Source of the DNA: Planctomycetota bacterium
Lineage (GTDB): Bacteria; Planctomycetota; MHYJ01; JACQXL01
Length of the DNA stretch: 64,000 nucleotides
Reading direction: 5' to 3'
Assembly (NCBI GenBank): GCA_016235865.1
Contig: JACRIK010000033.1
Span: 1 to 64,000 of the forward strand
Shown here: piece after piece, positions 1 to 64,000 of the stretch
Position numbering within the stretch: position 1 is the stretch's first letter
How the letters are laid out: every line of letters begins with the position of its first letter
The notes under the pieces: model-generated
What the model was told of the DNA's origin: nothing
Database searches by the model: none
The model's input: the letters and a program-made list of their open reading frames with translations, nothing else
Program-made: the position numbers and the translations under genes

Positions 1-152
1 CCGGAATGGTCAAGGCGCCGGAGGAATATCCGTATTCCAGCGCCCGGGCGCATATCACCGGCGTGCCGGACGAGGTGCTGAGCGATGAATTAATTACTGA
101 AGACGGCAGGTCGAGTTATATAGAGTTCGTCAAGGCGCCGAGCCCGTGGGGT
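1..152 (+). pseudogene. RAYT transposase 3' fragment (left-edge copy)
   Basis: This stretch is a near copy of the later part of the transposase gene at 229-891, matching that gene from about base 610 to 755. It starts at the window edge, so its upstream extent is unknown. The reading frame is open (VKAPEEYPYSSARAH, then LSDELITEDGR) but breaks off after the VKAPSP motif, where it runs into the 22-bp inverted repeat that begins the intact element. It lacks the HUH motif and cannot be active as seen. It is the first of four stuttered 3'-end copies in the first 1.4 kb. Confidence 0.8.
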
Positions 153-154
153 GG

Positions 155-176
155 ACGGGGACAGACCACATATTTT
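155..176 (+). repeat. Left 22-bp inverted repeat of RAYT element
   Basis: The core GGGACAGACCACATATTTT (158-176), plus ACG before it, is repeated as a perfect inverted copy at 900-921, just after the transposase stop codon. The pair frames the gene. Further right-end copies lie at 1163-1184 and 1360-1378, and diverged left-end copies at about 2213 and 2427. Confidence 0.85.
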
Positions 177-228
177 ATAATGCTTGTTTTTCTTGACATT
201 CAAGGCGCTCTTTGACAAAATTGAGGTT

Positions 229-891
229 ATGCCAAGGATTGCCAGAGTCGTCGCAGTTCATTTTCCTCATCATATCATTCAACGAGGCAATAATCGGGAA
301 AAAATATTCTTTGCCGAAGTTACCAGAAGAAAATATCTGGACTGGCTCAAGGAATATGCCCAAGCCCAAGGCGTCAAAATACTGGCCTATTGCCTGATGA
401 CCAACCATATTCACCTCCTTGTCAAACCGGACAAACGGGAGTCGCTGGCCAAGATGATGCAGGGGTTGAATGTCTCTTATACGAGATACATCAATAAGAG
501 ATATGGGCGCACCGGACGATTACTTGAAGGCCGGTATCATTCGTGTATAATAGACGAGGAGCCGTATTTATGGGCCGTGGCACGGTACATAGAACAAAAT
601 CCCTTAAGGGCCGGAATGGTCAAGGCGGTGGAGGATTATCCGTATTCCAGCGCCCGGGCTCATATAACCGGCGGGTCGGACGAGGTGCTGAGCGATGAAT
701 TAATTACTGAAGACGGCAGGCCGAGTTATATAGAGTTCGTCAAGGCGCCAAGCCCGAAAAGGGAGATAGAACGGATAAGAATTACGACCAAGCGGGGGAT
801 GCCATTAGGTGGCGATATCTTTGTAGAGCGCCTGGAGCGCCGGCTAAAACGGCGTTTTACGAAGAAGAAGTCCGGTAGGCCGCGGAAATAA
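229..891 (+). CDS. REP-associated tyrosine transposase (Y1/IS200-like, RAYT)
   Basis: A 220-residue single-strand transposase of the Y1 HUH family, which cuts and joins DNA at hairpins through a covalent phosphotyrosine. The HUH motif is visible in YCLMTNHIHLLVKP near residue 70, and the likely catalytic Tyr lies in the helix AVARYIEQNPLRAG near residue 125. A basic C-terminal tail (RRLKRRFTKKKSGRPRK) follows. The start is the ATG at 229, because MPRIARVV is the usual beginning of this family; a longer in-frame start at 184 adds residues from the left-end repeat. Perfect 22-bp inverted repeats flank the gene. RAYTs usually act on REP-like hairpins elsewhere in the genome rather than moving themselves, and this genome has many hairpins. 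The gene looks intact. Confidence 0.9.
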   Translation: MPRIARVVAVHFPHHIIQRGNNREKIFFAEVTRRKYLDWLKEYAQAQGVKILAYCLMTNHIHLLVKPDKRESLAKMMQGLNVSYTRYINKRYGRTGRLLEGRYHSCIIDEEPYLWAVARYIEQNPLRAGMVKAVEDYPYSSARAHITGGSDEVLSDELITEDGRPSYIEFVKAPSPKREIERIRITTKRGMPLGGDIFVERLERRLKRRFTKKKSGRPRK

Positions 892-899
892 AGGGAAAG

Positions 900-921
900 A
901 AAATATGTGGTCTGTCCCCGT
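900..921 (-). repeat. Right 22-bp inverted repeat of RAYT element
   Basis: Perfect inverted copy of 155-176, placed 8 bases after the transposase stop codon. Its core, AAAATATGTGGTCTGTCCC, recurs in the same orientation at 1163-1181 and 1360-1378, each time directly after a duplicated 3' end of the transposase gene. Confidence 0.85.
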
Positions 922-925
922 GGAA

Positions 926-1154
926 CATAACTGGCGAGCCAAACGAGGCGCTGAGCGATGAATTAATCACTGAAGATGGCAGGCCGAGTTATATAGAGTT
1001 CGTCAAGGCGCCGATTCCGAAAAGGGAGATAGAACGGATAAGGATTACAACCAAGCGGGGGATGCCATTAGGCGGCGATATCTTTGTAGAGCGCCTGGAG
1101 CGCCGGCTAAAACGGCGTTTTGGGAAGAAGAAGTCAGGTAGGCCGCATAAATAA
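926..1154 (+). pseudogene. RAYT transposase 3' fragment (second copy)
   Basis: A copy of roughly the last 75 codons of the transposase, from the HITG region through the basic tail RRLKRRF to a TAA at 1152-1154. The catalytic half is missing. Small differences from the intact gene (for example KRRFGKKKSGRPHK) show it is not a recent duplicate. It is followed by another right-end repeat at 1163-1184. Confidence 0.85.
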
Positions 1155-1186
1155 AGGGAAAGAAAATATGTGGTCTGTCCCCGTGG

Positions 1187-1351
1187 AATATAGAGTTCGT
1201 CAAGGCGCCGAGCCCGAAAAGGGAGATAGAACGGATAAGAATTACGACCAAGCGGGGGATGCCATTAGGTGGCGATATCTTTGTAGAGCGCCTGGAGCGC
1301 CGGCTAAAACGGCGTTTTAGAAAGAAAAAGTCCGGTAGGCCGCATAAATAA
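1187..1351 (+). pseudogene. RAYT transposase 3' fragment (third copy)
   Basis: A shorter repeat of the same 3' end, from the IEFVKAPSPKR motif to a TAA at 1349-1351, followed by the right-end core at 1360-1378. It begins exactly where the previous right-end repeat stops. With the fragments at 1-152 and 926-1154 it makes a ladder of progressively cut copies. This pattern fits repeated one-ended insertion or slippage at the right end. Confidence 0.85.
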
Positions 1352-1375
1352 AGGGAAAGAAAATATGTGGTCTGT

Positions 1376-1748
1376 CCCACGAGACTGTGTACGAGATGCG
1401 TATACAAAAGGTGCTGGAGTTAATTATCCGCGCCGCCCCGCAAGTTTTTGGGGTATAACTATACCTTTTATAGATAGTTGGTCACCTCCACAAGCTAATG
1501 AGCTTGCCGATCCAAATAACAAAATAGATAATCTAAAAGTTATTCCGGAAAATGAAGCTAAGCCCGGTGATATAGTTGCTTTCCCAGCGGTAGATGGTTC
1601 AGGACATTCAGGGATTTATATAGGAAATGGGTTAATGGTATCTGCCAGCTCTCGTCTTAATCGGGTGGCAGTTACATCAGTAGCAGCTTCGAAGAGTGGA
1701 CCACAGCACAACCGGGTAACTTATAGAAGATATACAGGAGGAAAGTAA
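1376..1748 (+). pseudogene. NlpC/P60- or CHAP-like peptidase, 5'-truncated
   Basis: An open frame of about 124 codons that starts inside the third RAYT right-end repeat, so its original 5' end has been lost. Visible features are VRDAYTKGAGVNYPRRPASF, then AKPGDIVAFP and SGHSGIYIGNG. The last two resemble the His-containing half of NlpC/P60 or CHAP cell-wall amidase domains (PGD-V-F ... H-GIYIG). The catalytic Cys would lie in the missing part. Such domains also end polymorphic toxins, and the small membrane protein three bases downstream could be an immunity partner, but that is speculation. Family assignment is by motif only. Confidence 0.55.
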
Positions 1749-1750
1749 AA

Positions 1751-2173
1751 ATGAAAGTAAGGAAGAAAATGAAAATAATTATAATTGTTGCAATAGTTTT
1801 TGTATTATTGTTATTGGTAATGTTTTTTCAATACTTACGAATTAATCGGCCATATCGTATTGCTAACGCATTCCTGAACCTGGTTAAAAGGGGAGAATAT
1901 GAAGATGCGTTAAAAATGTGTGATAAGACCATTGTTTCTTCGCTACTAGATAAAAATGGCAAGATAATTGGCATGCATTCTGTCTGGGATGAGGGTTATT
2001 CATATGATTGTTACTTTAATGATTTGAAAGATAAGGAAACACCTCGTCTTGGAGAATTAAAGTGGTATATATATATAAAAGAAATTTCCCCAAGAAGATT
2101 AATGCCTCTCGATGGTGGATACTATTTTGTAATAGAAGGAAGTACAATAAAATTTATTGATAGGAAGTTCTAA
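1751..2173 (+). CDS. Small membrane-anchored protein of unknown function
   Basis: A 140-residue protein with one strong N-terminal membrane helix (IIIIVAIVFVLLLLVMFF, residues about 9-26) after a short basic stretch, giving a type II or uncleaved-signal topology with the rest outside the cytoplasm. The soluble part (AFLNLVKRGEYEDALKMCDK) resembles the small lipoprotein-like or DUF4878-type folds, but no family is firmly recognised. An AGGAGG box at about 1736 sits 9-10 bases before the ATG at 1751. The gene starts three bases after the truncated NlpC/P60-like frame, so the two were probably one operon before the mobile element cut the first gene. Low GC compared with the neighbourhood suggests recent acquisition. 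Confidence 0.7.
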   Translation: MKVRKKMKIIIIVAIVFVLLLLVMFFQYLRINRPYRIANAFLNLVKRGEYEDALKMCDKTIVSSLLDKNGKIIGMHSVWDEGYSYDCYFNDLKDKETPRLGELKWYIYIKEISPRRLMPLDGGYYFVIEGSTIKFIDRKF

Positions 2174-2212
2174 TCCGAACAGCATAAGGGCTCGCATCGC
2201 AAGTGGCCTAAG

Positions 2213-2490
2213 CGGGACAGGCCACATATTTTGTAATGCTTGATTTGCTTGACTTAGAAACTAATGTTTTCTAAAATTGAACATGGTAATAAGGGTGTTA
2301 AAGAAGATGCTATTTTTATACCACAACGTCATCAACCCCAACAAAATAGCGGATGTAATCCGGGATAATCCGGGGACACAATACTAGTTAATTTCTTGCA
2401 GGCATTCTGATGATAATGTTCTGGTTCTGCGGGACAGACCACAGATTTTGTAATGGGCTATTTTGCTGCGATACAAGGCGGCGTTTGTAA
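2213..2490 (+). repeat. Two orphan left ends of the RAYT element
   Basis: At 2213 (GGGACAGGCCACATATTTT followed by GTAATGCTTG) and at 2430 (GGGACAGACCACAGATTTT followed by GTAATGGGC and, 20 bases on, CAAGGCGGCGTTTG) the sequence matches the left end and leader of the intact element at 158-220. Neither is followed by a transposase gene. They are solo ends or relics of decayed copies. Confidence 0.7.
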
Positions 2491-2505
2491 AAAGTAGAGT
2501 TCGGA

Positions 2506-2543
2506 GGACACCATACTGAATTATTGAATTGAGTATGGTGTCC
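2506..2543 (+). repeat. Perfect 12-bp inverted repeat with repeated downstream motif
   Basis: GGACACCATACT at 2506-2517 is mirrored by AGTATGGTGTCC at 2532-2543 around an AT-rich 14-base loop. The motif GGTGTCCCCCGAATTTGCGT then repeats in tandem (2537 and 2557) and in truncated form to 2595. No T-run follows, so it is not a typical terminator. Confidence 0.65.
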
Positions 2544-2660
2544 CCCGAATTTGCGTGGTGTCCCCCGAATTTGCGTCCCCCGAATTCCCCGAATTAATTC
2601 AACTAACCAAATTCTCAGCAATTTTTATTAAAAACATAGTCCATTCTTTCTCTAGGCCGG

Positions 2661-3056
2661 GCGTGTTACACCTGCCAGGAGAGCGTATATCATCTGCCCG
2701 GAGAGCATATACCACCTGAATGGGGAGCATATAACAACCACCAGTGGAGCGTGTATCACCTGCCAAGGGAGCGTGTATCACCTCCCAAGGGCGCGTATTC
2801 AACCTGCCAGGGGTGCGTGTATTACCTACCGGAGGCGCGCGTATCACCTGCCAGGGGCGCGCATATCATCTATCAGGGGTGCGTCTACCACCTGCCAGGG
2901 GCGCGTATGTCATCTGCCAGGGGTGCGTGTATCACCTGCCAGGGGAGCGAATTACACCTGTTAGGGGCGCGGATGACACCTGTCCGGGGCGCGTTTGTCA
3001 CACGCCGGGTGAATTCATACCACAGTTCCAAGGGGCGCATACCACCCGGCAGCCGG
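2661..3056 (+). repeat. 22-nt tandem array A (about 18 units)
   Basis: Eighteen consecutive units keep an exact 22-base register with no indel (starts at 2661, 2683, 2705 ... 3035). The consensus begins GCGTRTATCACCTGCCAGGG. The core CCTGCCAGG is itself a small palindrome. Units differ at several positions, so the array is old or under structural rather than sequence constraint. The downstream edge (3057-3110) is a run-rich block with C6, G7, C6 and G5 tracts. Because the repeat lacks stop codons, open frames appear in several phases on both strands; they are not genes. The stretch 2174-3590 contains no protein gene that I can support. Confidence 0.9.
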
Positions 3057-3110
3057 GCGTAACATACCCCCCGGGGGGGCGGTATGGTATCCCCCCTGGG
3101 GGATAATGCG
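3057..3110 (+). repeat. Homopolymer C/G block at the edge of array A
   Basis: A 50-base block alternating C and G runs (CATACCCCCCGGGGGGG, then GGTATCCCCCCTGGGGG) that can fold on itself. Similar G6 blocks border arrays B, C and E. The reverse complement of its start, GGGGGGTATG, resembles the G6-TAT motif at the edges of arrays B and C. Confidence 0.65.
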
Positions 3111-3289
3111 GCCCATACCCCCACCTTTTTTTAGGCACAAAATAATCAAAATTATCATTTTCTTAGAACCTTTTGCCTTATTTAGGCGTTTATATATATG
3201 GCTGAAAACCCTTGATTTTAGCGGGAAAAATTGGATTTGATGCAGTTTTTTGGGGGTCTGGAACATTCTATATTATAGAGAGGAAGACC

Positions 3290-3465
3290 CCTTTGTCCCT
3301 ATGGGACAAGGGATAACTCGCTGTAACGAGCAAGCTCTAACAGCGAGTAAACATTCTATATTATGCCCCGACGAGTAATCGGGATAAGAGGCTGTAACAT
3401 TCCGCCCTTAAGGCGGTATTAACAGCCTCTAAGAGGAAACCCCATACCTGCCCTATGGGGTTTTG
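3290..3465 (+). repeat. Cluster of constant-edge hairpins plus terminator-like stem
   Basis: Two members of a dispersed hairpin family occur here. In the first, GGGATA is followed by ACTCGCTGT (3316-3324), mirrored by ACAGCGAGT (3340-3348) and TAA. In the second, CCCGA...TCGGGATA is followed by AGAGGCTGT (3387-3395), an inner stem CCGCC...GGCGG, then ACAGCCTCT (3422-3430) and TAAGAGG. The word AACATTCTATATTAT occurs just before each (about 3261 and 3351). A further stem, ACCCCATA...TATGGGGT followed by TTTT, ends near 3463. Confidence 0.7.
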
Positions 3466-3590
3466 GTCCTCGGCGCAGGGGTGGTTTTGCTGTGCTCATA
3501 AACTCGGCATTACCGCCCCTGGCCTTATAACAGGTAGGAGTATGCCTGCAGAGCATAACGACATACCCCCATCCGGGAAGGAAGGATGTT

Positions 3591-3950
3591 ATGAAAGGCG
3601 ATAAGTTTGACGATGAAGATGCGTCCTATACCGAGAAATTCGATAACCTGTGCTTTGACAAGGGCGGGCAAAAGCCCGCTGATATTAACGGCAAATCCTC
3701 ACCTAAGGACCGGTTCCTGCTCCTGATTGACTGCCTGTTGCCAATCCTGCGCCGGAAATTCACCCAGGACGAGATTGACTTTATGCTGGCTTACCGGGCC
3801 AACCGGGGCGACCGGTATCTTACCGCCAATGCCATGGATATCGCGCCCAAGACCGTGGATGGCCACCGCACCTGCATAATGAAAAAGATACACAAGCTCT
3901 CCCGGGTGCTTATCAGGTTCCTCGGCCTGGGCAACGATTCAAATACCTAA
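3591..3950 (+). CDS. Small helix-turn-helix protein (LuxR/sigma-70 region 4-like)
   Basis: A 119-residue protein with a disordered acidic N-terminus and a C-terminal helix-turn-helix. The segment FTQDEIDFMLAYRANRGD is followed by LTANAMDIAPKTVDGHRTC and a basic helix, the layout of LuxR-type or sigma region 4 HTH domains (a switch-on helix, then the recognition helix TVDGHRTCIMKKI). No receiver or ligand domain is present, so it would be a stand-alone DNA-binding protein. A good AAGGAAGGA box lies 8-10 bases before the ATG at 3591. It opens an accessory block reaching 7572. The target is unknown. Confidence 0.7.
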   Translation: MKGDKFDDEDASYTEKFDNLCFDKGGQKPADINGKSSPKDRFLLLIDCLLPILRRKFTQDEIDFMLAYRANRGDRYLTANAMDIAPKTVDGHRTCIMKKIHKLSRVLIRFLGLGNDSNT

Positions 3951-4105
3951 TCCCTCCGGGCTAAAATGCTTAAACCATAAGCACTTCAAAATATTCCTAA
4001 TATTTTAACCCCTTATCAATCAATCCGTTACAGAATCGTCATTTCCCGGAAATGCTTAAACCATAGGAAAACCTACACTATCCCTATAGAGGGCAAAGAT
4101 GGCTC

Positions 4106-4158
4106 TCGATTGACCCCGCAATGCTGCGGGGCCTAACTCGCCCGTACGGGCGTCTAAG
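4106..4158 (+). repeat. Double hairpin upstream of the 4175 gene
   Basis: CCCCGCA-ATGC-TGCGGGG is followed by CTAACTCGCCCGTACGGGCGTCTAAG, whose inner CGCCCGTACGGGCG is a perfect palindrome. It ends 3 bases before the AAGGATGG ribosome-binding region of the next gene. The same arrangement (GC hairpin, then a second stem, then a Shine-Dalgarno) occurs at 6499 and 44722. Confidence 0.65.
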
Positions 4159-4174
4159 AAAAGGATGGTGCGAT

Positions 4175-4630
4175 ATGAACACTACTGTGACCGCGACAGC
4201 GAAAACAAGAAAACATGCGGATGGGATGACGAAAGCGCTCCCCGACAAAAACTGTCGGGATAAGAGCCAGTATGTCGCTGGCGCTTCGACTGGCTCTAAA
4301 GAGTTCATTGAGGAGCAGCTCTACCAGCCGGCCCTAGCCGGGGCGTTTCAGCAGGAATTCAACTTCGTCAAGGCCTGCATCCCGGAACTGAAGCCATACC
4401 AAACACCGGCCGACTTTATGCGGGCCATGTGGCGGGACAAATCCCTGTGCGAGAAACTGGTTCGGCTGTTGGAGGCGTTGTGGAAGTCGGACTTTGCCCG
4501 GCGTCCGGCCTTGGGCCTGGTCCTGATGCTGGCTCTGAGACGCAAGAACGTCATGGCCGGAGATGATTACTGGGGCGATTACTTCATCGGCCTAGCAGAG
4601 GGCAAGGACGGTGTGCCATGCGAAGAATAA
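4175..4630 (+). CDS. Hypothetical protein carrying an in-frame hairpin repeat
   Basis: A 151-residue soluble protein with no recognised domain. The start is the ATG at 4175, behind an AAGGATGG box; an upstream in-frame start would read through a hairpin. Residues about 22-44 are encoded by a dispersed hairpin (4240-4304): a 32-base portion of it is identical to an intergenic copy at 32705-32736 on the other strand. The rest is mainly helical (FQQEFNFVKACIPELKPYQ, then LCEKLVRLLEALWKSDFARR). The stop overlaps the start of the protease gene by 13 bases, so the two are probably translated together. Function is unknown; the gene belongs to the phage-flavoured block. Confidence 0.65.
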   Translation: MNTTVTATAKTRKHADGMTKALPDKNCRDKSQYVAGASTGSKEFIEEQLYQPALAGAFQQEFNFVKACIPELKPYQTPADFMRAMWRDKSLCEKLVRLLEALWKSDFARRPALGLVLMLALRRKNVMAGDDYWGDYFIGLAEGKDGVPCEE

Positions 4631-5367
4631 TATTATTGGTTTTGGGGTGCGCGCTGTGCGTCGTGGGTCTTGCGTCTTGGGTCTTAACTCAGGACGCCCA
4701 ACGCATAACGCAGGACGTGGTTATCGTCAAGGCGGGCCAGCCCAGACATCCGTATCAAGATGAATACGAGCGGATGCTATATCCAACGGTGAGGATAAGT
4801 TCACCGGCCGGGACCGGGAGCGGGGTGATATTCACCACAAAGCACACAAAGGACACAAAGGAAGAAATATATATTTTAACGGCTTGTCATGTTGTAGAGA
4901 ACGAAACGACCGTTAGTATAGAATTATATAACGCAACAGTCATCACCGGAATGGTAGTAGTTACGGATACGGTCAAAGACTTGGCGTTAATACGAATTAA
5001 TAGAGATTGCTTCGCTGACGCTCGCAATGACATTGTTGTATATTCCGCACAATTAGCACCCACGAACTACAAGCCGTATTTGTTTACGCCCGTCTGGACC
5101 GTAGGTTGTTCGCTCGGTTTAAAACCCCGCCCTTCTTTTGGCCACCTTAGTGCTCTTTGTGACCTTTGTGGTGAGAACTGGGAAATATCTGCCCCGGTTC
5201 TGCCAGGGAATTCGGGAGGACCTGTTTACGACGCACGCACATTTGAAGTAATTGGCATTGCGGTCTGGGTCAAGACCTGCCAAGGGCAACTCGTTACCAC
5301 TATGGCTGGGATAGTGCCAATCAATCAAATCTATGAGTTTTTGGAAGGTTACAAGAGGTTACAATAG
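4618..5367 (+). CDS. Secreted trypsin-like serine protease (S1C-like) with repeat-derived inserts
   Basis: A 249-residue trypsin-fold protease. An N-terminal hydrophobic segment (IILLVLGCALCVVGLASWVL) exports or anchors it. The catalytic triad is visible: His in TACHVVE, Asp in KDLALIRI and Ser in LPGNSGGPVYD. There is no PDZ domain, unlike HtrA. At least three internal stretches look like dispersed repeats read in frame: 4834-4861 (accacaaag-type words giving TTKHTKDTKEE), 5005-5032 (GATTGCTTCG...CGCAATGACA giving DCFADARND) and about 5145-5174 (the reverse complement of the first, giving LSALCDLCGE). The signal segment (about 4655-4718) shares words with the repeat at 56645. The start overlaps the upstream gene. 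It is probably functional, since all three triad residues survive. Confidence 0.8.
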   Translation: MRRIILLVLGCALCVVGLASWVLTQDAQRITQDVVIVKAGQPRHPYQDEYERMLYPTVRISSPAGTGSGVIFTTKHTKDTKEEIYILTACHVVENETTVSIELYNATVITGMVVVTDTVKDLALIRINRDCFADARNDIVVYSAQLAPTNYKPYLFTPVWTVGCSLGLKPRPSFGHLSALCDLCGENWEISAPVLPGNSGGPVYDARTFEVIGIAVWVKTCQGQLVTTMAGIVPINQIYEFLEGYKRLQ

Positions 5368-5428
5368 GTTACAAATAGTTACATGAGGTTACCGTAACAT
5401 TCTGTAACATCCTGTAACTTCTCGTAAC
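5348..5428 (+). repeat. Inverted 10-bp-phased GTTAC/GTAAC array
   Basis: GTTAC occurs at 5348, 5358, 5368, 5378 and 5388, then its reverse complement GTAAC at 5394, 5404, 5414 and 5424. Spacing is exactly 10 bases within each half. The whole could fold as a long hairpin, or display nine sites on one face of the helix. The protease stop codon (5365-5367) lies inside it. Confidence 0.8.
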
Positions 5429-5535
5429 TTTCTATCAACTGTTTATGCAATACGAGATGCCTGATACATTTGCGCAGTGTATCGGAAGTATTGCCAGATG
5501 ATAGATGTAACTTGCCTTGCGAGGGGGTGATTAAG

Positions 5536-6330
5536 ATGGCAGACCAAATAGTTCTAGACCTCAAGATAACCGTTCCGACGATTCTTGGGCCGGCCGGGGA
5601 TATGCCCGACAGGTGGGTTGAGGGAATGCTAAACAACGCCGAACGGCTGTATGACCGGTGGCAAGAGGTGATTTCCGATGAAGGCAAATTCCAGTCCATA
5701 CTGGCGGAAATCTCCAGCCAGAAATGGCGCAAGATGGTCGACCCGGCATTCGTGTCCGAGGCGGGCAAGAGCCGGGACAATATCGTCCGGTTCCAGTACA
5801 AGAAACTGACCGAGGCCTTCGATAAGCTGATGGAAAAATACCAAAAGGCATTTGCCACAGTGGACGGGGTGTTCGGCAAAAACTTCAAGGACAACGTTAC
5901 CAGCGCCAAAGACCGATGGGCCAATGCGATGGCTAACGGCACGCTCCGGCTGACCGGCGATAAGGTGCGCGGACGGGTGGTGACCCAGATGGGTTACTGG
6001 CTGACCGGCGACCCCAAGGCCAACCGGTTCTCAGACCACGTCGAGGTTATCTCAGGCGGACCGTATGATTTCACCAAGTCCGGACTGCGCAAGCAGTTCC
6101 GCTCGGCGATTACTAACCTGCTGATTTCAGCCGGTATGTATATCCTCAAAGCGGATATGGAGGCAGGCGAGATGACGGCCCAAAACGCCCGATTGGTGGA
6201 TACGGCGAATTCTTTTAGGATTCCGGCCGTGAAACCTTTCGTGGCAGGCGGCGGGGCGACCGATTCGCTGCTCGAATACGAGTATGCGGATCCTGAGCTT
6301 AAGTTACATGCGAGAATCGTGTTAGTCTAA
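5536..6330 (+). CDS. Hypothetical protein, possibly phage/virion-related
   Basis: A 264-residue soluble protein with no signal peptide and no family that I recognise. The ATG at 5536 follows a GAGGGGG box; a longer frame upstream lacks one. The first 130 residues are helical and charged (RLYDRWQEVISDEGKFQ, KLTEAFDKLMEKYQKAF), the middle has a run of Gly/Thr turns, and the end is a beta-rich tail LLEYEYADPELKLHARIVLV. That tail is present a second time, with many silent changes, at 6368-6433 just downstream. The neighbours (a protease, a fibre-like repeat protein, an HTH protein) suggest a phage-derived or secreted-particle cassette, but nothing here proves a structural role. Confidence 0.6.
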   Translation: MADQIVLDLKITVPTILGPAGDMPDRWVEGMLNNAERLYDRWQEVISDEGKFQSILAEISSQKWRKMVDPAFVSEAGKSRDNIVRFQYKKLTEAFDKLMEKYQKAFATVDGVFGKNFKDNVTSAKDRWANAMANGTLRLTGDKVRGRVVTQMGYWLTGDPKANRFSDHVEVISGGPYDFTKSGLRKQFRSAITNLLISAGMYILKADMEAGEMTAQNARLVDTANSFRIPAVKPFVAGGGATDSLLEYEYADPELKLHARIVLV

Positions 6331-6367
6331 GTTTTAGATTACGCGGTCTCTGCGCAGTAGCTGGAGT

Positions 6368-6433
6368 TCGCTCCTGGAGTATGAGTATTCCGACCCGGAA
6401 CTCAAGCTTCATGCACGGATAGTGCTGGTGTAG
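6368..6433 (+). pseudogene. Second copy of the 3' end of the 5536 gene
   Basis: Twenty-one codons plus a stop repeat the C-terminus of the upstream gene: SLLEYEYSDPELKLHARIVL then V. Only one residue differs (Ala to Ser), yet more than half of the codons differ silently (for example ctg/ctc, tta/ctt, aga/cgg). The amino-acid sequence was therefore selected in both lineages before they came together. It is most simply the old tail of the gene, left behind after recombination brought in a related 3' end. Confidence 0.7.
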
Positions 6434-6493
6434 TGTGTGGGTAGCGTGAGTGGGGATGAGTGCACCATCCCCCGACCGCGCGTTAGGATAATG

Positions 6494-6556
6494 AATACCC
6501 CGCAATTCTGCGGGGTCTAAGAGCCAGTAAGTCGCTTTGCTTCAACTGGCTCTAAG
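6494..6556 (+). repeat. Constant-edge double hairpin before the 6568 gene
   Basis: CCCCGC-AATTCT-GCGGGG is followed by TCTAAGAGCCAGT, a 16-base loop, and ACTGGCTCTAAGAGG. The second stem and part of its loop match the hairpin inside the gene at 4175-4630. Its last bases, AAGAGGA, also serve as the likely ribosome-binding site of the next gene. Confidence 0.7.
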
Positions 6557-6567
6557 AGGATAAATTT

Positions 6568-7572
6568 ATGGCATACAGAAGAAATTATTTTGCGGACGGA
6601 CAAGTTACGACACCCCAGATTACGCCTGAGGCGGTGACCGAGGATAAGATTGCGGATAACGCCGTTACATCCGCCAAGATTAAGGATGAGACCATTACCG
6701 GGGCCGATATCGGTGCCGGTCAGGTCCAGACCCAGGATATTGCCGATAAGGCAATTACCGCGGCTAAATTGGGCGATGATGTTACACTAACACCGTTGCC
6801 GGATAATGCGGTTTCAACCGCCAAGATACAGGATGGCGCAGTAGTCAGTAGTAAGTTGCCAGTAGGCAGTGTAATTGCTGATAAGATTGCCTCCGGCGCG
6901 GTGACTTCCATTAAGATTGTCAACGGGGCTGTGACGGCTGAGAAACTCGGGCCTGATGTGGTTATCGGCGCCCTGGGCAACGGGGCGGTTACTGCCGATA
7001 AGATAGCGGACGGCGCTGTTACAGAACTTAAGCTGGCTATAAATTCGGTGACCGCGGCCAAGATAAAAACCGGCGCAGTCGGCTCATCTGAATTGGCTAC
7101 AAATTCTGTCATTACCACCAAGATAGCGGCTGGCGCAGTGACTACTGATAAGATACTTGATGCGAGTGTCACCCAGGCCAAACTGGCTCCGGGCGTGGGC
7201 GGCGGAGATACGTTGACGATGCTTCCCGCGCCGGTAACGGCCCTGGACCTGGCCGGGATTACCGGGACAACTCAACCGGCGACTGTGGACCTGTCCGCGA
7301 TTATTCCGCTCAATACCAAAGGCGTTATCGTGTCAATCGCCTGTATCAACCAGAGTTATACGGACGGCGGGATGATGGCCTACATCTACCAACAGGTCGG
7401 CGCGGAATATGCCTTGCAAGTGATGGCACCCGCGGTTAATGCGCCGGGGATTAGTAACGGAGGCGCTGTCCTGATGCCGGTGGCATCGGATAGGACCCTG
7501 ACCTGGATTGCTTATGTGGCTGGAAATAATTCAACCGAGTTGGTGATTTACATTTTGGGCTACGTTGTGTAA
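6568..7572 (+). CDS. Tail-fibre-like repeat protein
   Basis: A 334-residue protein. Residues about 15-215 are roughly twelve imperfect repeats of 13-18 residues with the pattern GAVTADKIADGAVT or NSVTAAKIKTGAV. Such repeats are common in phage tail fibres and in fibre-like bacterial surface proteins, where they form beta-helical or trimeric stalks. A Gly-rich hinge (APGVGGGDTLTM) then leads to a C-terminal globular region of about 110 residues, the likely receptor-binding or attachment head. There is no signal peptide, as expected for a phage-type fibre. The ATG at 6568 follows AAGAGGATAA at the end of a hairpin. It closes the accessory block. Length variation between strains by repeat loss or gain would be expected. 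Confidence 0.7.
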   Translation: MAYRRNYFADGQVTTPQITPEAVTEDKIADNAVTSAKIKDETITGADIGAGQVQTQDIADKAITAAKLGDDVTLTPLPDNAVSTAKIQDGAVVSSKLPVGSVIADKIASGAVTSIKIVNGAVTAEKLGPDVVIGALGNGAVTADKIADGAVTELKLAINSVTAAKIKTGAVGSSELATNSVITTKIAAGAVTTDKILDASVTQAKLAPGVGGGDTLTMLPAPVTALDLAGITGTTQPATVDLSAIIPLNTKGVIVSIACINQSYTDGGMMAYIYQQVGAEYALQVMAPAVNAPGISNGGAVLMPVASDRTLTWIAYVAGNNSTELVIYILGYVV

Positions 7573-7589
7573 CCACAGATGCAGGATGC

Positions 7590-7735
7590 AGGATACCGGA
7601 TAATCAAACACGAATGGGACGCAGATAAACGCAGAGGCACGCAGATAATCCGGTAAATCTGTCAAATCCGCGTAATCTGCGTTCTATTCGTTTAGATTTC
7701 TTCGCGGTCAATTCGTGTTATCTCTTTTTCCTTGA
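7590..7735 (+). repeat. Low-complexity dispersed words upstream of fusA
   Basis: This gap is built of short related words (cacgaatgggacgcagat, cgcagaggcacgcagata, atctgcgttctattcgttt) that partly mirror each other. The same word family recurs at 9831-9858, 14692-14770, 48795-48880, 49680-49800 and 60103-60205. The gap holds no gene. Only its last bases can belong to the fusA leader. Confidence 0.6.
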
Positions 7736-7767
7736 TAAGTATTTTCTTTGGGTTATAATAACCCTCA

Positions 7768-9828
7768 ATGAAGAATTTCCGGAATATCGGTATTATCGCC
7801 CATATTGACGCGGGTAAGACCACACTGACCGAGCGCATCCTGTTCTACACCGGCAAGGAGCATACCATCGGACAGGTGGATGACGGCACCGCCACGATGG
7901 ACTGGATGGAGGAGGAGCAGAAACGGGGCATTACCATCACCAGCGCGGCCACCACCACCTACTGGACGCCCAAGATTACCCGCATACCGAATTCTGAACC
8001 CAAGTACCGCTTTAATATTATCGATACGCCGGGACACGTGGATTTCACGGCCGAGGTGGAGCGCTCGCTGCGCGTCCTGGACGGCGCTATCGGCGTGTTC
8101 TGCGGCGTGGGCGGCGTCGAGGCCCAGTCCGAGACCGTCTGGCATCAGGCCAACCGTTACCATATTCCCCGCCTGGCCTTTGTCAATAAATTAGACCGGG
8201 TCGGTTCGGATTTCTTTATGGTCATTGACCAGATGTCCAAAAAGCTCCATACCATTCCGATGCCGATTCAGATTCCGCTGGGCAGGGAAAAGGATTTTAC
8301 CGGCGTGATTGATTTGGTCCAGATGAAGGCGATTATCTTCGAGGAAATCCCGGACGAGGAGGCCAAGAGTTTCCGGATAGCCGATATCCCGGCCGAGTAT
8401 TCCGAGCAGGCCAAGGAATACCGGCATAAACTAATCGAGGCGCTGGCAGACAAGGACGAGTCGCTGGTCGAGTCGTATTTGAGCGGCGCTGAGATAAATA
8501 TTAATACCCTGATTACCGCCATCCGCAAGGTGACTCTGTCCGGCAAGGTCACGCCGGTCTTATGCGGCACGGCGCTGCAGAATATCGGGGTCCAGCCGGT
8601 CTTGGACGCCATCTGCGCCTATCTGCCCAGCCCGCTCGACCTGTTGCCCGAGGAAGGCATTAATCCGGACGTAAACAAACCGGCCCAGCGCAGGCATTCG
8701 GCGGACGAGTATTTTTCCGGCCTGGTATTCAAGTCAGCCACGGACCGGCACGGCGAGCTGTCATACCTGCGGATTTATTCCGGCAAGCTGGACGAGGGCG
8801 CGACTATTTATAATCCCCGGATAGACAAGCGCGAGCGCATCAATAAGATTTTCCTGATGCACGCCAACCAGCGCGACCAGCTCAAGACCGCGTCGGCCGG
8901 CGAGATTATCGCGGTTATCGGCCTGAGAAACACGGCCACCGGAGACACCATCTGCGACCCGAAGCATCCGATTGTCTATGAGCGGATGACATTCCCTGAA
9001 CCGGTGGTGGCTATGGCCATCGAGCCGAAATCATCGGCCGACCGGGAAAAGCTGTCCGACGCGCTGGGCAAGCTGGCGCACGACGACCCGACCTTCCAGG
9101 TCAAGACCGACGAGGAGACGGCCCAGACCATTATTTCCGGGATGGGCGAACTTCATCTGGAAATCATCAAGAACCGGATACTCAAGGAATATAATGTGGC
9201 GGCCAATGTCGGCGCGCCCCAGGTGGCTTATAAGGAGACCATCACCGGCGCTATCCAGGGCGAGGGCACCTTCAACCGCAAGATCGGCGAGAAGGAACAC
9301 TACGCCCATATCAGCGTGTCACTGGAGCCGGACCGGGCGCATCTGCAACCCTCTATTCAGAACCTGATTCTGGAAAAGATACCCAAACAGTTCCTGCCTT
9401 TTATCACTGAGAGCATCAAGAGCAGTTTATTATCCGGGCCGATTGCCGGATATCCGCTGATATACCTCAAGGCGACGATTACCGGCGGTTCGTTCGACTC
9501 GGCCAAATCCACGGACGTGGCATTCAGCGCGGCGGCGTCGCTGGCGGTCTGCGACGCGCTCAACAAGGCCAAGAGCATTACTTTGGAGCCGATTATGAAG
9601 TTCGAGATAATCATACCGGAGAAGAATATGGGCGACGTGATTAATGACCTGAACATGCGCCGGGGCGTGATTGAATCGATTGACGACTCGGGCGCGATGA
9701 AGCGGATTCACGGCAAGATACCGATTGCCGAGACCTTCGGATACGCCACGGTGATACGGTCCATTACCAGCGGCCTGGGTTCGTATAATCTGGAGCCGGC
9801 TGATTACCGCGAAGCGCCGAAGAAATAG
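7768..9828 (+). CDS. fusA: Elongation factor G
   Basis: A 686-residue translational GTPase that drives ribosome translocation in the cytoplasm. The G domain carries all signature motifs: AHIDAGKTT (P-loop), RGITITSA (switch I), DTPGHVDF (G3) and NKLD (G4). Domains II-V follow, with GMGELHLEI and the C-terminal domain ([17 protein letters not shown]). The length is slightly below the usual 690-700. The start at 7768 gives the conserved N-terminus [11 protein letters not shown]; no clear Shine-Dalgarno precedes it. It stands alone, outside a str operon, and could be one of several EF-G paralogues, since bacteria with expanded gene sets often carry extra copies. Confidence 0.95.
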
Positions 9829-9858
9829 AAACCACAGATTGCACAGATTTCGCAGATT

Positions 9859-10368
9859 ATGAAGGAATTGAAAGATTGTTCCAGAGAAGAGTTGATTGGC
9901 CTGTTGGAAGACGCGGCCAAAAACTGGCTGGCCCACGACGGCCTGTGGTTCCAGCAGGTGGAGCAGGCGCTCGGGCTGGACAAGGCCATTGAAATGGATA
10001 CGGCTTGCTGGTCTAAATTCAGCGTCATCGAGGCCGAACGGATAATGAAGCGCCATAATATCAAACCGGGCGGCGGGATTCCATCGTTGGTTCAGGCGCT
10101 CCAGTTCCGGCTCTACGCCTACATTAATAAGCAGGAGGTTGTAGAGGTCACGGACCAGCGCTGTGTATTCCGGATGAACACCTGCCGGGTGCAGGAGACA
10201 CGGGAGCGTAAGAAGATGCCGGCATTCCCGTGCAAGCCGGTCGGAATAGTGGAATACACCAACTTTGCCAAGGCCATAGACCCGCGGATAAAAACCCGAT
10301 GCATCACCTGCCCGCCCGACCAGCATTCACCGGAATGCTGGTGTTCATGGGAATTCAGTATTGATTGA
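9859..10368 (+). CDS. Conserved hypothetical protein (DUF6125-like)
   Basis: A 169-residue cytosolic protein with a cluster of cysteines near its end (RCITCPPDQHSPECWCSWEF) that may bind metal. The N-terminal half is helical (LLEDAAKNWLAHDGLWFQQVE, then LGLDKAIEMD); the layout recalls the DUF6125/L-2-amino-thiazoline-carboxylate hydrolase-like group found in anaerobes. No catalytic role can be read from it. It lies 30 bases after fusA, with a short dispersed repeat (accacagattgcacagat) between them, and may be cotranscribed with it. Confidence 0.7.
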   Translation: MKELKDCSREELIGLLEDAAKNWLAHDGLWFQQVEQALGLDKAIEMDTACWSKFSVIEAERIMKRHNIKPGGGIPSLVQALQFRLYAYINKQEVVEVTDQRCVFRMNTCRVQETRERKKMPAFPCKPVGIVEYTNFAKAIDPRIKTRCITCPPDQHSPECWCSWEFSID

Positions 10369-10452
10369 TATTTTATGCCGGAACCGCCGGGATTCCATAC
10401 CTGTAAAAATCACTTGACAGAATAATGTTATTTTCCTAATATCCACTGCAGT

Positions 10453-13400
10453 ATGAGCGGCGAGACATTAAGAATCAGGCAGTTCCATACCGAGGATGAG
10501 TTTCGGGCCTGGTGGGAAAGCACGGAGATTATCCAGCTGCGCCAGGGTTCTTCAGGCGAACTGGAATCGCTCAAATCGCATCCCTGGATAAAGCCCTGGC
10601 TGGACAAGATGCCCGGTCAAGGGCCGGCAACCGCCGCGCCGACGGTCCAGGCGCCGGCCCTGTCCGGCGAGCAATTCGGCAAGTATACGGTGGAGCGGAA
10701 ACTGGGCCAGGGCGGGATGGGCGCGGTCTACCTGGCGTTTGACACGGTCTTGAAGCGCCGGGTGGCGCTGAAAGTCATGTCCGGCGAGGATGCCGATTCG
10801 CGGGAGCGGTTCCTGCGCGAGGCCCAGGCCTCGGCCAAGCTGCGCCATCCGCACATCATCCAGGTCTTTGAAATCGGCACCGAGGGCCGGTATCATTATT
10901 TCACCATGGAATATATCGAGGGCGGCTCGCTCCATGATTTAATCGGCAGCGGCGCCAGCCCGCGCCAGATTGCCGAGATTGTCGCCAAGATTGCCTCGGC
11001 CCTGCATTACGCCCACAGCCAGCAGCTGGTGCACCGCGACATCAAGCCGGCCAATATCCTGATAGACCAGAAAGGCGAGCCGTACCTGACCGATTTCGGG
11101 CTGGCCAAGGAGCTGACCGGCCTGGACCGGGCGCTGACCATGAGCGGGATGGTGGTGGGCACGCCCGATTATATGTCACCGGAACAGGCCAAGGGCGACA
11201 AGGATAAGATGGACAGCCGGAGCGACATATTTTCTCTGGGCGCCACGCTCTACCATTCCCTGACCGGGAGACTGCCGTTCCAGGGCAAGGAACTTTACGA
11301 GGTGATGGAGAAGGTGGTGCATTACGACCCGGCGCCGCCCACCCGGCTGGTCCGCAACCTGGCCCGCGACATCGAGACCATCTGCCTGAAGTGCCTGGAG
11401 AAGGAGCCGACCAGCCGCTACCAGACCGGACAGGAACTGTCCGACGATTTACTCAGGTTCGTCCGGGGCGAGCTGATTATGGCCCGGCCCAGCGGGCTGG
11501 TTACGATGGTATACAAGAAAGCGGCCAAGAACAAGATAGCCAGTTTGGCCATTGCCGGGGCTTTGGCGGTACTGATAGCGGTCGGCGCCTGGCTGATGAT
11601 TTCGTCCGCCCGTAATAAGGAACTGGTGGTGAAATACCGGCTGGAGGCCGAGGAATTATACCGCCGGAACGATTATAACGAGGCGAAGGTCCGGGCCAGC
11701 AAAGCGCTGGCGCTTTTGCCCGATGACCGGGCGATGCAGGATTTAATCATTAAATGCGACGAAGTCCTGAATGAAAACGAGGCGCAGGCCAAGAAGGCCA
11801 GGGATGCCCGGGACCGGGCCCGGGGCGTTTTAGGACGGATGAAAAGCATGGACAAGCCCATAGCCGACGACCGGATAAAGGTGGCCGAGGATGCCCTGAA
11901 GATAGACCCGGGATTTGACGAGGCCTGGATGACGCTGGGCTACGCCTACATGGATAAGGTGGATTTTTACAAGGCCGAGCAGGCGTTTGGCAAGGCAATC
12001 GAGTCCAACCCCCAACTGGCTTACGCCTATTACGAGCTGGCGCTAATTTCGCGCGACATACGCAAGAACAACAAAAAAGCATTGGCTGATTTCGGCAAGG
12101 TGATTGAATTCGACCCGGGCAGCCATATCGGATATTTTGCCAAGGGCATCATAGAATACCAGCAGGGCCATATCGACGAGGCCATAAAATGTTTTGGCGA
12201 GGCCGTCCGGCAGAAGCGGGATTATGCCGAGGCGTATGAGAACCTGGCCGTGGCGAAGAGCGATAAGGGCGATACCGAAGGCGCGCTAAAGGATTATGAA
12301 AAGGCGATACAATTGAAGCCGGGCTATGCGGACGCCTATTACAACCGCGGGACGACGGAGTATAATAAAGGCGACCTGGCCGGCGCGCTCAAGGATTTTG
12401 ACAAGGCCATAGAATTGGGGCGAGACGATAAAAATATTGACGCCTATTACAGCCGCGGGCTGACAAAATACAAACAGGGCGACAGCGAAGGCGCGCTCAG
12501 GGATTTTGATAAGGTGATAGAACTCGACCCGGAGCATTCCAACGCCTATATCTGGCGCGGGTTTTCCCGGGAGAAAAAGGGGGACGCCGGCGGGGCCATG
12601 GACGATTATAACCGGGCGGTTGAGCTTAACGCCGGCGATAATATCGTGTATTATAACCGGGGGGCGCTTAAATACAACCGGGACGATATCGAAGGCGCGA
12701 TGGAGGACTTTGAGGTCTCCATCCGGATTAACCCGAATTATGCCCAGGCATATTGCAAGCGCGGAATTATCAAAAAAGACCGGGGCGATATCGAAGGCGC
12801 CATTGCGGATTATGACCGGGCCATCCGGCTCAATCCCGACCTGGCGGTGGCATATAACAGCCGGGGCCTGGCCAGGCTGGTCCGGAGGGATATTGAGGAT
12901 GCGCTTAAGGATTTTAATATGGCCATTCAGCTCAATCCGGAAGACGCGGTTGCCTATACCAGCCGCGGCAATATCAGGGATATGAAAAATGATTCAGCCG
13001 GCGCGCTTGAGGATTATAACAAATCCATCGAGATTAATCCGAATTACGCCAATGCTTATTTCAACCGCGGGGTGACCAGGGCCGACAGAGGCGATATCGA
13101 GGGGGCAATGAAGGATTATGACCGGGCCATCGAACTCGACCCGAAGGACGCCCGGGCGTATTACAGCCGGGGAATCAGCAAATACGACCTGAAGGACGCC
13201 AAGGGCGCGCTTAAGGATTACGACAAGGCTATCGAGTTCAATCCTGAGTATGGCGAGGCGTATTATAACCGGGGGGTGGTCAGGAGTCGTAAGGGTGACG
13301 CGGACGGCGCCATAAAGGACTTCACCAACGCCATCCGGATTAACCCGAATCGGGCCGACGCCTATATGAGCCGGGGCATAGCCCGGGAAAAGAAGCTGGA

Positions 13401-13821
13401 TATAAACGGCGCCATAGACGACTACGGCAAGGCCATCCAGCTTGAGCCGGGCAATGCCGGGGCGTATAACAATCGGGGAATGGCCAAAGCCAACAAGGGA
13501 GACGCCAAAGGCGCCATAAATGATTTTGACAAGGCCGTGGAACTCAAACCAGATTATGCCGAGGCGTATCACAGCCGCGGGGTGGTAAAGTATAACAGCG
13601 GAGATGTCGCAGGCGCCGTAAAGGATTTTACCAGGGCCGTAGAAATCAGGCCTGATTATGCACGGGCATATTATTACCGCGGAGTGGCATTGAACGCCCA
13701 ACAGAAATACGACCCGGCGCTGGCGGACTTCGAAAAGGTATTGGAATTGGATTCAGGCTCGGAACTCAAGGTAAAGGCCAGAGAGATGATAGAGAGGATA
13801 AAAGGAAAACAGGGTAAATAG
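10453..13821 (+). CDS. Membrane Ser/Thr protein kinase with long TPR array
   Basis: A 1122-residue PknB-type kinase. The kinase domain spans residues about 74-335: glycine loop [18 protein letters not shown] lysine, catalytic [13 protein letters not shown] in LTDFGLAKE, and the SPEQ form of the APE motif. A single membrane helix ([21 protein letters not shown], about 364-384) follows, so the C-terminal part would face outward. That part is about 18 to 20 tetratricopeptide repeats, many with the AYYNRG or AYYSRG signature, ending near residue 1110. An N-terminal extension (residues 1-70) resembles small adaptor segments seen in planctomycete kinases. The large TPR array suggests a scaffold or sensor of protein ligands. 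Tandem repeats of this sort are prone to slippage. Stand-alone; mutM follows 40 bases on. Confidence 0.93.
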
Positions 13822-13860
13822 CGGCAGGAGTCTGCCCGTTGCCTGAACCTTAGATATTTT

Positions 13861-14688
13861 ATGCCAGAACTGCCGGAAGTAGAAACGGTTTGCCGGGGGT
13901 TGCGCAAGTATGCGCTGGGTCTGAGGATTAAGGATGTCCGGGTCAGCCTGCCCAAGATTATCAATGTTCCGGTAGGACAATTCCGCAGACATCTTATCGG
14001 CGCCACGATTAAGGACGTGCAACGCCGGGCCAAGACCATTAATATCAGGTTTTCCAATGGCTACTGGCTGGTGGTTCATCTTAAGATGTCCGGCCAGCTG
14101 CTCTATCTGTCCAAGGCCGAACCTATTAGGAAACATACCCATGTCATCTTTGGCTTGAGCAATGGTGATACTTTGCGGTTTTGGGACCAGCGCCAGTTCG
14201 GGTATGTGCGCCTGTTTGACGGCCCGGGCCGGGACCGGTTTATGGCCGAGCTGGATTTCGGGCCTGAGCCACTGGAAAAGGGTTTTACCCTGGAGCGTTT
14301 CAGGAGGATGCTGGCAACCAAGCCCAGAGCGCGTATTAAGCCGCTCCTGATGGACCAGACCTTTATCAGCGGCATCGGCAATCTCTATGCGGACGAGATT
14401 CTGTTTTACGCGAGGATTCATCCGCTCACCCGGGTCAAGGCAGTAAGAGACCTGCAAATTAAGAAGATTTTCCAGGGCATCAAGCAGATACTGGCCTTAG
14501 GCGTCAAGAAGCGGGGCAGTTCCATCGAGTTATATGTGGATGTGGAGGGCAAGCCGGGCGGGTTTGTGCCGTATATCAAGGCCTACGGCCGGGACGGTCA
14601 GGCCTGTGTCCGTTGTAAAACACCGATTCAGCGGATAAAGATCGGCGCGCGCAGCGCCTCGTTCTGCCCTAAATGCCAGAAGATATAG
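13861..14688 (+). CDS. mutM: Formamidopyrimidine-DNA glycosylase
   Basis: A 275-residue base-excision repair glycosylase/AP lyase for oxidised purines such as 8-oxoguanine. The catalytic N-terminus PELPEVETV (Pro2, Glu3) is intact. LKMSGQL carries the conserved Lys, ISGIGNLYADEILF is the helix-two-turn-helix, and the last 25 residues form the zinc finger CVRCKTP...FCPKCQ. The length is normal. The start must be the ATG at 13861 to free Pro2. It follows the kinase gene with a 40-base gap and may be read through from it. Confidence 0.96.
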   Translation: MPELPEVETVCRGLRKYALGLRIKDVRVSLPKIINVPVGQFRRHLIGATIKDVQRRAKTINIRFSNGYWLVVHLKMSGQLLYLSKAEPIRKHTHVIFGLSNGDTLRFWDQRQFGYVRLFDGPGRDRFMAELDFGPEPLEKGFTLERFRRMLATKPRARIKPLLMDQTFISGIGNLYADEILFYARIHPLTRVKAVRDLQIKKIFQGIKQILALGVKKRGSSIELYVDVEGKPGGFVPYIKAYGRDGQACVRCKTPIQRIKIGARSASFCPKCQKI

Positions 14689-14691
14689 TTT

Positions 14692-14775
14692 TACCACAAA
14701 GACACCAAGGCGCGAAGAATACGAAGAGAACACGAATTTTACGAATAATACCGAATCAAACGAATAGGAATTACA
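14692..14775 (+). repeat. Dispersed accacaaagacac/cacgaat word repeat
   Basis: The downstream gap of mutM starts with accacaaagacaccaaggcg and continues with cgaagagaacacgaattt and caaacgaatag. The opening word is nearly the same as the gap at 60103-60128 and as the in-frame insert in the protease gene at 4834. No hairpin with a T-run is evident, so it is probably not a terminator. Confidence 0.6.
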
Positions 14776-14897
14776 GATTTATATTTTAGTATAATTTTAT
14801 TGACTAATCTTTGAGTGAAGAGTAGAAATACCAGTAATTATTAACGCCCGAAATATATCCGTATCAGGGTATTAACACAACAGAAACGGAGTTGCAA

Positions 14898-17171
14898 ATG
14901 AGACGATTAATAGTATTTTTAGCGTTGTTTTTATTCATCAGCGCGCCGGTGGCGCAGGTTTTAATGGCCCAGGATGCGGAAGGCGACGTGCAATTCAAAA
15001 CGCTCTACCGGCAGGGGATTGATTTGGTCAAGCGGGGCAAATACCAGGACGCCTACGTGTCTTTTGAGAAGGCGCTGCAATTAAGCCCGTCATCGGACCT
15101 GGTGCGTTTTATGATTCAGGAGACCGGCGACCTGATAATCAAGGAGATGATGAGCAATCCTGATTTGAAGCAGACGGCTTTGCGGATTCTGGAACTGGGT
15201 AAAGGCGCCTTCCAGCGCTATGTCCGTTCCCCAGAACAGATTCAGGCCATTGTGGCCCAGCTGGAGGGGTCCTTTGATAAGAAGTGGGAGGCCATCAATA
15301 CGCTGGCGGCCATCGGCCAGCGGGCCGCGCCGTTCCTGATTGAGCAATTGGGTGATAAGTCGGACACGAAACGCACCGCCATGATGATGGCATTGGAGAA
15401 GATTGGCAATGAAGCGGTCTTGCCGATGATAGAGGCGCTCCAGAGCAAAAATATGCTGGTCCGGCAGAACGCGGCCATTGTCCTGGGCGTTATCCGGGAT
15501 GACCGGGCATTGCCGGAATTAAAACGGGTTTACGAGGACGAGAAGGAATCTCCCGAGGTCAGGCGGCTGGTAGCCGATGCCCTGAAGAAGATAGCCCGGG
15601 TCGAACCGGACAAGTTAAAACCGGCCAAGGAATGTTATTACGAGCTGGCCGAGAAATATTATTACAACCACCCGTCGGTGATGGTGAATTTCTACGGCGA
15701 ATTCATCTTCTGGCGCTGGAACAAGGAAACCGACACCCTGGCGCTCAGGGAGGTGCCGGATTTCGCGCTTAATGAACTGCTGGCCGAAGAATGCTGCTAC
15801 GACGGCTTGAGATTGGATGACAATTACGAGCCGACCTGGTCTTTGCTGGTCAGCGTTCTTTTATCAAAATACAATGAGGCAGACTGGGCTCTGCAGGCGG
15901 CGCTGAAGAAGAGCAAGACCGGCGAGGTGGCCGATGACCTGCTGAAGAAACTGCAGGCGGACCTGGCCAAGTTCGGGGAGAATTTCACCACCGGTTCGAT
16001 TGGCGGCAAGTCGCATCTTTACAGCGCGCTCAAGCGTTCGCTGTCCGACGGCAACAACGAGGTGGCGGTTTCCTGCATCAAGGCGCTGGCGGCATCAGCC
16101 GATGCTAAGGATTTGCCGACCACAGCCCGGGCCGATGCTTCAGCGCCGGGCATGCCTTTGATAGAAGCCATAGTCCATTCCGATAAAAGGGTCAGGTATG
16201 CCGCGGCCGAGGCGCTGCTTAAGATTAATCCGCCTGAGTCGTTCCCCAATATGGAAAAAGTGATTCCGGTGATAAACGAGGCGTTGGGCGAGAGCGGAAT
16301 CCGGGTGGTTCTGATGATTGAGCCGGACCCGGAGGTGCGTTCCGGACTGAAGAATGAACTGGCCAAACTGAATTGCTTTGTCACCGAGGCGCTGAGCGCC
16401 GAGGAAGGCATCAAGATGGCCAAGAGGTTCCCGACTGAAGATTTGATAATCCTGAACAACAAATTAGCCAACGAGGTGGTGTTTACGGTCAATCTTCTGG
16501 TAAAAGGGGAAAAGTATTCCGAGACCGTATTTAATTCGCTCAAGGACGATATCCGGAGCCGGGGCATACCGCTGATAATGATTGGCGGCAAGGAAGACCT
16601 GGAAAAGGCCAAGAGCATCTATCAGGAAAAGGTGGATAGCTACCTGGTGACGCCGGCTGAAGGCGCGGTCTTGGCCGAGGCGATTAATAAGGTATTCCAG
16701 AGGGAGGAGATCCAGAACGACAGCAAGTCCAAGGCATTACAGGTCTGCGCCGACGCGGCCAAAGGGCTTTCCCGGCTCGATATGCGCAACACCATCTATC
16801 CGTACCGCCAGACCATCGAGGCGTTACTGGGCGTCCTGGAAGGCCGTCCGGATAATATCCGGGAACTGGCCCTGGAGGCGCTCAGGCGTTTTGCAGACGC
16901 GGCGGCCCTGGACGGACTGCTCAAGGTATTGACCAACAAGGAAAACCCCCTGCTTATCAGGCAGAAGACCGGTGAGGTCATCGCCGCTGTTTTCCGCGGT
17001 AATCCGGACAGTATTTCGCAGGAGATTTATGATACCCTCAAAAAGAGCTTCAAAGAGGACGAGCCGGAGATAAAACTGGCCGTGGCCATGGCATTAGGCA
17101 ATGCCAAGCTTACCCCGACGCAGAGAAAAGAACTATTTGAATTAAACCGTCCGGTTCTTCCGGGCGAATAA
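14898..17171 (+). CDS. Exported HEAT-repeat protein with degenerate receiver-like domain
   Basis: A 757-residue protein with a signal peptide (LIVFLALFLFISAPVAQVLMAQD). A TPR-like pair (GIDLVKRGKYQDAYVSFEKA) is followed by HEAT/PBS-lyase type repeats around residues 110-235 and again near 385-450 and 610-750. Residues about 465-600 resemble a response-regulator receiver: VVLMIEPDPEVRSGLKNEL, then DLIILNN and IPLIMIGG, and a VDSYLVTP ending. The phosphate-accepting Asp expected after strand 3 is Asn here, so phosphorylation is unlikely. A receiver fold on an exported protein is odd. GGAG stands 6 bases before the ATG at 14898; a TTG two codons earlier is less likely. It heads a likely operon with the FHA and cyclase-repeat genes. 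Confidence 0.75.
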   Translation: MRRLIVFLALFLFISAPVAQVLMAQDAEGDVQFKTLYRQGIDLVKRGKYQDAYVSFEKALQLSPSSDLVRFMIQETGDLIIKEMMSNPDLKQTALRILELGKGAFQRYVRSPEQIQAIVAQLEGSFDKKWEAINTLAAIGQRAAPFLIEQLGDKSDTKRTAMMMALEKIGNEAVLPMIEALQSKNMLVRQNAAIVLGVIRDDRALPELKRVYEDEKESPEVRRLVADALKKIARVEPDKLKPAKECYYELAEKYYYNHPSVMVNFYGEFIFWRWNKETDTLALREVPDFALNELLAEECCYDGLRLDDNYEPTWSLLVSVLLSKYNEADWALQAALKKSKTGEVADDLLKKLQADLAKFGENFTTGSIGGKSHLYSALKRSLSDGNNEVAVSCIKALAASADAKDLPTTARADASAPGMPLIEAIVHSDKRVRYAAAEALLKINPPESFPNMEKVIPVINEALGESGIRVVLMIEPDPEVRSGLKNELAKLNCFVTEALSAEEGIKMAKRFPTEDLIILNNKLANEVVFTVNLLVKGEKYSETVFNSLKDDIRSRGIPLIMIGGKEDLEKAKSIYQEKVDSYLVTPAEGAVLAEAINKVFQREEIQNDSKSKALQVCADAAKGLSRLDMRNTIYPYRQTIEALLGVLEGRPDNIRELALEALRRFADAAALDGLLKVLTNKENPLLIRQKTGEVIAAVFRGNPDSISQEIYDTLKKSFKEDEPEIKLAVAMALGNAKLTPTQRKELFELNRPVLPGE

Positions 17172-17224
17172 CACCTTAGTTTAATCCCGCAGTGGTTCAG
17201 GCGCGTGATGTTGCAACTTTGTTT

Positions 17225-18793
17225 ATGCCACAGTTGATTATCAAGTGGGGCAACCGGGAAACCCGGTTTGCCATGACAACTTCTAGTATCGATATCGGAC
17301 GCTCTGACGATAATCTTCTCCAGATAAGGGATGTTAAGGTATCCCGTTACCAGTGCAAGATAGTCCAGACGCCGGTGGGATTTCTGCTGAGCGATTCCCA
17401 GAGCAGTAACGGCACATTCCTGAACGGGAAGCGGGTGGAGCGGAACCTGCTCCGGAATAGCGATGTGATAAAAATCGGGAATGTGGAGATAATATTTTCG
17501 GAAAACGATTCGGCTCAGGCCGAGGATAAAGGCCCGGTGATTATTTCTTCGGGCCAACCGTCTGATGACGCCTCGGTCGGAGAAGTGACCACGGTTATAA
17601 GTATTCAGGAGGAGAACGCGGCTCCGGCCAGTAACGGCGCCCGGCAGTCCAGAAACGGAACGGTTCAGGTGGCGGCAGCCGGCAAGGTTTCTAACGGGGC
17701 CGTTGCGGTAGCCCAGATAGTTAAAAGGGCAGAGCCGGCCGGAAAGCCGCAGAATGGCGGCGCCAAACCCGTAAACGTCGCCGTCGCCGTGATAGCAAAA
17801 CCTGTTGTCGCGCAGAAGGTTATGAATAATCAGGTCTTACCAAACGGGTCAGGCAGACCGACCGGAACACCGCCGCCGGCCGGCAGCCAGAATAACAGGA
17901 TGGCGCAGCCCGCGCGTCCGATGGCACCGAAACCGGCGCCACGAGTTCCGCCACCGGCGCCAAAGCCGCAGTCCGGACCGATTTCACGGCTGGGTCAATC
18001 TGCGCCGAAACCACCGCCGGCTCCGGCATCACGACTGCCTTTTAATAAAGGCAAGCCGGCACGAACGGCTCCGGGTGCCTCCGGTCGACTGAAACAGGAA
18101 AAGACAGATGATGGACAGCCCAAGCCCAAAAAGAAGAACATGCTTTATATCATCGGCGGGGCGGTCCTGATTCTCATCGTTATCATCGCATTTGTCGTTT
18201 CATCCGGTTCCAATAAGAAAGCCGAGACGGACAATAAGCTGGAGATTGAAGCGCTGAGCGCGGCGAATAAACTCTATGACGGAAAGGAATACGGCGTGGC
18301 GCTCAAGAAATACGAGGCATTCCTGGAGGAATACAAGGAATCTAAATATAGCGCCGATGTTAAAGAGAGAATCAAGAAGATAAAGGAGCGCGATGAAAAG
18401 GACAAGGAGTCCAAACCCAGACTGGCGGAATTAAAGAAGAAAAAGAAGGATTATCCGACCAGCAAGTATCCGGAATTATTGAAGGAGTTTGACAGTTTTA
18501 TCAAGGAATACGAGGATATTTCCCCGGCCTTAATGCAGGACGCCAAAGGCGAACGGGACACGATTAAAAGGGTGGTTGGTTCATCCGGAGAGAATGAGGT
18601 CAATATTTTATTTAATAAGGCGCTGAGTGAGGCCAATAATCTGCGCGACAAAAAGGACTATGACGGAGCCCTGGCTAAATTGAAATCATTCCTCAAGGAA
18701 AATCAGTCCCTGAATAATCGTCAGGAGAATACCATCAGGAATGAGATAAAGGCGATAGAGAAAGAAAAAGAAGAAAAATCCGAGAAAAAGTGA
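17225..18793 (+). CDS. FHA-domain membrane protein with Pro/Ala-rich linker
   Basis: A 522-residue protein. Residues about 1-90 are an FHA phosphothreonine-binding domain: IDIGRSDDN, VSRYQCKI, SSNGTFLNGKRV and NSDVIKIGN are its standard loops. A long low-complexity linker rich in Ala, Pro, Gln and Asn follows (to about residue 300). Then come a membrane helix (MLYIIGGAVLILIVIIAFVV) and a Lys/Glu-rich helical C-terminus with two TPR- or YfiO-like units (SAANKLYDGKEYGVALKKYEAFL). The FHA part would be cytoplasmic and could read phosphorylation by a Ser/Thr kinase such as the one at 10453. The start is uncertain: a GTG at 17192 would add 11 residues, but the FHA fold begins right at the ATG at 17225. 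Confidence 0.85.
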   Translation: MPQLIIKWGNRETRFAMTTSSIDIGRSDDNLLQIRDVKVSRYQCKIVQTPVGFLLSDSQSSNGTFLNGKRVERNLLRNSDVIKIGNVEIIFSENDSAQAEDKGPVIISSGQPSDDASVGEVTTVISIQEENAAPASNGARQSRNGTVQVAAAGKVSNGAVAVAQIVKRAEPAGKPQNGGAKPVNVAVAVIAKPVVAQKVMNNQVLPNGSGRPTGTPPPAGSQNNRMAQPARPMAPKPAPRVPPPAPKPQSGPISRLGQSAPKPPPAPASRLPFNKGKPARTAPGASGRLKQEKTDDGQPKPKKKNMLYIIGGAVLILIVIIAFVVSSGSNKKAETDNKLEIEALSAANKLYDGKEYGVALKKYEAFLEEYKESKYSADVKERIKKIKERDEKDKESKPRLAELKKKKKDYPTSKYPELLKEFDSFIKEYEDISPALMQDAKGERDTIKRVVGSSGENEVNILFNKALSEANNLRDKKDYDGALAKLKSFLKENQSLNNRQENTIRNEIKAIEKEKEEKSEKK

Positions 18794-18888
18794 GCCGAAA
18801 GGGTCTTTTATTCGTTTATATAAAGGAATAAACACCCCCGATGAGGGTGTTAATAACGATTTGCCACAGGTGGAGAAAGGATATTCTT

Positions 18889-20442
18889 ATGAGTCCGAAT
18901 TATGAACCGAATCAGGAAATCCAGATTCAGGAAGGGTCGCTGGCCGAAAAAGCGTTTCAGCAGAAATTTGATTTTAACCTCTGGATGCAGGAAATGATGC
19001 ACAATGCCCCGTGGTGGGGAATCTCGCTGGCCGCGCACGTCCTGTTTATCCTTTTTATTGCTTCTTTACCCTCAGGAATCGGCGGAGACAAGGTCGAAGA
19101 GGTCAAGGTGATTGAGATGAAGGAGGAGAAAAAGGAAGAGGTGGAGAAGATAGAAGAAGAAATACAAAAAGAGGAATTTGAAGAGGAAGTGACCGAGACG
19201 ACCGAAATAGTTGAATCGGAAGTAGTCCAGGAATCCGAGAATATTAACGAGTTCGATACTAACAGCGACCTCAAGGGCGAGGGCGTTTACGATACCATCG
19301 GTATCGGCGGCGGTTTGGGCGGCGGCAGGCGTAGAGGCCGGCGGGGCAGAAAACAGCAGAAGAGCGAAGATGCGGTTATCGCCGGGCTTATCTGGCTGGC
19401 CAAACACCAGAATCCGGACGGCTCCTGGGGCGCCAAGACATTCCAGAACCAGTGCCGGGTGACCAAATGCACCGGCCCCGGACACGATGAATTCAATGTC
19501 GGGCTGACCGGGGTGTCTATGCTGGCTTTTACCGGCGCCGGTTATACCAACAGTTCCCGCGATACCTACGAGGGTATCTGCTTCGGCGACACGGTCCGTA
19601 AAGCGGCTCTTTACCTGACCGGAATCCAGCAGTCGGACGGCACTTTCGGCGGGGTCAAGGACGGTAAATTCCTGTATAACCAGTCGATTGCCACCTATGC
19701 GCTGGCGGATTTGTACGGGTTGACAATGGAAAGCCCTTCAGGCATACTTTTCAGGGAACCGGTAGAAAGGGCGGTTAAATATATTCTGGAAGTCCAAAAC
19801 CCGACCAAGGCCTGGCGCTACCAGCCCAAGGATGGGCAGAACGATACCTCGGTCAGCGGCTGGGTGGCCATGTCGCTCAAGGCCGCCGAACACGCCAATA
19901 TCGCCGTGCCGCCCGAGGCATTTGCCGGCATCAAGTCATTTTATGATGATGTGACCGAGCCGAATTACGGCAAGGTTGGATATACCAGCCAGGGTAGTAT
20001 CGCATTGATGGGGCACGAAGACCCCCGGAACACAGTAGTTCAGCCTTCCCTGACGGCTATCGGCATAATGGTGCGCATCTTCATAGACAAGAAAACCACT
20101 GACCCGTTGATAAAACTCGGCGTGGGCCAGATACTGACCAGCCTGCCGACCTGGGACACCTCAAAGCCGGGGATTATTGATTACTACTATTGGTTCTACG
20201 CCTCGTATTGCCTGAACCAGTATGATGGTCCGAGCGGGCCGAGTTGGAGTTCCTGGAACGAGAAGATGAAGGATGTGCTCCTGAAAAACCAGCGCAGCAA
20301 ATCCGATGGTTGCGCCAACGGCAGTTGGGACCCGCTGGACCGCTGGAGCGCCGAAGGCAGCCGGATTTATTGCACGGCTATTAACGTCCTGACCTTAGAG
20401 GTCTATTATCGGCTGGGTATTGTTAAGAACACCGGGCACTAA
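18889..20442 (+). CDS. TonB-like membrane protein with squalene-cyclase/prenyltransferase repeats
   Basis: A 517-residue protein. A short cytoplasmic N-terminus, a membrane helix (WWGISLAAHVLFILFIASLP) and a strongly acidic Glu/Lys segment resemble the start of TonB-family proteins. A Gly/Arg stretch (GGGLGGGRRRGRRGRK) leads to an alpha/alpha-barrel region of about 330 residues with repeats such as AVIAGLIWLAKHQNPDGSWG, LTGIQQSDGTFGG and YILEVQNPTKAWRYQ, the prenyltransferase/squalene-oxidase repeat fold. The DXDD motif of true hopene cyclases is not seen, so an enzymatic role is doubtful and a structural or binding role outside the cytoplasm is more likely. GGAGAAAGG precedes the ATG at 18889. 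Last gene of the 14898-20442 set; a strong terminator follows. Confidence 0.8.
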   Translation: MSPNYEPNQEIQIQEGSLAEKAFQQKFDFNLWMQEMMHNAPWWGISLAAHVLFILFIASLPSGIGGDKVEEVKVIEMKEEKKEEVEKIEEEIQKEEFEEEVTETTEIVESEVVQESENINEFDTNSDLKGEGVYDTIGIGGGLGGGRRRGRRGRKQQKSEDAVIAGLIWLAKHQNPDGSWGAKTFQNQCRVTKCTGPGHDEFNVGLTGVSMLAFTGAGYTNSSRDTYEGICFGDTVRKAALYLTGIQQSDGTFGGVKDGKFLYNQSIATYALADLYGLTMESPSGILFREPVERAVKYILEVQNPTKAWRYQPKDGQNDTSVSGWVAMSLKAAEHANIAVPPEAFAGIKSFYDDVTEPNYGKVGYTSQGSIALMGHEDPRNTVVQPSLTAIGIMVRIFIDKKTTDPLIKLGVGQILTSLPTWDTSKPGIIDYYYWFYASYCLNQYDGPSGPSWSSWNEKMKDVLLKNQRSKSDGCANGSWDPLDRWSAEGSRIYCTAINVLTLEVYYRLGIVKNTGH

Positions 20443-20462
20443 TTATTTGTCAGATGTCAACC

Positions 20463-20495
20463 AACGCCCCGGCTTCGGCCGGGGCGTTTTTATTT
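20463..20495 (+). terminator. Rho-independent terminator after the cyclase-repeat gene
   Basis: ACGCCCCGGC-TTC-GGCCGGGGCGT followed by TTTTTATTT. Closes the 14898-20442 transcription unit. Confidence 0.9.
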
Positions 20496-20517
20496 CAGTC
20501 CGGCCTATAATTCTTGA

Positions 20518-20613
20518 CCCCGCACATAAATGGTGTTAATAATCTTGCATAGGAGCTGGTCAACCCGACGTTTGGATGTAGCGTTGGCTTTCGAAGGCAT
20601 CAATATGTGCGGG
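20518..20613 (+). repeat. Inverted-repeat element CCCCGCACATA...TATGTGCGGG
   Basis: CCCCGCACATA at 20518-20528 is mirrored by TATGTGCGGG at 20604-20613 around a 75-base centre with no open frame. A shorter relative with a 15-bp perfect stem lies in frame inside the oxidoreductase gene at 34490-34542. It could be a miniature element or a small RNA; sequence alone does not decide. Confidence 0.6.
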
Positions 20614-20651
20614 ATTGACCCCTGAAGCATACTTTATTATTCCTATTATTG

Positions 20652-21350
20652 ATGAAGAAGCCGATTATTATCACCATAGACGGTCCGGCCGGAGCCGGGA
20701 AAAGCACCATTGCCAAGCGGCTGGCCCGGAAATTGTCGTTCCATTACCTGGATACCGGCGCGCTTTACCGGGCCGTGACATTCAAGGCGTTGCAGGATAA
20801 AATACTTCCGAAGGGGGACGAGGCCGTCCTGTCCGGATTGGTTCTTAAGAGCGATATAAAACTCCAATCCACTTTAGGCGGAAAAAAGGTCAAGGTGCTG
20901 CTGGACGGCCGGGATATCTCACGCGAAATCAGGACCCCGCAGGTCACTTCCTATATATATAAGATATCCTCCGCGCCGCGGGTACGCCGGGCCATGGTCA
21001 AACTGCAGAGGCGGCTGGCCCGGGGCAAGAATATAATCTGCGAGGGTCGGGATATCGGCAGCGTGGTTTTCCCCAAGGCGCAGATAAAGTTCTATCTCGA
21101 TGCCTCCATTAAAGAACGGGCCGGCCGGCGTTATAAGGAATCGCGCTTCCTGTTTCCCGGGACGCGCATCGGCTATAAGCAGATCCAGAAAGAGATAGCC
21201 ACCCGCGATTACCGCGACCGGCACCGCAAAACCGCTCCTTTAATCAAGCCCATGGACGCTTTTTGTGTTGATACCACCCATCTTTCCATCCGGCAGGTAA
21301 CCGATGCATTAAGCCGGATAATAAATGACAAATTGGATAAAAAACGATAA
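20652..21350 (+). CDS. cmk: Cytidylate kinase
   Basis: A 232-residue nucleoside monophosphate kinase that turns CMP/dCMP into the diphosphates. P-loop DGPAGAGKSTIAK, DTGALYRAV substrate loop, and GRDIGSVVFPKA are all present, as is the C-terminal helix REIATRD-type motif (QKEIATRDYRDRHR). The length is normal. The ATG at 20652 is chosen over a TTG one codon earlier. The order cmk-plsC-rpsA is a classic bacterial cluster, here with gaps of 24 and 4 bases, so probably one operon. Confidence 0.95.
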   Translation: MKKPIIITIDGPAGAGKSTIAKRLARKLSFHYLDTGALYRAVTFKALQDKILPKGDEAVLSGLVLKSDIKLQSTLGGKKVKVLLDGRDISREIRTPQVTSYIYKISSAPRVRRAMVKLQRRLARGKNIICEGRDIGSVVFPKAQIKFYLDASIKERAGRRYKESRFLFPGTRIGYKQIQKEIATRDYRDRHRKTAPLIKPMDAFCVDTTHLSIRQVTDALSRIINDKLDKKR

Positions 21351-21374
21351 AATCCTTGCCCTAATTTATTTAAT

Positions 21375-21950
21375 ATGCTTTACTCATTAGTTCACGTTAT
21401 ATGCCGATTGCTGGCAATAGTATTCTTCGGGTTAAGGGCATTTGGCCGGGCCAATATTCCTGAGGGCGGGGCAGTGCTTGCCTCCAACCACCAGAGTTAT
21501 TTTGACCCGGCTTTAATCAGCATAACCCTTAACCGGCCGGTCTATTTTTTGGCCCGGAAGGAGTTGTTTGAGTTCAACAGGTTTTTCGGATGGTTTATCC
21601 GCAGTCTTCATGCGATTCCGCTGGAGCGAAGAACCTTTGATTCCACGGGGTTGCGTCAGGCCATCGAGGTCCTGCAAAAAGGCGGGCTGTTGGTGGTTTT
21701 TCCTGAAGGAACCCGGACCTCAAACGGCGAAATCGGAGAGATACGGAAAGGCGTGAGTTTATTGGGCGAGAGGGCGAACGTGCCTCTTGTGCCAACACTG
21801 GTTGACGGGGCTTACCAGGCCTGGCCCAGACGTCATAAACTGCCCGTGCGGTTTTCACCGATACGGGTAAGTTTTGCCAAGCCCTTGTGGCTTGATAAAA
21901 GTAATATTGAAACAATCGTAGATGCCTGGAAGGAATTAAAGGAGAACTAA
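21375..21950 (+). CDS. plsC: 1-acyl-sn-glycerol-3-phosphate acyltransferase
   Basis: A 191-residue membrane-associated acyltransferase that makes phosphatidic acid. The NHQSYFDP box (HX4D) and the FPEGTRTSNGEIGEIRKG block are the catalytic and glycerol-3-phosphate-binding motifs. An N-terminal hydrophobic helix (LVHVICRLLAIVFFGLRAFG) attaches it to the inner membrane. It is short but complete compared with other bacterial PlsC proteins. It sits between cmk and rpsA in a conserved order, four bases before rpsA. Confidence 0.92.
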   Translation: MLYSLVHVICRLLAIVFFGLRAFGRANIPEGGAVLASNHQSYFDPALISITLNRPVYFLARKELFEFNRFFGWFIRSLHAIPLERRTFDSTGLRQAIEVLQKGGLLVVFPEGTRTSNGEIGEIRKGVSLLGERANVPLVPTLVDGAYQAWPRRHKLPVRFSPIRVSFAKPLWLDKSNIETIVDAWKELKEN

Positions 21951-21954
21951 TCTA

Positions 21955-23709
21955 ATGAATATTACATCGGCTTTTCAAAAATACGGGGTTGCGCTCGAAA
22001 CGGTGGATGAGAAAATCAATGATTATTTAAAGAGCTTTTCCAATGCGGATGCTCTGAAACTATACGAGAAATCGCTCAAGGAAATAAAGTCCAATACCAT
22101 AGTCAAGGGCAAGGTGGTCAATATCAGCGGGAATTCCGCCATTATTGACATCGGCTATAAATCCGAGGGGTTCATACAGGTCGACGAATTCGGCGGACCG
22201 GACAAGATAAAAGTCGGCGACGAGGTTGAGGTCTATATCGCCGAGGTGGAAGGCGAGACCGGGCTGATTTCACTCTCCAAGAATCAGGCCGACCGGATGC
22301 GCGGCTGGGAACAGTTAGTTAAATCCGCCGCCGATAATACCACCATCACGGGTAAGGTGGTCAAGAAGACCCAGGGCGGATACCTGGTTGATGTCGGAGT
22401 CCTGGCGTTCCTGCCCTCCTCGCAGGTGGATATCCGCAAGGACGGCCATACCAACCTGATAAACCAGGAAATCGAATGCAAGATTATCAAGATAGACAAC
22501 CAGCGACGCAATGTCATTGTTTCCCGCAAGGTGCTTATTGAGAAGCAGCGCGAGGCCATGAAGAAAAAGATCATGGGTGAGATAAAGGAAGGCGACACCC
22601 TCCAGGGCGTGGTCAAGAACATCACCGATTTCGGCGCGTTCGTTGACCTAGGCGGCGTGGATGCCCTGCTTCATATCGGCGATATGTCCTGGCGCCGGGT
22701 CAGCCATCCTTCGGAAATGGTGGCGATTGACCAGACCATTCAGGTCAAGATCCTGAAGATAGACCCCCAGACCGAACGCATCTTCGTGGGTTTAAAACAG
22801 CTTTCCGATAATCCCTGGGAAAAAGTTGCGGCCAAATACGAACAGGGCATGAAGATCAAGGGCAAGGTGGTCAATATTGTCAATTACGGCGTCTTCGTGG
22901 AATTGGAGCCCGGCATCGAAGGGTTGTTGCATATCTCCGAGATGTCCTGGACCAAGAAAATATCCAATCCGTCCGAGATGGTGGCTATCGGCGATATTAT
23001 TGAAGTGGTTATCCTCAAGATTAACCCGGCTAAGCAGGAAATATCGCTCGGCATGAAGCAGTTGGAAGCGAATGTCTGGGTGGATATCGAGAAGAAATAT
23101 TCAGCCGGGATGAAGATTCAGGGCCGGGTAAAGAATGTCACCTCTTACGGCGCTTTTATCGAGATTGAGGAAGGCATTGACGGTTTGATTCACCAATCCG
23201 ATATGGTCTGGACCAAGAAGGCCGTTAAGCCCTCGAACATCATCAAAAAAGGCGATAAGATTGAAGCGGTGATTATCTCCATCGACCCGGCGCAGAAGCG
23301 GGTTTCTCTGGGCATCAAGCAGCTTACGCCCAATCCCTGGGAGACGACCATACCGGAACAATATCCGGCCGGCAAGGCCATAGAGGCGCGGGTTCTTAAG
23401 CTCTCTAATCGCGGGCTGATGCTGGAATTAGACCCGCAGTTGGACGGCCTGCTGCCCCTGATTAATCCCAAGACCATTGAAGGCGAGGCCGAAAAGGCCG
23501 GGCCAGCCGAGGATACCTCATTCGGCATTACCCACGAGCAGGCCAAGGAACTCAAGACCAACCAACACGTCAAGGTGGAGGTGGTCAAACTGGATGCCAA
23601 TGAATGCCTGGTTCTGGTTAAACTGCAGGCCGGCAGTGAACCGGTTATCAGCGAGCCATTACCATTGCAGGATACGTCTGCTGAAAAACCAGCGGAGCCC
23701 ACGGTATAA
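21955..23709 (+). CDS. rpsA: Ribosomal protein S1
   Basis: A 584-residue protein with six S1/OB repeats starting near residues 50, 135, 210, 297, 384 and 472. Typical repeat cores are VKNITDFGAFVDLGG, VVNIVNYGVFVELEPGIEGLLH and VKNVTSYGAFIEIEEGIDGL. It binds mRNA on the 30S subunit and helps start translation, which matters in genomes like this where several genes lack a clear Shine-Dalgarno. The C-terminal tail is short and Pro/Glu-rich. Last gene of the cmk operon; a strong terminator follows within 50 bases. Confidence 0.95.
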   Translation: MNITSAFQKYGVALETVDEKINDYLKSFSNADALKLYEKSLKEIKSNTIVKGKVVNISGNSAIIDIGYKSEGFIQVDEFGGPDKIKVGDEVEVYIAEVEGETGLISLSKNQADRMRGWEQLVKSAADNTTITGKVVKKTQGGYLVDVGVLAFLPSSQVDIRKDGHTNLINQEIECKIIKIDNQRRNVIVSRKVLIEKQREAMKKKIMGEIKEGDTLQGVVKNITDFGAFVDLGGVDALLHIGDMSWRRVSHPSEMVAIDQTIQVKILKIDPQTERIFVGLKQLSDNPWEKVAAKYEQGMKIKGKVVNIVNYGVFVELEPGIEGLLHISEMSWTKKISNPSEMVAIGDIIEVVILKINPAKQEISLGMKQLEANVWVDIEKKYSAGMKIQGRVKNVTSYGAFIEIEEGIDGLIHQSDMVWTKKAVKPSNIIKKGDKIEAVIISIDPAQKRVSLGIKQLTPNPWETTIPEQYPAGKAIEARVLKLSNRGLMLELDPQLDGLLPLINPKTIEGEAEKAGPAEDTSFGITHEQAKELKTNQHVKVEVVKLDANECLVLVKLQAGSEPVISEPLPLQDTSAEKPAEPTV

Positions 23710-23720
23710 CATACACCAAG

Positions 23721-23756
23721 CCCAGCCCCTGTGCACAGGGGCTGGGTTTATTTTTT
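23721..23756 (+). terminator. Rho-independent terminator after rpsA
   Basis: Perfect 13-bp palindromic stem CCCAGCCCCTGTG / CACAGGGGCTGGG followed by TTTATTTTTT. Confidence 0.93.
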
Positions 23757-23839
23757 GCATAAATATTATAAAATCCTTGACAATTATATAGAATAGTAGT
23801 ACAATTATAATAAACGTAATACCAATAATATATCATAGC

Positions 23840-24247
23840 ATGAAAGAATTAGCCCGGATCGGGGTGTCGCTGGAAGGCGAGCTCCTGAAATCGTTTGACA
23901 AGTGGGTGTCCGGCGAGGGCTATCCGACCCGGTCCGAGGCCATAGAGGGACTGATTAACTCCGCCCTGGTCAGGAAGCAGTGGCAGAAACCCGGCAACTA
24001 CGTGGCCGGCGCGGTCATATTTGTCTATGACCACCACCGCAGGCAGCTGGCCAACAAGATGCTCAATATCCAGCATAACTTTGACAAGATAATAATCTCG
24101 TCCCAGCACATCCACCTGGACCATAATAACTGCCTGGAGATTATTGCGGTCAAGGGGATGGTCAGGGAGATTATTGAACTGGTAACCAATATCAAGTCGG
24201 TCAAGGGTATTAAGCACTCGGACCTGATAATGACCACGGCCGGATAA
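23840..24247 (+). CDS. nikR: Nickel-responsive regulator NikR
   Basis: A 135-residue transcription factor with an N-terminal ribbon-helix-helix domain (ARIGVSLEGELLKSFDKWV) and a C-terminal ACT-like metal-binding domain. The nickel ligands fall at His79, His90, His92 and Cys98, with the same 11-2-6 spacing as His76, His87, His89 and Cys95 of the E. coli protein. Bound nickel makes NikR repress uptake genes. The gene stands directly before a metal permease gene (73-base gap), its probable target. The 80 bases before the ATG are AT-rich and hold the promoter, but I could not settle a palindromic operator by eye. Confidence 0.93.
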   Translation: MKELARIGVSLEGELLKSFDKWVSGEGYPTRSEAIEGLINSALVRKQWQKPGNYVAGAVIFVYDHHRRQLANKMLNIQHNFDKIIISSQHIHLDHNNCLEIIAVKGMVREIIELVTNIKSVKGIKHSDLIMTTAG

Positions 24248-24319
24248 GCGGATATTTTTTGTATACTAGTAGCACGATTATATAATATGTAACATCAATG
24301 ATATCAGAAAGGTGGATAT

Positions 24320-25036
24320 ATGATAGACCAGGCGTTGATTACCCTGTGCACCACCGCGGCGATTATCGGATTTACCCACACCCTCATCGGGCCGGACCAT
24401 TACCTGCCTTTCCTGATGCTGGGCCGGGCCGGCAAGTGGTCGCTGGCCAAAGTCACGGTTATTACCATCCTCTGCGGCATCGGGCATGTTCTTTCTTCTA
24501 TTATATTGGGGGTCATCGGGGGCGTTTTCGGCGTGGCGCTTAATAAACTGGTGGATATCGAATCATTGCGGGGCGATATTGCCTTTTATATGCTGGTCGG
24601 ATTCGGCATCGCGTATTTCATCTGGGGCATCAGATACGCCTTGAGGCGCAAACAGCATGAGCACGCGCATTCGCATCCCGGAGAGGATATGCCCCACAGC
24701 CATCACCACCCGCACCTGAGTTCGCACTCGCATCCCCACAAGGGCAGTATGACCGCGGTCTGGACGCTCTTTATCATCTTTGTCCTGGGACCCTGCGAGC
24801 CGCTGATACCGCTTCTGATGTTCCCGGCCATGACCTATAATTGGTTCGGGGTCGGGGTGGTATCGGCCGTATTCGGAACGGTCACGGTCACGACCATGAC
24901 CGTGATAGTGATTCTGGTCTATAAGGGAATGGATCGGCTTAAAATCCAATGGAGTTTTCTGGAGAAATGGTCGCACGCCCTGGCCGGATTTGCCATTGCC
25001 GTCGCCGGCCTGATAATAAAGATATTCGGGGTATAA
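24320..25036 (+). CDS. Nickel/cobalt permease (NicO/RcnA-like) with His-rich loop
   Basis: A 238-residue inner-membrane protein with about six helices. The first helix carries HTLIGPDHYLP, matching the H-x4-D type metal signature of NiCoT/NicO permeases, and the central cytoplasmic loop is loaded with histidine (HEHAHSHPGEDMPHSHHHPH), a typical metal-buffering segment. It could import or export nickel or cobalt. Pairing with nikR favours nickel uptake under NikR control, but RcnA-type efflux has the same fold and also a His loop. AGAAAGGTGG lies before the ATG at 24320. Nickel may serve a hydrogenase or CODH elsewhere in the genome. Confidence 0.82.
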   Translation: MIDQALITLCTTAAIIGFTHTLIGPDHYLPFLMLGRAGKWSLAKVTVITILCGIGHVLSSIILGVIGGVFGVALNKLVDIESLRGDIAFYMLVGFGIAYFIWGIRYALRRKQHEHAHSHPGEDMPHSHHHPHLSSHSHPHKGSMTAVWTLFIIFVLGPCEPLIPLLMFPAMTYNWFGVGVVSAVFGTVTVTTMTVIVILVYKGMDRLKIQWSFLEKWSHALAGFAIAVAGLIIKIFGV

Positions 25037-25161
25037 TCAACCACGGCCGCATCACAGCCCAGGGTCAGACCCAAGAAATCCTATCAAATAAAGACCTGCT
25101 TCTATCAAACGGGTTGGTTTAATAATCAGCCGACCGAACTAATTTTTCGCAGGGGGGAGTA

Positions 25162-25403
25162 GGTATGGCACCCAATATGGATGGGTATGGCACCCGATAC
25201 GGATAGGTATGGCACCCGATGTGGATGGGTATGGCACCCGCTATGGACGGGTATGGCACCCAATACGGATGGGTATGGCACCCGCTATGGACGGGTATGG
25301 CACCCAATATGGATGGGTATGGCACCCAATATGGACGGGTATGGCACCCGATGTGGATGGGTATGGCACCCATCATAGGGGGGTATGGCACCCTATAGTG
25401 GTA
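25162..25403 (+). repeat. 22-nt tandem array B (11 units)
   Basis: Eleven units in exact 22-base register (25162, 25184 ... 25382). Each starts with the constant GGTATGGCACCC, which can pair as GGGT-n5-ACCC across unit borders, and ends with ten variable bases such as AATATGGATG or GCTATGGACG. The last two units merge into TCATAGGGGGGTAT (25373-25386), which is identical to the edge of array C. The gap 25037-25516 contains nothing else that I can name except G/C runs. Confidence 0.92.
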
Positions 25404-25516
25404 TACACCCCCTGTCTATAGGAGTCCTTTATTTATCAAGGGGTTATGACAAAAAAAGAGGTGTTGAAGGGGGACAATTACCCCTTTTCCCCGGCAAATT
25501 TGTTCCCATTCAGAGG

Positions 25517-25801
25517 CTATTTGTTCTCCTTCATTGATGTTCGCCTCTGATAAGGTCCCTTACGGATAAATGCATCCAGACCACCCTTGCGATAGTCAGA
25601 AATCCATCTTTTGACACTCCGATAATCCACCTTTAACTCATTAGCAATATCTTTATATGTCTTGCGTTTATCTGAAAGATAGAGTGCCTTAAGTGGTCTT
25701 TGTTTACTGTATTGTCCGGTCATAAAAAGCCGCTGCGACTCGGCTAATAACCTCTTTTGTTCTTCTGCGGTCAGTTTGATAAATTGGTGCGGATAGGGCA
25801 T
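25517..25801 (-). pseudogene. HTH domain of an IS630-like transposase, truncated
   Basis: A 94-residue frame carrying only the N-terminal DNA-binding part of an insertion-sequence transposase. KTYKDIANELKVDYRSVKRWISDYRKGGLDAF is the typical helix-turn-helix of IS630/IS481-like or winged HTH_29 proteins, and the segment ends QRRTSMKENK with no catalytic DDE domain after it. The start at 25801 gives MPYPHQFIKLTAEEQ, a plausible beginning; the frame is open for 31 codons upstream. It may be a decayed IS or a small HTH protein kept on its own. It lies between array B and a palindromic block. Confidence 0.55.
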
Positions 25802-25860
25802 AGATTTATCGTATGGAATTTCAAAGAGGAAATCCCAACCCCGAAAGCATTCGGGGGACT

Positions 25861-25951
25861 CAGTTAGGCAATCCTCTCCAATACGACCCAGCACTCAAAG
25901 GATTTTGAGTGCTGCCCGAAGGGAGTTGCCGAGCGAAGCGAGGCCTAACTG
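25861..25951 (+). repeat. Nested palindromic element
   Basis: Outer arms CAGTTAGGC (25861-25869) and GCCTAACTG (25943-25951) enclose an inner perfect stem CAGCACTCAAA (25889-25899) / TTTGAGTGCTG (25904-25914). It also contains the words ccgaagggag and gagcgaagcgag. It lies just after the stop codon of the O-antigen ligase-like gene on the minus strand, but has no T-run in that direction. Confidence 0.65.
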
Positions 25952-25959
25952 GATATTTA

Positions 25960-28701
25960 TTACTTCAGTCGCAATCTTAGTTCCCTGATTTCATCTTCGG
26001 TCTTATCATTCTGAGGGCTGGCCTGACGGGCTTCATCGCAGAGCTTTAATGCCTTTTCTATCTTGACTATGTCACGCTCCATATCGCCGAGATAACGATA
26101 AATCCTTATTAGGGCAATAAGGCGTTCATAGTTATTGGGGTCAAGTTCATATGCCCGCTGGATACAGGAAAAACTGCAAATGGCAAAGTCGTGATAATTA
26201 TAATCAGTATACAGACGATTATCGGCGCCCCTCTTAAGAAAATCGCTTTCAACCAGCTCCTTGACACTTGGCACATTACGAAGCTTATGGGGAGCGTTGG
26301 CGTTTTGGTCCAGGGCTAACTTGGCCAGTTCCAGGAAGTTTCTGCCACTGCCGTTGAGATAGGCCCGTTCGTCAGGCGCGAATTTAAGGGCGTTCTGGAA
26401 ATGCCTGATGCACATCAACCTGATTTGATAGGCCTCGTCTTTTTTACCCTGCCTGACACTTTCTTCAGCGCTTTGGTCATAACTGAAACAGAACTTATAG
26501 AAACCGTCTGCCCGGAGCACCGGAAGATTTACGGTGATAATAATAAATAGCGCCGCGGCAACGGTTATTATCCCGGCCATAACGCCTTCAGGATTGCCCC
26601 ATTTTATTGGCTTTCGGTTATCCCTGAGAGACAAAGCCCCGATAATCAATCCGAGCAGGAACCAGGCCCAGGAATAAATCATCAACAAATCCGTATTGGT
26701 CGAGTCATCCGGCCAGTAGCGCCGGACCATAATAACTGCCAGTAGTATGGTCTGTTCAGCATAGGTCCAGAATAGCCAGCGTGGCCAGGCGATAATGCCT
26801 GTGATAATGCCGGCCAGCAGCCAGAGGCAGAATATGGCCAGCATGGTGTCCCTGATGGATTTTATGTGCGGCGTAAATATTCCTGCAGGCCAGGTGAAAT
26901 AGAACAGGATAAACGCTATGGCGATGGTCAGAACGGCATATCCGATGAATAGATAGAGCCGCCAGTTAAAGGTGTTCGGGATATTCAGGATATTTGGACT
27001 CGTGATTTGGCCGGCGTCTTTGACTATACCCTGTAACAGGAGTTTGGCATTGTCAACATCATTACTGAGCACTTGGATTTGGGCCTGGACAAAGCCGTCC
27101 ACGCCCGGGAGCATATTTTGCGTGTTCTCATTCTGGATGACGAATGGAATGCCGCTGTCCTGGAGTTTTAACCTGACAACCGATATCTCAGCCGGGTCGT
27201 GGGTGGAGTAGATAGTCACAAGGGCCGGGGTTTCATCCTTTGCCGGTTCTTCTGTTGTATCAGGTGGAGTTATTTCTTCTGTCTGCGGCGATGATTTCAA
27301 GCGGAATAGCCCATAAATCACTGCGGCAAATACCCAGAAATAGGTAAAGGATTGGGTTGTAGGGATGTTTACCAATGATTCCATCATATGAGTAATAAGG
27401 GCTGAGATGAATCCAATCGCTAACATGTTAATGACAATATTATCTGGCGGCGCATTCTGGTTCGGCGGTGTTTTTAGGCGGATGGTCTTGAAGCCGAGGT
27501 ATAGTAAAGAGCCGAGAATAAATAGATATAAAACAAAACCAATGATACCATGCCAGACCCAGACATCCAGATAGAAACTATGCGCCCGGTCTGCGTGGAC
27601 ATTAGATCCTTCCAATGTGGCCAGTTCCATGGTGTAGTTTTTGTAGAATACTGTGGAAAGCGACTCAGGGCCGTAACCGATAAAGAATCGATAGGGCACG
27701 TCTTTATCCGTAATCAGTTTCCAGGCGCCTCTCCACATAACAACGTTTGTTCGGGCTGATGTATACGGTCTGGTGCTTATTGCCCCGATGCCTTTAGGTA
27801 AATCTTCTATTGTGATGATTTTGGGTATAAAAAAGAAGGTGACATAAATGATGCCGCTAATAAAGATAATGATACTAATTATAATAGCTGATATTTTACG
27901 ATAATATAATCCGTATATAATAAAGAAAATAGAGACACCCAAAAACAGCACTACGATTGCGCTGTAACTTTTGGTTAGGAATACGATAATAATCTGTAAC
28001 AAAGCCAACACGCCATAAAGGATAAGAGGAAGGGGGAACAGCCATTCGTCGCCAGCGGAATAAATAGTTCTATAAAGCGTCAGAGGAATAATCATTATTA
28101 AGTACGTTGCCAGGAAATGCGGATTGCCAGATGTAGCAGAAACCCTGATAGACGGGTCCATTGCCTGCCAGGGGATAACATCCATGCCAAATTTCTGAAT
28201 AAAAGCGTATACGACAATAGGAATAGAGGTGAATATTATTGTCGTAACAATCCGGTCTATCTGGGCCCGAGTCCTGAGATTCAGGGCAATCATCAGAAAT
28301 ATGACCCAATATCCGGCTGAGGTGTATAATCCCTGCATCCGGTCATAGCCGCCCCAGAGGCTGTTATAGGGCACGGCTGAGAATATCACGGATACAATGT
28401 AAGCAAGCACAAACAAGCCAAATCCGATAAAAAGCGGGGTCTTGATAAAATGGGCAAAGACATTGTTCCCGGACTGAGATGGGGCGGTTTCAGGAGAACG
28501 ATATCTGGTGATGAGTGTATCCACTATCTTGGTGATATAGAATGCCAGCATCAGGAGCGCCAGGCAGCGGACTATGGTTGCCTTGTCCGGCTCGAACATC
28601 CGGTGGCTGTAGATGTTCATGTACAGAGGCGTGAGAATCAGGGCAGCCAGCCATCCGGCCTCGATAAACTTATCGCACAAGATACTAAGTTTAGTATTCA
28701 T
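25960..28701 (-). CDS. O-antigen ligase/polymerase-like membrane protein with DUF2007 and TPR parts
   Basis: A 913-residue inner-membrane protein. The first 440 residues carry about 11 helices and the Wzy_C/WaaL region, with the outward loop ending AHSFYLDVWVWHGIIGFVLYL, the conserved His-containing motif of O-antigen ligases. Residues about 490-560 form a soluble DUF2007-like insert (TIYSTHDPAEISVVRLKLQDSG, then NMLPGVDGFVQAQIQV), followed by four or five more helices and a TPR-like C-terminus (KALKLCDEARQASPQNDKTE). The ATG at 28701 is preferred to a TTG nine codons upstream. It would transfer or polymerise surface glycans or glycosylate proteins. Fusion of DUF2007 into this enzyme is unusual. 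It stands alone, divergent from the PDZ gene. Confidence 0.8.
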   Translation of the reverse strand: MNTKLSILCDKFIEAGWLAALILTPLYMNIYSHRMFEPDKATIVRCLALLMLAFYITKIVDTLITRYRSPETAPSQSGNNVFAHFIKTPLFIGFGLFVLAYIVSVIFSAVPYNSLWGGYDRMQGLYTSAGYWVIFLMIALNLRTRAQIDRIVTTIIFTSIPIVVYAFIQKFGMDVIPWQAMDPSIRVSATSGNPHFLATYLIMIIPLTLYRTIYSAGDEWLFPLPLILYGVLALLQIIIVFLTKSYSAIVVLFLGVSIFFIIYGLYYRKISAIIISIIIFISGIIYVTFFFIPKIITIEDLPKGIGAISTRPYTSARTNVVMWRGAWKLITDKDVPYRFFIGYGPESLSTVFYKNYTMELATLEGSNVHADRAHSFYLDVWVWHGIIGFVLYLFILGSLLYLGFKTIRLKTPPNQNAPPDNIVINMLAIGFISALITHMMESLVNIPTTQSFTYFWVFAAVIYGLFRLKSSPQTEEITPPDTTEEPAKDETPALVTIYSTHDPAEISVVRLKLQDSGIPFVIQNENTQNMLPGVDGFVQAQIQVLSNDVDNAKLLLQGIVKDAGQITSPNILNIPNTFNWRLYLFIGYAVLTIAIAFILFYFTWPAGIFTPHIKSIRDTMLAIFCLWLLAGIITGIIAWPRWLFWTYAEQTILLAVIMVRRYWPDDSTNTDLLMIYSWAWFLLGLIIGALSLRDNRKPIKWGNPEGVMAGIITVAAALFIIITVNLPVLRADGFYKFCFSYDQSAEESVRQGKKDEAYQIRLMCIRHFQNALKFAPDERAYLNGSGRNFLELAKLALDQNANAPHKLRNVPSVKELVESDFLKRGADNRLYTDYNYHDFAICSFSCIQRAYELDPNNYERLIALIRIYRYLGDMERDIVKIEKALKLCDEARQASPQNDKTEDEIRELRLRLK

Positions 28702-28768
28702 GGTGATGATATCCCAATATAGCGACAATGCAGTGATTTGTCAACTACTTAGAGTATTGAAGGTTATA

Positions 28769-28846
28769 TTTTATCCCGCTTTTCAGCGGGATAAAATTCA
28801 CAGACGTCCTTTGGCCTATGACTTACGGCAATTCACCGTAAGTCAT
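28769..28846 (+). repeat. Two perfect hairpins in the divergent promoter region
   Basis: TTTTATCCCGC...GCGGGATAAAA (28769-28796, 11-bp arms) and ATGACTTACGG...CCGTAAGTCAT (28818-28846, 11-bp arms). They lie between two divergent genes, so they cannot be ordinary terminators for either. They belong to the same GC-stem plus second-stem style as the other dispersed hairpins; part of the second stem (gtaagtcat) recurs at 32860. Confidence 0.7.
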
Positions 28847-28938
28847 CTGTTCATTTTACTTGACTTTTTCCTGTAAGGTGGTACAATATAATATCAATTC
28901 AGATATCATTATCGATTTACAGGAAGGGGGAAAGTAAT

Positions 28939-30075
28939 ATGAAACGAGTAATAATTATAGGTGTTATTATAGGTTTGCTTTGCCTGACATCGGTTTATGC
29001 CCAGACATCAACCCAGGGCGGCGAGGGCGGTAAAAGCAGCGCCGGTCAGGGCGGCAAGGGCGGAGACGGAACGGTCATCATCAATAACCAGCCCAAGGAA
29101 TCTCCCAAAGAGGAATCAAAGGTTGATGTTGAGCAGATTAAACGGCTGATTCGCGACCTGGATGCGGATGAAATCACGGTGCGCGATAAGGCCACCGAGG
29201 AGTTGAAGAAGATCGGCAAGCCGGCCCTGCTGTTGCTTGAAGAGTCAGCCAAGAGCGACAGTCCTGAAGTGGCCTGGCGCTCCAAGATTATTATCAACGC
29301 CATCAAGAAGGCCGAGCAAAAGAGCGAGCCCCAGCCGGACGATTCGGCATCCAAGAAGATTGGCCCGACCCTAAAGCAGTTCGGGAATAACTTTAATATT
29401 ACCATCAGAGGCGCCACGCCCGGCACCAAGAGTTTCGCTATGTCCCAGGATGGCTCAGGCAAGATTACCGTAAATATTACCGAATATGACAAGGATGGCA
29501 AGCAGAACACCAAGACCTACGAGGCCAACAGTCCTGAGGAATTCAAGCAGAAGTATCCGGAGATTGCCCGGGAATATGGTATCGGTGAAAAGCCGCCGAC
29601 AACAATAGAAATTCCCGACTTTGACGTTGATGACATATTTAAGGATTTCGGTAAATCCTGGAGCCGGCAATGGGGAGATATGCAAAAAGAAATGGATAGA
29701 TTAAGGGATATGTTTAACCGGCCGGGTAATCAACCGCCTAATGTATCCGAGCCCGAGGATGAAGGCGCATTGCCTTCGCAGGCGCCGGCATTGTCCGCAA
29801 CTGATTTGGGGTTGAGCATAGAGGCAATTGAGGATTCCGCGCTAAAAGAAGGATTAGAAACCAAAGAAGGCGTATTAGTAACCAGGGTTGAGCCGTTAGG
29901 CCTGGGAGAAAAAGCGGGACTGAAGCAGGGTGATGTCATTATTAATGTAAATAATACGGTGGTCAAGAGCGCCTGGGAGTGCCGGCGCCTGCTTAAGACC
30001 GTGCTTGGAAAAAACAGGGTTAATCTGACGATAATCAGGAATAACAAGAAAGAAGCACTGGTATACCCGAAGTAA
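28939..30075 (+). CDS. Exported PDZ-domain protein
   Basis: A 378-residue secreted protein. Signal peptide VIIIGVIIGLLCLTSVYAQ, then a Gly-rich segment (GGEGGKSSAGQGGKGGDG), a HEAT-like helical pair (IRDLDADEITVRDKATEELKK), a Pro/Glu-rich middle and a C-terminal PDZ domain (residues about 290-375: GVLVTRVEPLGLGEKAGLKQGD). No protease motif is present. PDZ domains bind C-terminal peptides, so it may present substrates to, or adjust, the HtrA protease encoded 71 bases downstream, possibly in one operon. AGGAAGGGGG precedes the ATG at 28939. Confidence 0.78.
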   Translation: MKRVIIIGVIIGLLCLTSVYAQTSTQGGEGGKSSAGQGGKGGDGTVIINNQPKESPKEESKVDVEQIKRLIRDLDADEITVRDKATEELKKIGKPALLLLEESAKSDSPEVAWRSKIIINAIKKAEQKSEPQPDDSASKKIGPTLKQFGNNFNITIRGATPGTKSFAMSQDGSGKITVNITEYDKDGKQNTKTYEANSPEEFKQKYPEIAREYGIGEKPPTTIEIPDFDVDDIFKDFGKSWSRQWGDMQKEMDRLRDMFNRPGNQPPNVSEPEDEGALPSQAPALSATDLGLSIEAIEDSALKEGLETKEGVLVTRVEPLGLGEKAGLKQGDVIINVNNTVVKSAWECRRLLKTVLGKNRVNLTIIRNNKKEALVYPK

Positions 30076-30085
30076 AGAGAAATAC

Positions 30086-30131
30086 CCCCTCACCCTTCCC
30101 TCTCCCCTTGGGGGAGAGGATAGGTGAGGGG
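30086..30131 (+). repeat. CCCTCACC/CCTCTCCCC double inverted repeat
   Basis: Outer arms CCCCTCACC / GGTGAGGGG and inner arms CCTCTCCCC / GGGGAGAGG make a nearly continuous stem around TTG. This palindrome type is found in many unrelated bacterial genomes. Here it lies between the PDZ gene and htrA, and its right arm runs into the GTGAGGAG ribosome-binding region of htrA. Confidence 0.8.
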
Positions 30132-30146
30132 TGAGGAGAAGATAAT

Positions 30147-31334
30147 ATGAACAAAAAAATATATCTGGCCATGGTTATTCTGACCGGGATTATAATCGGT
30201 ATTTTTATATCCACGTATTACGAGCATTACAGTTGCCTGAGGGCATCGCCCCGAAATGATCGGGACTCCGCTGCGGCTACGCCGACCTTGTCCGAAGAAG
30301 AGCGGGGCGCGGTGCTCAAGGAGCTCAAGTCATTCAAGGATAACTCACAGCAGTTCGTCAAGTTGATTAAGCTGGTCCGGCCGTCCGTGGTGAGCATCTC
30401 CACCAAAAAGGTATTCAAGGGTTATGTGGACGATTTCTTCTGGGGCATGGTGCCGCGCCAGTTCGAGTCAGCCGGAGTCGGTTCAGGCGTGGTGGTCAAT
30501 AACGACGGTTACATCATCACCAATAACCACGTGGTTCAGGGAATGGATGAAATCAGGGTGACCCTGGATGACGGACGGGAGTTTATGGGCAAGGTCATCG
30601 GTAGCGACCAGGTCAGCGATATTGCGGTGGTGAAGATAAAAGCCGATAATCTCCAACCGGCCATATTGGGCGATTCGGACCAGGCGGAAATCGGCGAGCA
30701 GGTCCTGGCCATCGGCTCACCCTTCGGCCTGGGCCAGACCGTGACCTCGGGGATAATCAGCGCCAAGCGGAATCTGGGTAACACCGGCAAGATAGCCGGC
30801 GACTATCCGGATTTCATCCAGACCGACGCGGCTATCAATCCGGGCAACTCCGGCGGACCGCTGGTTTCATTAGCCGGCGAGGTTATCGGCATAAATTCTA
30901 TTATTATCACCCGGAGCGGCGGCTATCAGGGCATCGGGTTTGCCATCCCGATTAACCGGGCTAAGTACATTATGCAGCAATTGATAGACAAGGGAAAGAT
31001 AAGCCGGCCGTTTTTAGGGATCAGGACCGGCGCCATAGACGAGTCCCTGGCCCGCGAGTATGGGTTTGAGTCTTCTGGCCAGCTCCTCAAGGAGTTGGGC
31101 ATGGCAAAGGCCGAGGGTGTGTTTGTCCTGGAGGTTATTCCGGATTCCCCGGCAGCTGATGCCCGGCTCCGGGAAGGTGACGTGGTTCTGGAATACAACG
31201 GCAAGAAAGTGAATACGCCCGAGGAATTATATAACCTGATTAACAACTCCAGGGTGGGAGATGTTGCCGCATTAAAGATAATCCGCAACGGCAGGGAAAA
31301 GTCCGTCAAGGTTACCATCGGCGAGCGCCGTTAG
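30147..31334 (+). CDS. degP: HtrA/DegP-type serine protease
   Basis: A 395-residue envelope protease and chaperone. An N-terminal membrane anchor (MVILTGIIIGIFISTYY) precedes a trypsin-like domain with His128 (TNNHVVQG), Asp158 (SDIAVVKI) and Ser235 (INPGNSGGPLV), then one PDZ domain (residues about 290-390: EGVFVLEVIPDSPAADARLREGD). One PDZ fits the DegS/HtrA-A class. Residues about 33-50, between anchor and protease, are encoded by a CCCCGAAATGATCGGG hairpin followed by TCCGCTGCGGCTACG words (about 30246-30290), so this linker is probably a dispersed repeat read in frame. It is placed in a variable region and would not disturb the fold. Upstream PDZ protein may be a partner. Confidence 0.93.
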   Translation: MNKKIYLAMVILTGIIIGIFISTYYEHYSCLRASPRNDRDSAAATPTLSEEERGAVLKELKSFKDNSQQFVKLIKLVRPSVVSISTKKVFKGYVDDFFWGMVPRQFESAGVGSGVVVNNDGYIITNNHVVQGMDEIRVTLDDGREFMGKVIGSDQVSDIAVVKIKADNLQPAILGDSDQAEIGEQVLAIGSPFGLGQTVTSGIISAKRNLGNTGKIAGDYPDFIQTDAAINPGNSGGPLVSLAGEVIGINSIIITRSGGYQGIGFAIPINRAKYIMQQLIDKGKISRPFLGIRTGAIDESLAREYGFESSGQLLKELGMAKAEGVFVLEVIPDSPAADARLREGDVVLEYNGKKVNTPEELYNLINNSRVGDVAALKIIRNGREKSVKVTIGERR

Positions 31335-31476
31335 AAGCGTTCACGATTGGGTGATTAGACATACGTTATTTTATCGTTTTGCTGATGGTCGCTTCTAACG
31401 GTGCGAGCGGAAATAGGCCACGGATTTCACTCCGCTCCGTAGGTGCTCGTGCTCACGCTGCGCTTAGTTCACAGAT

Positions 31477-32496
31477 TTACTTCACATCGCTGGCGCAACG
31501 GAACCCGATTTCGCTGCTTTTGGTATTCGGCTCTATTTTGGAGCGGACATCCGAACGGCAGGGATAAGCAGGGCTCTTCCACGACCCGCCCCGCATCACC
31601 TTTAACTTTCCGGTCTTGGGTCCCTGGGGATTTTCCTTGGGGCTGTTATAATAATATTTGGCGTCATACCAGTCACTGCACCATTCAAAGACGTTGCCGG
31701 ACATGTCGTAAAGTCCGTAGCTGTTAAGTTTCCTGGTGCTGGTGGCCTGGCTCTTGGCGCCGGAATTCTTGGTATACCACATATATTCCACGTCTTCGTC
31801 ATCGCCCCAGTAAAAGTTGGTTGAGGTTTCGGCTCGGCAGGCGTATTCCCATTCGGCCTCGGTGGGCAGCCTGATATCCTTGGACCATTCTATGAATTTC
31901 TGGCAGTCCTCCCATGAGACCTGCTCAACCGGGAAATCATCTTCGGCCTTGAAGAATGATGGGCTGTCGTCGGTCTTGTCTTTGCGTTCTTTCATTATTT
32001 TCCGCCAGGCGCCCTGGGGCACCTCGGTTTTGGACATCAGGAAATCGCTTAGGGACACCTCGTGCGGCGGGTTGTCAATCTCGCCCTCGCCGCCGCCCGG
32101 ACCGGGTTTGCAACCCATCAGGAATTTCCCGCCCGGTATCAGGACAAAGGTTATTCCGGTTCTCTTATGGCGGTATTCCAGGTATCCCTGTGGATTCTTG
32201 GTCGTGAAAGCCATGCCTTTTACTTGCGGGGCAATCTTGGCCTGTAATGCCAGGGCAGCCGGGTCATTGGGTTTACACCTGAGGGCGTTGTCTATGGCTT
32301 TCATGGCCTCGTCAGTCTTGCCTTCGCTGGCCAGTTGCTTGGCCGCATTCATATGTTCCTGGTATGCGGCCTGCTCTTCCTTGGTCATCGGGCGGCCTCC
32401 TGTTCCATCGCCATGTTGCGAGAAGACTTCAAACTGGCTGAGCGCCAGGAATGACACGCAGAGCGCTATCATCAGGCCAATCAATGCTTTTTTCAT
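31477..32496 (-). CDS. Exported SUMF1/formylglycine-generating-enzyme-like protein
   Basis: A 339-residue secreted protein: signal peptide (ALIGLMIALCVSFLALSQFEVFS), a short TPR-like segment (AAKQLASEGKTDEAMKAIDNAL) and a C-terminal FGE-sulfatase domain of about 230 residues. Domain marks are FVLIPGGKFLMGC, FLMSKTEVPQGAW, RLPTEAEWEYACRA, LYDMSGNVFEWCSDWYD and VMRGGSWKSP. The two active-site cysteines of true formylglycine enzymes are not clearly in place, so many relatives are binding or structural proteins; a chaperone or surface role is possible. AGGAGG precedes the ATG at 32496. Convergent with htrA. Confidence 0.85.
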   Translation of the reverse strand: MKKALIGLMIALCVSFLALSQFEVFSQHGDGTGGRPMTKEEQAAYQEHMNAAKQLASEGKTDEAMKAIDNALRCKPNDPAALALQAKIAPQVKGMAFTTKNPQGYLEYRHKRTGITFVLIPGGKFLMGCKPGPGGGEGEIDNPPHEVSLSDFLMSKTEVPQGAWRKIMKERKDKTDDSPSFFKAEDDFPVEQVSWEDCQKFIEWSKDIRLPTEAEWEYACRAETSTNFYWGDDEDVEYMWYTKNSGAKSQATSTRKLNSYGLYDMSGNVFEWCSDWYDAKYYYNSPKENPQGPKTGKLKVMRGGSWKSPAYPCRSDVRSKIEPNTKSSEIGFRCASDVK

Positions 32497-32512
32497 AATA
32501 TCCTCCTCTTAT

Positions 32513-32900
32513 GGCGCCGTTGGCGCCATTAGATCCCGCCGAATGGCGGGATATTTTATTAGATGGTTATGGCGTCATAGACGCCCTTTTCATTATTAGA
32601 ATGTTATATAGATATTATAACACTGCCAATTAAGAAATCAAGTAGAATCTGATATTTTCTTAGAGCCAGTTAGGGAGTCCGACCCGAAGGGGCGGAAGAC
32701 CGTTACTGGCTCTTATCCCGACAGTTTTTGTCGGGGTTAGAGCCCCGCATAAGCGGGGTAAACTCCGCAACATACTGACTCTTAGACCCGCCTTTGGCGG
32801 GTTAATCCCTCGTTGCACTCGGGATAAGACGTTCTCCCTAACGGGACTTCCTTCGGTCGTAAGTCATGGAATTTATCCTGCTTTAGCAGGATTCCAAGAA
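32513..32900 (+). repeat. Dense hairpin cluster (about 390 bp)
   Basis: This gene-free stretch is almost entirely palindromes: TGGCGCCGTTGGCGCCA, ATCCCGCCGAATGGCGGGAT, an ACTGGCTC...GAGCCAGT pair (32661-32718, inverse orientation), CCCGACAGTTTTTGTCGGGG, CCCCGCATAAGCGGGG, ACCCGCCTTTGGCGGGT, and GGGATAAGACGTTCT...AGAACGTCTAA (32830-32905). Several belong to the constant-edge family. The segment 32705-32736 is identical to 32 bases inside the gene at 4175-4630. The last hairpin ends at the stop codon of the oxidoreductase gene. Confidence 0.8.
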
Positions 32901-32903
32901 CGT

Positions 32904-35573
32904 CTAATATAAATCCTCCAGTTCATCGCCGCCTGAAGGGAGTTTTCCGTATTTAGCCAGGTAGGCCTGAATCAGTTCACTTTCCTTCTTGGTGTACATT
33001 GGGTCTGTTTCATAGTGGAAGAATCTGGCCTTGCTGTTATTGGCTTGTTCTAACAGGGATTCCCGGATATTTATCGCGCCTTTAATCAGGATGGTATCCT
33101 TATTTTCATTGAGCAGGATATAAACGCCTTCTTTGGCCGGCGCCTGTTTGATGTGCTCTTCGGTAAATGCCAAATCCTCCTTGGCCTGTCCGGTCTTGGA
33201 GACCTCGGGCGGGAAGATGACCTGAGAGATGGTCAGCCGCAAATCGCACTGTAGGCATCTATTGGCTTCCTCTTTTGCCTGCTGGTCAGTGAAGCCGGTT
33301 TCGACCGGGTTGAAGTTATTATCCCTCTGGCTGAGCGCGATACAGGACATCTTTATCCTTTGGTGTTTGGCAAATCCTTCATCCCGGCCCAGGTAGTGGT
33401 TGGCCTCGGGAATATCAATCGGATTGTCAATCACGCCATCACCGCCCAGGTGGTTGTCAATATTCTCCGCGGCCTTTCGGCCGTCGGCAATGGATTCGAT
33501 GATGGATGACGGATTATGGGCCGCCTCGCCGCAGGCAAAGATGCCCGGAATGTTGGTGGCTAGGGTATTCCCGTCCGCCTTGATAGTCCGGTTAGGATTG
33601 ATAGCAGTTGTTATTCCTTCGGTATTCGGTGACTGGCCGATAGCCAGGATAATGACATTCCCCTGGAATTTATCGCAGACGTTGTCATTAAATGACGGAT
33701 TGAACCTGCCTGACTCGTCAAACACTTTTGTGCACTGGACTGCCTCAAGCGCCAATTCATTTTCTGATAACTGGCAGATATTCTTCGGTCCCCAGTTGCA
33801 GTTGAGGGTGATGCCTTCCTCCAGCGCCTGGGCGATTTCCCATTCGTGCGCCGGCATCTCGTCTCTCGATTCCAGGCAGACCATCTGGACCTTTTCAGCC
33901 CCGAGCCGTTTGGCCGATAGAGCTACGTCTATGGCTACATTACCGCCGCCGATGACCAGAATATTCTTATTCTTGAATTGTGATGAATTCATCTGGCCGC
34001 GCCTGATGTTCTTTAGGAAATCAATGCCCCAGAGGACCGGCGCCGTGATTTTACCTTCTAATATCTTCTTGGGGCTCTGGGCGCCGATGGCAATCAGTAT
34101 TGCTTTAAAGCCCTGTTCTTTGAGTGATTCAGCCGTAAAGTCCCGGCCCAATCTGGAATCGGTTTTAATGGTGATATTAGGATGCTCGGTGATTTTCTTA
34201 AGGTCGTTCTTAAGCGCGGACAGGGGTAATCTGTATTCAGGAATGGCATAGCGCATCATCCCGCCGATTTCTGACTCGGCTTCAAAGACCGTGACCGGGT
34301 ATCCCTTTTGGGCTAAGTAGTATGCCGCGCTTAAGCCCGAGGGGCCGGAGCCGATGATGGCAATAGGCGGTCCGCCTGTCGGCCTGTCTGTCGGTCTACC
34401 GGTCAACTGGCTGACTGGCTGACTGGCTGACCGGTTAGCATTTTCCGTAGCATAACGTTTCAGCCCGCATATTGCAATTGGTTCGCTTGCCCCGCACATA
34501 ACCTCTGCTTTGGGTTGTCCAGGTTTAAGGTTATGTGCGGGGTTGAGTTCTTTCCTCCGGCAATTCTCCTCGCAGGGATGGAAGCACACCCGGCCCAGGA
34601 CCGAGGGAAACGGAACCTTATGGCTGATGACCTCAAAGGCCTGGTCGGTTTTACCTTCTTTTATCAGGCGGATATAATTAGGCGCGTCCATATTGACCGG
34701 GCAGGCGCCCTGGCAGGGGACTAATGATTTCTTGCGGTCTGCGGAGACGGTTATCTTGTCCGTTAGCGCGCCGGTTGGGCAGACCTCAACGCAGGCCCCG
34801 CAGAATTTGCATCCGGAATCTGACAGAGAGGATACTCTACTGCCGACTGTAGCCCGGTCACTATCAATGATGAATCCGAGCGCGTCAACCCCTCTTAAGT
34901 TTCTGCAAACCCGGACGCAGCGCAGGCATCCGATGCACAGATTATAATTGCGCCTGAATAGGGGGTCGGTTTCGATTATCGGGATTTCCTTTGGGATATA
35001 GCGCGGGGTAGCCGGCGCGATGCCGACATATTTGGATATTTTCTGGAGTTCACACCGGCCGAATTTGGGGCAGCAGCGTTCGTTCTGGGGCACGTTGCTG
35101 GAACACTGGGTCAGGGAGCATCCCTCTGACTGGGCGCAGGTCAGGCAGCTATGCGGATGCTCGGACAGGATTTGGGCCAGATTCTCCTGCCGGGCCTGGC
35201 GGACTTGTTCCGTATCAGTGTCCACCTCCATGCCCGGGGATACAATTGTTCCGCAGGATTTCTGTGGGCCCTGTATTCCTTTTATTTCCACCAGGCAGAG
35301 TTTACAGCCCAATTCGAGACCGGTCGATTTATGAGCTTTGCGTCCCGATGCTTCGTTCGGGGCGCTCCGCTCGTGAGCATCGGAGCGTTTATTACCCTGA
35401 TAGATTGCCTCAGACGGTTTGAGTTCGCCGCTGCACGATAGGCATTTATAATCGTCCAAATCCGGATGGCTGCACAGATGTGGTATATAAATTCCGGCGG
35501 ACAGGGCCGCCCTGAGGACCGATTGCCCTTCTTGGGCGCTGATTTCCTGTGAATTAATCTTAATCGTGAGCAT
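32904..35573 (-). CDS. NAD(P)/FAD oxidoreductase with NuoG-like 2Fe-2S and GltD-like domains
   Basis: An 889-residue cytoplasmic flavin/Fe-S protein. The N-terminus (LTIKINSQEISAQEGQSVL) is a 2Fe-2S ferredoxin fold, followed by a NuoG-type His/Cys segment (LSEHPHSCLTC), two 4Fe-4S motifs (CIGCLRCVRVC, CKFCGACVEVCPTGAL), and a glutamate-synthase small-subunit-like region with FAD and NAD(P) folds (IAIIGSGPSGLSAAYYLA; ILVIGGGNVAIDVALSA). The C-terminal ESELIQAYLAKYGKLP...ELEDLY tail is common in NAD(P)H-linked bifurcating or ferredoxin-linked oxidoreductases. Three in-frame dispersed repeats occur: 35341-35390, 34490-34542 and about 34378-34435, each in a loop. The start at 35573 begins the ferredoxin fold. 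It probably moves electrons between ferredoxin and NAD(P). Divergent from moaA. Confidence 0.82.
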   Translation of the reverse strand: MLTIKINSQEISAQEGQSVLRAALSAGIYIPHLCSHPDLDDYKCLSCSGELKPSEAIYQGNKRSDAHERSAPNEASGRKAHKSTGLELGCKLCLVEIKGIQGPQKSCGTIVSPGMEVDTDTEQVRQARQENLAQILSEHPHSCLTCAQSEGCSLTQCSSNVPQNERCCPKFGRCELQKISKYVGIAPATPRYIPKEIPIIETDPLFRRNYNLCIGCLRCVRVCRNLRGVDALGFIIDSDRATVGSRVSSLSDSGCKFCGACVEVCPTGALTDKITVSADRKKSLVPCQGACPVNMDAPNYIRLIKEGKTDQAFEVISHKVPFPSVLGRVCFHPCEENCRRKELNPAHNLKPGQPKAEVMCGASEPIAICGLKRYATENANRSASQPVSQLTGRPTDRPTGGPPIAIIGSGPSGLSAAYYLAQKGYPVTVFEAESEIGGMMRYAIPEYRLPLSALKNDLKKITEHPNITIKTDSRLGRDFTAESLKEQGFKAILIAIGAQSPKKILEGKITAPVLWGIDFLKNIRRGQMNSSQFKNKNILVIGGGNVAIDVALSAKRLGAEKVQMVCLESRDEMPAHEWEIAQALEEGITLNCNWGPKNICQLSENELALEAVQCTKVFDESGRFNPSFNDNVCDKFQGNVIILAIGQSPNTEGITTAINPNRTIKADGNTLATNIPGIFACGEAAHNPSSIIESIADGRKAAENIDNHLGGDGVIDNPIDIPEANHYLGRDEGFAKHQRIKMSCIALSQRDNNFNPVETGFTDQQAKEEANRCLQCDLRLTISQVIFPPEVSKTGQAKEDLAFTEEHIKQAPAKEGVYILLNENKDTILIKGAINIRESLLEQANNSKARFFHYETDPMYTKKESELIQAYLAKYGKLPSGGDELEDLY

Positions 35574-35653
35574 TACATAAAATTTACTTATTGCGATATA
35601 TTTGTCAACCAATAAATCTTGAAAATATGGGGCTTATTTGGTAGTATTCAGTT

Positions 35654-36631
35654 ATGCAAGACAGATTTGGCAGGGAGATAAACTATTTGCGGGTTTCGGT
35701 TACAGACCGGTGTAATTTCCGGTGCGCCTACTGCATGCCCCCGGACGGCATCAGGCCGCTCTTAGAGCCGTCAGAAGTCCTTTCCTACGAAGAGATTCTT
35801 GAGGCGGTGAAAGGCTGTATCAAATTGGGCATAACCAAATTCCGGGTAACCGGCGGCGAGCCCTTAGTCAGGCGCGATGTGACATGCCTTCTGGAGCAGA
35901 TGGCGCGCATGCCCGGGGTTAAGAAGGTGGCCCTGACCACCAACGGCTATCTGCTTGACGACTTTGCCGAACGGTTGAGTAAAATCGGGCTGGCCGGCAT
36001 CAATGTGGCGCTAAATTCACTGGACCGGGATAATTTCAAGCGGATAACCGGCGTGGACGGCTTACGCAAGGTCATTGACGGCGTGAAACACCTGCTGGGC
36101 TGCGGATTTGCCAATATCAAGATTAATACGGTGCTGTTAAAGGAATATAATGAGAAGGAGATGGTGGAATTTGCCAGATTGACCCTGGATTATCCGATAG
36201 CCATTCGTTTCATCGAGTATATGCCCTGCGGCGATTGGGAATCAAGGGCTGGAGATATTATAAAGGGCGATGAGATAGCGAAACTGATTAGCGCTGATTT
36301 GGGAGAGTTGATTAAGTCGGATAACCAGACCGGCGATGGCCCGGCTCGATATTATCGCCTGCCGAATGCTCAGGGTCGGATCGGGTTTATCCTGCCGGTC
36401 AGCCAACCGTTTTGCGCGGCCTGCAACCGTCTGCGCCTGACCTCGGACGGGCATCTGAAATCCTGCCTGCTTTCAGATGAAGAGATTGACTTGAAACATA
36501 TCCTGAGAGAGATAAAGGACGAAAGAATCAGGATGCAAGAGCTTGAAGAATCTATAAGAAAAGCCATACTGGACAAACCTGATGCGCATTCATATAAACG
36601 CGATAATGTAATGTCTAAAATCGGAGGGTAA
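35654..36631 (+). CDS. moaA: GTP 3',8-cyclase (molybdopterin biosynthesis)
   Basis: A 325-residue radical-SAM enzyme for the first step of molybdenum/tungsten pterin synthesis. CNFRCAYC holds the SAM-binding 4Fe-4S cluster; FRVTGGEPLVRRD and the C-terminal CAACNRLRLTSDGHLKSCL cluster (second 4Fe-4S, GTP-binding) are present. The protein ends in a region resembling the usual GG tail (KIGG). It overlaps nothing but is followed 4 bases later by moaC, with a GGAGGG box in the last codons, so they form one operon. Likely serves the AOR at 56726. Confidence 0.95.
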   Translation: MQDRFGREINYLRVSVTDRCNFRCAYCMPPDGIRPLLEPSEVLSYEEILEAVKGCIKLGITKFRVTGGEPLVRRDVTCLLEQMARMPGVKKVALTTNGYLLDDFAERLSKIGLAGINVALNSLDRDNFKRITGVDGLRKVIDGVKHLLGCGFANIKINTVLLKEYNEKEMVEFARLTLDYPIAIRFIEYMPCGDWESRAGDIIKGDEIAKLISADLGELIKSDNQTGDGPARYYRLPNAQGRIGFILPVSQPFCAACNRLRLTSDGHLKSCLLSDEEIDLKHILREIKDERIRMQELEESIRKAILDKPDAHSYKRDNVMSKIGG

Positions 36632-36634
36632 TTA

Positions 36635-37108
36635 ATGAAGTTAACGCATATTGACAAAAAGGGTTCTATTCGGATGGTGGATGTGGCCGGCAAGGATATC
36701 ACCCATCGCCAGGCCCGGGCCTTTGCTAAGGTAATAATGAAGCCTTTGACTCTCAAAACGATAACTTCAGGCAAAGTAAAGAAGGGTAACGTCATAGAAG
36801 CCGCCCGGTTGGCCGGCATTATGGCTGCTAAAGAGACCCATAAATTAATCCCGCTGTGCCATCCGATAAATATCACCCATATCCGGATAGACATAAAACC
36901 GGTCCGGCCCAGGACATTGGAAATAAATGCGTCGGTCGAGGCATACGACCGGACCGGAGTGGAGATGGAGGCGCTGACCGCGGCCGCGGTGAGCGGACTG
37001 ACCATTTATGATATGTGCAAGGCCATTGACCGCGGGATGCGGATAACCGAAATCAAACTGCTGGCCAAATCAGGCGGAAAAAGCGGAACTTATAAACGAA
37101 AGAACTGA
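36635..37108 (+). CDS. moaC: Cyclic pyranopterin monophosphate synthase
   Basis: A 157-residue enzyme that completes cyclic pyranopterin monophosphate from the MoaA product. LIPLCHPINITHIRIDI and GVEMEALTAAAVSGLTIYDMCKA are the signature blocks, and the catalytic Lys is in the conserved DRGMRITEIKLLAKSGGKSG end. The length is normal. It sits directly after moaA. Confidence 0.96.
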   Translation: MKLTHIDKKGSIRMVDVAGKDITHRQARAFAKVIMKPLTLKTITSGKVKKGNVIEAARLAGIMAAKETHKLIPLCHPINITHIRIDIKPVRPRTLEINASVEAYDRTGVEMEALTAAAVSGLTIYDMCKAIDRGMRITEIKLLAKSGGKSGTYKRKN

Positions 37109-37182
37109 AGGGCTAAAGGACTTTAATATTTGTTTTTCATTTCTTACGTTCTTTAGTTTATTTGTTCTTTAGTTATTTTTGT

Positions 37183-37614
37183 ATGGCAAAAATAGTAGGC
37201 GTTTGTATCAGCGACCGGAAGGGCATCCCCAAGAAAAACATCGGCTCGGCATATCTTGAGAAGGGGTTGGGCATAAAAGACGATGCCCACTCGGGTAAAT
37301 GGCACCGGCAGATTAGTTTACTGGCTAATGAAGCGATTGACACCATGCGTCAAAAAGGTTATGAGTTAGTTGAAGGCTCCTTTGCCGAGAATCTGACCAC
37401 CGAGGGCATAGACCTTAAGAATCTTCCCATCGGAACCGAATTGCGGGTCGGGGAATCCGTCCGTTTGAAGATTACCCAGATTGGCAAGGAGTGCCACACC
37501 AAGTGCGCCATCTTCCGTAAGGTCGGCGATTGCATCATGCCGCTGGAAGGGGTTTTTGCCGAGGTGGTGGAATCCGGGACCGTCAAAGTAGGCGATACAA
37601 TAAAGGTGGTATAA
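37183..37614 (+). CDS. MOSC-domain protein
   Basis: A 143-residue MOSC (molybdenum cofactor sulfurase C-terminal) protein. GLGIKDDAHSGKWHRQISLL and FAENLTTEGIDLKNLPIGTELRVG are typical. The Cys in IGKECHTKCAIF matches the conserved MOSC cysteine thought to carry sulfur or bind the cofactor. In anaerobes such stand-alone MOSC proteins often sit with moaA/moaC and probably help load or sulfurate Mo/W cofactors. The start is the ATG at 37183, following a low-complexity ttctttag repeat; a GTA-adjacent upstream start at 37162 is less likely. Confidence 0.88.
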   Translation: MAKIVGVCISDRKGIPKKNIGSAYLEKGLGIKDDAHSGKWHRQISLLANEAIDTMRQKGYELVEGSFAENLTTEGIDLKNLPIGTELRVGESVRLKITQIGKECHTKCAIFRKVGDCIMPLEGVFAEVVESGTVKVGDTIKVV

Positions 37615-38481
37615 TCATCTGTTCTGTTGCTGCGGTTGCTCTTGAGGTCTCGGCGGGTTGTTGCCGCCGCCCCGGCCCATCCCGGGCATTATTCCCCTGA
37701 ACAATGATAATTCCGCTTTCTGGTATTGCTCAAACTGTTCGGGCAGTAAAACCTGTTTGACCTTCTCGTTGGATTCGGTCCTGATTGCCTCGCGTTTTGT
37801 CCCGAATTCTTCCGGGGATATCTTTTGTTCCCGGAACTGGGTAAACAGGTCTATGGTCTTATTGCCGTTCTCCGAAAGAATCTTGGTGAATTCCTGCTGC
37901 TGATAAACATTCAGGTTCAAGGTCTTGGAGAATTCTTCTATCCTTTTGGCCAGCCGTTGCTGGAGTTGCTCCTTGAACTTTTCCGTTTCTTCTTTACGCT
38001 CGTTTTCCTGGAAGGCCTTGACGGCCTCGGCCACCTGTTCCTGGAAAACCTTGGCAAACTGCGGGTCTTTGAATATCTCGCCGGAGAGTATCTGGTTTAA
38101 CAGGGGGTCCAGGAGATGCACCGGCCGCTCGGTCTTGTCCTTGGCAGAGCTGTCCGTTCCGGCCAGGTTCTTGTCCAATAATAATGCCTGGATAATGGCC
38201 ATGGTATCGTGGAATTCCTTTTCCAGCTTGGCAATCCGAGCGCTGTCCGCCAGGCTGTCCTCTTTCATTTTCTGGATAAAGGCGTATTGCTTGGCCAGAT
38301 TGTCTTTCAGTTCGGTATTTTCAGTCTGGAGTTTGCCGATTTCCTCTTTCAAGCCCGGCGTGTCCGATAACAGCTGGGGGGCCGGCTGCACCGGTTTGGT
38401 TCGGTCGTTGATTACGAAATAACCCAGGACGCTTACGGAAACCACCAATAACAGCCCGATGATAATGGTAAAATATTTCAT
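37615..38481 (-). CDS. Membrane-anchored coiled-coil protein (Spy/CpxP-like C-terminus)
   Basis: A 288-residue protein. An N-terminal anchor (YFTIIIGLLLVVSVSVLGYFVI) is followed by a coiled coil (EIGKLQTENTELKDNLAKQY) and a helical C-terminal half rich in Gln, Glu and Lys (LNVYQQQEFTKILSENGNKT, then QVLLPEQFEQYQKAEL), reminiscent of Spy/CpxP-type periplasmic chaperones. It ends in a Gly/Pro/Gln-rich tail (MGRGGGNNPPRPQEQPQQQ). Its 3' end abuts the MOSC gene convergently (stop codons next to each other), with no visible terminator between. AGGAGG-like GGAGGAT precedes the ATG. Confidence 0.65.
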   Translation of the reverse strand: MKYFTIIIGLLLVVSVSVLGYFVINDRTKPVQPAPQLLSDTPGLKEEIGKLQTENTELKDNLAKQYAFIQKMKEDSLADSARIAKLEKEFHDTMAIIQALLLDKNLAGTDSSAKDKTERPVHLLDPLLNQILSGEIFKDPQFAKVFQEQVAEAVKAFQENERKEETEKFKEQLQQRLAKRIEEFSKTLNLNVYQQQEFTKILSENGNKTIDLFTQFREQKISPEEFGTKREAIRTESNEKVKQVLLPEQFEQYQKAELSLFRGIMPGMGRGGGNNPPRPQEQPQQQNR

Positions 38482-38616
38482 AAATCCTCCTCTGTTGATT
38501 GTCGGTGATTTTGTGTCAGCATATTATAGGTTAATCTATTATTAAATCAAGAATAAAATTACTTGTTAGAGTTATAGAATATGCTATATTAACAATAACC
38601 AAGAAGGAGGCAGAAT

Positions 38617-40080
38617 ATGCTTAAAATAGAAAAATGGGGAATGGCCGGCGCCATAGTAATGATACTGGCCAGTATAATATTGAGCGTGGCAATAAACGGC
38701 TGCTTCAAACACTCCACGGATGAGCCGATAAGCGGCAGCAGCGTCCCGGCCCCGGGCGCTTTTACCCTGGGCACGCCCGGCGATATGACCGTTGGCATTG
38801 ACCTGTCCGGCAGCATCTCCGGCACCGGGCTTCCCATGACTTGGACGCCATCCACCGATGTGGCTAATTATCTGTTGGAGATAAGCAAGGATGACTCGTT
38901 TGCCGCCGGATATTCTGTCTATTCTCCGACCTTTGCTTCGAACGTCACCCAGATTTTGCTTGTTACCACAACTCTCACATCCAATACGCTTTATTATTGG
39001 CGGGTAAAGGCCACCAACGCCAGTGGAACGCTGGTTGCGTCCAATGTGCCGTTTTCTTTCTATACCGGTTCCGGCGCCTTTGCGCCCGGCAGTTTTGATC
39101 TGCAGAGCCCGCAAAACCTGCCCGGCAATGTATCTCAGCTGTCACCTAATTCGGAATCACTCACTCCCACTCTGACCTGGACCAATGCCGCCACCGAAAC
39201 CCTGTATACCGTTTACCTGGATGACGATACCAGCGTAACCGATACGCCGATTTATAGCACTACCACAAAACCGGGCGTGTGGACTGCAAGTATTCCGGCT
39301 TCGGCAAACCTGACCGATACGGCCCGTTATTATTGGACCGTGGTTGCCACCGGCAATATCAGCGCCACCGCCGCCACCACGCCGTATTATTCATTCGTCA
39401 CCGGCCCGATAAAATATTATGCTTATACCACAATAACCCCGACGGTTATAACCGCCGGAGAATCGATAAGCGCAACCCTTAAGGCCTACGACAACAATAC
39501 GGTTACCGTTACCACCCATACGCCGTTCAGCATTACCATGACCTCATCTCCGGGCGTGACCTTCTATACGGACAATACCCTGGGGACGCCGACCACTACC
39601 TATACTTTAACCGGCGGAACGGCTGACATATATCTGGCGATAACCACTTCAGGTTCGGCTGTGATAACCGCCACTGATATTGCCGGCCGAAGCGTGAGCA
39701 GTACGGCCACCACTATCACCGTCAATCCGGCCGCCCTGGACCATTATTATGTGGTTCCTGCGTCTTATAGCATTGTCAGCGGAACCGCTATCAGCGTAAC
39801 TATTACCGCCCAGGACGTATACAGCAATACGGTTACCTCCGCTTCTACTGAAATAACCATGACTATCAACGCTACCAGCGGGACACCGGCTGTCGCATTC
39901 TATGAAACCGGCATCTGGGATGGCGAGCCTGTTGCTTTCAGCAATCCCTGGGCCAGCGGCGTGGCGCAGCTATCCATGAAGGCGGAAGTATCTGGAGCCA
40001 CGGACGAGAAATTTACCATTCGGGCTGAGGATGTCGCGGCCAAATACGGAACCAGCGGCGAGGTTACGGTCGGCCCTTAA
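38617..40080 (+). CDS. Secreted lipoprotein with fibronectin type III-like and Ig-like domains
   Basis: A 487-residue surface protein. A long signal peptide ends in the lipobox VAINGC (Cys at residue 28 or so), so it is probably lipid-anchored. The N-terminal half has two fibronectin III-like modules (MTWTPSTDVANYLLEISKDD ... YYWRVKATNAS; then LTWTNAATETLYTVYLDD ... YYWTVVAT), followed by Ig-like/Big-type beta modules rich in Thr and Ala (TAGESISATLKAYDNNTVTV). No catalytic domain is seen; adhesion or matrix building is likely. AAGGAGG lies 9 bases before the ATG. Confidence 0.78.
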   Translation: MLKIEKWGMAGAIVMILASIILSVAINGCFKHSTDEPISGSSVPAPGAFTLGTPGDMTVGIDLSGSISGTGLPMTWTPSTDVANYLLEISKDDSFAAGYSVYSPTFASNVTQILLVTTTLTSNTLYYWRVKATNASGTLVASNVPFSFYTGSGAFAPGSFDLQSPQNLPGNVSQLSPNSESLTPTLTWTNAATETLYTVYLDDDTSVTDTPIYSTTTKPGVWTASIPASANLTDTARYYWTVVATGNISATAATTPYYSFVTGPIKYYAYTTITPTVITAGESISATLKAYDNNTVTVTTHTPFSITMTSSPGVTFYTDNTLGTPTTTYTLTGGTADIYLAITTSGSAVITATDIAGRSVSSTATTITVNPAALDHYYVVPASYSIVSGTAISVTITAQDVYSNTVTSASTEITMTINATSGTPAVAFYETGIWDGEPVAFSNPWASGVAQLSMKAEVSGATDEKFTIRAEDVAAKYGTSGEVTVGP

Positions 40081-40216
40081 GTTATCGTGGATTTCCTGGC
40101 TTATCCCGCGGATTACTCCGGCAATCATCTCTTACGTCTGCACGGACAAAGCATTGACTGCCCGCAAGTATTACATTTCAGTTGACAGCGCTGTTTAATT
40201 AGGTTATATTAAATAC

Positions 40217-40894
40217 ATGTTGAATAAAACCCCGAAAGACGCCAACGGCCTGGGCAACCTGATATTCCAGTTAAGCCAATTGCCCGGGATGGGCGAGCGG
40301 TCGGCCGAACGGATGGCTTTTCATATCCTGAAGATGCCGGATGAGGCGCGTCAGGCGCTTTTGGCATCGATTAATTCGGTCAAGAATATAAAATTCTGCT
40401 CCAAATGCTTCAACTTAACCGGCGCTCCGATGCCTTCGGATGCGGAGCGCTCCGCTCGTGAGCATCGGAGCGCCGCGTCAAACGGCCTGTGCGATATCTG
40501 TTCGGATAATTCGCGCGACCGGACGGTCATCTGCGTGGTCGAGCAATCCGAGGATTTATGGAAGATAGAGAAAACCGGCGCCTATAAAGGGTTATACCAT
40601 ATCCTGCAGGGCGTGATTTCACCACTTGATAACAAGGGCCCGGAGGATGTTACCTTGCGGCAGTTAATCCAGCGGGTCAGGTCCGACAAGCCCAAGGAAA
40701 TAATTCTCTCGACCAATCCGACCGTGGAGGGCGACAATACGGCCCTGTATATCCAGCGGGAACTTAAATCCCTGCCCGTAAAAGTCACCCGGCTGGGCCG
40801 GGGAATTCCTTCGGGCAGCAATATCGAATATCTCAACAAGGCGGTTTTGATTGACGCCTTGCGTGAGCGGAAAGAACAGGTCTATGACGCCTGA
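40217..40894 (+). CDS. recR: Recombination protein RecR with repeat in its zinc finger
   Basis: A 225-residue RecFOR-pathway protein that helps load RecA at gaps. LPGMGERSAERMAFHIL is the helix-hairpin-helix, CSKC...CDIC the zinc finger, and VVEQSEDLWKIEKTG...Y-HILQGVISPL the Toprim region. Between the two Cys pairs lies an extra stretch of about 16 residues (PMPSDAERSAREHRSAAS) that normal RecR lacks. It is encoded by a palindromic repeat (40434-40473) sharing 26 identical bases with the oxidoreductase gene at 35362-35387, where the same DNA is read on the other strand. The zinc ligands themselves survive. The stop overlaps the start of rpoN by 11 bases. Confidence 0.94.
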   Translation: MLNKTPKDANGLGNLIFQLSQLPGMGERSAERMAFHILKMPDEARQALLASINSVKNIKFCSKCFNLTGAPMPSDAERSAREHRSAASNGLCDICSDNSRDRTVICVVEQSEDLWKIEKTGAYKGLYHILQGVISPLDNKGPEDVTLRQLIQRVRSDKPKEIILSTNPTVEGDNTALYIQRELKSLPVKVTRLGRGIPSGSNIEYLNKAVLIDALRERKEQVYDA

Positions 40895-42353
40895 AAGAAA
40901 CCCGTATCAATTTAAGGCCGAGATGCTGCCCAAAATGGAGATGAAGCTCAAGCTTTCTCTCCAGCAAATCCAGAACCTGGAGCTTCTTCTGCTGCCGGCT
41001 ATGGAATTAACCGAGCGGATTTATCAGGAACTGGAGCAGAATCCCACCCTGGAAATATCCGATGAAGCCGAACCGTCTCCGGCGGATGATAAAGAAACGC
41101 CGCCCGCACCGGCCCCAGAGCAGCGCCCGGCCGAGGCCGAAGCGCCGGAAACTGTGGTGGAGATGTTGGATGATGACCGTGATTATGAATCAAAAGGAAG
41201 TTTGTGGCGGGGCCGGGAAATGGCGGATAAGAAACTGGAGGCCATGCAAAACACCCCGGACCGGCCCGAGAGCCTGCAGGACTATCTTTATTTTCAGTTC
41301 CTGCTCATGGAGCTGTCCGAGGATATGAAGGCCTTAGGCAAGGACATTATTTATAATATCAGTGATGACGGCTTTCTCAAGACAACGCTGGAAGATATTG
41401 CCCAGACCAGCCGGGTTCCGCTGGAAACCGCGGAAAAGGCGTTGAAACTCATCCAGAAACTCGACCCGCCCGGCGCCGGCGCGCGCAACCTGGCCGAATA
41501 CCTGCTCATGCAGCTGTCCGAAGATGACCCCAAATTGGAACTTAAACATCTGTTGATTACCCGGCATCTGGACCAGATCGAGCCGTATAAACTGCCCAAT
41601 TTGGCCAAATTGTTGAATCGGACGCTCGAGGAGATACAAAAGGCGGCCGAGGAGATTAAACTGCTCAACCCGCATCCCTCGGCCGGGTTTTCATCGGAAA
41701 ATATTCCCTATATCGTGCCCGATGTCATCATCAGCCGGGTCGAGGATAATTACGAAATCAAGGTCCAGAGCGAATATTTCCCGTCCCTGGTCATCAGCCA
41801 GTATTACCGGAAGCTGATGGCCGATAAAAATACCGACAAGCCCACCCGGACCTTTGTCCGCGATAAAATCAATGATGCCGCCGGACTGTTGCAAGCCATT
41901 TTACTGCGCGGCAGCCTGCTCAGGCAGATTGCCGAACAGATTGTGCTGATCCAGCGGGATTTTCTTGATAAGGGCATTGAGCACCTCAAGCCACTGATGA
42001 TGAAAGACATCGCCCGGAAACTCGGCGCCAACGGCGTTCATCTTTCCACCGTCAGCCGGATCCTGGCCAATAAATACGTCCAGACGCCGCACGGGTTGTA
42101 CAGCATGAAATTCTTCTTCTCCAGCACCTCTGAAACCGCGGACGGCGATTTCTATGCCCAGCCGGCACTGCTGTCGGCCTTAAAGGAAATAGTGGACCAG
42201 GAGGATAAGGCGCATCCGTTAAGCGATGCCAAGATAGTCGATGCGCTCAAGCAAAAGAATTTCACCATCTCGCGCCGGACCATCGCCAAATACCGCGAGA
42301 TTCTTAAAATACCCAATCACAGCCAGAGGAGGGATTCGAAAGCGGATACATAG
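40884..42353 (+). CDS. rpoN: RNA polymerase sigma-54 factor
   Basis: A 489-residue sigma-54 factor. Region I is the Gln/Leu-rich N-terminus (LKLSLQQIQNLELLLLPAMEL), region II the acidic linker (PSPADDKETPPAPAPE), and region III the core-binding and DNA-binding part (DIARKLGANGVHLSTVSRILANKYVQTPHGL) ending in the RpoN box, here ISRRTIAKYREIL. The chosen ATG at 40884 overlaps recR. Sigma-54 needs AAA activators, none of which lies in this window. I found no convincing TGGCAC-N5-TTGC promoter by eye. Confidence 0.95.
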   Translation: MTPERNPYQFKAEMLPKMEMKLKLSLQQIQNLELLLLPAMELTERIYQELEQNPTLEISDEAEPSPADDKETPPAPAPEQRPAEAEAPETVVEMLDDDRDYESKGSLWRGREMADKKLEAMQNTPDRPESLQDYLYFQFLLMELSEDMKALGKDIIYNISDDGFLKTTLEDIAQTSRVPLETAEKALKLIQKLDPPGAGARNLAEYLLMQLSEDDPKLELKHLLITRHLDQIEPYKLPNLAKLLNRTLEEIQKAAEEIKLLNPHPSAGFSSENIPYIVPDVIISRVEDNYEIKVQSEYFPSLVISQYYRKLMADKNTDKPTRTFVRDKINDAAGLLQAILLRGSLLRQIAEQIVLIQRDFLDKGIEHLKPLMMKDIARKLGANGVHLSTVSRILANKYVQTPHGLYSMKFFFSSTSETADGDFYAQPALLSALKEIVDQEDKAHPLSDAKIVDALKQKNFTISRRTIAKYREILKIPNHSQRRDSKADT

Positions 42354-42423
42354 AGCCGGCCGGGCGAGAATAAAATAACAAAAAGATTGAGCCGGCTGCC
42401 GGATATTTCGTTTAATATAGAGT

Positions 42424-43440
42424 ATGATAGAAGCCGAACTTAAGACCGCGCGGGACAGGCTGGCCGAACTCAAGGCCGGGATAAAACTCCAGATGGTCGG
42501 CTACGACGAGGTGATTGACCAGCTTATCATTGGGCTGTTAGCCGGCGGGCATATCCTGCTCGAGGGCGTGCCCGGTATCGGCAAGACTCTCCTGGTCAAG
42601 GCCCTGAGCCAGGCGCTCGGGCTTAACTTTGCCCGCATCCAGTTCACCCCGGACCTGATGCCGGCCGATATCACCGGCACCAATATCATCGTCGAGGACG
42701 CGGACGGCCGCCGTGGCTTCCAGTTCCAGCCCGGACCGGTCTTTAATAATATCATCCTGGCCGATGAAATCAACCGGGCCACGCCCAAGACCCAATCGGC
42801 CCTGCTCGAGGCCATGCAGGAACTCACCGTCACGGCCGGCGGAATCAAACACCGGATCGAAACGCCGTTTACCGTCGTGGCCACCCAGAACCCGATAGAG
42901 ATGGAAGGGACTTACCCGCTGCCCGAGGCGCAGCTGGACCGCTTCCTGTTCAAGCTGGTCATGCCCCAGCCCGGCCTGCCTGAACTCAAGGAGATTATCA
43001 ACCGGACCACCACGGAAAAACAGGTAACCGTTTCTCCCCTGATTAATCGCGAGCAGATTATAAAATACCAGTCGCTCATCCGCCAAATTCCGGTCGCGGC
43101 TAATCTGGTGGAATATGTCAGCAAGCTGGTCCTGGCCAGCCAGCCGGATACGGAATACGCGACCGGCCTGGTCCGGAAATATGTCCGTTACGGCGCCGGA
43201 CCGCGCGCCGCCCAGGCCGTTATCCTGGCCGCCAAGGTCTCGGCCCTGATGCAGGGACGGCTCCACGTTGCCCAGGACGATGTCCTGAAGATGATCCTGC
43301 CCGTGCTCAGGCATCGGATAATAATGAATATTGAAGGCGAATCGAGCAATATTTCGATAACCGGCATTATCGAAGAAATAAGGACCCGGACGCCGGCCCT
43401 GCCGCCCGGCGCCGAAAAGATACTGTCTCTGTCTGAATAA
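42424..43440 (+). CDS. MoxR-type AAA ATPase
   Basis: A 338-residue AAA+ ATPase. Walker A is GVPGIGKTLLVKAL, Walker B ILADEINRATPKTQSALLEAMQE, and sensor 1 VVATQNPIE; the lid domain follows (RKYVRYGAGPRAAQAVIL). MoxR proteins work as chaperones that activate enzymes or complexes, usually next to VWA-domain genes, none of which is found here. It is three bases ahead of a TonB-like gene, so possibly an operon. It begins 70 bases after rpoN. Confidence 0.9.
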   Translation: MIEAELKTARDRLAELKAGIKLQMVGYDEVIDQLIIGLLAGGHILLEGVPGIGKTLLVKALSQALGLNFARIQFTPDLMPADITGTNIIVEDADGRRGFQFQPGPVFNNIILADEINRATPKTQSALLEAMQELTVTAGGIKHRIETPFTVVATQNPIEMEGTYPLPEAQLDRFLFKLVMPQPGLPELKEIINRTTTEKQVTVSPLINREQIIKYQSLIRQIPVAANLVEYVSKLVLASQPDTEYATGLVRKYVRYGAGPRAAQAVILAAKVSALMQGRLHVAQDDVLKMILPVLRHRIIMNIEGESSNISITGIIEEIRTRTPALPPGAEKILSLSE

Positions 43441-43443
43441 CCT

Positions 43444-44067
43444 ATGCTGAAACTGCGCGCTATAATTTATTTCCTCAGCCGCCCGTCATCCTGGACGACC
43501 GGCCTGTCGCTCTACGTCTTGATATCAGCCGCAGCGCACGCCATTATCCTGGGCGCGTTTATCTTATCGCCCGGCTCCGGTAAACCACAGCCGGATACCT
43601 CGCCCATTACTGTTTATATCAAGCCCGAGGCCATCTCGGTTGATTTCGAGCCGGACCGGATTAATCCGGCTGACTTCAAGGTCGAGCCGCTGGAGCCGGA
43701 GAAATTCCCGGAAATCACCATCCTGGGCGACAATGCGCCGGCGCTTTCACAGCCGGATAAGCCGGCCGATGCCACCGCCTCGGATTACTCGACCGAGGCC
43801 CGGCCGATCCTGGACGGCTCCAATAAACTGCCGCCTTATCCGCGCCTGGCCCGCCAGCTCGGACAGGAGGGGCTGGTGGTTTTATCCGTGGAAATAAACG
43901 CCAAAGGCTTGGCACAAGACGTTAAAATTGCTAAATCATCCGGATATAAATTGCTCGATGACGCGGCGGTCAAGACCGTCCGGGGCTGGATATTTATCCC
44001 GGCTACCAAAAAAGGCCGGCCGGTGCCGAGCAAAGTGGAAATCCCGGTTAGGTTTAAGTTGACTTGA
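43444..44067 (+). CDS. TonB-family energy-transducing protein
   Basis: A 207-residue protein with an N-terminal membrane anchor (LYVLISAAAHAIILGAFIL), a Pro-rich periplasmic stretch (TVYIKPEAISVDFEPDRINPADF) and a C-terminal TonB domain: PYPRLARQLGQEGLVVLSVEINAKG, then SSGYKLLDDAAVKTVRGWIFIPA. It would pass proton-motive energy from ExbBD to outer-membrane receptors, and so implies an outer membrane. No exbB/exbD is visible nearby. It follows moxR with a gap of three bases. Confidence 0.88.
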   Translation: MLKLRAIIYFLSRPSSWTTGLSLYVLISAAAHAIILGAFILSPGSGKPQPDTSPITVYIKPEAISVDFEPDRINPADFKVEPLEPEKFPEITILGDNAPALSQPDKPADATASDYSTEARPILDGSNKLPPYPRLARQLGQEGLVVLSVEINAKGLAQDVKIAKSSGYKLLDDAAVKTVRGWIFIPATKKGRPVPSKVEIPVRFKLT

Positions 44068-44175
44068 GACGGCATCGGGCCGTCTTCCCTGGGCATCGCA
44101 AAAGTATCATTATCTTTAACGCAATAAATTGCTTTTGCTCGGTGCAGTTGCTATACTATTTCTATATCGTTATGT

Positions 44176-44250
44176 CGGGGCGTAGCGCAGATGGCTTAGC
44201 GCGCTTGCTTGGGGTGCAAGAGGTCGGTGGTTCGAATCCACTCGCCCCGA
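44176..44250 (+). tRNA. tRNA-Pro (anticodon GGG)
   Basis: A complete cloverleaf: acceptor stem CGGGGCG / CGCCCCG, D arm with GCGC-AGATGGCTTA-GCGC, anticodon stem CTTGC / GCAAG with loop TTGGGGT (anticodon GGG), and T arm GGTGG-TTCGAAT-CCACT. The discriminator is A and CCA is not encoded. Pro is supported by the 5' C and by the anticodon. Confidence 0.95.
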
Positions 44251-44468
44251 TTTTTACTGTCCGTGCGAACTAAACGAAGTGTGACCGTGAGCACCTACTG
44301 GAGCGGAACGAAACCACGTGAGCATACGGACAGTTACCCCGATGCATATCGGGGTTACTCCCATTTTAAGGTTTTGTCCGCCTCTTTTTTCTTGACACCT
44401 TTCTTATACTTTGTTTATATCCCCTAAATACGCTACTTGGAAAATCTCTATAGAAAGGATAACCTATT

Positions 44469-44717
44469 ATGTCTTGGACTTGTCAAATCTGCGGTAAGAA
44501 GCCCTCAACCGGCAACCAAATCTCCCGCCGGGGCTTGGCCAAGAAAAAAGGCGGCGTCGGCAAAAAGATTACCGGCATCACCCGGCGCTGGTATAAGCCC
44601 AATCTTCAGTATCTCCGGGCCATGGTGGACGGCAAGACCAAACGCATCCGGGTCTGCACCCGGTGCCTCTCGGCCGGCAAGGTCACAAAACCTATGCAAG
44701 TAAAACAAACCGTCTAA
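44469..44717 (+). CDS. rpmB: Ribosomal protein L28
   Basis: An 82-residue 50S protein. It keeps the zinc-ribbon cysteines CQIC near the start and CTRC near the end, so this is the C+ (zinc-binding) form. SRRGLAKKKGGVGKKI and RWYKPNLQYLRA are the usual basic blocks. AAAGGA precedes the ATG at 44469. It is monocistronic here and is followed by a dispersed double hairpin. Confidence 0.95.
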   Translation: MSWTCQICGKKPSTGNQISRRGLAKKKGGVGKKITGITRRWYKPNLQYLRAMVDGKTKRIRVCTRCLSAGKVTKPMQVKQTV

Positions 44718-44721
44718 AACG

Positions 44722-44817
44722 GATATATATCCCGGCAAATACTGCCGGGATAAGAGCCAGTCCCTCAACGGGATCCCGTTAGAGGGATAAGTCAATATAT
44801 TCCTAACTGGCTCTAAA
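44722..44817 (+). repeat. Constant-edge double hairpin between rpmB and kbl
   Basis: TCCCGGCA-AATAC-TGCCGGGA is joined to TAAGAGCCAGT, a 50-base branched centre with CCCTC...GAGGG and GGGATCCC, and ACTGGCTCTAA. The first stem differs from the copy at 4240 (CCCGAC/GTCGGG) by a paired change to CCCGGC/GCCGGG, that is, the pairing is kept. It ends just before the ribosome-binding site of the next gene. Confidence 0.75.
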
Positions 44818-44831
44818 GAATAGGAGTAGCT

Positions 44832-46028
44832 ATGGCTGGTTTAGATTTCCTTCAGAAGGAACTGGACGACCTGAAAGCGCAGGGCTTGTATCAGCCGTTA
44901 CGGACCCTGGGCAGCGAGCAGGCGGCGACCTGCATCGTCAACGGCAAAAAGGTGGTCAATCTCTCATCCAATAACTATCTCGGGCTGGCTAACCACCCCA
45001 AGATGAAAAAGGCGATGATAGAGGCGACCGAAAAATGGGGCGCCGGCACGGCCTCGGTTCGGCCCATCATCGGCACCATGGAAATCCACACCCAATTAGA
45101 AAAGAAACTGGCTGAATTCAAGCACATGGAGGCATCTCTGGTGTTCGTGGCCGGCATCGCGGCCAACCGGGGCGTCATCCAGGCCCTGCTCTCCAGCAAG
45201 GTCAAGGGCGAGGACGAAAAGTTCGTGGTCATCAGCGACGAGCTCAACCATGCCAGCATCATTGACGGCGTGCGCTTAAGCAAGGCCCAGCGCAAGGTCT
45301 ATAAACATAAGGATATGTCCGAACTGGAAAAGGTGCTGAAGGAGAGCCAGGGCGCGCCGCGCATTATGATTATCACGGACGGCGTATTCAGCATGGACGG
45401 CGACATCGCGCCGCTGCCTGATATCGCTAAATTAGCCAAACAATACGGAGCGTTCACCATGGTTGACGACGCGCACGGCGAAGGCGTGCTGGGCAAGAAC
45501 GGGCGCGGCACGGTGGACCATTTTGGCCTGCAGGGCAAGTGGGACATTGACATGGGCACGCTCTCCAAGGCCATGGGTTCATTAGGCGGCTATATCGCCG
45601 GCTCGCAGAACCTGAGGGATTATCTGATTCAGTCCGCCCGGCCGTTCCTGTTCACCACGGCCCATCCTCCGGGCGTAGCCGCGGCCTGCATCGCGGCCAT
45701 GGAAATCGTCCAGGAAGAAACCTGGCGCCATGAAAAACTCTGGTCCAACAGCAAACTCTTCAAGACCGAACTCCAGAAGATGGGCTTTAATACCGGCCGG
45801 TCCGAGACCCCGATTACGCCGATTATCATCGGAGACGAGGTCAAGACCGAGCAGTTCAGCCAGAAACTCTTTGAAGAAGGCGTGTTCGGGTTGCGGATAG
45901 TGTTCCCGATGGTGGCCAAAGGCGCGGCCCGGATTCGGACCATCGTCACCGCCGGTCACACCGAAGAAGAACTAAGGTTTGCATTGGACAAAATAAAGAA
46001 AGTCGGCCAGGAACTAAGGATAATTTAA
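44832..46028 (+). CDS. PLP-dependent alpha-oxoamine synthase (glycine C-acetyltransferase or BioF)
   Basis: A 398-residue fold-type I PLP enzyme. NNYLGLANHPKM, GAGTASVRPIIGTMEIHTQLE, VDDAHGEGVLGKNGRG and the PLP lysine in DMGTLSKAMGSLGGY are clear. This family includes 2-amino-3-ketobutyrate CoA ligase (kbl), which makes or breaks 2-amino-3-ketobutyrate in threonine/glycine metabolism, and 8-amino-7-oxononanoate synthase (bioF) of biotin synthesis. Overall sequence, in particular the N-terminus, looks closer to Kbl, but no tdh or bio gene is near to decide. TAGGAG lies before the ATG; a strong terminator follows. Confidence 0.88.
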   Translation: MAGLDFLQKELDDLKAQGLYQPLRTLGSEQAATCIVNGKKVVNLSSNNYLGLANHPKMKKAMIEATEKWGAGTASVRPIIGTMEIHTQLEKKLAEFKHMEASLVFVAGIAANRGVIQALLSSKVKGEDEKFVVISDELNHASIIDGVRLSKAQRKVYKHKDMSELEKVLKESQGAPRIMIITDGVFSMDGDIAPLPDIAKLAKQYGAFTMVDDAHGEGVLGKNGRGTVDHFGLQGKWDIDMGTLSKAMGSLGGYIAGSQNLRDYLIQSARPFLFTTAHPPGVAAACIAAMEIVQEETWRHEKLWSNSKLFKTELQKMGFNTGRSETPITPIIIGDEVKTEQFSQKLFEEGVFGLRIVFPMVAKGAARIRTIVTAGHTEEELRFALDKIKKVGQELRII

Positions 46029-46108
46029 GAATTAAATTATCCGTGAATCCGAGTACACGAAGTGACGCAGGTTAATTGAGGATTATATAATAAGGCAAGG
46101 TATTCACC

Positions 46109-46148
46109 AGCCCGGTATCCGGATAATATCCGGGTGCCGGGCTTTTTT
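46109..46148 (+). terminator. Rho-independent terminator after kbl/bioF
   Basis: AGCCCGG...CCGGGCT outer stem with an inner TCCGGATAATATCCGG stem, followed by six T (46143-46148). Confidence 0.9.
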
Positions 46149-46208
46149 CATGCCTCTTTGTTAAAGGGGGAGGGGGGAGGGTGGGGGGTAGTACTTCCGG
46201 CCTGCATT

Positions 46209-46418
46209 AGGTATATTCCAGGCGCTACATAGGTGCATTCCAGGCCCTGCGTAGGTGCATTCCAGGTCCCACATAGGTGCATTCCAGGCCCTGCATAGGT
46301 GCCAACATAGGTGTATTCCAGGCGTTATAGAGGTGAGTTCTAGGCGCTGTGGAGGTAAGCTCCAGGCGTTATAGAGGTAAGCTCTAGGCGCTATAGAGGT
46401 AATCTTCTGGCGCTATGG
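46209..46418 (+). repeat. 22-nt tandem array C (9 units plus a 12-base partial)
   Basis: Units start at 46209, 46231, 46253, 46275, then a 12-base partial at 46297, then 46309, 46331, 46353, 46375 and 46397. The consensus begins AGGTGCATTCCAGGCGCTAC. A G-rich block (about 46166-46196) precedes it, and TCATAGGGGGGTAT (46440-46453), shared with array B, follows. No gene lies in 46029-46846. Confidence 0.9.
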
Positions 46419-46585
46419 AGTAGTGGCGTCTACAGACCCTCATAGGGGGGTATAAAAAGAGGATATTTGTTGTATTTCTACGAAAGTATGGCTTGCCCCC
46501 GAACTCCAGTTAGATGACGCCAACGGAGCCACTTTCTTATAAGTCCTTATTCTATTTATATTTGAGGGATATACCCAGGACTTTG

Positions 46586-46730
46586 CCGTATGTCCCCAGA
46601 GCTTCCGTGTATGCCCCCGAACATCCGTGGACGTCCCCGAACCATCCGTGGACGTCCCCGAAACATCCGTGGACGCCCCCGAACCATCCGTGGACGCCCC
46701 CGAAACATCCGTGGACACTCCGGGAACTTT
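46586..46730 (+). repeat. About 21-nt tandem array D (6-7 units)
   Basis: Units CCGTGGACGTCCCCGAACCA + T start at 46625, 46646, 46667 and 46688 with a period of 21, flanked by shorter diverged units (20 bases at 46605, 19 at 46586) and a decayed one at 46709. It lies 170 bases from array C but has an unrelated sequence. Open frames crossing it on both strands are by-products of the repeat. Confidence 0.85.
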
Positions 46731-46846
46731 CCTCTACCATCGGGGAAGAAATCCCACCTATCGGCCTGTCTGCCGGTAGGCAGGATCAAGGGCGGGACTG
46801 TCCCACGAACCATTCCGACCGGTTGAATGTGTCCCGCGTCCCAAAA

Positions 46847-47398
46847 TCAGTGCTCGCACTTAATTCTTTTAGTGTAAGTTTTAGATTTACGTTCTCCAGT
46901 ATTTGGGTCTATAATAGTTGAAATTGCCGTGGCACTTATCTCAGTCGTTGAACCGCTCACGCAAGTGGCCTCTATCCTATATTCTCTCGTATACATGAGT
47001 GGGTCGTCTGGAAATGGCTTTTTTACATATCTATCTACTGTGATTACCTCAACCTTTTCCCCGCCTACTGACCCTCCTACAAAGTTTGCTGTTACTATAA
47101 TATCAGTGACTCGAGCATTGTCATTATAAGATTCCTTGTTCATCACGGCGCTGCCTACTACTGTCCAGGTACAAATACACCAATCCCTGCCATCTGGGCT
47201 TGATATCCTTTGGGACGGTTCGGGGGTAAGAACGACATAAACACTAAATATCGGGTGCTTCTCTTTTGTTGCAGTTCTAATTCCGGGAATGCCATACCCG
47301 GTGTACATTATTACATAAGAAAGAAGCATAGAGCCGGCAATGGCAAAAAATATCATCCCTATTAGAATTAATTTAGCCGTTCGTTCTTTCGTTGTCAT
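46847..47398 (-). CDS. Hypothetical membrane-anchored protein
   Basis: A 183-residue protein with one N-terminal membrane helix (LILIGMIFFAIAGSMLLSYVIMY) and a beta-rich outer part (VYVVLTPEPSQRISSPDGR; VTDIIVTANFVGG; REYRIEATCVSGSTTEISAT). No family is recognised. The start is uncertain: the ATG at 47398 places the helix early and has GAGGG upstream; other in-frame starts at 47458 and 47485 would add an unusual acidic leader. It is AT-richer than its neighbours, and lies beside arrays C and D, so it may be a recent arrival. Confidence 0.55.
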   Translation of the reverse strand: MTTKERTAKLILIGMIFFAIAGSMLLSYVIMYTGYGIPGIRTATKEKHPIFSVYVVLTPEPSQRISSPDGRDWCICTWTVVGSAVMNKESYNDNARVTDIIVTANFVGGSVGGEKVEVITVDRYVKKPFPDDPLMYTREYRIEATCVSGSTTEISATAISTIIDPNTGERKSKTYTKRIKCEH

Positions 47399-47581
47399 AT
47401 CCCTCGAATCTGCCGAATCAAAATCAGAGATGTCCCAGCAAGTATTTATAAATAACATACCCTCTTCACCATAAATGTCAACCAAAATCGTATATTTTGT
47501 TGGTATTAAGTCATTATTAGCCCCGATTGTTCACCCAGCCCATAACTTATGGATTGGGTTCACCGGAGGCAGGGCGTTATT

Positions 47582-48754
47582 TTATTTCCCTGTAGTTACT
47601 ATCTTCAACGGTTTGGTGGCCTTGGTCAGGAATAACAGGGCGAAACAGGTGTCGGAAAGATTGTCGTTCCATTCGCCTGTCTCGGACTGCTTGGCCACCA
47701 GGAACTTGGCGCCGTCTGAGTACCAACTATTATTCCCGATTTTCTCCTGCTCGGCCAATACCCCCAGCCGCTCCATGGCATATAAGTAGTAGTAGAGCCA
47801 GCGCGGGTCGCCCTCGGGATTCTTGCTGACCGTGTAATTCCAGGACACCCATTTCAGGCCGTTGTTGAACCAGGGTTCGCTGTTTACGTCTTTCAACTCT
47901 TTGAGGTAATATTTGGTAATGGCCAGGGTGCCCAGCGCGCCCACGGTCATTGAGCCGTAGCCGGTTGATGTCATCCCCAGCGAGCAATAGCCCCAGGAGC
48001 CGTTTTTGTTCTGGCAGGCCAGCAGCCACTTTTGGGCTGATTTCAGGGTGGCCTCCGGCACCGAGACGTTGCTTTCGATGCAGGCCCTCAGGCCCAGGAT
48101 GGCATATTGGGTATTGGAGTTGTCGCCGTCAGCCGGGCCCTGGGGCGCGCCGGTTATCTTTATCGGCGTTATCTTCTTCGACTGGGTCGAACCTGATGAT
48201 GCCTTGGGAGCCGGGGTCTTCTGGCCGTTGCCGGTCACGACTATCTTTTCCTTGCCCTGGCCGGTCTTGACCCAGCGGGGCGAGGTCCGCTCGGTGCCGT
48301 AACTCCACTGGCCGTTCTTGCACTGGGTATCGACCAGATACTGGGCGCAGTCGGCAATCCGGGCCTGGTATTTTTCCCGGTCGATGTGCTCCAGGGCTAT
48401 GGCCTGCAAGGAGACGTGATAGACCTTGTCCAGTTTCAGTTCGGTCACCCTTTGTAAGAATTTGTCCCAGTCCTCGTTGGTGGCCACGCCGCAATGGGCC
48501 AGGGTGTAGAGAATCAGGTCGGCATAGCGCATGGTATGGTCGAATCCGTTGTAATCCCTGAGCGGTACCGTATCCAATTCCTCCGAAGCGACGTATTTGT
48601 AGAGGTATTCGGTGCCCTTGCTGATGGCGTCATTGACCTGGTTCTGCAGTTCCGGCGGCAGGGTCTTCTTTTCTTCTTTCGGGGCGGATTGGGCAAGTCC
48701 GATAAGCAGGACAGAAATGCAAAAGATTACAAAGGCGATTTTTCTGGTAATCAT
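47582..48754 (-). CDS. Exported squalene-cyclase/prenyltransferase-like repeat protein
   Basis: A 390-residue secreted protein: signal peptide (IAFVIFCISVLLIGLAQSA) and then an alpha/alpha toroid. Repeats such as CAQYLVDTQCKNGQWSYG, AQKWLLACQNKNGSWGYC and AKFLVAKQSETGEWNDN carry the QNPDGSW-type signature of prenyltransferase/squalene-oxidase repeats. The catalytic Asp motif of the cyclases is not visible. It is a paralogue in fold of the protein at 18889 but lacks the TonB-like front. Probably a periplasmic binding or structural protein, a type frequent in planctomycetes. Confidence 0.8.
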   Translation of the reverse strand: MITRKIAFVIFCISVLLIGLAQSAPKEEKKTLPPELQNQVNDAISKGTEYLYKYVASEELDTVPLRDYNGFDHTMRYADLILYTLAHCGVATNEDWDKFLQRVTELKLDKVYHVSLQAIALEHIDREKYQARIADCAQYLVDTQCKNGQWSYGTERTSPRWVKTGQGKEKIVVTGNGQKTPAPKASSGSTQSKKITPIKITGAPQGPADGDNSNTQYAILGLRACIESNVSVPEATLKSAQKWLLACQNKNGSWGYCSLGMTSTGYGSMTVGALGTLAITKYYLKELKDVNSEPWFNNGLKWVSWNYTVSKNPEGDPRWLYYYLYAMERLGVLAEQEKIGNNSWYSDGAKFLVAKQSETGEWNDNLSDTCFALLFLTKATKPLKIVTTGK

Positions 48755-48896
48755 TATGATTATCTTGTAGATAAATACGTAATAAATATCAAGAATAAGT
48801 AAGCGGATTTAGCAGATTTTGCTGATTAAACGGATTTATGGCGTCAATCGGCTTAATCCGTATTATCCGCTTAATCAGTTTACAGAGGAATTAAAT

Positions 48897-49670
48897 ATGT
48901 CAGAGACCGAAGGTAAGTTAACCCCGGTATTTATCGAGGCATTTGATTTGGATGACGCCTGGTTCCAGGCCCTGAATAAGATTCTAGACCACGGCCACGT
49001 CTATACCATCACCCGGGGCAGTTTTGCCGGGCAGCGCCGGCTGGAATTCGATTACGCCTTTATCCAGGTGCGCAACCCGTCGCACCGGCCGATTATCCCG
49101 CTCATGCCCGAGGGTTGCGGCATCCCGGCCCCGACCTCGCTGGAATACGTGGAACAGTATATGAATTACTTGCTGACCGGCGACAAGCAGGAGAACGAGG
49201 ATTATACCTACGGCGCCCGCTTAGTTGGCGAGAGGCCGGTGTCCAGTGACGGTTCATTCAAAAGCATGCTCAAGGAAATGCCGCTCCAGGTCAACCAGAT
49301 TGAAGAGGTCATCAAGATTTACAAGAATCAGGGATTCGGCACCAACCAGGCCGTGATGGAAATCGGCATGCCCTCGGACATCAAGCTGGTCGACCCGCCG
49401 TGCCTGCGCATCATCGACACGCGCATCCGCTACGGCAAACTCCATTTCATGATTTATTTCCGCTCCTGGGACCTCTGGGCCGGACTGCCGTCCAACCTGG
49501 CCGGGCTGCAGCTCCTGAAGGAGTATATGGCGTCCGAAATCGGGGTCGAGGACGGCGAAATAATCGCCTGTTCCAAGGGTCTGCATCTCTATGAATATGT
49601 CTGGGAATTCGCCCAGACCCGGACCCGCAAGGTGGTGGAGCGGCTCAAAATACAGCCACTAAGTCACTAA
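48897..49670 (+). CDS. thyA: Thymidylate synthase, archaeal (methanogen) type
   Basis: A 257-residue thymidylate synthase-fold protein that would methylate dUMP to dTMP. The catalytic Cys is Cys169 in VDPPCLRIID; YFRSWDLWAGLPSNLAGLQLL (residues 187-207) carries the dUMP-binding Arg-Ser-x-Asp and Asn motif, and KGLHLYEY (227-234) is the His/Tyr dUMP motif. The divergent N-terminus and short length fit the branch described for methanogens (there possibly using tetrahydromethanopterin-type cofactors) better than the standard bacterial ThyA. The ATG at 48897 has AGAGGAA upstream; a longer frame from 48819 starts in a repeat. Likely transferred from an archaeon or shared by a small bacterial clade. 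Confidence 0.85.
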   Translation: MSETEGKLTPVFIEAFDLDDAWFQALNKILDHGHVYTITRGSFAGQRRLEFDYAFIQVRNPSHRPIIPLMPEGCGIPAPTSLEYVEQYMNYLLTGDKQENEDYTYGARLVGERPVSSDGSFKSMLKEMPLQVNQIEEVIKIYKNQGFGTNQAVMEIGMPSDIKLVDPPCLRIIDTRIRYGKLHFMIYFRSWDLWAGLPSNLAGLQLLKEYMASEIGVEDGEIIACSKGLHLYEYVWEFAQTRTRKVVERLKIQPLSH

Positions 49671-49675
49671 GGCAC

Positions 49676-49800
49676 GAAAACACAAACACGAATCACACGA
49701 AAAGAACGAATGGCACGAATAAATCCGCTATAAACAATAATTCGTGTTATTCGCCTTTATTCGCTGGACGCGGTCCCTACGGGTTCGTCTTATTCGTGTT
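49676..49800 (+). repeat. Dispersed cacgaat/attcgtgt word repeat
   Basis: The gap contains aggcacgaaaacacaaacac, cacgaatcacacgaaaagaa and the inverse words attcgtgttattcgccttta and ttattcgtgtttat. The two halves are roughly inverted copies of each other, so the block can fold. It belongs to the same word family as 7590 and 14692. Confidence 0.6.
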
Positions 49801-49879
49801 TATATTTTACGGCTGGTTTTTCTTGACTTCTTAGGGTCTTTGTGGTTATATAATTTAAAAGTAATGAAAGGGGTGTTAT

Positions 49880-50899
49880 ATGAAGAAAATGATAGTAATC
49901 GCCGTGGTGCTGGCCGCGCTGATCGTGGTCGGCTACAGTTGCGGCGGGGGCAGCAGCAGCGGGAGTTCCGGAGACACCACGGTAAAACACATCGCGGTTG
50001 ACCCGTATATTGTCGGCGCCAAGTTTTTTGAAGACCTGGATGGCGACGAAGTCCAGGATACAGGCGAGCAGTTGTCCAGCTTGACTGATGCCAATGGCCT
50101 ATTTACATTTTCCAGCCCGTTAACCACCGGCTCATTTATAGTCCTGAGCAATACGGTCATCGGCCCGCTCCATAACGGCGTAAGCTACACCGGCATCGTT
50201 AAAAGAGAGGTGACCTCAATCACTGAGTCGCTGGTGGCTTCGCCTTTGACCACGCTTCTGGCCAACGGCTGGACCGCGGAAAATGTGGTTGATGTCCTGA
50301 CCGGCGCCGGATTGGCCGGAATCACAGTTACAGACCTGACCAAGAACCCGATGGCCGGGGTTAATGACCTGACCGCCGTGACTGAGGCCGAACTGGTTCA
50401 GATCAGGTCGTCCATAGCCATTTATTCATTCCTTTCCATAATGGACCAGATAATTACCGGCGAGGGATATGCCCTGACCTATATTACTTTTACGAATTAT
50501 GCCGTGACCACCACGCCGGCTCTGCAGGCAATGGTTACTTCCATTAAAACCTGCCTATCGCATACACTTCTGGCCACTATCAAATCCCAGATGGATGGTT
50601 CGGGATACACACTTCCGTCTGTGACAGCCGGAGATATTATCAGGACATCAGTGGCTATGGCTGACTGGATTATTCCGCAGGTAGTTGCAAACCCGACCGG
50701 ATTTGATCCTACTCCATCATTACCATTGTATGCGACTATGAGTTACCAATTAGGGGTGAATTTCTATATTATCAGGAATAAAACGAATTTTATCATCCAG
50801 GGGGCGCTTAGCGGTCCTGCACCTTCAAACCCGCTAAAAGATAATGCCATTCCCGGTATTCTTACAAGGGATACACTTGGAGTCAATGACTTGCCGTAA
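49880..50899 (+). CDS. Lipoprotein of unknown function
   Basis: A 339-residue secreted protein with lipobox VGYSC (Cys about residue 17) followed by a Gly/Ser linker (GGGSSSGSSG). Next comes an SdrD/carboxypeptidase-regulatory-like beta module, FFEDLDGDEVQDTGEQLSSL, of the kind that ends in a calcium-type DxDGD turn, and then a helical region with TSITESLVASPLTTLLANG, seen in several large planctomycete surface proteins. The role is unknown. GAAAGGGGTG precedes the ATG; a bidirectional terminator follows. Confidence 0.7.
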   Translation: MKKMIVIAVVLAALIVVGYSCGGGSSSGSSGDTTVKHIAVDPYIVGAKFFEDLDGDEVQDTGEQLSSLTDANGLFTFSSPLTTGSFIVLSNTVIGPLHNGVSYTGIVKREVTSITESLVASPLTTLLANGWTAENVVDVLTGAGLAGITVTDLTKNPMAGVNDLTAVTEAELVQIRSSIAIYSFLSIMDQIITGEGYALTYITFTNYAVTTTPALQAMVTSIKTCLSHTLLATIKSQMDGSGYTLPSVTAGDIIRTSVAMADWIIPQVVANPTGFDPTPSLPLYATMSYQLGVNFYIIRNKTNFIIQGALSGPAPSNPLKDNAIPGILTRDTLGVNDLP

Positions 50900-50921
50900 A
50901 CAAGGCGATCGGATTATTAAA

Positions 50922-50952
50922 AGCCCTGCAGTATACACTGCAGGGCTTTTTT
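50922..50952 (+). terminator. Bidirectional terminator
   Basis: AGCCCTGCAGT-ATAC-ACTGCAGGGCT, a perfect 11-bp stem, with T-runs on the plus side (TTTTTT) and A-rich sequence before it. It separates two convergent genes (50899 plus, 50972 minus). Confidence 0.93.
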
Positions 50953-50971
50953 ATTCTCTGCGCCTCTGCGG

Positions 50972-51799
50972 TTATATTGCTTCGTAGTGTTTTTTCATCA
51001 GCAGGGCATCGGTTTCCAGGTTCGGGCTCTCGCAGATTAATATCCCACCCACCTGGTGTTCCTTTAGCGCCTTTAATAAATCCTTGTAATTCATGTCCGA
51101 CTCCGGCAGGTTGAGATGCTCCTGTTCGCCCTTGTCAGAATACTTGATGCCGGAGGTGTGGATATGCAGATTCTTTAGGAACCCGGAGCCTAATTCCTTG
51201 GCTATCTGTTTTAGGACATCGGTCCATTCTTGGTAAGAATTATATTTTCCTGCGCTACGCGCGTGCAGATGTGAGAAGTCAATACACATGCCGATAGGTA
51301 ATTCTTCAGCCAATTTGATTAGTTCCTCGAGCGAGCCGAATTGTGACGCCTTGCCGGTGAGTTCCGGGGTCAATCTGATATCTATTTTATCCTTATTGAG
51401 ACGGCTGATGATTTCCTTAAGATTATTTCTGATGGTTTGATATGTTTTGTCCGCCGGGTCGCCCAGATAGAACCCGGCATGGAAGGTGACGTTGACAGCG
51501 CCGCAGAGCGCGCCGATGCGGCAACTGTCGTATATCCGTTTCTTGCTGGCGTCTATTTTCTCCGGCTCATGGGCATTGAGATTGATAAAGTAGGGCGCAT
51601 GGACGGTCAGGGTTAGTCCTAATTCTTGGCGCTTTTTATTAACCTCTTTAGCTAGCGCCTCGCCCATACGCACGCCCTGGACGAATTCCAGTTCCATGGC
51701 GCCCAGGCCCAATTCCTTGATGCGGGCCAGCCCGGCTATGGTATGCGGTTCACTGGAACTTCTGGGCACCCCGGCTGTGCCGAATAATAGGTTTCCCAT
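50972..51799 (-). CDS. Endonuclease IV-like TIM-barrel protein
   Basis: A 275-residue AP endonuclease family 2 protein. LTVHAPYFINLN, NVTFHAGFYLG, LTPELTGKASQFG, CIDFSHLHARS, HIHTSG and a final ICESP are the conserved His/Glu/Asp metal ligands of the Nfo fold, so three metal ions can probably be bound and abasic sites cut. Overall it resembles the shorter archaeal type more than E. coli Nfo. Its start shares one base with the stop of the upstream DRTGG gene (TAATG), so they are translationally coupled, though the two functions have no obvious link. Confidence 0.85.
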   Translation of the reverse strand: MGNLLFGTAGVPRSSSEPHTIAGLARIKELGLGAMELEFVQGVRMGEALAKEVNKKRQELGLTLTVHAPYFINLNAHEPEKIDASKKRIYDSCRIGALCGAVNVTFHAGFYLGDPADKTYQTIRNNLKEIISRLNKDKIDIRLTPELTGKASQFGSLEELIKLAEELPIGMCIDFSHLHARSAGKYNSYQEWTDVLKQIAKELGSGFLKNLHIHTSGIKYSDKGEQEHLNLPESDMNYKDLLKALKEHQVGGILICESPNLETDALLMKKHYEAI

Positions 51800-52884
51800 T
51801 ACAATCCTAACTTCTTATAAAGCGCCTTGATATTAACGTTCTTCTGGACCAGCTTGATGGCCTCGTCAATCTTGGACGGCGTATATAGTCCAAAATGTTT
51901 TCTCAGGCGCTCTATCTTGCGCGAGGTCTCCAGCGAGGTGTCCCGGACCACCAGAACCGGCACGTTCATCTCCTCGGCCTTGGACAGGACGATATCCGGC
52001 GGATAGAGTTTGCCGGTCAGGATCAGGCATTCAATCTGGCTTTCCAGGGCGGCCAGTTGGATCTCGACCCGGTCGCCGCTGACGATGACCGCATTGCATC
52101 TGGTATCCCGGAAATACTTTATGTCGTTTTCCATGTTCATGGTCGAGATGCAGAATTCCTCGACGATACTGTCTTCCTTGTCAGTGCCGGAAAGCAGTTC
52201 CGCATTGAGCATGGTTTTGAGTTCCCGGATGGACAGGGCCTTTAGGCGGGGCAGGGCCGGGATGATACCCAGGGTTTCTATTTTGTGCTCCTTTTCCAGG
52301 AACGGGACGATTCTGTCCTTAAGGTATTCAATCTGGTTGGCTGGCACGTAGTTGAATATCACGCCGGACAGGAGATTTCCCAGGACTTTTTTGGCCATAA
52401 TGAATCCGTCAATGATGTCCAGCGGCAGGGCGAAGCGGTTGGCCTGGAATCCGTCAATCAGGATGGTCGGCCAGTTGAAATCCCGGATGAGATGGTGTTC
52501 GCTTAAGCCCAAAGACGAGCCGCGGTAGAACCGGCCCAGGCCCTTGACCAGAAGCACGTCCTTCTTACCGGAGAGTTTGGCGATGCTGGCCTTGACGTTT
52601 TCGGACAGATTTATCCTTTCCTTGCCGGCAATGATATTCCTGAAGAGTTCGTCATTGACCACCAGCGAGGTTAGGTGCTTGACCGGCTCTTCCAGTTGGA
52701 ATATGTTCTGGAAAAAGACCGCGTCCTCATCGCTGGTTACCCGCTCGTGCAGGTGCGGCTTGTTGGCCAGCGGCTTGAGGAAGCCGACCCGGTATTTGTC
52801 GGCCAGCATTTTCTTGCCAATGCCGGCAATGACCATGTTCTTGCCGGCCGCGTCATTGACCGAAGAGATGAATAGTGTTTTCAT
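51799..52884 (-). CDS. DRTGG-domain protein (BioD-like P-loop, phosphotransacetylase N-terminal type)
   Basis: A 361-residue protein like the N-terminal regulatory half of long phosphotransacetylases: a BioD/CobQ-type P-loop domain (LFISSVNDAAGKNMVIAGIG, with Asn-Met where Thr/Ser is usual) followed by a DRTGG domain (LSIRELKTMLNAELLSG ... FRDTRCNAVIVSGDRVEIQLAA). It lacks the acetyltransferase part. Such proteins often sit beside acyl-CoA synthetases, as here (65 bases from acd), and may sense acyl-CoA or nucleotides. The P-loop variation makes ATP hydrolysis uncertain. Confidence 0.82.
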   Translation of the reverse strand: MKTLFISSVNDAAGKNMVIAGIGKKMLADKYRVGFLKPLANKPHLHERVTSDEDAVFFQNIFQLEEPVKHLTSLVVNDELFRNIIAGKERINLSENVKASIAKLSGKKDVLLVKGLGRFYRGSSLGLSEHHLIRDFNWPTILIDGFQANRFALPLDIIDGFIMAKKVLGNLLSGVIFNYVPANQIEYLKDRIVPFLEKEHKIETLGIIPALPRLKALSIRELKTMLNAELLSGTDKEDSIVEEFCISTMNMENDIKYFRDTRCNAVIVSGDRVEIQLAALESQIECLILTGKLYPPDIVLSKAEEMNVPVLVVRDTSLETSRKIERLRKHFGLYTPSKIDEAIKLVQKNVNIKALYKKLGL

Positions 52885-52895
52885 GTAGCACTCCT

Positions 52896-52962
52896 TGTTG
52901 AGCGTAGAGCGTGTAGCGTAGAGCGTGTTGTGCTCTATGCTCTTTGCTCTATGCTATGGTAA
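52896..52962 (+). repeat. agcgtagagcgtg / gctctatgctctttgctct repeat
   Basis: Intergenic block built from agcgtagagcgtgtagcgta and tgctctatgctctttgctct, the second half being the rough inverse of the first. The same words occur in frame in the acd gene at 53625-53690. Confidence 0.65.
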
Positions 52963-55087
52963 TCCTTGCATCAATAGCAATACCGCCTTTCGAGAACAAT
53001 TTATACGGATTTATATCCAGTTCGGCAATCTGGGGAAAATCGGTCACCAGTTGCGAGATCTTTAAAATGGTTTCTTTGAGGTTCTGCAGGTCGGATGGTT
53101 CCTGCCCTCTGATGCCTTTGAGGAGCGGATAGGTTTTTATCTCGCGGATCATGGCCTCGACATCGGACATCTTCAGAGGCGCCAATCTGAATGACACGTC
53201 TTTCAAGACTTCCACATAGATGCCGCCCAGCCCGAACATTATCAGGTGCCCGAACTGGCGGTCGCGCGATACGCCGATAATGATTTCCTGGCCGCCGGCC
53301 ACCATTTTCTGGACCATGATGCCCTTGATGGCGGCGCTGGCCGAGAGCCGGGACACGCTTTCAATAATCTCCCGGTAGGCCTTGTTTAATTCGGCCGGCG
53401 TATGGATATTCAGTTTTACCCCGCCCACATCGGTCTTGTGCGAGAATTCGGCCGAGATGAGTTTGAGCACCACCGGATATCCGATGGCCTCAGCATATTC
53501 CAGGGCCTGGTCCAGTGACTGGGCCAGTTTGAAATCCGGAATCGGGATATCATAATCGTTAATTACCTTCATCACCTCATCAGTGGTGATGGTTTCGCCT
53601 GAACTTAATGTTTTAGCGCATAGAGTATAGGGCTTAGAGCCTTTTGATATTTTTGCTATACGCTCTACGCCGCTCGCTCTTTGCTCTGAATTCTGCCAGC
53701 TGGAATACTGGAACATGGCTTTAAATGCGGTGATGGCTTGTTCCGGGTAGGGATAGCAGGGGATGCCAGCCTGTTTAATCAGTTCCACCCCGCGCGAGGC
53801 AATCTCTCCGCCCATAAAGCAGGCCAGGATAGGTTTCCGGGACTTCCGGAACATCTCCACGATGGCCCGGGCAATGGCCTCGGGCTGTTTTTCCTTGCTG
53901 GCCGGCAGCAATACGGCCAGTAATCCGTCCACGTTTTTATCGTTATGGGCCGACTCTAGGGCTAGGGAGTAACGTTCGTAGGTGGCGTCGGCAATCACGT
54001 CAATCGGGTTATAGAAATTAGCCCCGGGCGGGAATCCGGCGCGCAGTTTGGCAATGGTTTCCTCGGTGAACTGGGCCATCTGGAGTATTTTGGATTTCTC
54101 AATCTGGTCCGTGGCCATGACGGCCGGCCCGCCGGCGTTGGTGATGATGGCGATGCGCGGGCCTTTGAGGCTGATGTCTTTCGATGTGTCCGGTGAGCCG
54201 GAATAGGTGGCAAAGGCCCGGGCTACGTCGAATAACTCCGGCAGCGTGTCGACTCGGATGACGCCGGATTGCAGAAACCCTGCCTGGTAAGCCCGGTCCT
54301 GACCGGCCAAAGAACCGGTATGTGACGAGGCCGCCCGTGAACCGGCCACGCTCGAGCCGCCTTTGACCATGACAATCGGCTTTATCTTGCTCACCCGCCT
54401 GGCCACCTCCATAAACCTGCGGCCGTTTTCTATCGCCTCAAGGTAGCCGAGGATTACGTTTGTATCCTTGTCTGCGGCCAGGTAATCTATCAGATCTATC
54501 TCGTCGACGTCGATTTTATTGCCTAGGCTGATTAGTTTGGAGATGCCGATTTGTTCCTGGATGGTCCAGTCGAGAATAGCCATGCACAGCCCGCCGGACT
54601 GAGAGAAGAAGGTAATCTGTCCGCGCGGCGGCAATTTATCCGCCGGCAGGAAGGTGGCGTTAAGCGGGGTGACCAGGTCGATGAATCCCACACCGTTCGG
54701 GCCGATGGCTCGGATATCGTTATCCTTGAAGACCTGGCGGATTTCCTTTTCCATCCGGGCGCCTTCCAGCCCGATTTCCTTGAATCCGGCTGTGATAATA
54801 ATGGCCGACTTGAGATTTTTCTTGGACTCAACGGCGGATTTAAGTATGGGCAGGACAAACGGCGCCGGGACCGAGAATATTATCAGGTCAATATCGCCCG
54901 GAACGCTTTGGACATCCTGATAACATTTCAGCCCCAATATTTCATCGGCATTCTTGTTGACCGGGTATATCCGTCCTTTATAACCGCTGGTGATGATATT
55001 CTTGAGGGTGGTGTGTCCCAGTTTGCCCGGTTCGCGCGATGCGCCGATAACCGCGATTGATGAAGGCTGAAAAAGGTCTTTTATCAC
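52949..55087 (-). CDS. acd: ADP-forming acetyl/acyl-CoA synthetase (fused alpha-beta)
   Basis: A 712-residue enzyme that turns acyl-CoA, ADP and phosphate into acid, CoA and ATP. The alpha part has a CoA-binding Rossmann domain (IAVIGASREPGKLGHTTLKN) and ligase domain with the phosphohistidine in RAASSHTGSLAGQD; the beta part at the C-terminus is an ATP-grasp domain (GYPVVLKLISAEFSHKTDVGGV). The order alpha-beta in one chain matches many bacterial and some archaeal enzymes. Residues about 465-488 (SEQRASGVERIAKISKG, then SKPYTLCAKTL) come from a dispersed agcgtagagc-type repeat (53625-53690) at the join of the two halves. The start is GTG, overlapping the stop of the upstream lipoprotein gene by 4 bases. 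It gives ATP from aldehyde or amino-acid fermentation, fitting the AOR nearby. Confidence 0.92.
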   Translation of the reverse strand: MIKDLFQPSSIAVIGASREPGKLGHTTLKNIITSGYKGRIYPVNKNADEILGLKCYQDVQSVPGDIDLIIFSVPAPFVLPILKSAVESKKNLKSAIIITAGFKEIGLEGARMEKEIRQVFKDNDIRAIGPNGVGFIDLVTPLNATFLPADKLPPRGQITFFSQSGGLCMAILDWTIQEQIGISKLISLGNKIDVDEIDLIDYLAADKDTNVILGYLEAIENGRRFMEVARRVSKIKPIVMVKGGSSVAGSRAASSHTGSLAGQDRAYQAGFLQSGVIRVDTLPELFDVARAFATYSGSPDTSKDISLKGPRIAIITNAGGPAVMATDQIEKSKILQMAQFTEETIAKLRAGFPPGANFYNPIDVIADATYERYSLALESAHNDKNVDGLLAVLLPASKEKQPEAIARAIVEMFRKSRKPILACFMGGEIASRGVELIKQAGIPCYPYPEQAITAFKAMFQYSSWQNSEQRASGVERIAKISKGSKPYTLCAKTLSSGETITTDEVMKVINDYDIPIPDFKLAQSLDQALEYAEAIGYPVVLKLISAEFSHKTDVGGVKLNIHTPAELNKAYREIIESVSRLSASAAIKGIMVQKMVAGGQEIIIGVSRDRQFGHLIMFGLGGIYVEVLKDVSFRLAPLKMSDVEAMIREIKTYPLLKGIRGQEPSDLQNLKETILKISQLVTDFPQIAELDINPYKLFSKGGIAIDARITIA

Positions 55088-56127
55088 GGCAGTATGATAT
55101 TTATTCTTCTGACATCGCCGATGATCAGGGTCTGAAAGGAATTAATTCTTGGTTCGCCCGTCCCTGAAGAAATGACGGCTTCAATTCGGTAAAACCCCTC
55201 GGGTAATTCCACGCTGACCTGGCCGTTGGGATCGGTGGTAAACTGCTGGGTTACTGCTAAAGCCGGTTCTTTACTTATATGGTAAGACGTATCTGTTTTA
55301 ATGAGCGCGATGCTGGTAATGGTTATGGTGACATCCTTGAGCAGATTATCGTTCGCCACCTTTCCGTCATAAAGGTAGATGTCCGCCTTGACTTTATGGC
55401 TGAAATTTATATTAACCGCCAGTGGCTTGAATGATTCCATCATTTCCTGGACGGTTTTCAAGATGACTTCATTATTAATCTGTTCGTAATAGTGCGGTTG
55501 CTCCAGGGAATAAGCCAGGTCGTCCAGCGGCTTGCTGCCCGATATTTTCTTCTCTGTCAGCATCAGGGCCTTGGCGGTCACGTCATACCGCCAGATGAGA
55601 TTCATATTGGCTGATTCATAGAGTTCAATCCGGGCGCGGGCCGCGGAGTCCTGCTGCCATTGCTCGACCGGATAGCCGCCTGCTTTTTCAGGCGCTAATC
55701 TTCCGACCTTGGTTTCGCTGTCGGTCAGTTCATAAAGGTAAACCAGCAGGCAATAATCAGCCGGGCAGGATATCTTCAGCACCTCAAAGAATTCAGGCGC
55801 ATAAAGATCCTCGGTCCGGGCTAGAGTGGCCACAAACGGCACAAAGCCTTTCTGTTCCAGGTCATCTTTAATCTTATTAGCCATTATGGCGGTATAGCGT
55901 CTGGATTGCTCGTATTTATCCTTATCAGGCGGAGGCAGGAAATAGTCGTAGAAATCCTTTTTCCGGGACGGCTCAGGTGATACCACCGGCACGATGCCGA
56001 TAACGGATTTCTCTTTAATCTGGGCCGGAATCCGGGTCGGCAAAATCCGGGAGACCTGGGGTGCGACGGGCTTCGATGAATTGCATCCGCATAACAGCAA
56101 GACCAGTAATAAAATCAATGCCGGCAT
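55084..56127 (-). CDS. Lipoprotein of unknown function
   Basis: A 347-residue lipoprotein: hydrophobic signal ALILLLVLLLCGC with Cys in place, then an alpha/beta part (VIGIVPVVSPEPS; AIMANKIKDDLEQKGFVPFV) like the nucleotide-free PEGA- or curli-associated-type lipoproteins that sense or assemble envelope structures, and a C-terminal beta module (TTDPNGQVSVELPEGFYRIEAVIS) of the CarboxypepD_reg kind. The family is not certain. Its stop overlaps the acd start by 4 bases. First gene of the minus-strand set that runs to 50972; divergent from the ferredoxin gene. Confidence 0.7.
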   Translation of the reverse strand: MPALILLLVLLLCGCNSSKPVAPQVSRILPTRIPAQIKEKSVIGIVPVVSPEPSRKKDFYDYFLPPPDKDKYEQSRRYTAIMANKIKDDLEQKGFVPFVATLARTEDLYAPEFFEVLKISCPADYCLLVYLYELTDSETKVGRLAPEKAGGYPVEQWQQDSAARARIELYESANMNLIWRYDVTAKALMLTEKKISGSKPLDDLAYSLEQPHYYEQINNEVILKTVQEMMESFKPLAVNINFSHKVKADIYLYDGKVANDNLLKDVTITITSIALIKTDTSYHISKEPALAVTQQFTTDPNGQVSVELPEGFYRIEAVISSGTGEPRINSFQTLIIGDVRRINIILP

Positions 56128-56254
56128 AAAGATGATAATACTATAATTTATAACCGGGTCAATAAAAATGGTTAGCTACTTTTCGTTGACCTTGATGTGA
56201 ATAAATTGATATAATTATTTTCTATATATATATTGCAGGAGAGGAGTTTGAGCC

Positions 56255-56638
56255 ATGTATTTAGACGCCGATTCCAGTAAGTGCACGGGTTGCCGGGTCT
56301 GCCTGACCGTCTGTTCGTTATATCATTTCAAGGAGGTAAATCCCAAGAAGGCCGCGCTGGCGGTCGATGCCAAATTTCCCAAGCCGGGCCATTACGAAGT
56401 GCGGGTCTGCAACCAGTGCGGCACCTGCGCCAGCGTCTGCCCGGTCGAGGCCATCTCCGAGAAATCCGGCATCTATATCATTGATGCCGATAAATGCACC
56501 GGCTGCGGCGAATGCGTCAAGGCCTGCCCGACCCAGGTGATGTTCCTGCACGAGGACAGCCCGGTGCCCATAAAGTGCGACCTGTGCAAGGAATGCATCC
56601 CGCTCTGCGGAACCAAGGTGTTATTCCTGAAAGACTAA
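56255..56638 (+). CDS. Polyferredoxin-type 4Fe-4S protein (AOR partner)
   Basis: A 127-residue electron carrier with sixteen cysteines in four clusters: CTGCRVCLTVC, CNQCGTCASVC, CTGCGECVKAC and CDLCKECIPLC, enough for four 4Fe-4S centres. It resembles the HycB/AorB-type subunits next to aldehyde:ferredoxin oxidoreductases, and the AOR gene follows 87 bases later. CAGGAGAGGAG lies before the ATG, an unusually strong site. The 126-base AT-rich gap before it probably holds the divergent promoters of this gene and the lipoprotein gene. Confidence 0.93.
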   Translation: MYLDADSSKCTGCRVCLTVCSLYHFKEVNPKKAALAVDAKFPKPGHYEVRVCNQCGTCASVCPVEAISEKSGIYIIDADKCTGCGECVKACPTQVMFLHEDSPVPIKCDLCKECIPLCGTKVLFLKD

Positions 56639-56640
56639 CG

Positions 56641-56706
56641 TTGGTGCGTCGTGAGTCCTGTGTTGTGCGTTTTAACACCTGACGCAGAGCGCAAGGCGCA
56701 GGACGC
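56641..56706 (+). repeat. tgcgtcgtgagtcctg / caggacgca repeat
   Basis: The ferredoxin-AOR gap consists of ggtgcgtcgtgagtcctgtg, gtgcgttttaacacctgacg and cgcaaggcgcaggacgca, two halves that are rough inverses. Closely similar words (gtgcgtcgtgggtcttgcgt, acgcaggacg) encode the signal segment of the protease at 4655-4718. Confidence 0.6.
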
Positions 56707-56725
56707 ATTAGATTAGGAGAATCAT

Positions 56726-58564
56726 ATGTTCGCTGAACGCAGTCCCTTCGGGTTCGGTTACGGCGGTAAGATATTAAGAGTCAATCTTTCTAATGGTAAG
56801 ATAACCACTGAGCCCCTGCCCGGGAAACTGGTCCGGGATTATTTGGGCGGGCGCGGTTTTGCCGCCCGGATTCTCTACGACGAATTAAAGCCCGGTATTG
56901 ACCCGATGGGCCCGGATAATAAAGTTCTTATTGCCTCAGGCCCCTTGGCGGGCTTGTTCCTGCCGGCCGGCGGCAAGATTACCTTTGCGGCTAAATCACC
57001 GGCTACCAATTCCTACGGTGACAGCAATATGGGCGGCCATTTGGCGGCTGAGGTAAAATACGCCGGCTACGACGTGATTATCATTGAAGGCGCGGCTGCT
57101 CAGCCCGTTTATCTCTATATCAATAACGACAAGGTGGAAATTCGCGATGCCGCGAAATACTGGGGCCAGGGCGCAATTATAACCGAAGACATGCTCAAGA
57201 ACGACCTGGGTCGGGAGTTTGAAATAGCCACCATCGGCCCGGCTGGCGAGAACAAAATCAAATTCGCCTGCATTTCCCACGATTTCGGACGTCAGGCCGG
57301 ACGGACCGGTATCGGCGCGGTTATGGGCTCGAAAAACCTCAAGGCCGTGGCCGTAAAAGGCACCAAGTCGCTCAAGGTGGCTGACCCGGATAAACTTTTG
57401 GAAATAGGCAAACAGGCCTTTGCCGACTGTTTCAAGCATACCGGCTGGAAACAGTGGGTGGCCCAGGGTACGGCCGGCGTGACCGTTTGGTCCAACCAGC
57501 AGGGCTCTTTCCCGACCCGCAATTTCCAGAGCGGCAGTTTGAAGGGCTACGAGAATATTTCCGGCGACGAGCTGGTCAAGCAGACCCTGGTTAATCACAA
57601 GGCCTGTTTCGGCTGCCCGTGCGCCTGCGGCAAATACGCCAAGACCGTCAGGAACAACAAGGATTATTATGTCGAAGGCCCGGAATACGAGACGGCCGCG
57701 CTTATCGGCGGCGACTGCGCCATCGGCAACATGGCTGATCTGACCTACGCCAATTATATCTGTGATGAACTGGGCATTGACACTATTTCCGGCGGCTCGG
57801 TGGTGGCCTTTGCCATGGAGTGCTATGAAAAGGGTATTATTACTAAAAAAGATACCGGAGGGATGGACTGGAAGTTCGGCAGTATCGAGGCCTTTGACAA
57901 GATAATAAATATGATTGCCCGCCGCCAGGGTATCGGAAACCTTCTGGCTGACGGCGTAAAGATTGCTTCCGAGAAATTGGGTAAAGGCTCCGAGAAATTC
58001 GCCATGCAAGTCAAGGGACTGGAGATTTCCGGCTACGAATCACGCAATGCCCCGGCCATGATGCTGGCCTATATGACCTGCGACATCGGCGCCCATCACA
58101 ACCGGGCCTGGGCCATTACCCACGACATCCAGGTCGGCCGCGACATCATCGAAGGCAAAGCCAAGAAGGTGGTGGAGCTTCAGCACATCAGGCCGATTTT
58201 CGATATGGTCGGCTGCTGCCGCCTGCAGTGGGTGGAGCTGGAACTTAAACTGGATTATTATCCGCAGTTGCTCAAGGCCGCCACCGGCTTGGACTTTACC
58301 TGGGATGAAATGCTCAAGGCATCGGAGCGGGTCTGGAACCTGACCCGGCTGTTCCTGATTAAGGAACACACCCAGACCTTCGGCCGACAGTTTGATTATC
58401 CGCCGGCCCGGTGGTATGAGGAGACCGTGGTCAACGGCCCGACCAAGGGCAGTATCATCAGCAAGGCCAATATAGATATACTCCTGGATGAATATTATAA
58501 TGTGCGCGGCTGGGACAAGAACGGCAAGCCCACACCGGAGAAGTTAAAGGAATTAGGGCTCTGA
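56726..58564 (+). CDS. aor: Tungsten-dependent aldehyde:ferredoxin oxidoreductase
   Basis: A 612-residue AOR-family enzyme that oxidises aldehydes to acids while reducing ferredoxin. KILRVNLSNGKITTEPLP, DYLGGRGFAARILYDEL and GPLAGLFLPAGGKITFAAKSP are the N-terminal pterin-binding signatures; GIGAVMGSKNLKAVAVKG and CFGCPCACGK (4Fe-4S) follow. Length and order match the family. The catalytic Glu/His set cannot be checked by eye. The metal is inferred to be W from the family. It shares a likely unit with the upstream four-cluster ferredoxin. moaA-moaC-MOSC 20 kb away would make its cofactor. Confidence 0.93.
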   Translation: MFAERSPFGFGYGGKILRVNLSNGKITTEPLPGKLVRDYLGGRGFAARILYDELKPGIDPMGPDNKVLIASGPLAGLFLPAGGKITFAAKSPATNSYGDSNMGGHLAAEVKYAGYDVIIIEGAAAQPVYLYINNDKVEIRDAAKYWGQGAIITEDMLKNDLGREFEIATIGPAGENKIKFACISHDFGRQAGRTGIGAVMGSKNLKAVAVKGTKSLKVADPDKLLEIGKQAFADCFKHTGWKQWVAQGTAGVTVWSNQQGSFPTRNFQSGSLKGYENISGDELVKQTLVNHKACFGCPCACGKYAKTVRNNKDYYVEGPEYETAALIGGDCAIGNMADLTYANYICDELGIDTISGGSVVAFAMECYEKGIITKKDTGGMDWKFGSIEAFDKIINMIARRQGIGNLLADGVKIASEKLGKGSEKFAMQVKGLEISGYESRNAPAMMLAYMTCDIGAHHNRAWAITHDIQVGRDIIEGKAKKVVELQHIRPIFDMVGCCRLQWVELELKLDYYPQLLKAATGLDFTWDEMLKASERVWNLTRLFLIKEHTQTFGRQFDYPPARWYEETVVNGPTKGSIISKANIDILLDEYYNVRGWDKNGKPTPEKLKELGL

Positions 58565-58594
58565 TTTACGGATCAATGAAGAAAGAATTACATT

Positions 58595-60094
58595 ATGAAG
58601 CAAACCGAATTAAATCCCCATCCCATCGTTCGTTATCTTCATAAGCCGTCCGCGGATTTTACCAGACAGGACTTGATTAAATTCATCGTTGATAACCAGA
58701 TCCAGATGCTTAACTTCCGCTATGTCGGCGGAGACGGCAAGTTAAAGACCCTGAACTTCGCCCTGACCGGCCGGACGCACCTGGACCGGATTCTCTCGGC
58801 TGGCGAGCGGGTGGACGGCTCGAGCTTGTTTTCTTATATTGACGCCGGCTCGAGCGATCTCTATGTCATCCCGCGCTACCGGACCGCCTTTGTCAATCCG
58901 TTCTCGGTTATACCGGCCGTGGATATCCTCTGCTCTTATTATACCAGCAAGGGCCAGCCGCTGCCCAGCGCCCCGGAATTCATCACGGCTAAGGCTAATC
59001 AGGCGCTCAAATCAGCCACCGGACTGGAGATGGAGGCCATGGGCGAACTGGAATATTACATCCTCTATAACAAAGACCCGCTTTATCCCAACGACGCCCA
59101 ACGCGGGTATCATGCCTCAACGCCCTTTGCCAAGTGGGAGCATCTTCGCCTCGAGGCGGCGCACGCCTTGTCTTCAATGGGCTGCCAGATTAAATACAGC
59201 CACGCCGAGGTCGGCCATATACCTGATACCGACCTGGAAATGGAACAGCACGAGATAGAATTCCTGCCGGTTAATATAGAATCCGCGGCAGACCAGATTG
59301 CCCTGGCCAAGTGGGCGCTCAGGACCTTGGCTTACAAATACGGAGTGACCGTGACCTTTGCGCCCAAATTATTGGTCGGCCACGCCGGCAGCGGGATGCA
59401 CATCCACAGCCGTCTGATAAAGAACGGCCGGAATATGATGGTGGCCAACGGCGAACTGAGCGACATTGCGCTCAAGGTCATTGCCGGCTATCTTAAGATG
59501 GCATCATCCCTGACCGCATTCGGCAATACCGTGCCGGTTTCGTATCTCCGACTGGTACCCAAACACGAAGCGCCGACCAATATCTGCTGGGGCGACCGCA
59601 ACCGCTCGGTCCTGGTGCGTGAGCCGCTGGGCTGGCGCAATAAGCGCGATATGGCCCGCAATGCAAATCCCAAAGAGAGGCAGAAATCATTGGGCAAAGG
59701 TGACAGCCAGACCGTGGAATTTCGCTGTCCGGACGGCTCGGCCAACGTGCATCTGCTGATGGCCGGACTGGCCTCAGCCGCCCGGCACGGACTGGAGATG
59801 CCCGGCGCGCTCAACCTGGCCCGGAAACTCTATGTCGATGTCAATATCTTCCACGATGAATATAAAAAGGTCCAGAAGACCCTGCCCCAGTTGCCACTGT
59901 CCTGCTGGCAGTCGGCTGACTGCCTGGTGCGCGACCGGGCGGTCTATGAAAAGGATGCGGTGTTTTCTCCCAAGGTGATTGACGGCATTGCCCGGAATTT
60001 AAAGAACTATAACGACCAGGATTTGAGCCGGAGGTTATACGGAAAACCGGCCAAGATAAAGGATTTGATTAACCAGTATCTGCATTGCAGTTAG
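58595..60094 (+). CDS. glnA: Glutamine synthetase
   Basis: A 499-residue glutamine synthetase. The N-terminal beta-grasp part (FIVDNQIQMLNFRYVGGDGK) is followed by catalytic blocks: MGELEYYIL, HAEVGHIPDTDLEMEQHEIEF, GSGMHIHSRL (with metal-binding His and Glu) and NRSVLVREPLGWRNK / QTVEFRCPDGSANVH. The adenylylation site KPLYD found in GSI-beta is not seen, so it is probably not under GlnE. The protein fits the type I-related group. It makes glutamine, the amide donor for the GatDE amidotransferase encoded right next to it. Confidence 0.92.
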   Translation: MKQTELNPHPIVRYLHKPSADFTRQDLIKFIVDNQIQMLNFRYVGGDGKLKTLNFALTGRTHLDRILSAGERVDGSSLFSYIDAGSSDLYVIPRYRTAFVNPFSVIPAVDILCSYYTSKGQPLPSAPEFITAKANQALKSATGLEMEAMGELEYYILYNKDPLYPNDAQRGYHASTPFAKWEHLRLEAAHALSSMGCQIKYSHAEVGHIPDTDLEMEQHEIEFLPVNIESAADQIALAKWALRTLAYKYGVTVTFAPKLLVGHAGSGMHIHSRLIKNGRNMMVANGELSDIALKVIAGYLKMASSLTAFGNTVPVSYLRLVPKHEAPTNICWGDRNRSVLVREPLGWRNKRDMARNANPKERQKSLGKGDSQTVEFRCPDGSANVHLLMAGLASAARHGLEMPGALNLARKLYVDVNIFHDEYKKVQKTLPQLPLSCWQSADCLVRDRAVYEKDAVFSPKVIDGIARNLKNYNDQDLSRRLYGKPAKIKDLINQYLHCS

Positions 60095-60102
60095 GGGGAT
60101 TA

Positions 60103-60205
60103 ACCACAAAGACACAAAGGACACAAAGAATAAACGATTCTGTGTTTTCTGTGCCTCAGTGGTTAATAATATATTTAATCGGTGTAATCTGTAGAATCTG
60201 TGGTT
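60103..60205 (+). repeat. accacaaagacacaaagg / tctgtgg word repeat
   Basis: This gap begins with accacaaagacacaaaggac and ends with gtagaatctgtggt, with ctgtgttttctgtgcctcag between, so its two halves roughly mirror each other. The first part recurs at 14692 and in frame in the protease gene (4834-4861 and, inverted, 5145-5174). Confidence 0.65.
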
Positions 60206-60206
60206 T

Positions 60207-62204
60207 ATGAATAAAATTGATTACAACAATCTGGCGTTTTACAGCGCGCTGGGTTTTAAGTCCGGTATAGAAATCCACCAGCAAATATTCACCCAAGAGA
60301 AACTCTTCTGCCATTGCCCGGCCGGCAGATATTCCAAGGTGCACGACGCCGAGGTGCTGCGCCATATGAGGCCGACCCTGTCCGAGCTGGGCGAATACGA
60401 CGGCTGCGCCCTGATGGAATTCAAGACCAAGAAAGACGTGGTTTACCAATTGAACCGGGAAACCGTCTGCACCTATGAAATGGACGACACCCCGCCCTTT
60501 ACCGTCAATCAGGAAGGACTGGATATCGCCATTGAGATTGCCTTGCTGCTAAATTGCAGTATCGTGGATGAGATGCACATCTCGCGCAAGCAGTACTTAG
60601 ACGGCAGTATCCCGACCGGGTTCCAGCGCACGGCCGTAGTCGGCATCAACGGCTGGATTCCGTTCAAGGACCGGAAGATCGGTATCAGCCATATCTGTTA
60701 CGAAGAAGATGCCTGCCGCCAGGTTAGTAATGTTGGGCATCGGGTAACATTCCGAACCGACCGGCTGGGCATGCCGTTGATTGAGGTAATCACTAGAGCG
60801 GATATGCGAACGCCGGAAGAGGCGCGCCAGGTGGTCAACGAAATCGGGCGCTTGGTCCGGGCCACCAAAAAGGTGCGCCGGGGCCTGGGTTCGGTTCGTC
60901 AGGACGTCAATTCCAGCATCACCGGCGGCTCGCGCGTGGAAATCAAAGGCGTGGCTCAGACCTGTATGATGCCGGCTTTGCTCCACAACGAAGCCCTGCG
61001 CCAGGAGAATCTGCTCAAGATAAAGAACATATTGACCAAACGTAATATTGGCGAGAAGAATCTTAATGTGGTTAAGCATGACCTGACCGCGGAATTGTCA
61101 GGGACGAAATCAAGGACTCTGCTTGATGCCATATATCGCAAGAAGGTTATCGGCGGAATCAAACTGGTTGGCCTAGCCGGCATATTCAATCATCCCTGCC
61201 AACCGACTACCACGCTGGCTGACGAGGTCAGCGACCGGGTGCGCATCATTGCCTGCCTGGATGAACTGCCCAACCTGTTCCATACCGATAAATACCCGTC
61301 TTATGACGGTGCGTTGGCTGACCTGGAAATAATTAAGAAGGCGCTGGCTGTGGGCAGGGATGATGTGGCTGTGGTTACCTGGGGTAGTCCGGCAGATGTC
61401 AAGACTGCGCTGGAAGAGGTGCGTCTGCGTATCGTGGACGCCATTAATGGCGTGCCTAACGAAACCAGAAGGGCACTGAAGAAGGGGATTACTGATTTTG
61501 AACGGATTCTGCCCGGCGCCAACCGGATGTATCCGGATACTGACTCTCCGCCCACCAAGATTACCCATGAGCGAGTCAACAAGATAAAGGAATATCTGCC
61601 TGAAGCGCCCTGGGCCAGGGAACAGCTCTACGCTAAGATGGGCATGGCTTATACCGTGGCGCGTGATTTAGCTATCTCTGACAAGGCATCTCTAGCTGAA
61701 ACGATTATCAAGGATTACAAAGTAAATCCGACATTAGTCGGCGCAGTCCTGACCCAGCAACTGACTGCGCTAAAACATAAGGGTATGAGAGCGGATAAAA
61801 TATTAGATGAATCATTCAAAGAACTCTTTGAACTCTATTCTAAAGGCCTGTTCCACAAAGAGGCCATTCCGCTGATTCTGACCCAGTTGGCTGGTAATAT
61901 TCCTGATGATTCCGCGCCTGTCATTGCGACCCCGCCGGGGCGGGGGAAGCAATCTCATTTGGTTAAGGATATTATATCAAGGATGGATTTAGGCATCCTT
62001 TCGGACAAGCAACTTGACAAAGTAATCAGTGATATGCTCAAATCCGGGGAATTCAAGACATTTCACAAGAATGGGGCAGACACGCGGGGCAAGCAGATTG
62101 CCTATTACAGCGGCGTAATTATGAAGACCTGCCGTGGCCGGATTAGTGGCCAGGCGCTCCAAAAAGCGCTGGCCAAGCGGGTGAACCATGCCGAACAGTT
62201 TTAA
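60207..62204 (+). CDS. gatE: Glutamyl-tRNA(Gln) amidotransferase subunit E (archaeal-type GatE)
   Basis: A 665-residue GatE, the tRNA-binding and amide-transferring subunit. The GatB-like cradle has SGIEIHQQIFTQEKLFCHCPAG and GSVRQDVNSSITGGSRVEIKGV; residues about 310-420 form the AspRS-like GAD insert that marks GatE and sets it apart from GatB; helical and YqeY-like tail domains end it. A 38-base dispersed repeat (61919-61956, TGTCATTGCGA...GAAGCAATC) is read in frame as VIATPPGRGKQS between the helical and tail parts. GatDE has been described as the archaeal system for Gln-tRNA, while bacteria normally use GatCAB or GlnRS. The start is ATG at 60207. Convergent with gatD across array E. Confidence 0.93.
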   Translation: MNKIDYNNLAFYSALGFKSGIEIHQQIFTQEKLFCHCPAGRYSKVHDAEVLRHMRPTLSELGEYDGCALMEFKTKKDVVYQLNRETVCTYEMDDTPPFTVNQEGLDIAIEIALLLNCSIVDEMHISRKQYLDGSIPTGFQRTAVVGINGWIPFKDRKIGISHICYEEDACRQVSNVGHRVTFRTDRLGMPLIEVITRADMRTPEEARQVVNEIGRLVRATKKVRRGLGSVRQDVNSSITGGSRVEIKGVAQTCMMPALLHNEALRQENLLKIKNILTKRNIGEKNLNVVKHDLTAELSGTKSRTLLDAIYRKKVIGGIKLVGLAGIFNHPCQPTTTLADEVSDRVRIIACLDELPNLFHTDKYPSYDGALADLEIIKKALAVGRDDVAVVTWGSPADVKTALEEVRLRIVDAINGVPNETRRALKKGITDFERILPGANRMYPDTDSPPTKITHERVNKIKEYLPEAPWAREQLYAKMGMAYTVARDLAISDKASLAETIIKDYKVNPTLVGAVLTQQLTALKHKGMRADKILDESFKELFELYSKGLFHKEAIPLILTQLAGNIPDDSAPVIATPPGRGKQSHLVKDIISRMDLGILSDKQLDKVISDMLKSGEFKTFHKNGADTRGKQIAYYSGVIMKTCRGRISGQALQKALAKRVNHAEQF

Positions 62205-62214
62205 AGGTGTTTTT

Positions 62215-62500
62215 GTGGCACACCGTATTCTTTTATAAACCGATACGGTTTCTGTTAATAACATTTGGCACCTCTTGTATACTTAGTGTTTTAGTAAGTT
62301 TACAAGAAACGGCGCTTGTTCGTATTTCGGATGCCGTTCGTTCGGTAAACAAATGCCGTTTCTTTGCCCATCAGATGCCATCCCTTATCAGCTTACTAAA
62401 ACATTAAGTTTACAAGAAATGGCGTCTGTTTTGATTAGTAATGCCATTCGGTTATCAATCAGACGCCACTTCTTTATCAATCAGATGCCACTCCTAAGGA
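62215..62500 (+). repeat. Degenerate 22-nt array E (about 13 units)
   Basis: Units with a GCC/GGC head keep a 22-base register: 62311, 62333, 62355, 62377, 62399, 62421, 62443, 62465, 62487, and in weaker form from 62223. A longer motif, aagtttacaagaaayggcg, occurs at 62296 and 62406, exactly five units apart. G-rich blocks (about 62520-62550) follow. The gap 62205-62653 between the two convergent gat genes contains no gene. Confidence 0.8.
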
Positions 62501-62653
62501 GCAGGGTGGGAATGTAACTCTGCCAGGGGGGTGGGGGGACTCCCCCCTGCCTGCGTAAGAGTTTGATTTATAAGGAGTTAAAGAAGGAATAATGGCAAAA
62601 AATGGTGGTTTTTAAGGCAAAAATAAGGATTTTTGTATGTGTAAATACCTGTT

Positions 62654-64000
62654 TTACTTCAAATGCTGTGAAATAAAGAGGTCCACCTCAGGCAGGCCGC
62701 CCTGTAGAATCAAATAGCCGTCGTGCGGCTCGCGTTCCGTTATTTCGTGGGCTATGGATGTGAGCATCATCTCCTTGACCTTGGCCGGTTCTTTGGTGTG
62801 GCCCAGCACCCAGCACAATTTCATATAGGCCACTTCAGGCAGCATATTGGCGCAGGGGATGACGCCCAGGTCCATCAAATCACGGCCCGTGTCATAGACA
62901 TACATCTGGACATAGCCCCATAATGTCTGAACCGTCATCACGACCGTAATGCCTTTATCCACCGCCTTCTTTAACGGCGCATAGAGCGGCTTATTGACGT
63001 GGCCCAGCCCGGTGCCGGCAATGACAATGCCTTCATACCCGTGGTCAATCAGGGAATCAATCATGTCCGGCTTCATATTGGGATAATAATAGACAATGGC
63101 CACCTTTTCGTTAAAGGCCGTGTCTATCTTGACTTTCTTATCCGCGCGCCGGCGCTTGTAATCATCGGTAAAGAACTTGAATTCGGTCGGCGAGGCCAGA
63201 CCTATGGGAATCCCGCCGATGGTCCTGAATGTGCTCCGGTAGCTGGAATGCATCTTGCGCACCCGGGTGCCCCGATGGAGCAGGCAATACTTATCGCTGG
63301 TCGGGCCGAACATGCAGACCATGACTTCAGCTGCGTCGCTGTAGGCCGCGGTCCGGACCGAGTTTATCAGGTTTAGGGCTGCGTCACTGGATGGCCGGTC
63401 GCTGGAACGCTGTGAGCCGACCATGACAATCGGCACCGGCGTATCTTGGACCATAAAAGAAAGTATGGCCGCGGTGTGGTGCATGGTATCCGTGCCGTGG
63501 CCGATGACAATGCCGGCCGCGCCGGCCTCGATTTCCTGGCCGATGGCCTGGGCCGTGGCGATATACTGCTCCGGGCCCATATTTTCGCTAAACACCCCGA
63601 AGAGTTTTATGGTCTTGAGGTTGCAGATATCAGCCAGTTCCGGCACCGCGCCGTAGAGTTCGCCCGGCGTAAAGGCCGGGATGACCGCGCCGGTCCGGTA
63701 ATCCAGCCGCGAGGCAATGGTTCCGCCCGTGCCCAGCAGCGTCACATTGGGCTTGGCCGGGTCAAACGGGAATGCCTTTTCGGGAATCTTATAGATGGCT
63801 TCTTTATAGCCCAGTTCCTTGATGGCAGTGATGGAATCGATATTGATGCCGGTATTATATCCGGCCCGGATTTTCAGGACGATATGCTGGCTGTCGCCGG
63901 TCTCGGATCGGGGCAAGATGATGCCCTCGAACTCGCCTTTGGTGGTATTGATGATGACATCGCTCCAGACCTTGACGTTGAACTGGATGAGCTTCTCTTT
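62654..64000 (-). CDS. gatD: Glutamyl-tRNA(Gln) amidotransferase subunit D (archaeal-type GatD), 5' end outside window
   Basis: The asparaginase-like subunit that frees ammonia from Gln or Asn for GatE. LLGTGGTIASRLDYRTGAV holds the nucleophilic Thr, GHGTDTMHHTA the TDT second Thr/Asp pair, and VGSQRSSDRPSSDAALN the Lys/Ser region; an N-terminal beta domain typical of GatD (QFNVKVWSDVIINTTKGEFEGIILP) precedes. The frame stays open to the edge of the window at 64000, so the true start lies outside it; a TTG at 63916 within the N-terminal domain is not the start. About 448 residues are visible. The final KYLILQGG-type tail ends VDLFISQHLK. It faces gatE convergently, so the two subunits are made from separate transcripts. 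Confidence 0.93.
   Translation of the reverse strand, partial: KEKLIQFNVKVWSDVIINTTKGEFEGIILPRSETGDSQHIVLKIRAGYNTGINIDSITAIKELGYKEAIYKIPEKAFPFDPAKPNVTLLGTGGTIASRLDYRTGAVIPAFTPGELYGAVPELADICNLKTIKLFGVFSENMGPEQYIATAQAIGQEIEAGAAGIVIGHGTDTMHHTAAILSFMVQDTPVPIVMVGSQRSSDRPSSDAALNLINSVRTAAYSDAAEVMVCMFGPTSDKYCLLHRGTRVRKMHSSYRSTFRTIGGIPIGLASPTEFKFFTDDYKRRRADKKVKIDTAFNEKVAIVYYYPNMKPDMIDSLIDHGYEGIVIAGTGLGHVNKPLYAPLKKAVDKGITVVMTVQTLWGYVQMYVYDTGRDLMDLGVIPCANMLPEVAYMKLCWVLGHTKEPAKVKEMMLTSIAHEITEREPHDGYLILQGGLPEVDLFISQHLK

Follow-up and report, generated by a model that had tools for sequence, protein, structure and literature searches.

The glutamine-dependent amidotransferase GatDE, which converts mischarged Glu-tRNA to Gln-tRNA, is not confined to archaea: a distinct branch of the family occurs across many bacterial phyla. 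There it is a second system rather than a replacement, since it nearly always lies beside another complete route to Gln-tRNA. Reviews place GatDE only in archaea and describe archaea as lacking GlnRS (PMC9499178); bacterial GatDE contradicts the archaea-only statement. We analysed a window of 64,000 nucleotides (positions 1 to 64,000 of contig JACRIK010000033.1, assembly GCA_016235865.1) from a Planctomycetota bacterium. A sequence-only reading of this stretch had named a GatD and a GatE of the archaeal family, which curated models bear out with scores far above their cut-offs, and had taken the pair to be specific to archaea, which its distribution contradicts. The features of the locus are as follows.

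58595-60094, plus strand: a divergent glutamine synthetase of type I with 499 aa (190 bits to Gln-synt_C and 43 bits to Gln-synt_N).
60207-62204, plus strand: gatE, intact, encoding a bacterial-type GatE of 665 aa (NF003107, TIGR00134, Pfam domains).
60585-60617, plus strand: signature motif of the bacterial-type clade, GatE R127-T137 (RKQYLDGSIPT), from the alignment.
62205-62653, no strand: non-coding gap that separates the convergent gatE and gatD stop codons and contains short repeats in direct and inverted orientation.
62654-64000 (part within the window), minus strand: gatD, encoding an asparaginase-type glutaminase subunit of 461 aa (TIGR02153, NF003217, GatD_N).
62657-62725, minus strand: conserved C-terminal tail of GatD, comprising roughly its final 20 residues, DGYLILQGGLPEVDLFI..., from the alignment.

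The gatE frame runs from an ATG at 60207 to a stop codon at 62202-62204, and its product scored 559 bits against NF003107 (cut-off 456) and 473 bits against TIGR00134 (cut-off 319.6). Against the GatB model TIGR00133 it scored 132 bits, under the cut-off of 314.8, and it grouped apart from GatB in the tree; it is therefore not a GatB paralogue. Pfam domains were assigned at residues 19-457 (GatB_N) and 498-658 (the GatB_YqeY tail). Residues E22, H24, E166/E167, E193, T196, N235 and S237 were invariant in the alignment of bacterial GatE, as were the ATP/Mg positions known from GatB (listed in PMC4027206). The AF2 model (pLDDT 83.8) had 1zq1_C and 2d6f as its top PDB matches, aligning with these structures across about 510-535 columns, and its predicted fold resembled P. 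abyssi GatE (1zq1_C; E 1e-47, TM 0.82 on target). The Pfam GAD model had no match in the protein, but the full-length alignment, which spans positions 4-619 of the 622-position TIGR00134 profile, together with the predicted fold gives indirect support to the AspRS-like (GAD) insert that had been read from the sequence. AspRS also appeared among weak additional structural matches of the model. The curated-model match, the catalytic domain with its ATP/Mg residues, the putative GAD insert and the YqeY-like tail together identify the protein as a GatE subunit. The classical archaeal counterpart of the signature motif is RK.V.DGSN; Y130, I135 and P136 were invariant in 89 bacterial GatE and in all archaeal GatE of the bacterial-type clade, whereas classical archaeal GatE (n=25) have V, N and T at these positions.

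The gatD gene is intact and extends from 62654 to the window equivalent of 64039 (L003:2654-4039); its start codon lies up to 39 bp past the window end and its first codons alone are missing from the window. The product scored 511 bits against TIGR02153 (cut-off 324) and 516 bits against NF003217. It has the asparaginase fold and domains, GatD_N and the Thr/Thr/Asp/Lys catalytic set of a GatD subunit, with T107, T183, D184 and K262 kept in at least 97% of 67 aligned GatD. Comparison of 67 bacterial-type GatD with those of P. abyssi and M. thermautotrophicus revealed that the C-terminal tail is conserved in the bacterial-type clade and absent from these solved archaeal sequences. Mean pairwise identity across carrier genomes was 73% for GatD, 53% for GatE, 56% for GlnRS and 50% for AsnRS, and the unusually high value for GatD hints at a further constraint.

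Glutamine synthetase had been placed next to gatE, and it does end 112 bp upstream on the same strand; its product scored 222 bits against TIGR00653, under the cut-off of 429. At seven further loci gatE or gatD has a glutamine synthetase gene directly next to it on the same strand. The association is beyond chance, and the adjoining enzyme is probably the supplier of the amide donor. The genes gatE and gatD converge, 449 bp apart, and are not in one operon at this locus, as the sequence-only reading had stated; among relatives, however, the commonest arrangement is an overlapping gatE>gatD operon, and the convergent order is therefore a local rearrangement. No credible Rfam match to a structured RNA was found near the genes, the gap between them included. 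The neighbourhoods of related loci held no conserved operon partner other than gatD and glutamine synthetase. At individual loci, glnS overlaps gatE by 4 nt (G048) or is divergent from it (L144), and a tRNA-Gln gene adjoins gatE (L109). These genomic links suggest a role in Gln metabolism and tRNA-Gln charging.

When the genome collection was scanned with an alignment as query, at least 584 related loci were recovered, the best 80 of which were bacterial but for one and represented some 20 bacterial phyla; a single-sequence query returned none. No GatE was found in viral contigs with a single-sequence query. GatE was present in 10 of the 59 Planctomycetota genomes searched and GatD in nine of the same 59, the lone genome with GatE and without GatD being 76% complete; the two genes are co-distributed, as in the GatDE family. 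The GatE tree separated 13 classical archaeal from 37 bacterial-type sequences with 100% SH-aLRT, placing the GatE of the window outside the classical archaeal clade as well as outside GatB. A single clade of planctomycete GatE was rejected (AU test, p about 1e-108). This polyphyly and the patchy distribution would fit a laterally acquired passenger that moves among bacteria with little host function. We consider this improbable: frames are open in nearly all copies (one of the ten planctomycete gatE copies has an in-frame stop), catalytic residues are invariant and GatD conservation across phyla is very high, all of which requires purifying selection. A special co-transfer of GatE with GlnRS was unsupported, because the distance correlation of GatE with GlnRS (0.39) was nearly equalled by that with AsnRS (0.37).

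The contig measures 111,082 bp and belongs to a 2.67 Mb genome that is 96% complete. This is a draft of 38 contigs with 2.1% estimated contamination, which would leave room for archaeal DNA introduced in assembly or binning. Such an artefact is extremely improbable and was rejected: the long contig extends on both sides of the genes, genomes of the same order carry the same gene pair (GatD 84-92%, GatE 57-60% identical), and the sequences fall in the bacterial rather than the archaeal clade and occur also on closed bacterial chromosomes. The contig is thus bacterial, as had been read from its sequence, and part of a Planctomycetota genome rather than chimeric.

It had been further proposed that, were GlnRS and GatCAB both absent, the bacterium would rely on the archaeal route for Gln-tRNA. 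A genome search found no GlnRS, but GatA (673 bits) and GatB (583-668 bits) are both encoded at full length. The two genes lie on separate contigs and gatC was not located among the retrieved loci; from the presence of GatA and GatB we infer a GatCAB. AsnRS is present (547 bits), so that Asn decoding has no need of GatCAB, and there is a single GltX. Both tRNA-Gln genes carry the bacterial U1-A72 pair, the feature recognised by GatCAB, not the archaeal A1-U72, and in a sister genome (G005) GatDE is accompanied by a complete gatCAB operon. GatDE as the sole route to Gln-tRNA in this genome was therefore rejected, and dependence on it, for example with GatCAB incomplete or serving Asn only, is hardly likely despite the missing GlnRS, the unlocated gatC and the separate contigs of gatA and gatB.

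Across 57 GatE-bearing bacterial genomes, 53 encode GlnRS and/or GatB. GlnRS was also encoded in all seven archaeal genomes with a bacterial-type GatE that were tested, and two archaeal genomes hold a classical GatE alongside the bacterial-type one. All 55 bacterial tRNA-Gln genes tested have U1-A72, and three of three in the archaeon G107 have A1-U72. Archaeal GatDE reads A1-U72 on tRNA-Gln, and the bacterial carriers must therefore have a different or less strict recognition. The RKQYLDGSIP motif was rejected as the switch to U1-A72, because G107 shares it.

We know of no biochemistry for the bacterial-type clade. From its running parallel to GatCAB or GlnRS, we think it slightly the better bet that GatDE is a complete Gln-dependent Glu-tRNA(Gln) amidotransferase with an auxiliary or corrective role. 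GatD would hydrolyse glutamine made by the adjoining glutamine synthetase, ammonia would move to GatE, and GatE with ATP would activate and then amidate the glutamate on Glu-tRNA(Gln) produced by the single GluRS. The planctomycete enzyme would act parallel to GatCAB, and that of most related carriers parallel to GlnRS, clearing Glu-tRNA(Gln) on bacterial U1-A72 tRNA-Gln without being the sole source of Gln-tRNA. Against this role, there would be no need to conserve an auxiliary Glu-AdT across phyla where GlnRS or GatCAB is already enough, yet GatD is unusually conserved. More tentatively, GatDE may be a second, functionally separate amidotransferase in some 20 bacterial phyla and some GlnRS-acquiring archaea, marking two-route cells as a quality-control or isoacceptor-specific partner of GlnRS or GatCAB, or in another aminoacyl-tRNA use. 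Outright repurposing, away from general Gln-tRNA supply and towards a different aminoacyl-tRNA, one dedicated isoacceptor of tRNA-Gln or a use of aminoacyl-tRNA outside the ribosome, seems rather unlikely. The accompanying GlnRS or GatB, the classical GatE kept in two archaea, the unusually conserved GatD with its clade-specific tail and the clade-specific GatE residues would agree with it; however, the enzyme still has its catalytic residues, its ATP/Mg residues and the tail that binds tRNA, and the gene neighbours point to no new pathway.

Compared with archaeal GatDE (P. abyssi, 1zq1; M. thermautotrophicus, 2d6f with tRNA-Gln), the auxiliary enzyme favoured here is built from the same two subunits and shares their fold, their domain plan and their catalytic residues. 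It differs in sequence (GatE 35-39% and GatD 48-50% identical), in standing apart as a clade of its own, set off by a long branch of full support and by different fixed GatE residues, in the GatD tail, in probably working with U1-A72 rather than A1-U72 tRNA-Gln, and in carriers that hold other Gln routes in the same cell. GatE shares with GatB of GatCAB, present in the same genome, a kinase/transamidase core and a YqeY-like tail and probably the reaction, but its glutaminase partner is the asparaginase-type GatD rather than the amidase-type GatA. Direct and indirect amide aminoacyl-tRNA routes likewise coexist in Deinococcus, Thermus and Bdellovibrio, which have GlnRS, AsnRS and a retained GatCAB explained by tRNA-dependent Asn synthesis (PMC4206432). 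GatDE beside GlnRS would instead put both Gln routes in one bacterium; if the enzyme is active, its carriers are exceptions to the 2014 survey, which knew of no such bacterium (PMC4206432). The archaeal genomes with bacterial-type GatE and GlnRS are apparent exceptions to the statement that archaea lack GlnRS (PMC9499178). Arguments that draw on GatDE to discuss the last common ancestor, or to explain why GlnRS did not enter archaea, would have to be revised. Three closed chromosomes (G060, G081 and G099) encode GlnRS and AsnRS and lack GatA and GatB; in closed-genome carriers and Caldithrix- or Ignavibacteria-type hosts, both the operation of two Gln-tRNA routes in one cell and the reading of U1-A72 tRNA by GatDE are directly testable.

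The sequence-only reading had described an archaeal-type gatE and a convergent gatD at the end of this bacterial window, and both genes were found as described:

60207-62204, + strand: gatE, 665 aa
62654 (stop) to past the window end, - strand: gatD, 461 aa, complete on the continued contig (L003:2654-4039)

Both proteins well exceed the curated cut-offs of their own families, and GatE scores far under the GatB cut-off. The best matches of the AlphaFold model of GatE (pLDDT 83.8) were solved archaeal GatE chains, 1zq1_C (E 1e-47) and 2d6f. Sequence comparison revealed that the catalytic residues are preserved in both GatD and GatE. The window sits in a 111-kb contig of a 2.67-Mb draft genome. 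The gap between the two genes (62205-62653) holds short direct and inverted repeats.

Of 59 genomes from the phylum, 10 had GatE over the cut-off; nine of these also had GatD over its own cut-off, and the tenth is 76% complete. A relative in the same order, G006, has the same two matches (L099, L103), which indicates a planctomycete origin of the window. A scan of genome contigs with a 10-sequence alignment as query returned at least 584 related loci, the best 80 of which span about 20 bacterial phyla. Closed chromosomes (CP070758, CP054675, CP070707) are among these 80, as is one record labelled Thermoplasmata archaeon. The partner gene was nearly always present. The common order, gatE followed by gatD, was observed in 49 loci with an overlap or a gap of a few to a few hundred bases; the convergent arrangement was seen only in the window's own order of planctomycetes.

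In an IQ-TREE phylogeny of 50 GatE sequences, a long branch with 100% SH-aLRT separated 13 classical archaeal from 37 bacterial-type sequences. FastTree on 127 rows gave the same split, with the window's type of GatE apart from both the GatB outgroup and classical archaeal GatE. Seven sequences from archaeal genomes of the phylum of G107 grouped with the bacterial type, close to its base. A single clade of bacteria alone received a support of 38, and the tree therefore does not settle the direction of transfer. Planctomycete GatE as one clade was rejected (AU p about 1e-108), indicating that gatE has moved between bacterial phyla. Fixed differences between bacterial-type and classical archaeal GatE include Y130, I135, P136, D94, T95 and D444 (window protein numbering), and GatD of the bacterial type carries at its C-terminus a conserved tail that the two solved archaeal GatD proteins lack. 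Bacterial-type GatD is unusually conserved, with a mean pairwise identity of 73% compared to 53% for GatE, and to 56% for GlnRS and 50% for AsnRS in carrier genomes.

GatDE had been proposed as the sole route to Gln-tRNA should GatCAB and GlnRS be absent. This premise held for GlnRS, which was not found in the genome, and failed for GatCAB, as GatA (673 bits, C24) and GatB (583 bits to TIGR00133, 668 to NF004012; C18) are present. GatC was not found among the selected loci searched; the sister genome G005 has a gatC-gatA-gatB operon as well as GatDE. There is also one GltX, a bacterial one (521 bits); AsnRS is present too, and its 547 bits exceed its score to any AspRS model. Both tRNA-Gln genes (CUG, UUG) and tRNA-Asn are U1-A72, the GatCAB determinant (PMC4027206); archaeal GatDE is described as recognising A1-U72 (PMC9499178). 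Since GatA and GatB accompany U1-A72 tRNA-Gln beside GatDE, the cell holds two candidate Glu-tRNA(Gln) amidotransferases, GatCAB and GatDE.

Among 57 GatE-bearing bacterial genomes, GlnRS was over the cut-off in 43, GatB in 30 and AsnRS in 51. This shows coexistence with GlnRS rather than enrichment, because the survey took in carriers only; by distance correlation, the GatE-GlnRS link was no stronger than GatE-AsnRS. Four genomes had neither GlnRS nor GatB over the cut-off: two (G035, G059) have GatA, part or full, so that just G069 and G091, both drafts, have none of the three. Three closed chromosomes (G060, G081, G099) carry GlnRS and AsnRS with neither GatA nor GatB; hmmscan verified AsnRS in all three and GlnRS in G060 and G081. 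All 55 bacterial tRNA-Gln genes inspected, a few of them from genomes without GatDE, were U1-A72.

Reviews describe archaea as being without GlnRS (PMC9499178). In the archaeal phylum of G107, GlnRS was over the cut-off in 7/7 genomes with bacterial-type GatE and in 0/9 tested with classical GatE only; two more had GlnRS and no GatE match. As these genomes are drafts and possibly related to one another, this is an association and not a count of independent events. In all, nine genomes of this phylum carry GlnRS at 685-744 bits (G107, G112, G113, G115, G119, G122, G123, G125, G132; loci L285-L290 and L327-L329), and a tree placed these sequences among bacterial GlnRS. Two of the nine, G125 (L271/L284) and G132 (L277/L283), have both GatE types. 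All three tRNA-Gln genes of G107, whose gatE locus L109 is labelled Thermoplasmata, are A1-U72, and its GlnRS gene is flanked by such a gene on either side.

In the window, and at seven further loci (in G016, G050 and G054, and at L109, L114, L151 and L169), a gene directly next to gatE or gatD on the same strand encodes a glutamine synthetase. Every glutamine synthetase match in the flanks directly adjoined gatE or gatD, with none farther off, suggesting that the adjacency exceeds chance. The activity of the window enzyme is only putative because it is a divergent type I protein (222 bits, under the GlnA cut-off of 429). In G048, a planctomycete without GatA or GatB, a GlnRS-YqeY fusion gene (L093:10725-13067), with the GatB/YqeY domain at the C-terminal end, overlaps gatE by 4 nt. 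A GlnRS gene adjoins gatE divergently at L144, and tRNA-Gln directly follows gatE at L109. The preserved catalytic residues, the nearly constant partner gene and neighbours tied to glutamine and tRNA-Gln make a working Glu-tRNA(Gln) amidotransferase the simplest reading of bacterial-type GatDE; the main rival is that it acts on a changed substrate. As an amidotransferase, GatDE would supplement GatCAB in this cell and GlnRS in other carriers, perhaps clearing Glu-tRNA(Gln) produced by a non-discriminating GluRS. The family is already known and NCBI models already give these proteins their names; relative to the open-licence literature, these proteins differ in the range of hosts that carry them, in forming a clade of their own, in their U1-A72 tRNA setting and in occurring together with GlnRS in bacteria and some archaea.

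Genes for a 4Fe-4S ferredoxin and an aldehyde:ferredoxin oxidoreductase (56255-58564) lie immediately ahead of glutamine synthetase on the same strand. An imperfect inverted repeat of 27 nt (CACAAAGACACAAAGG type) lies between glutamine synthetase and gatE (60099-60167), and its core has a second copy at 14695. Past the window end, a DnaK gene and a near-identical 260-aa copy of its C-terminal part, a partial dnaK duplication, lie 2 kb apart (L003:10630-11412 and 13605-15623).
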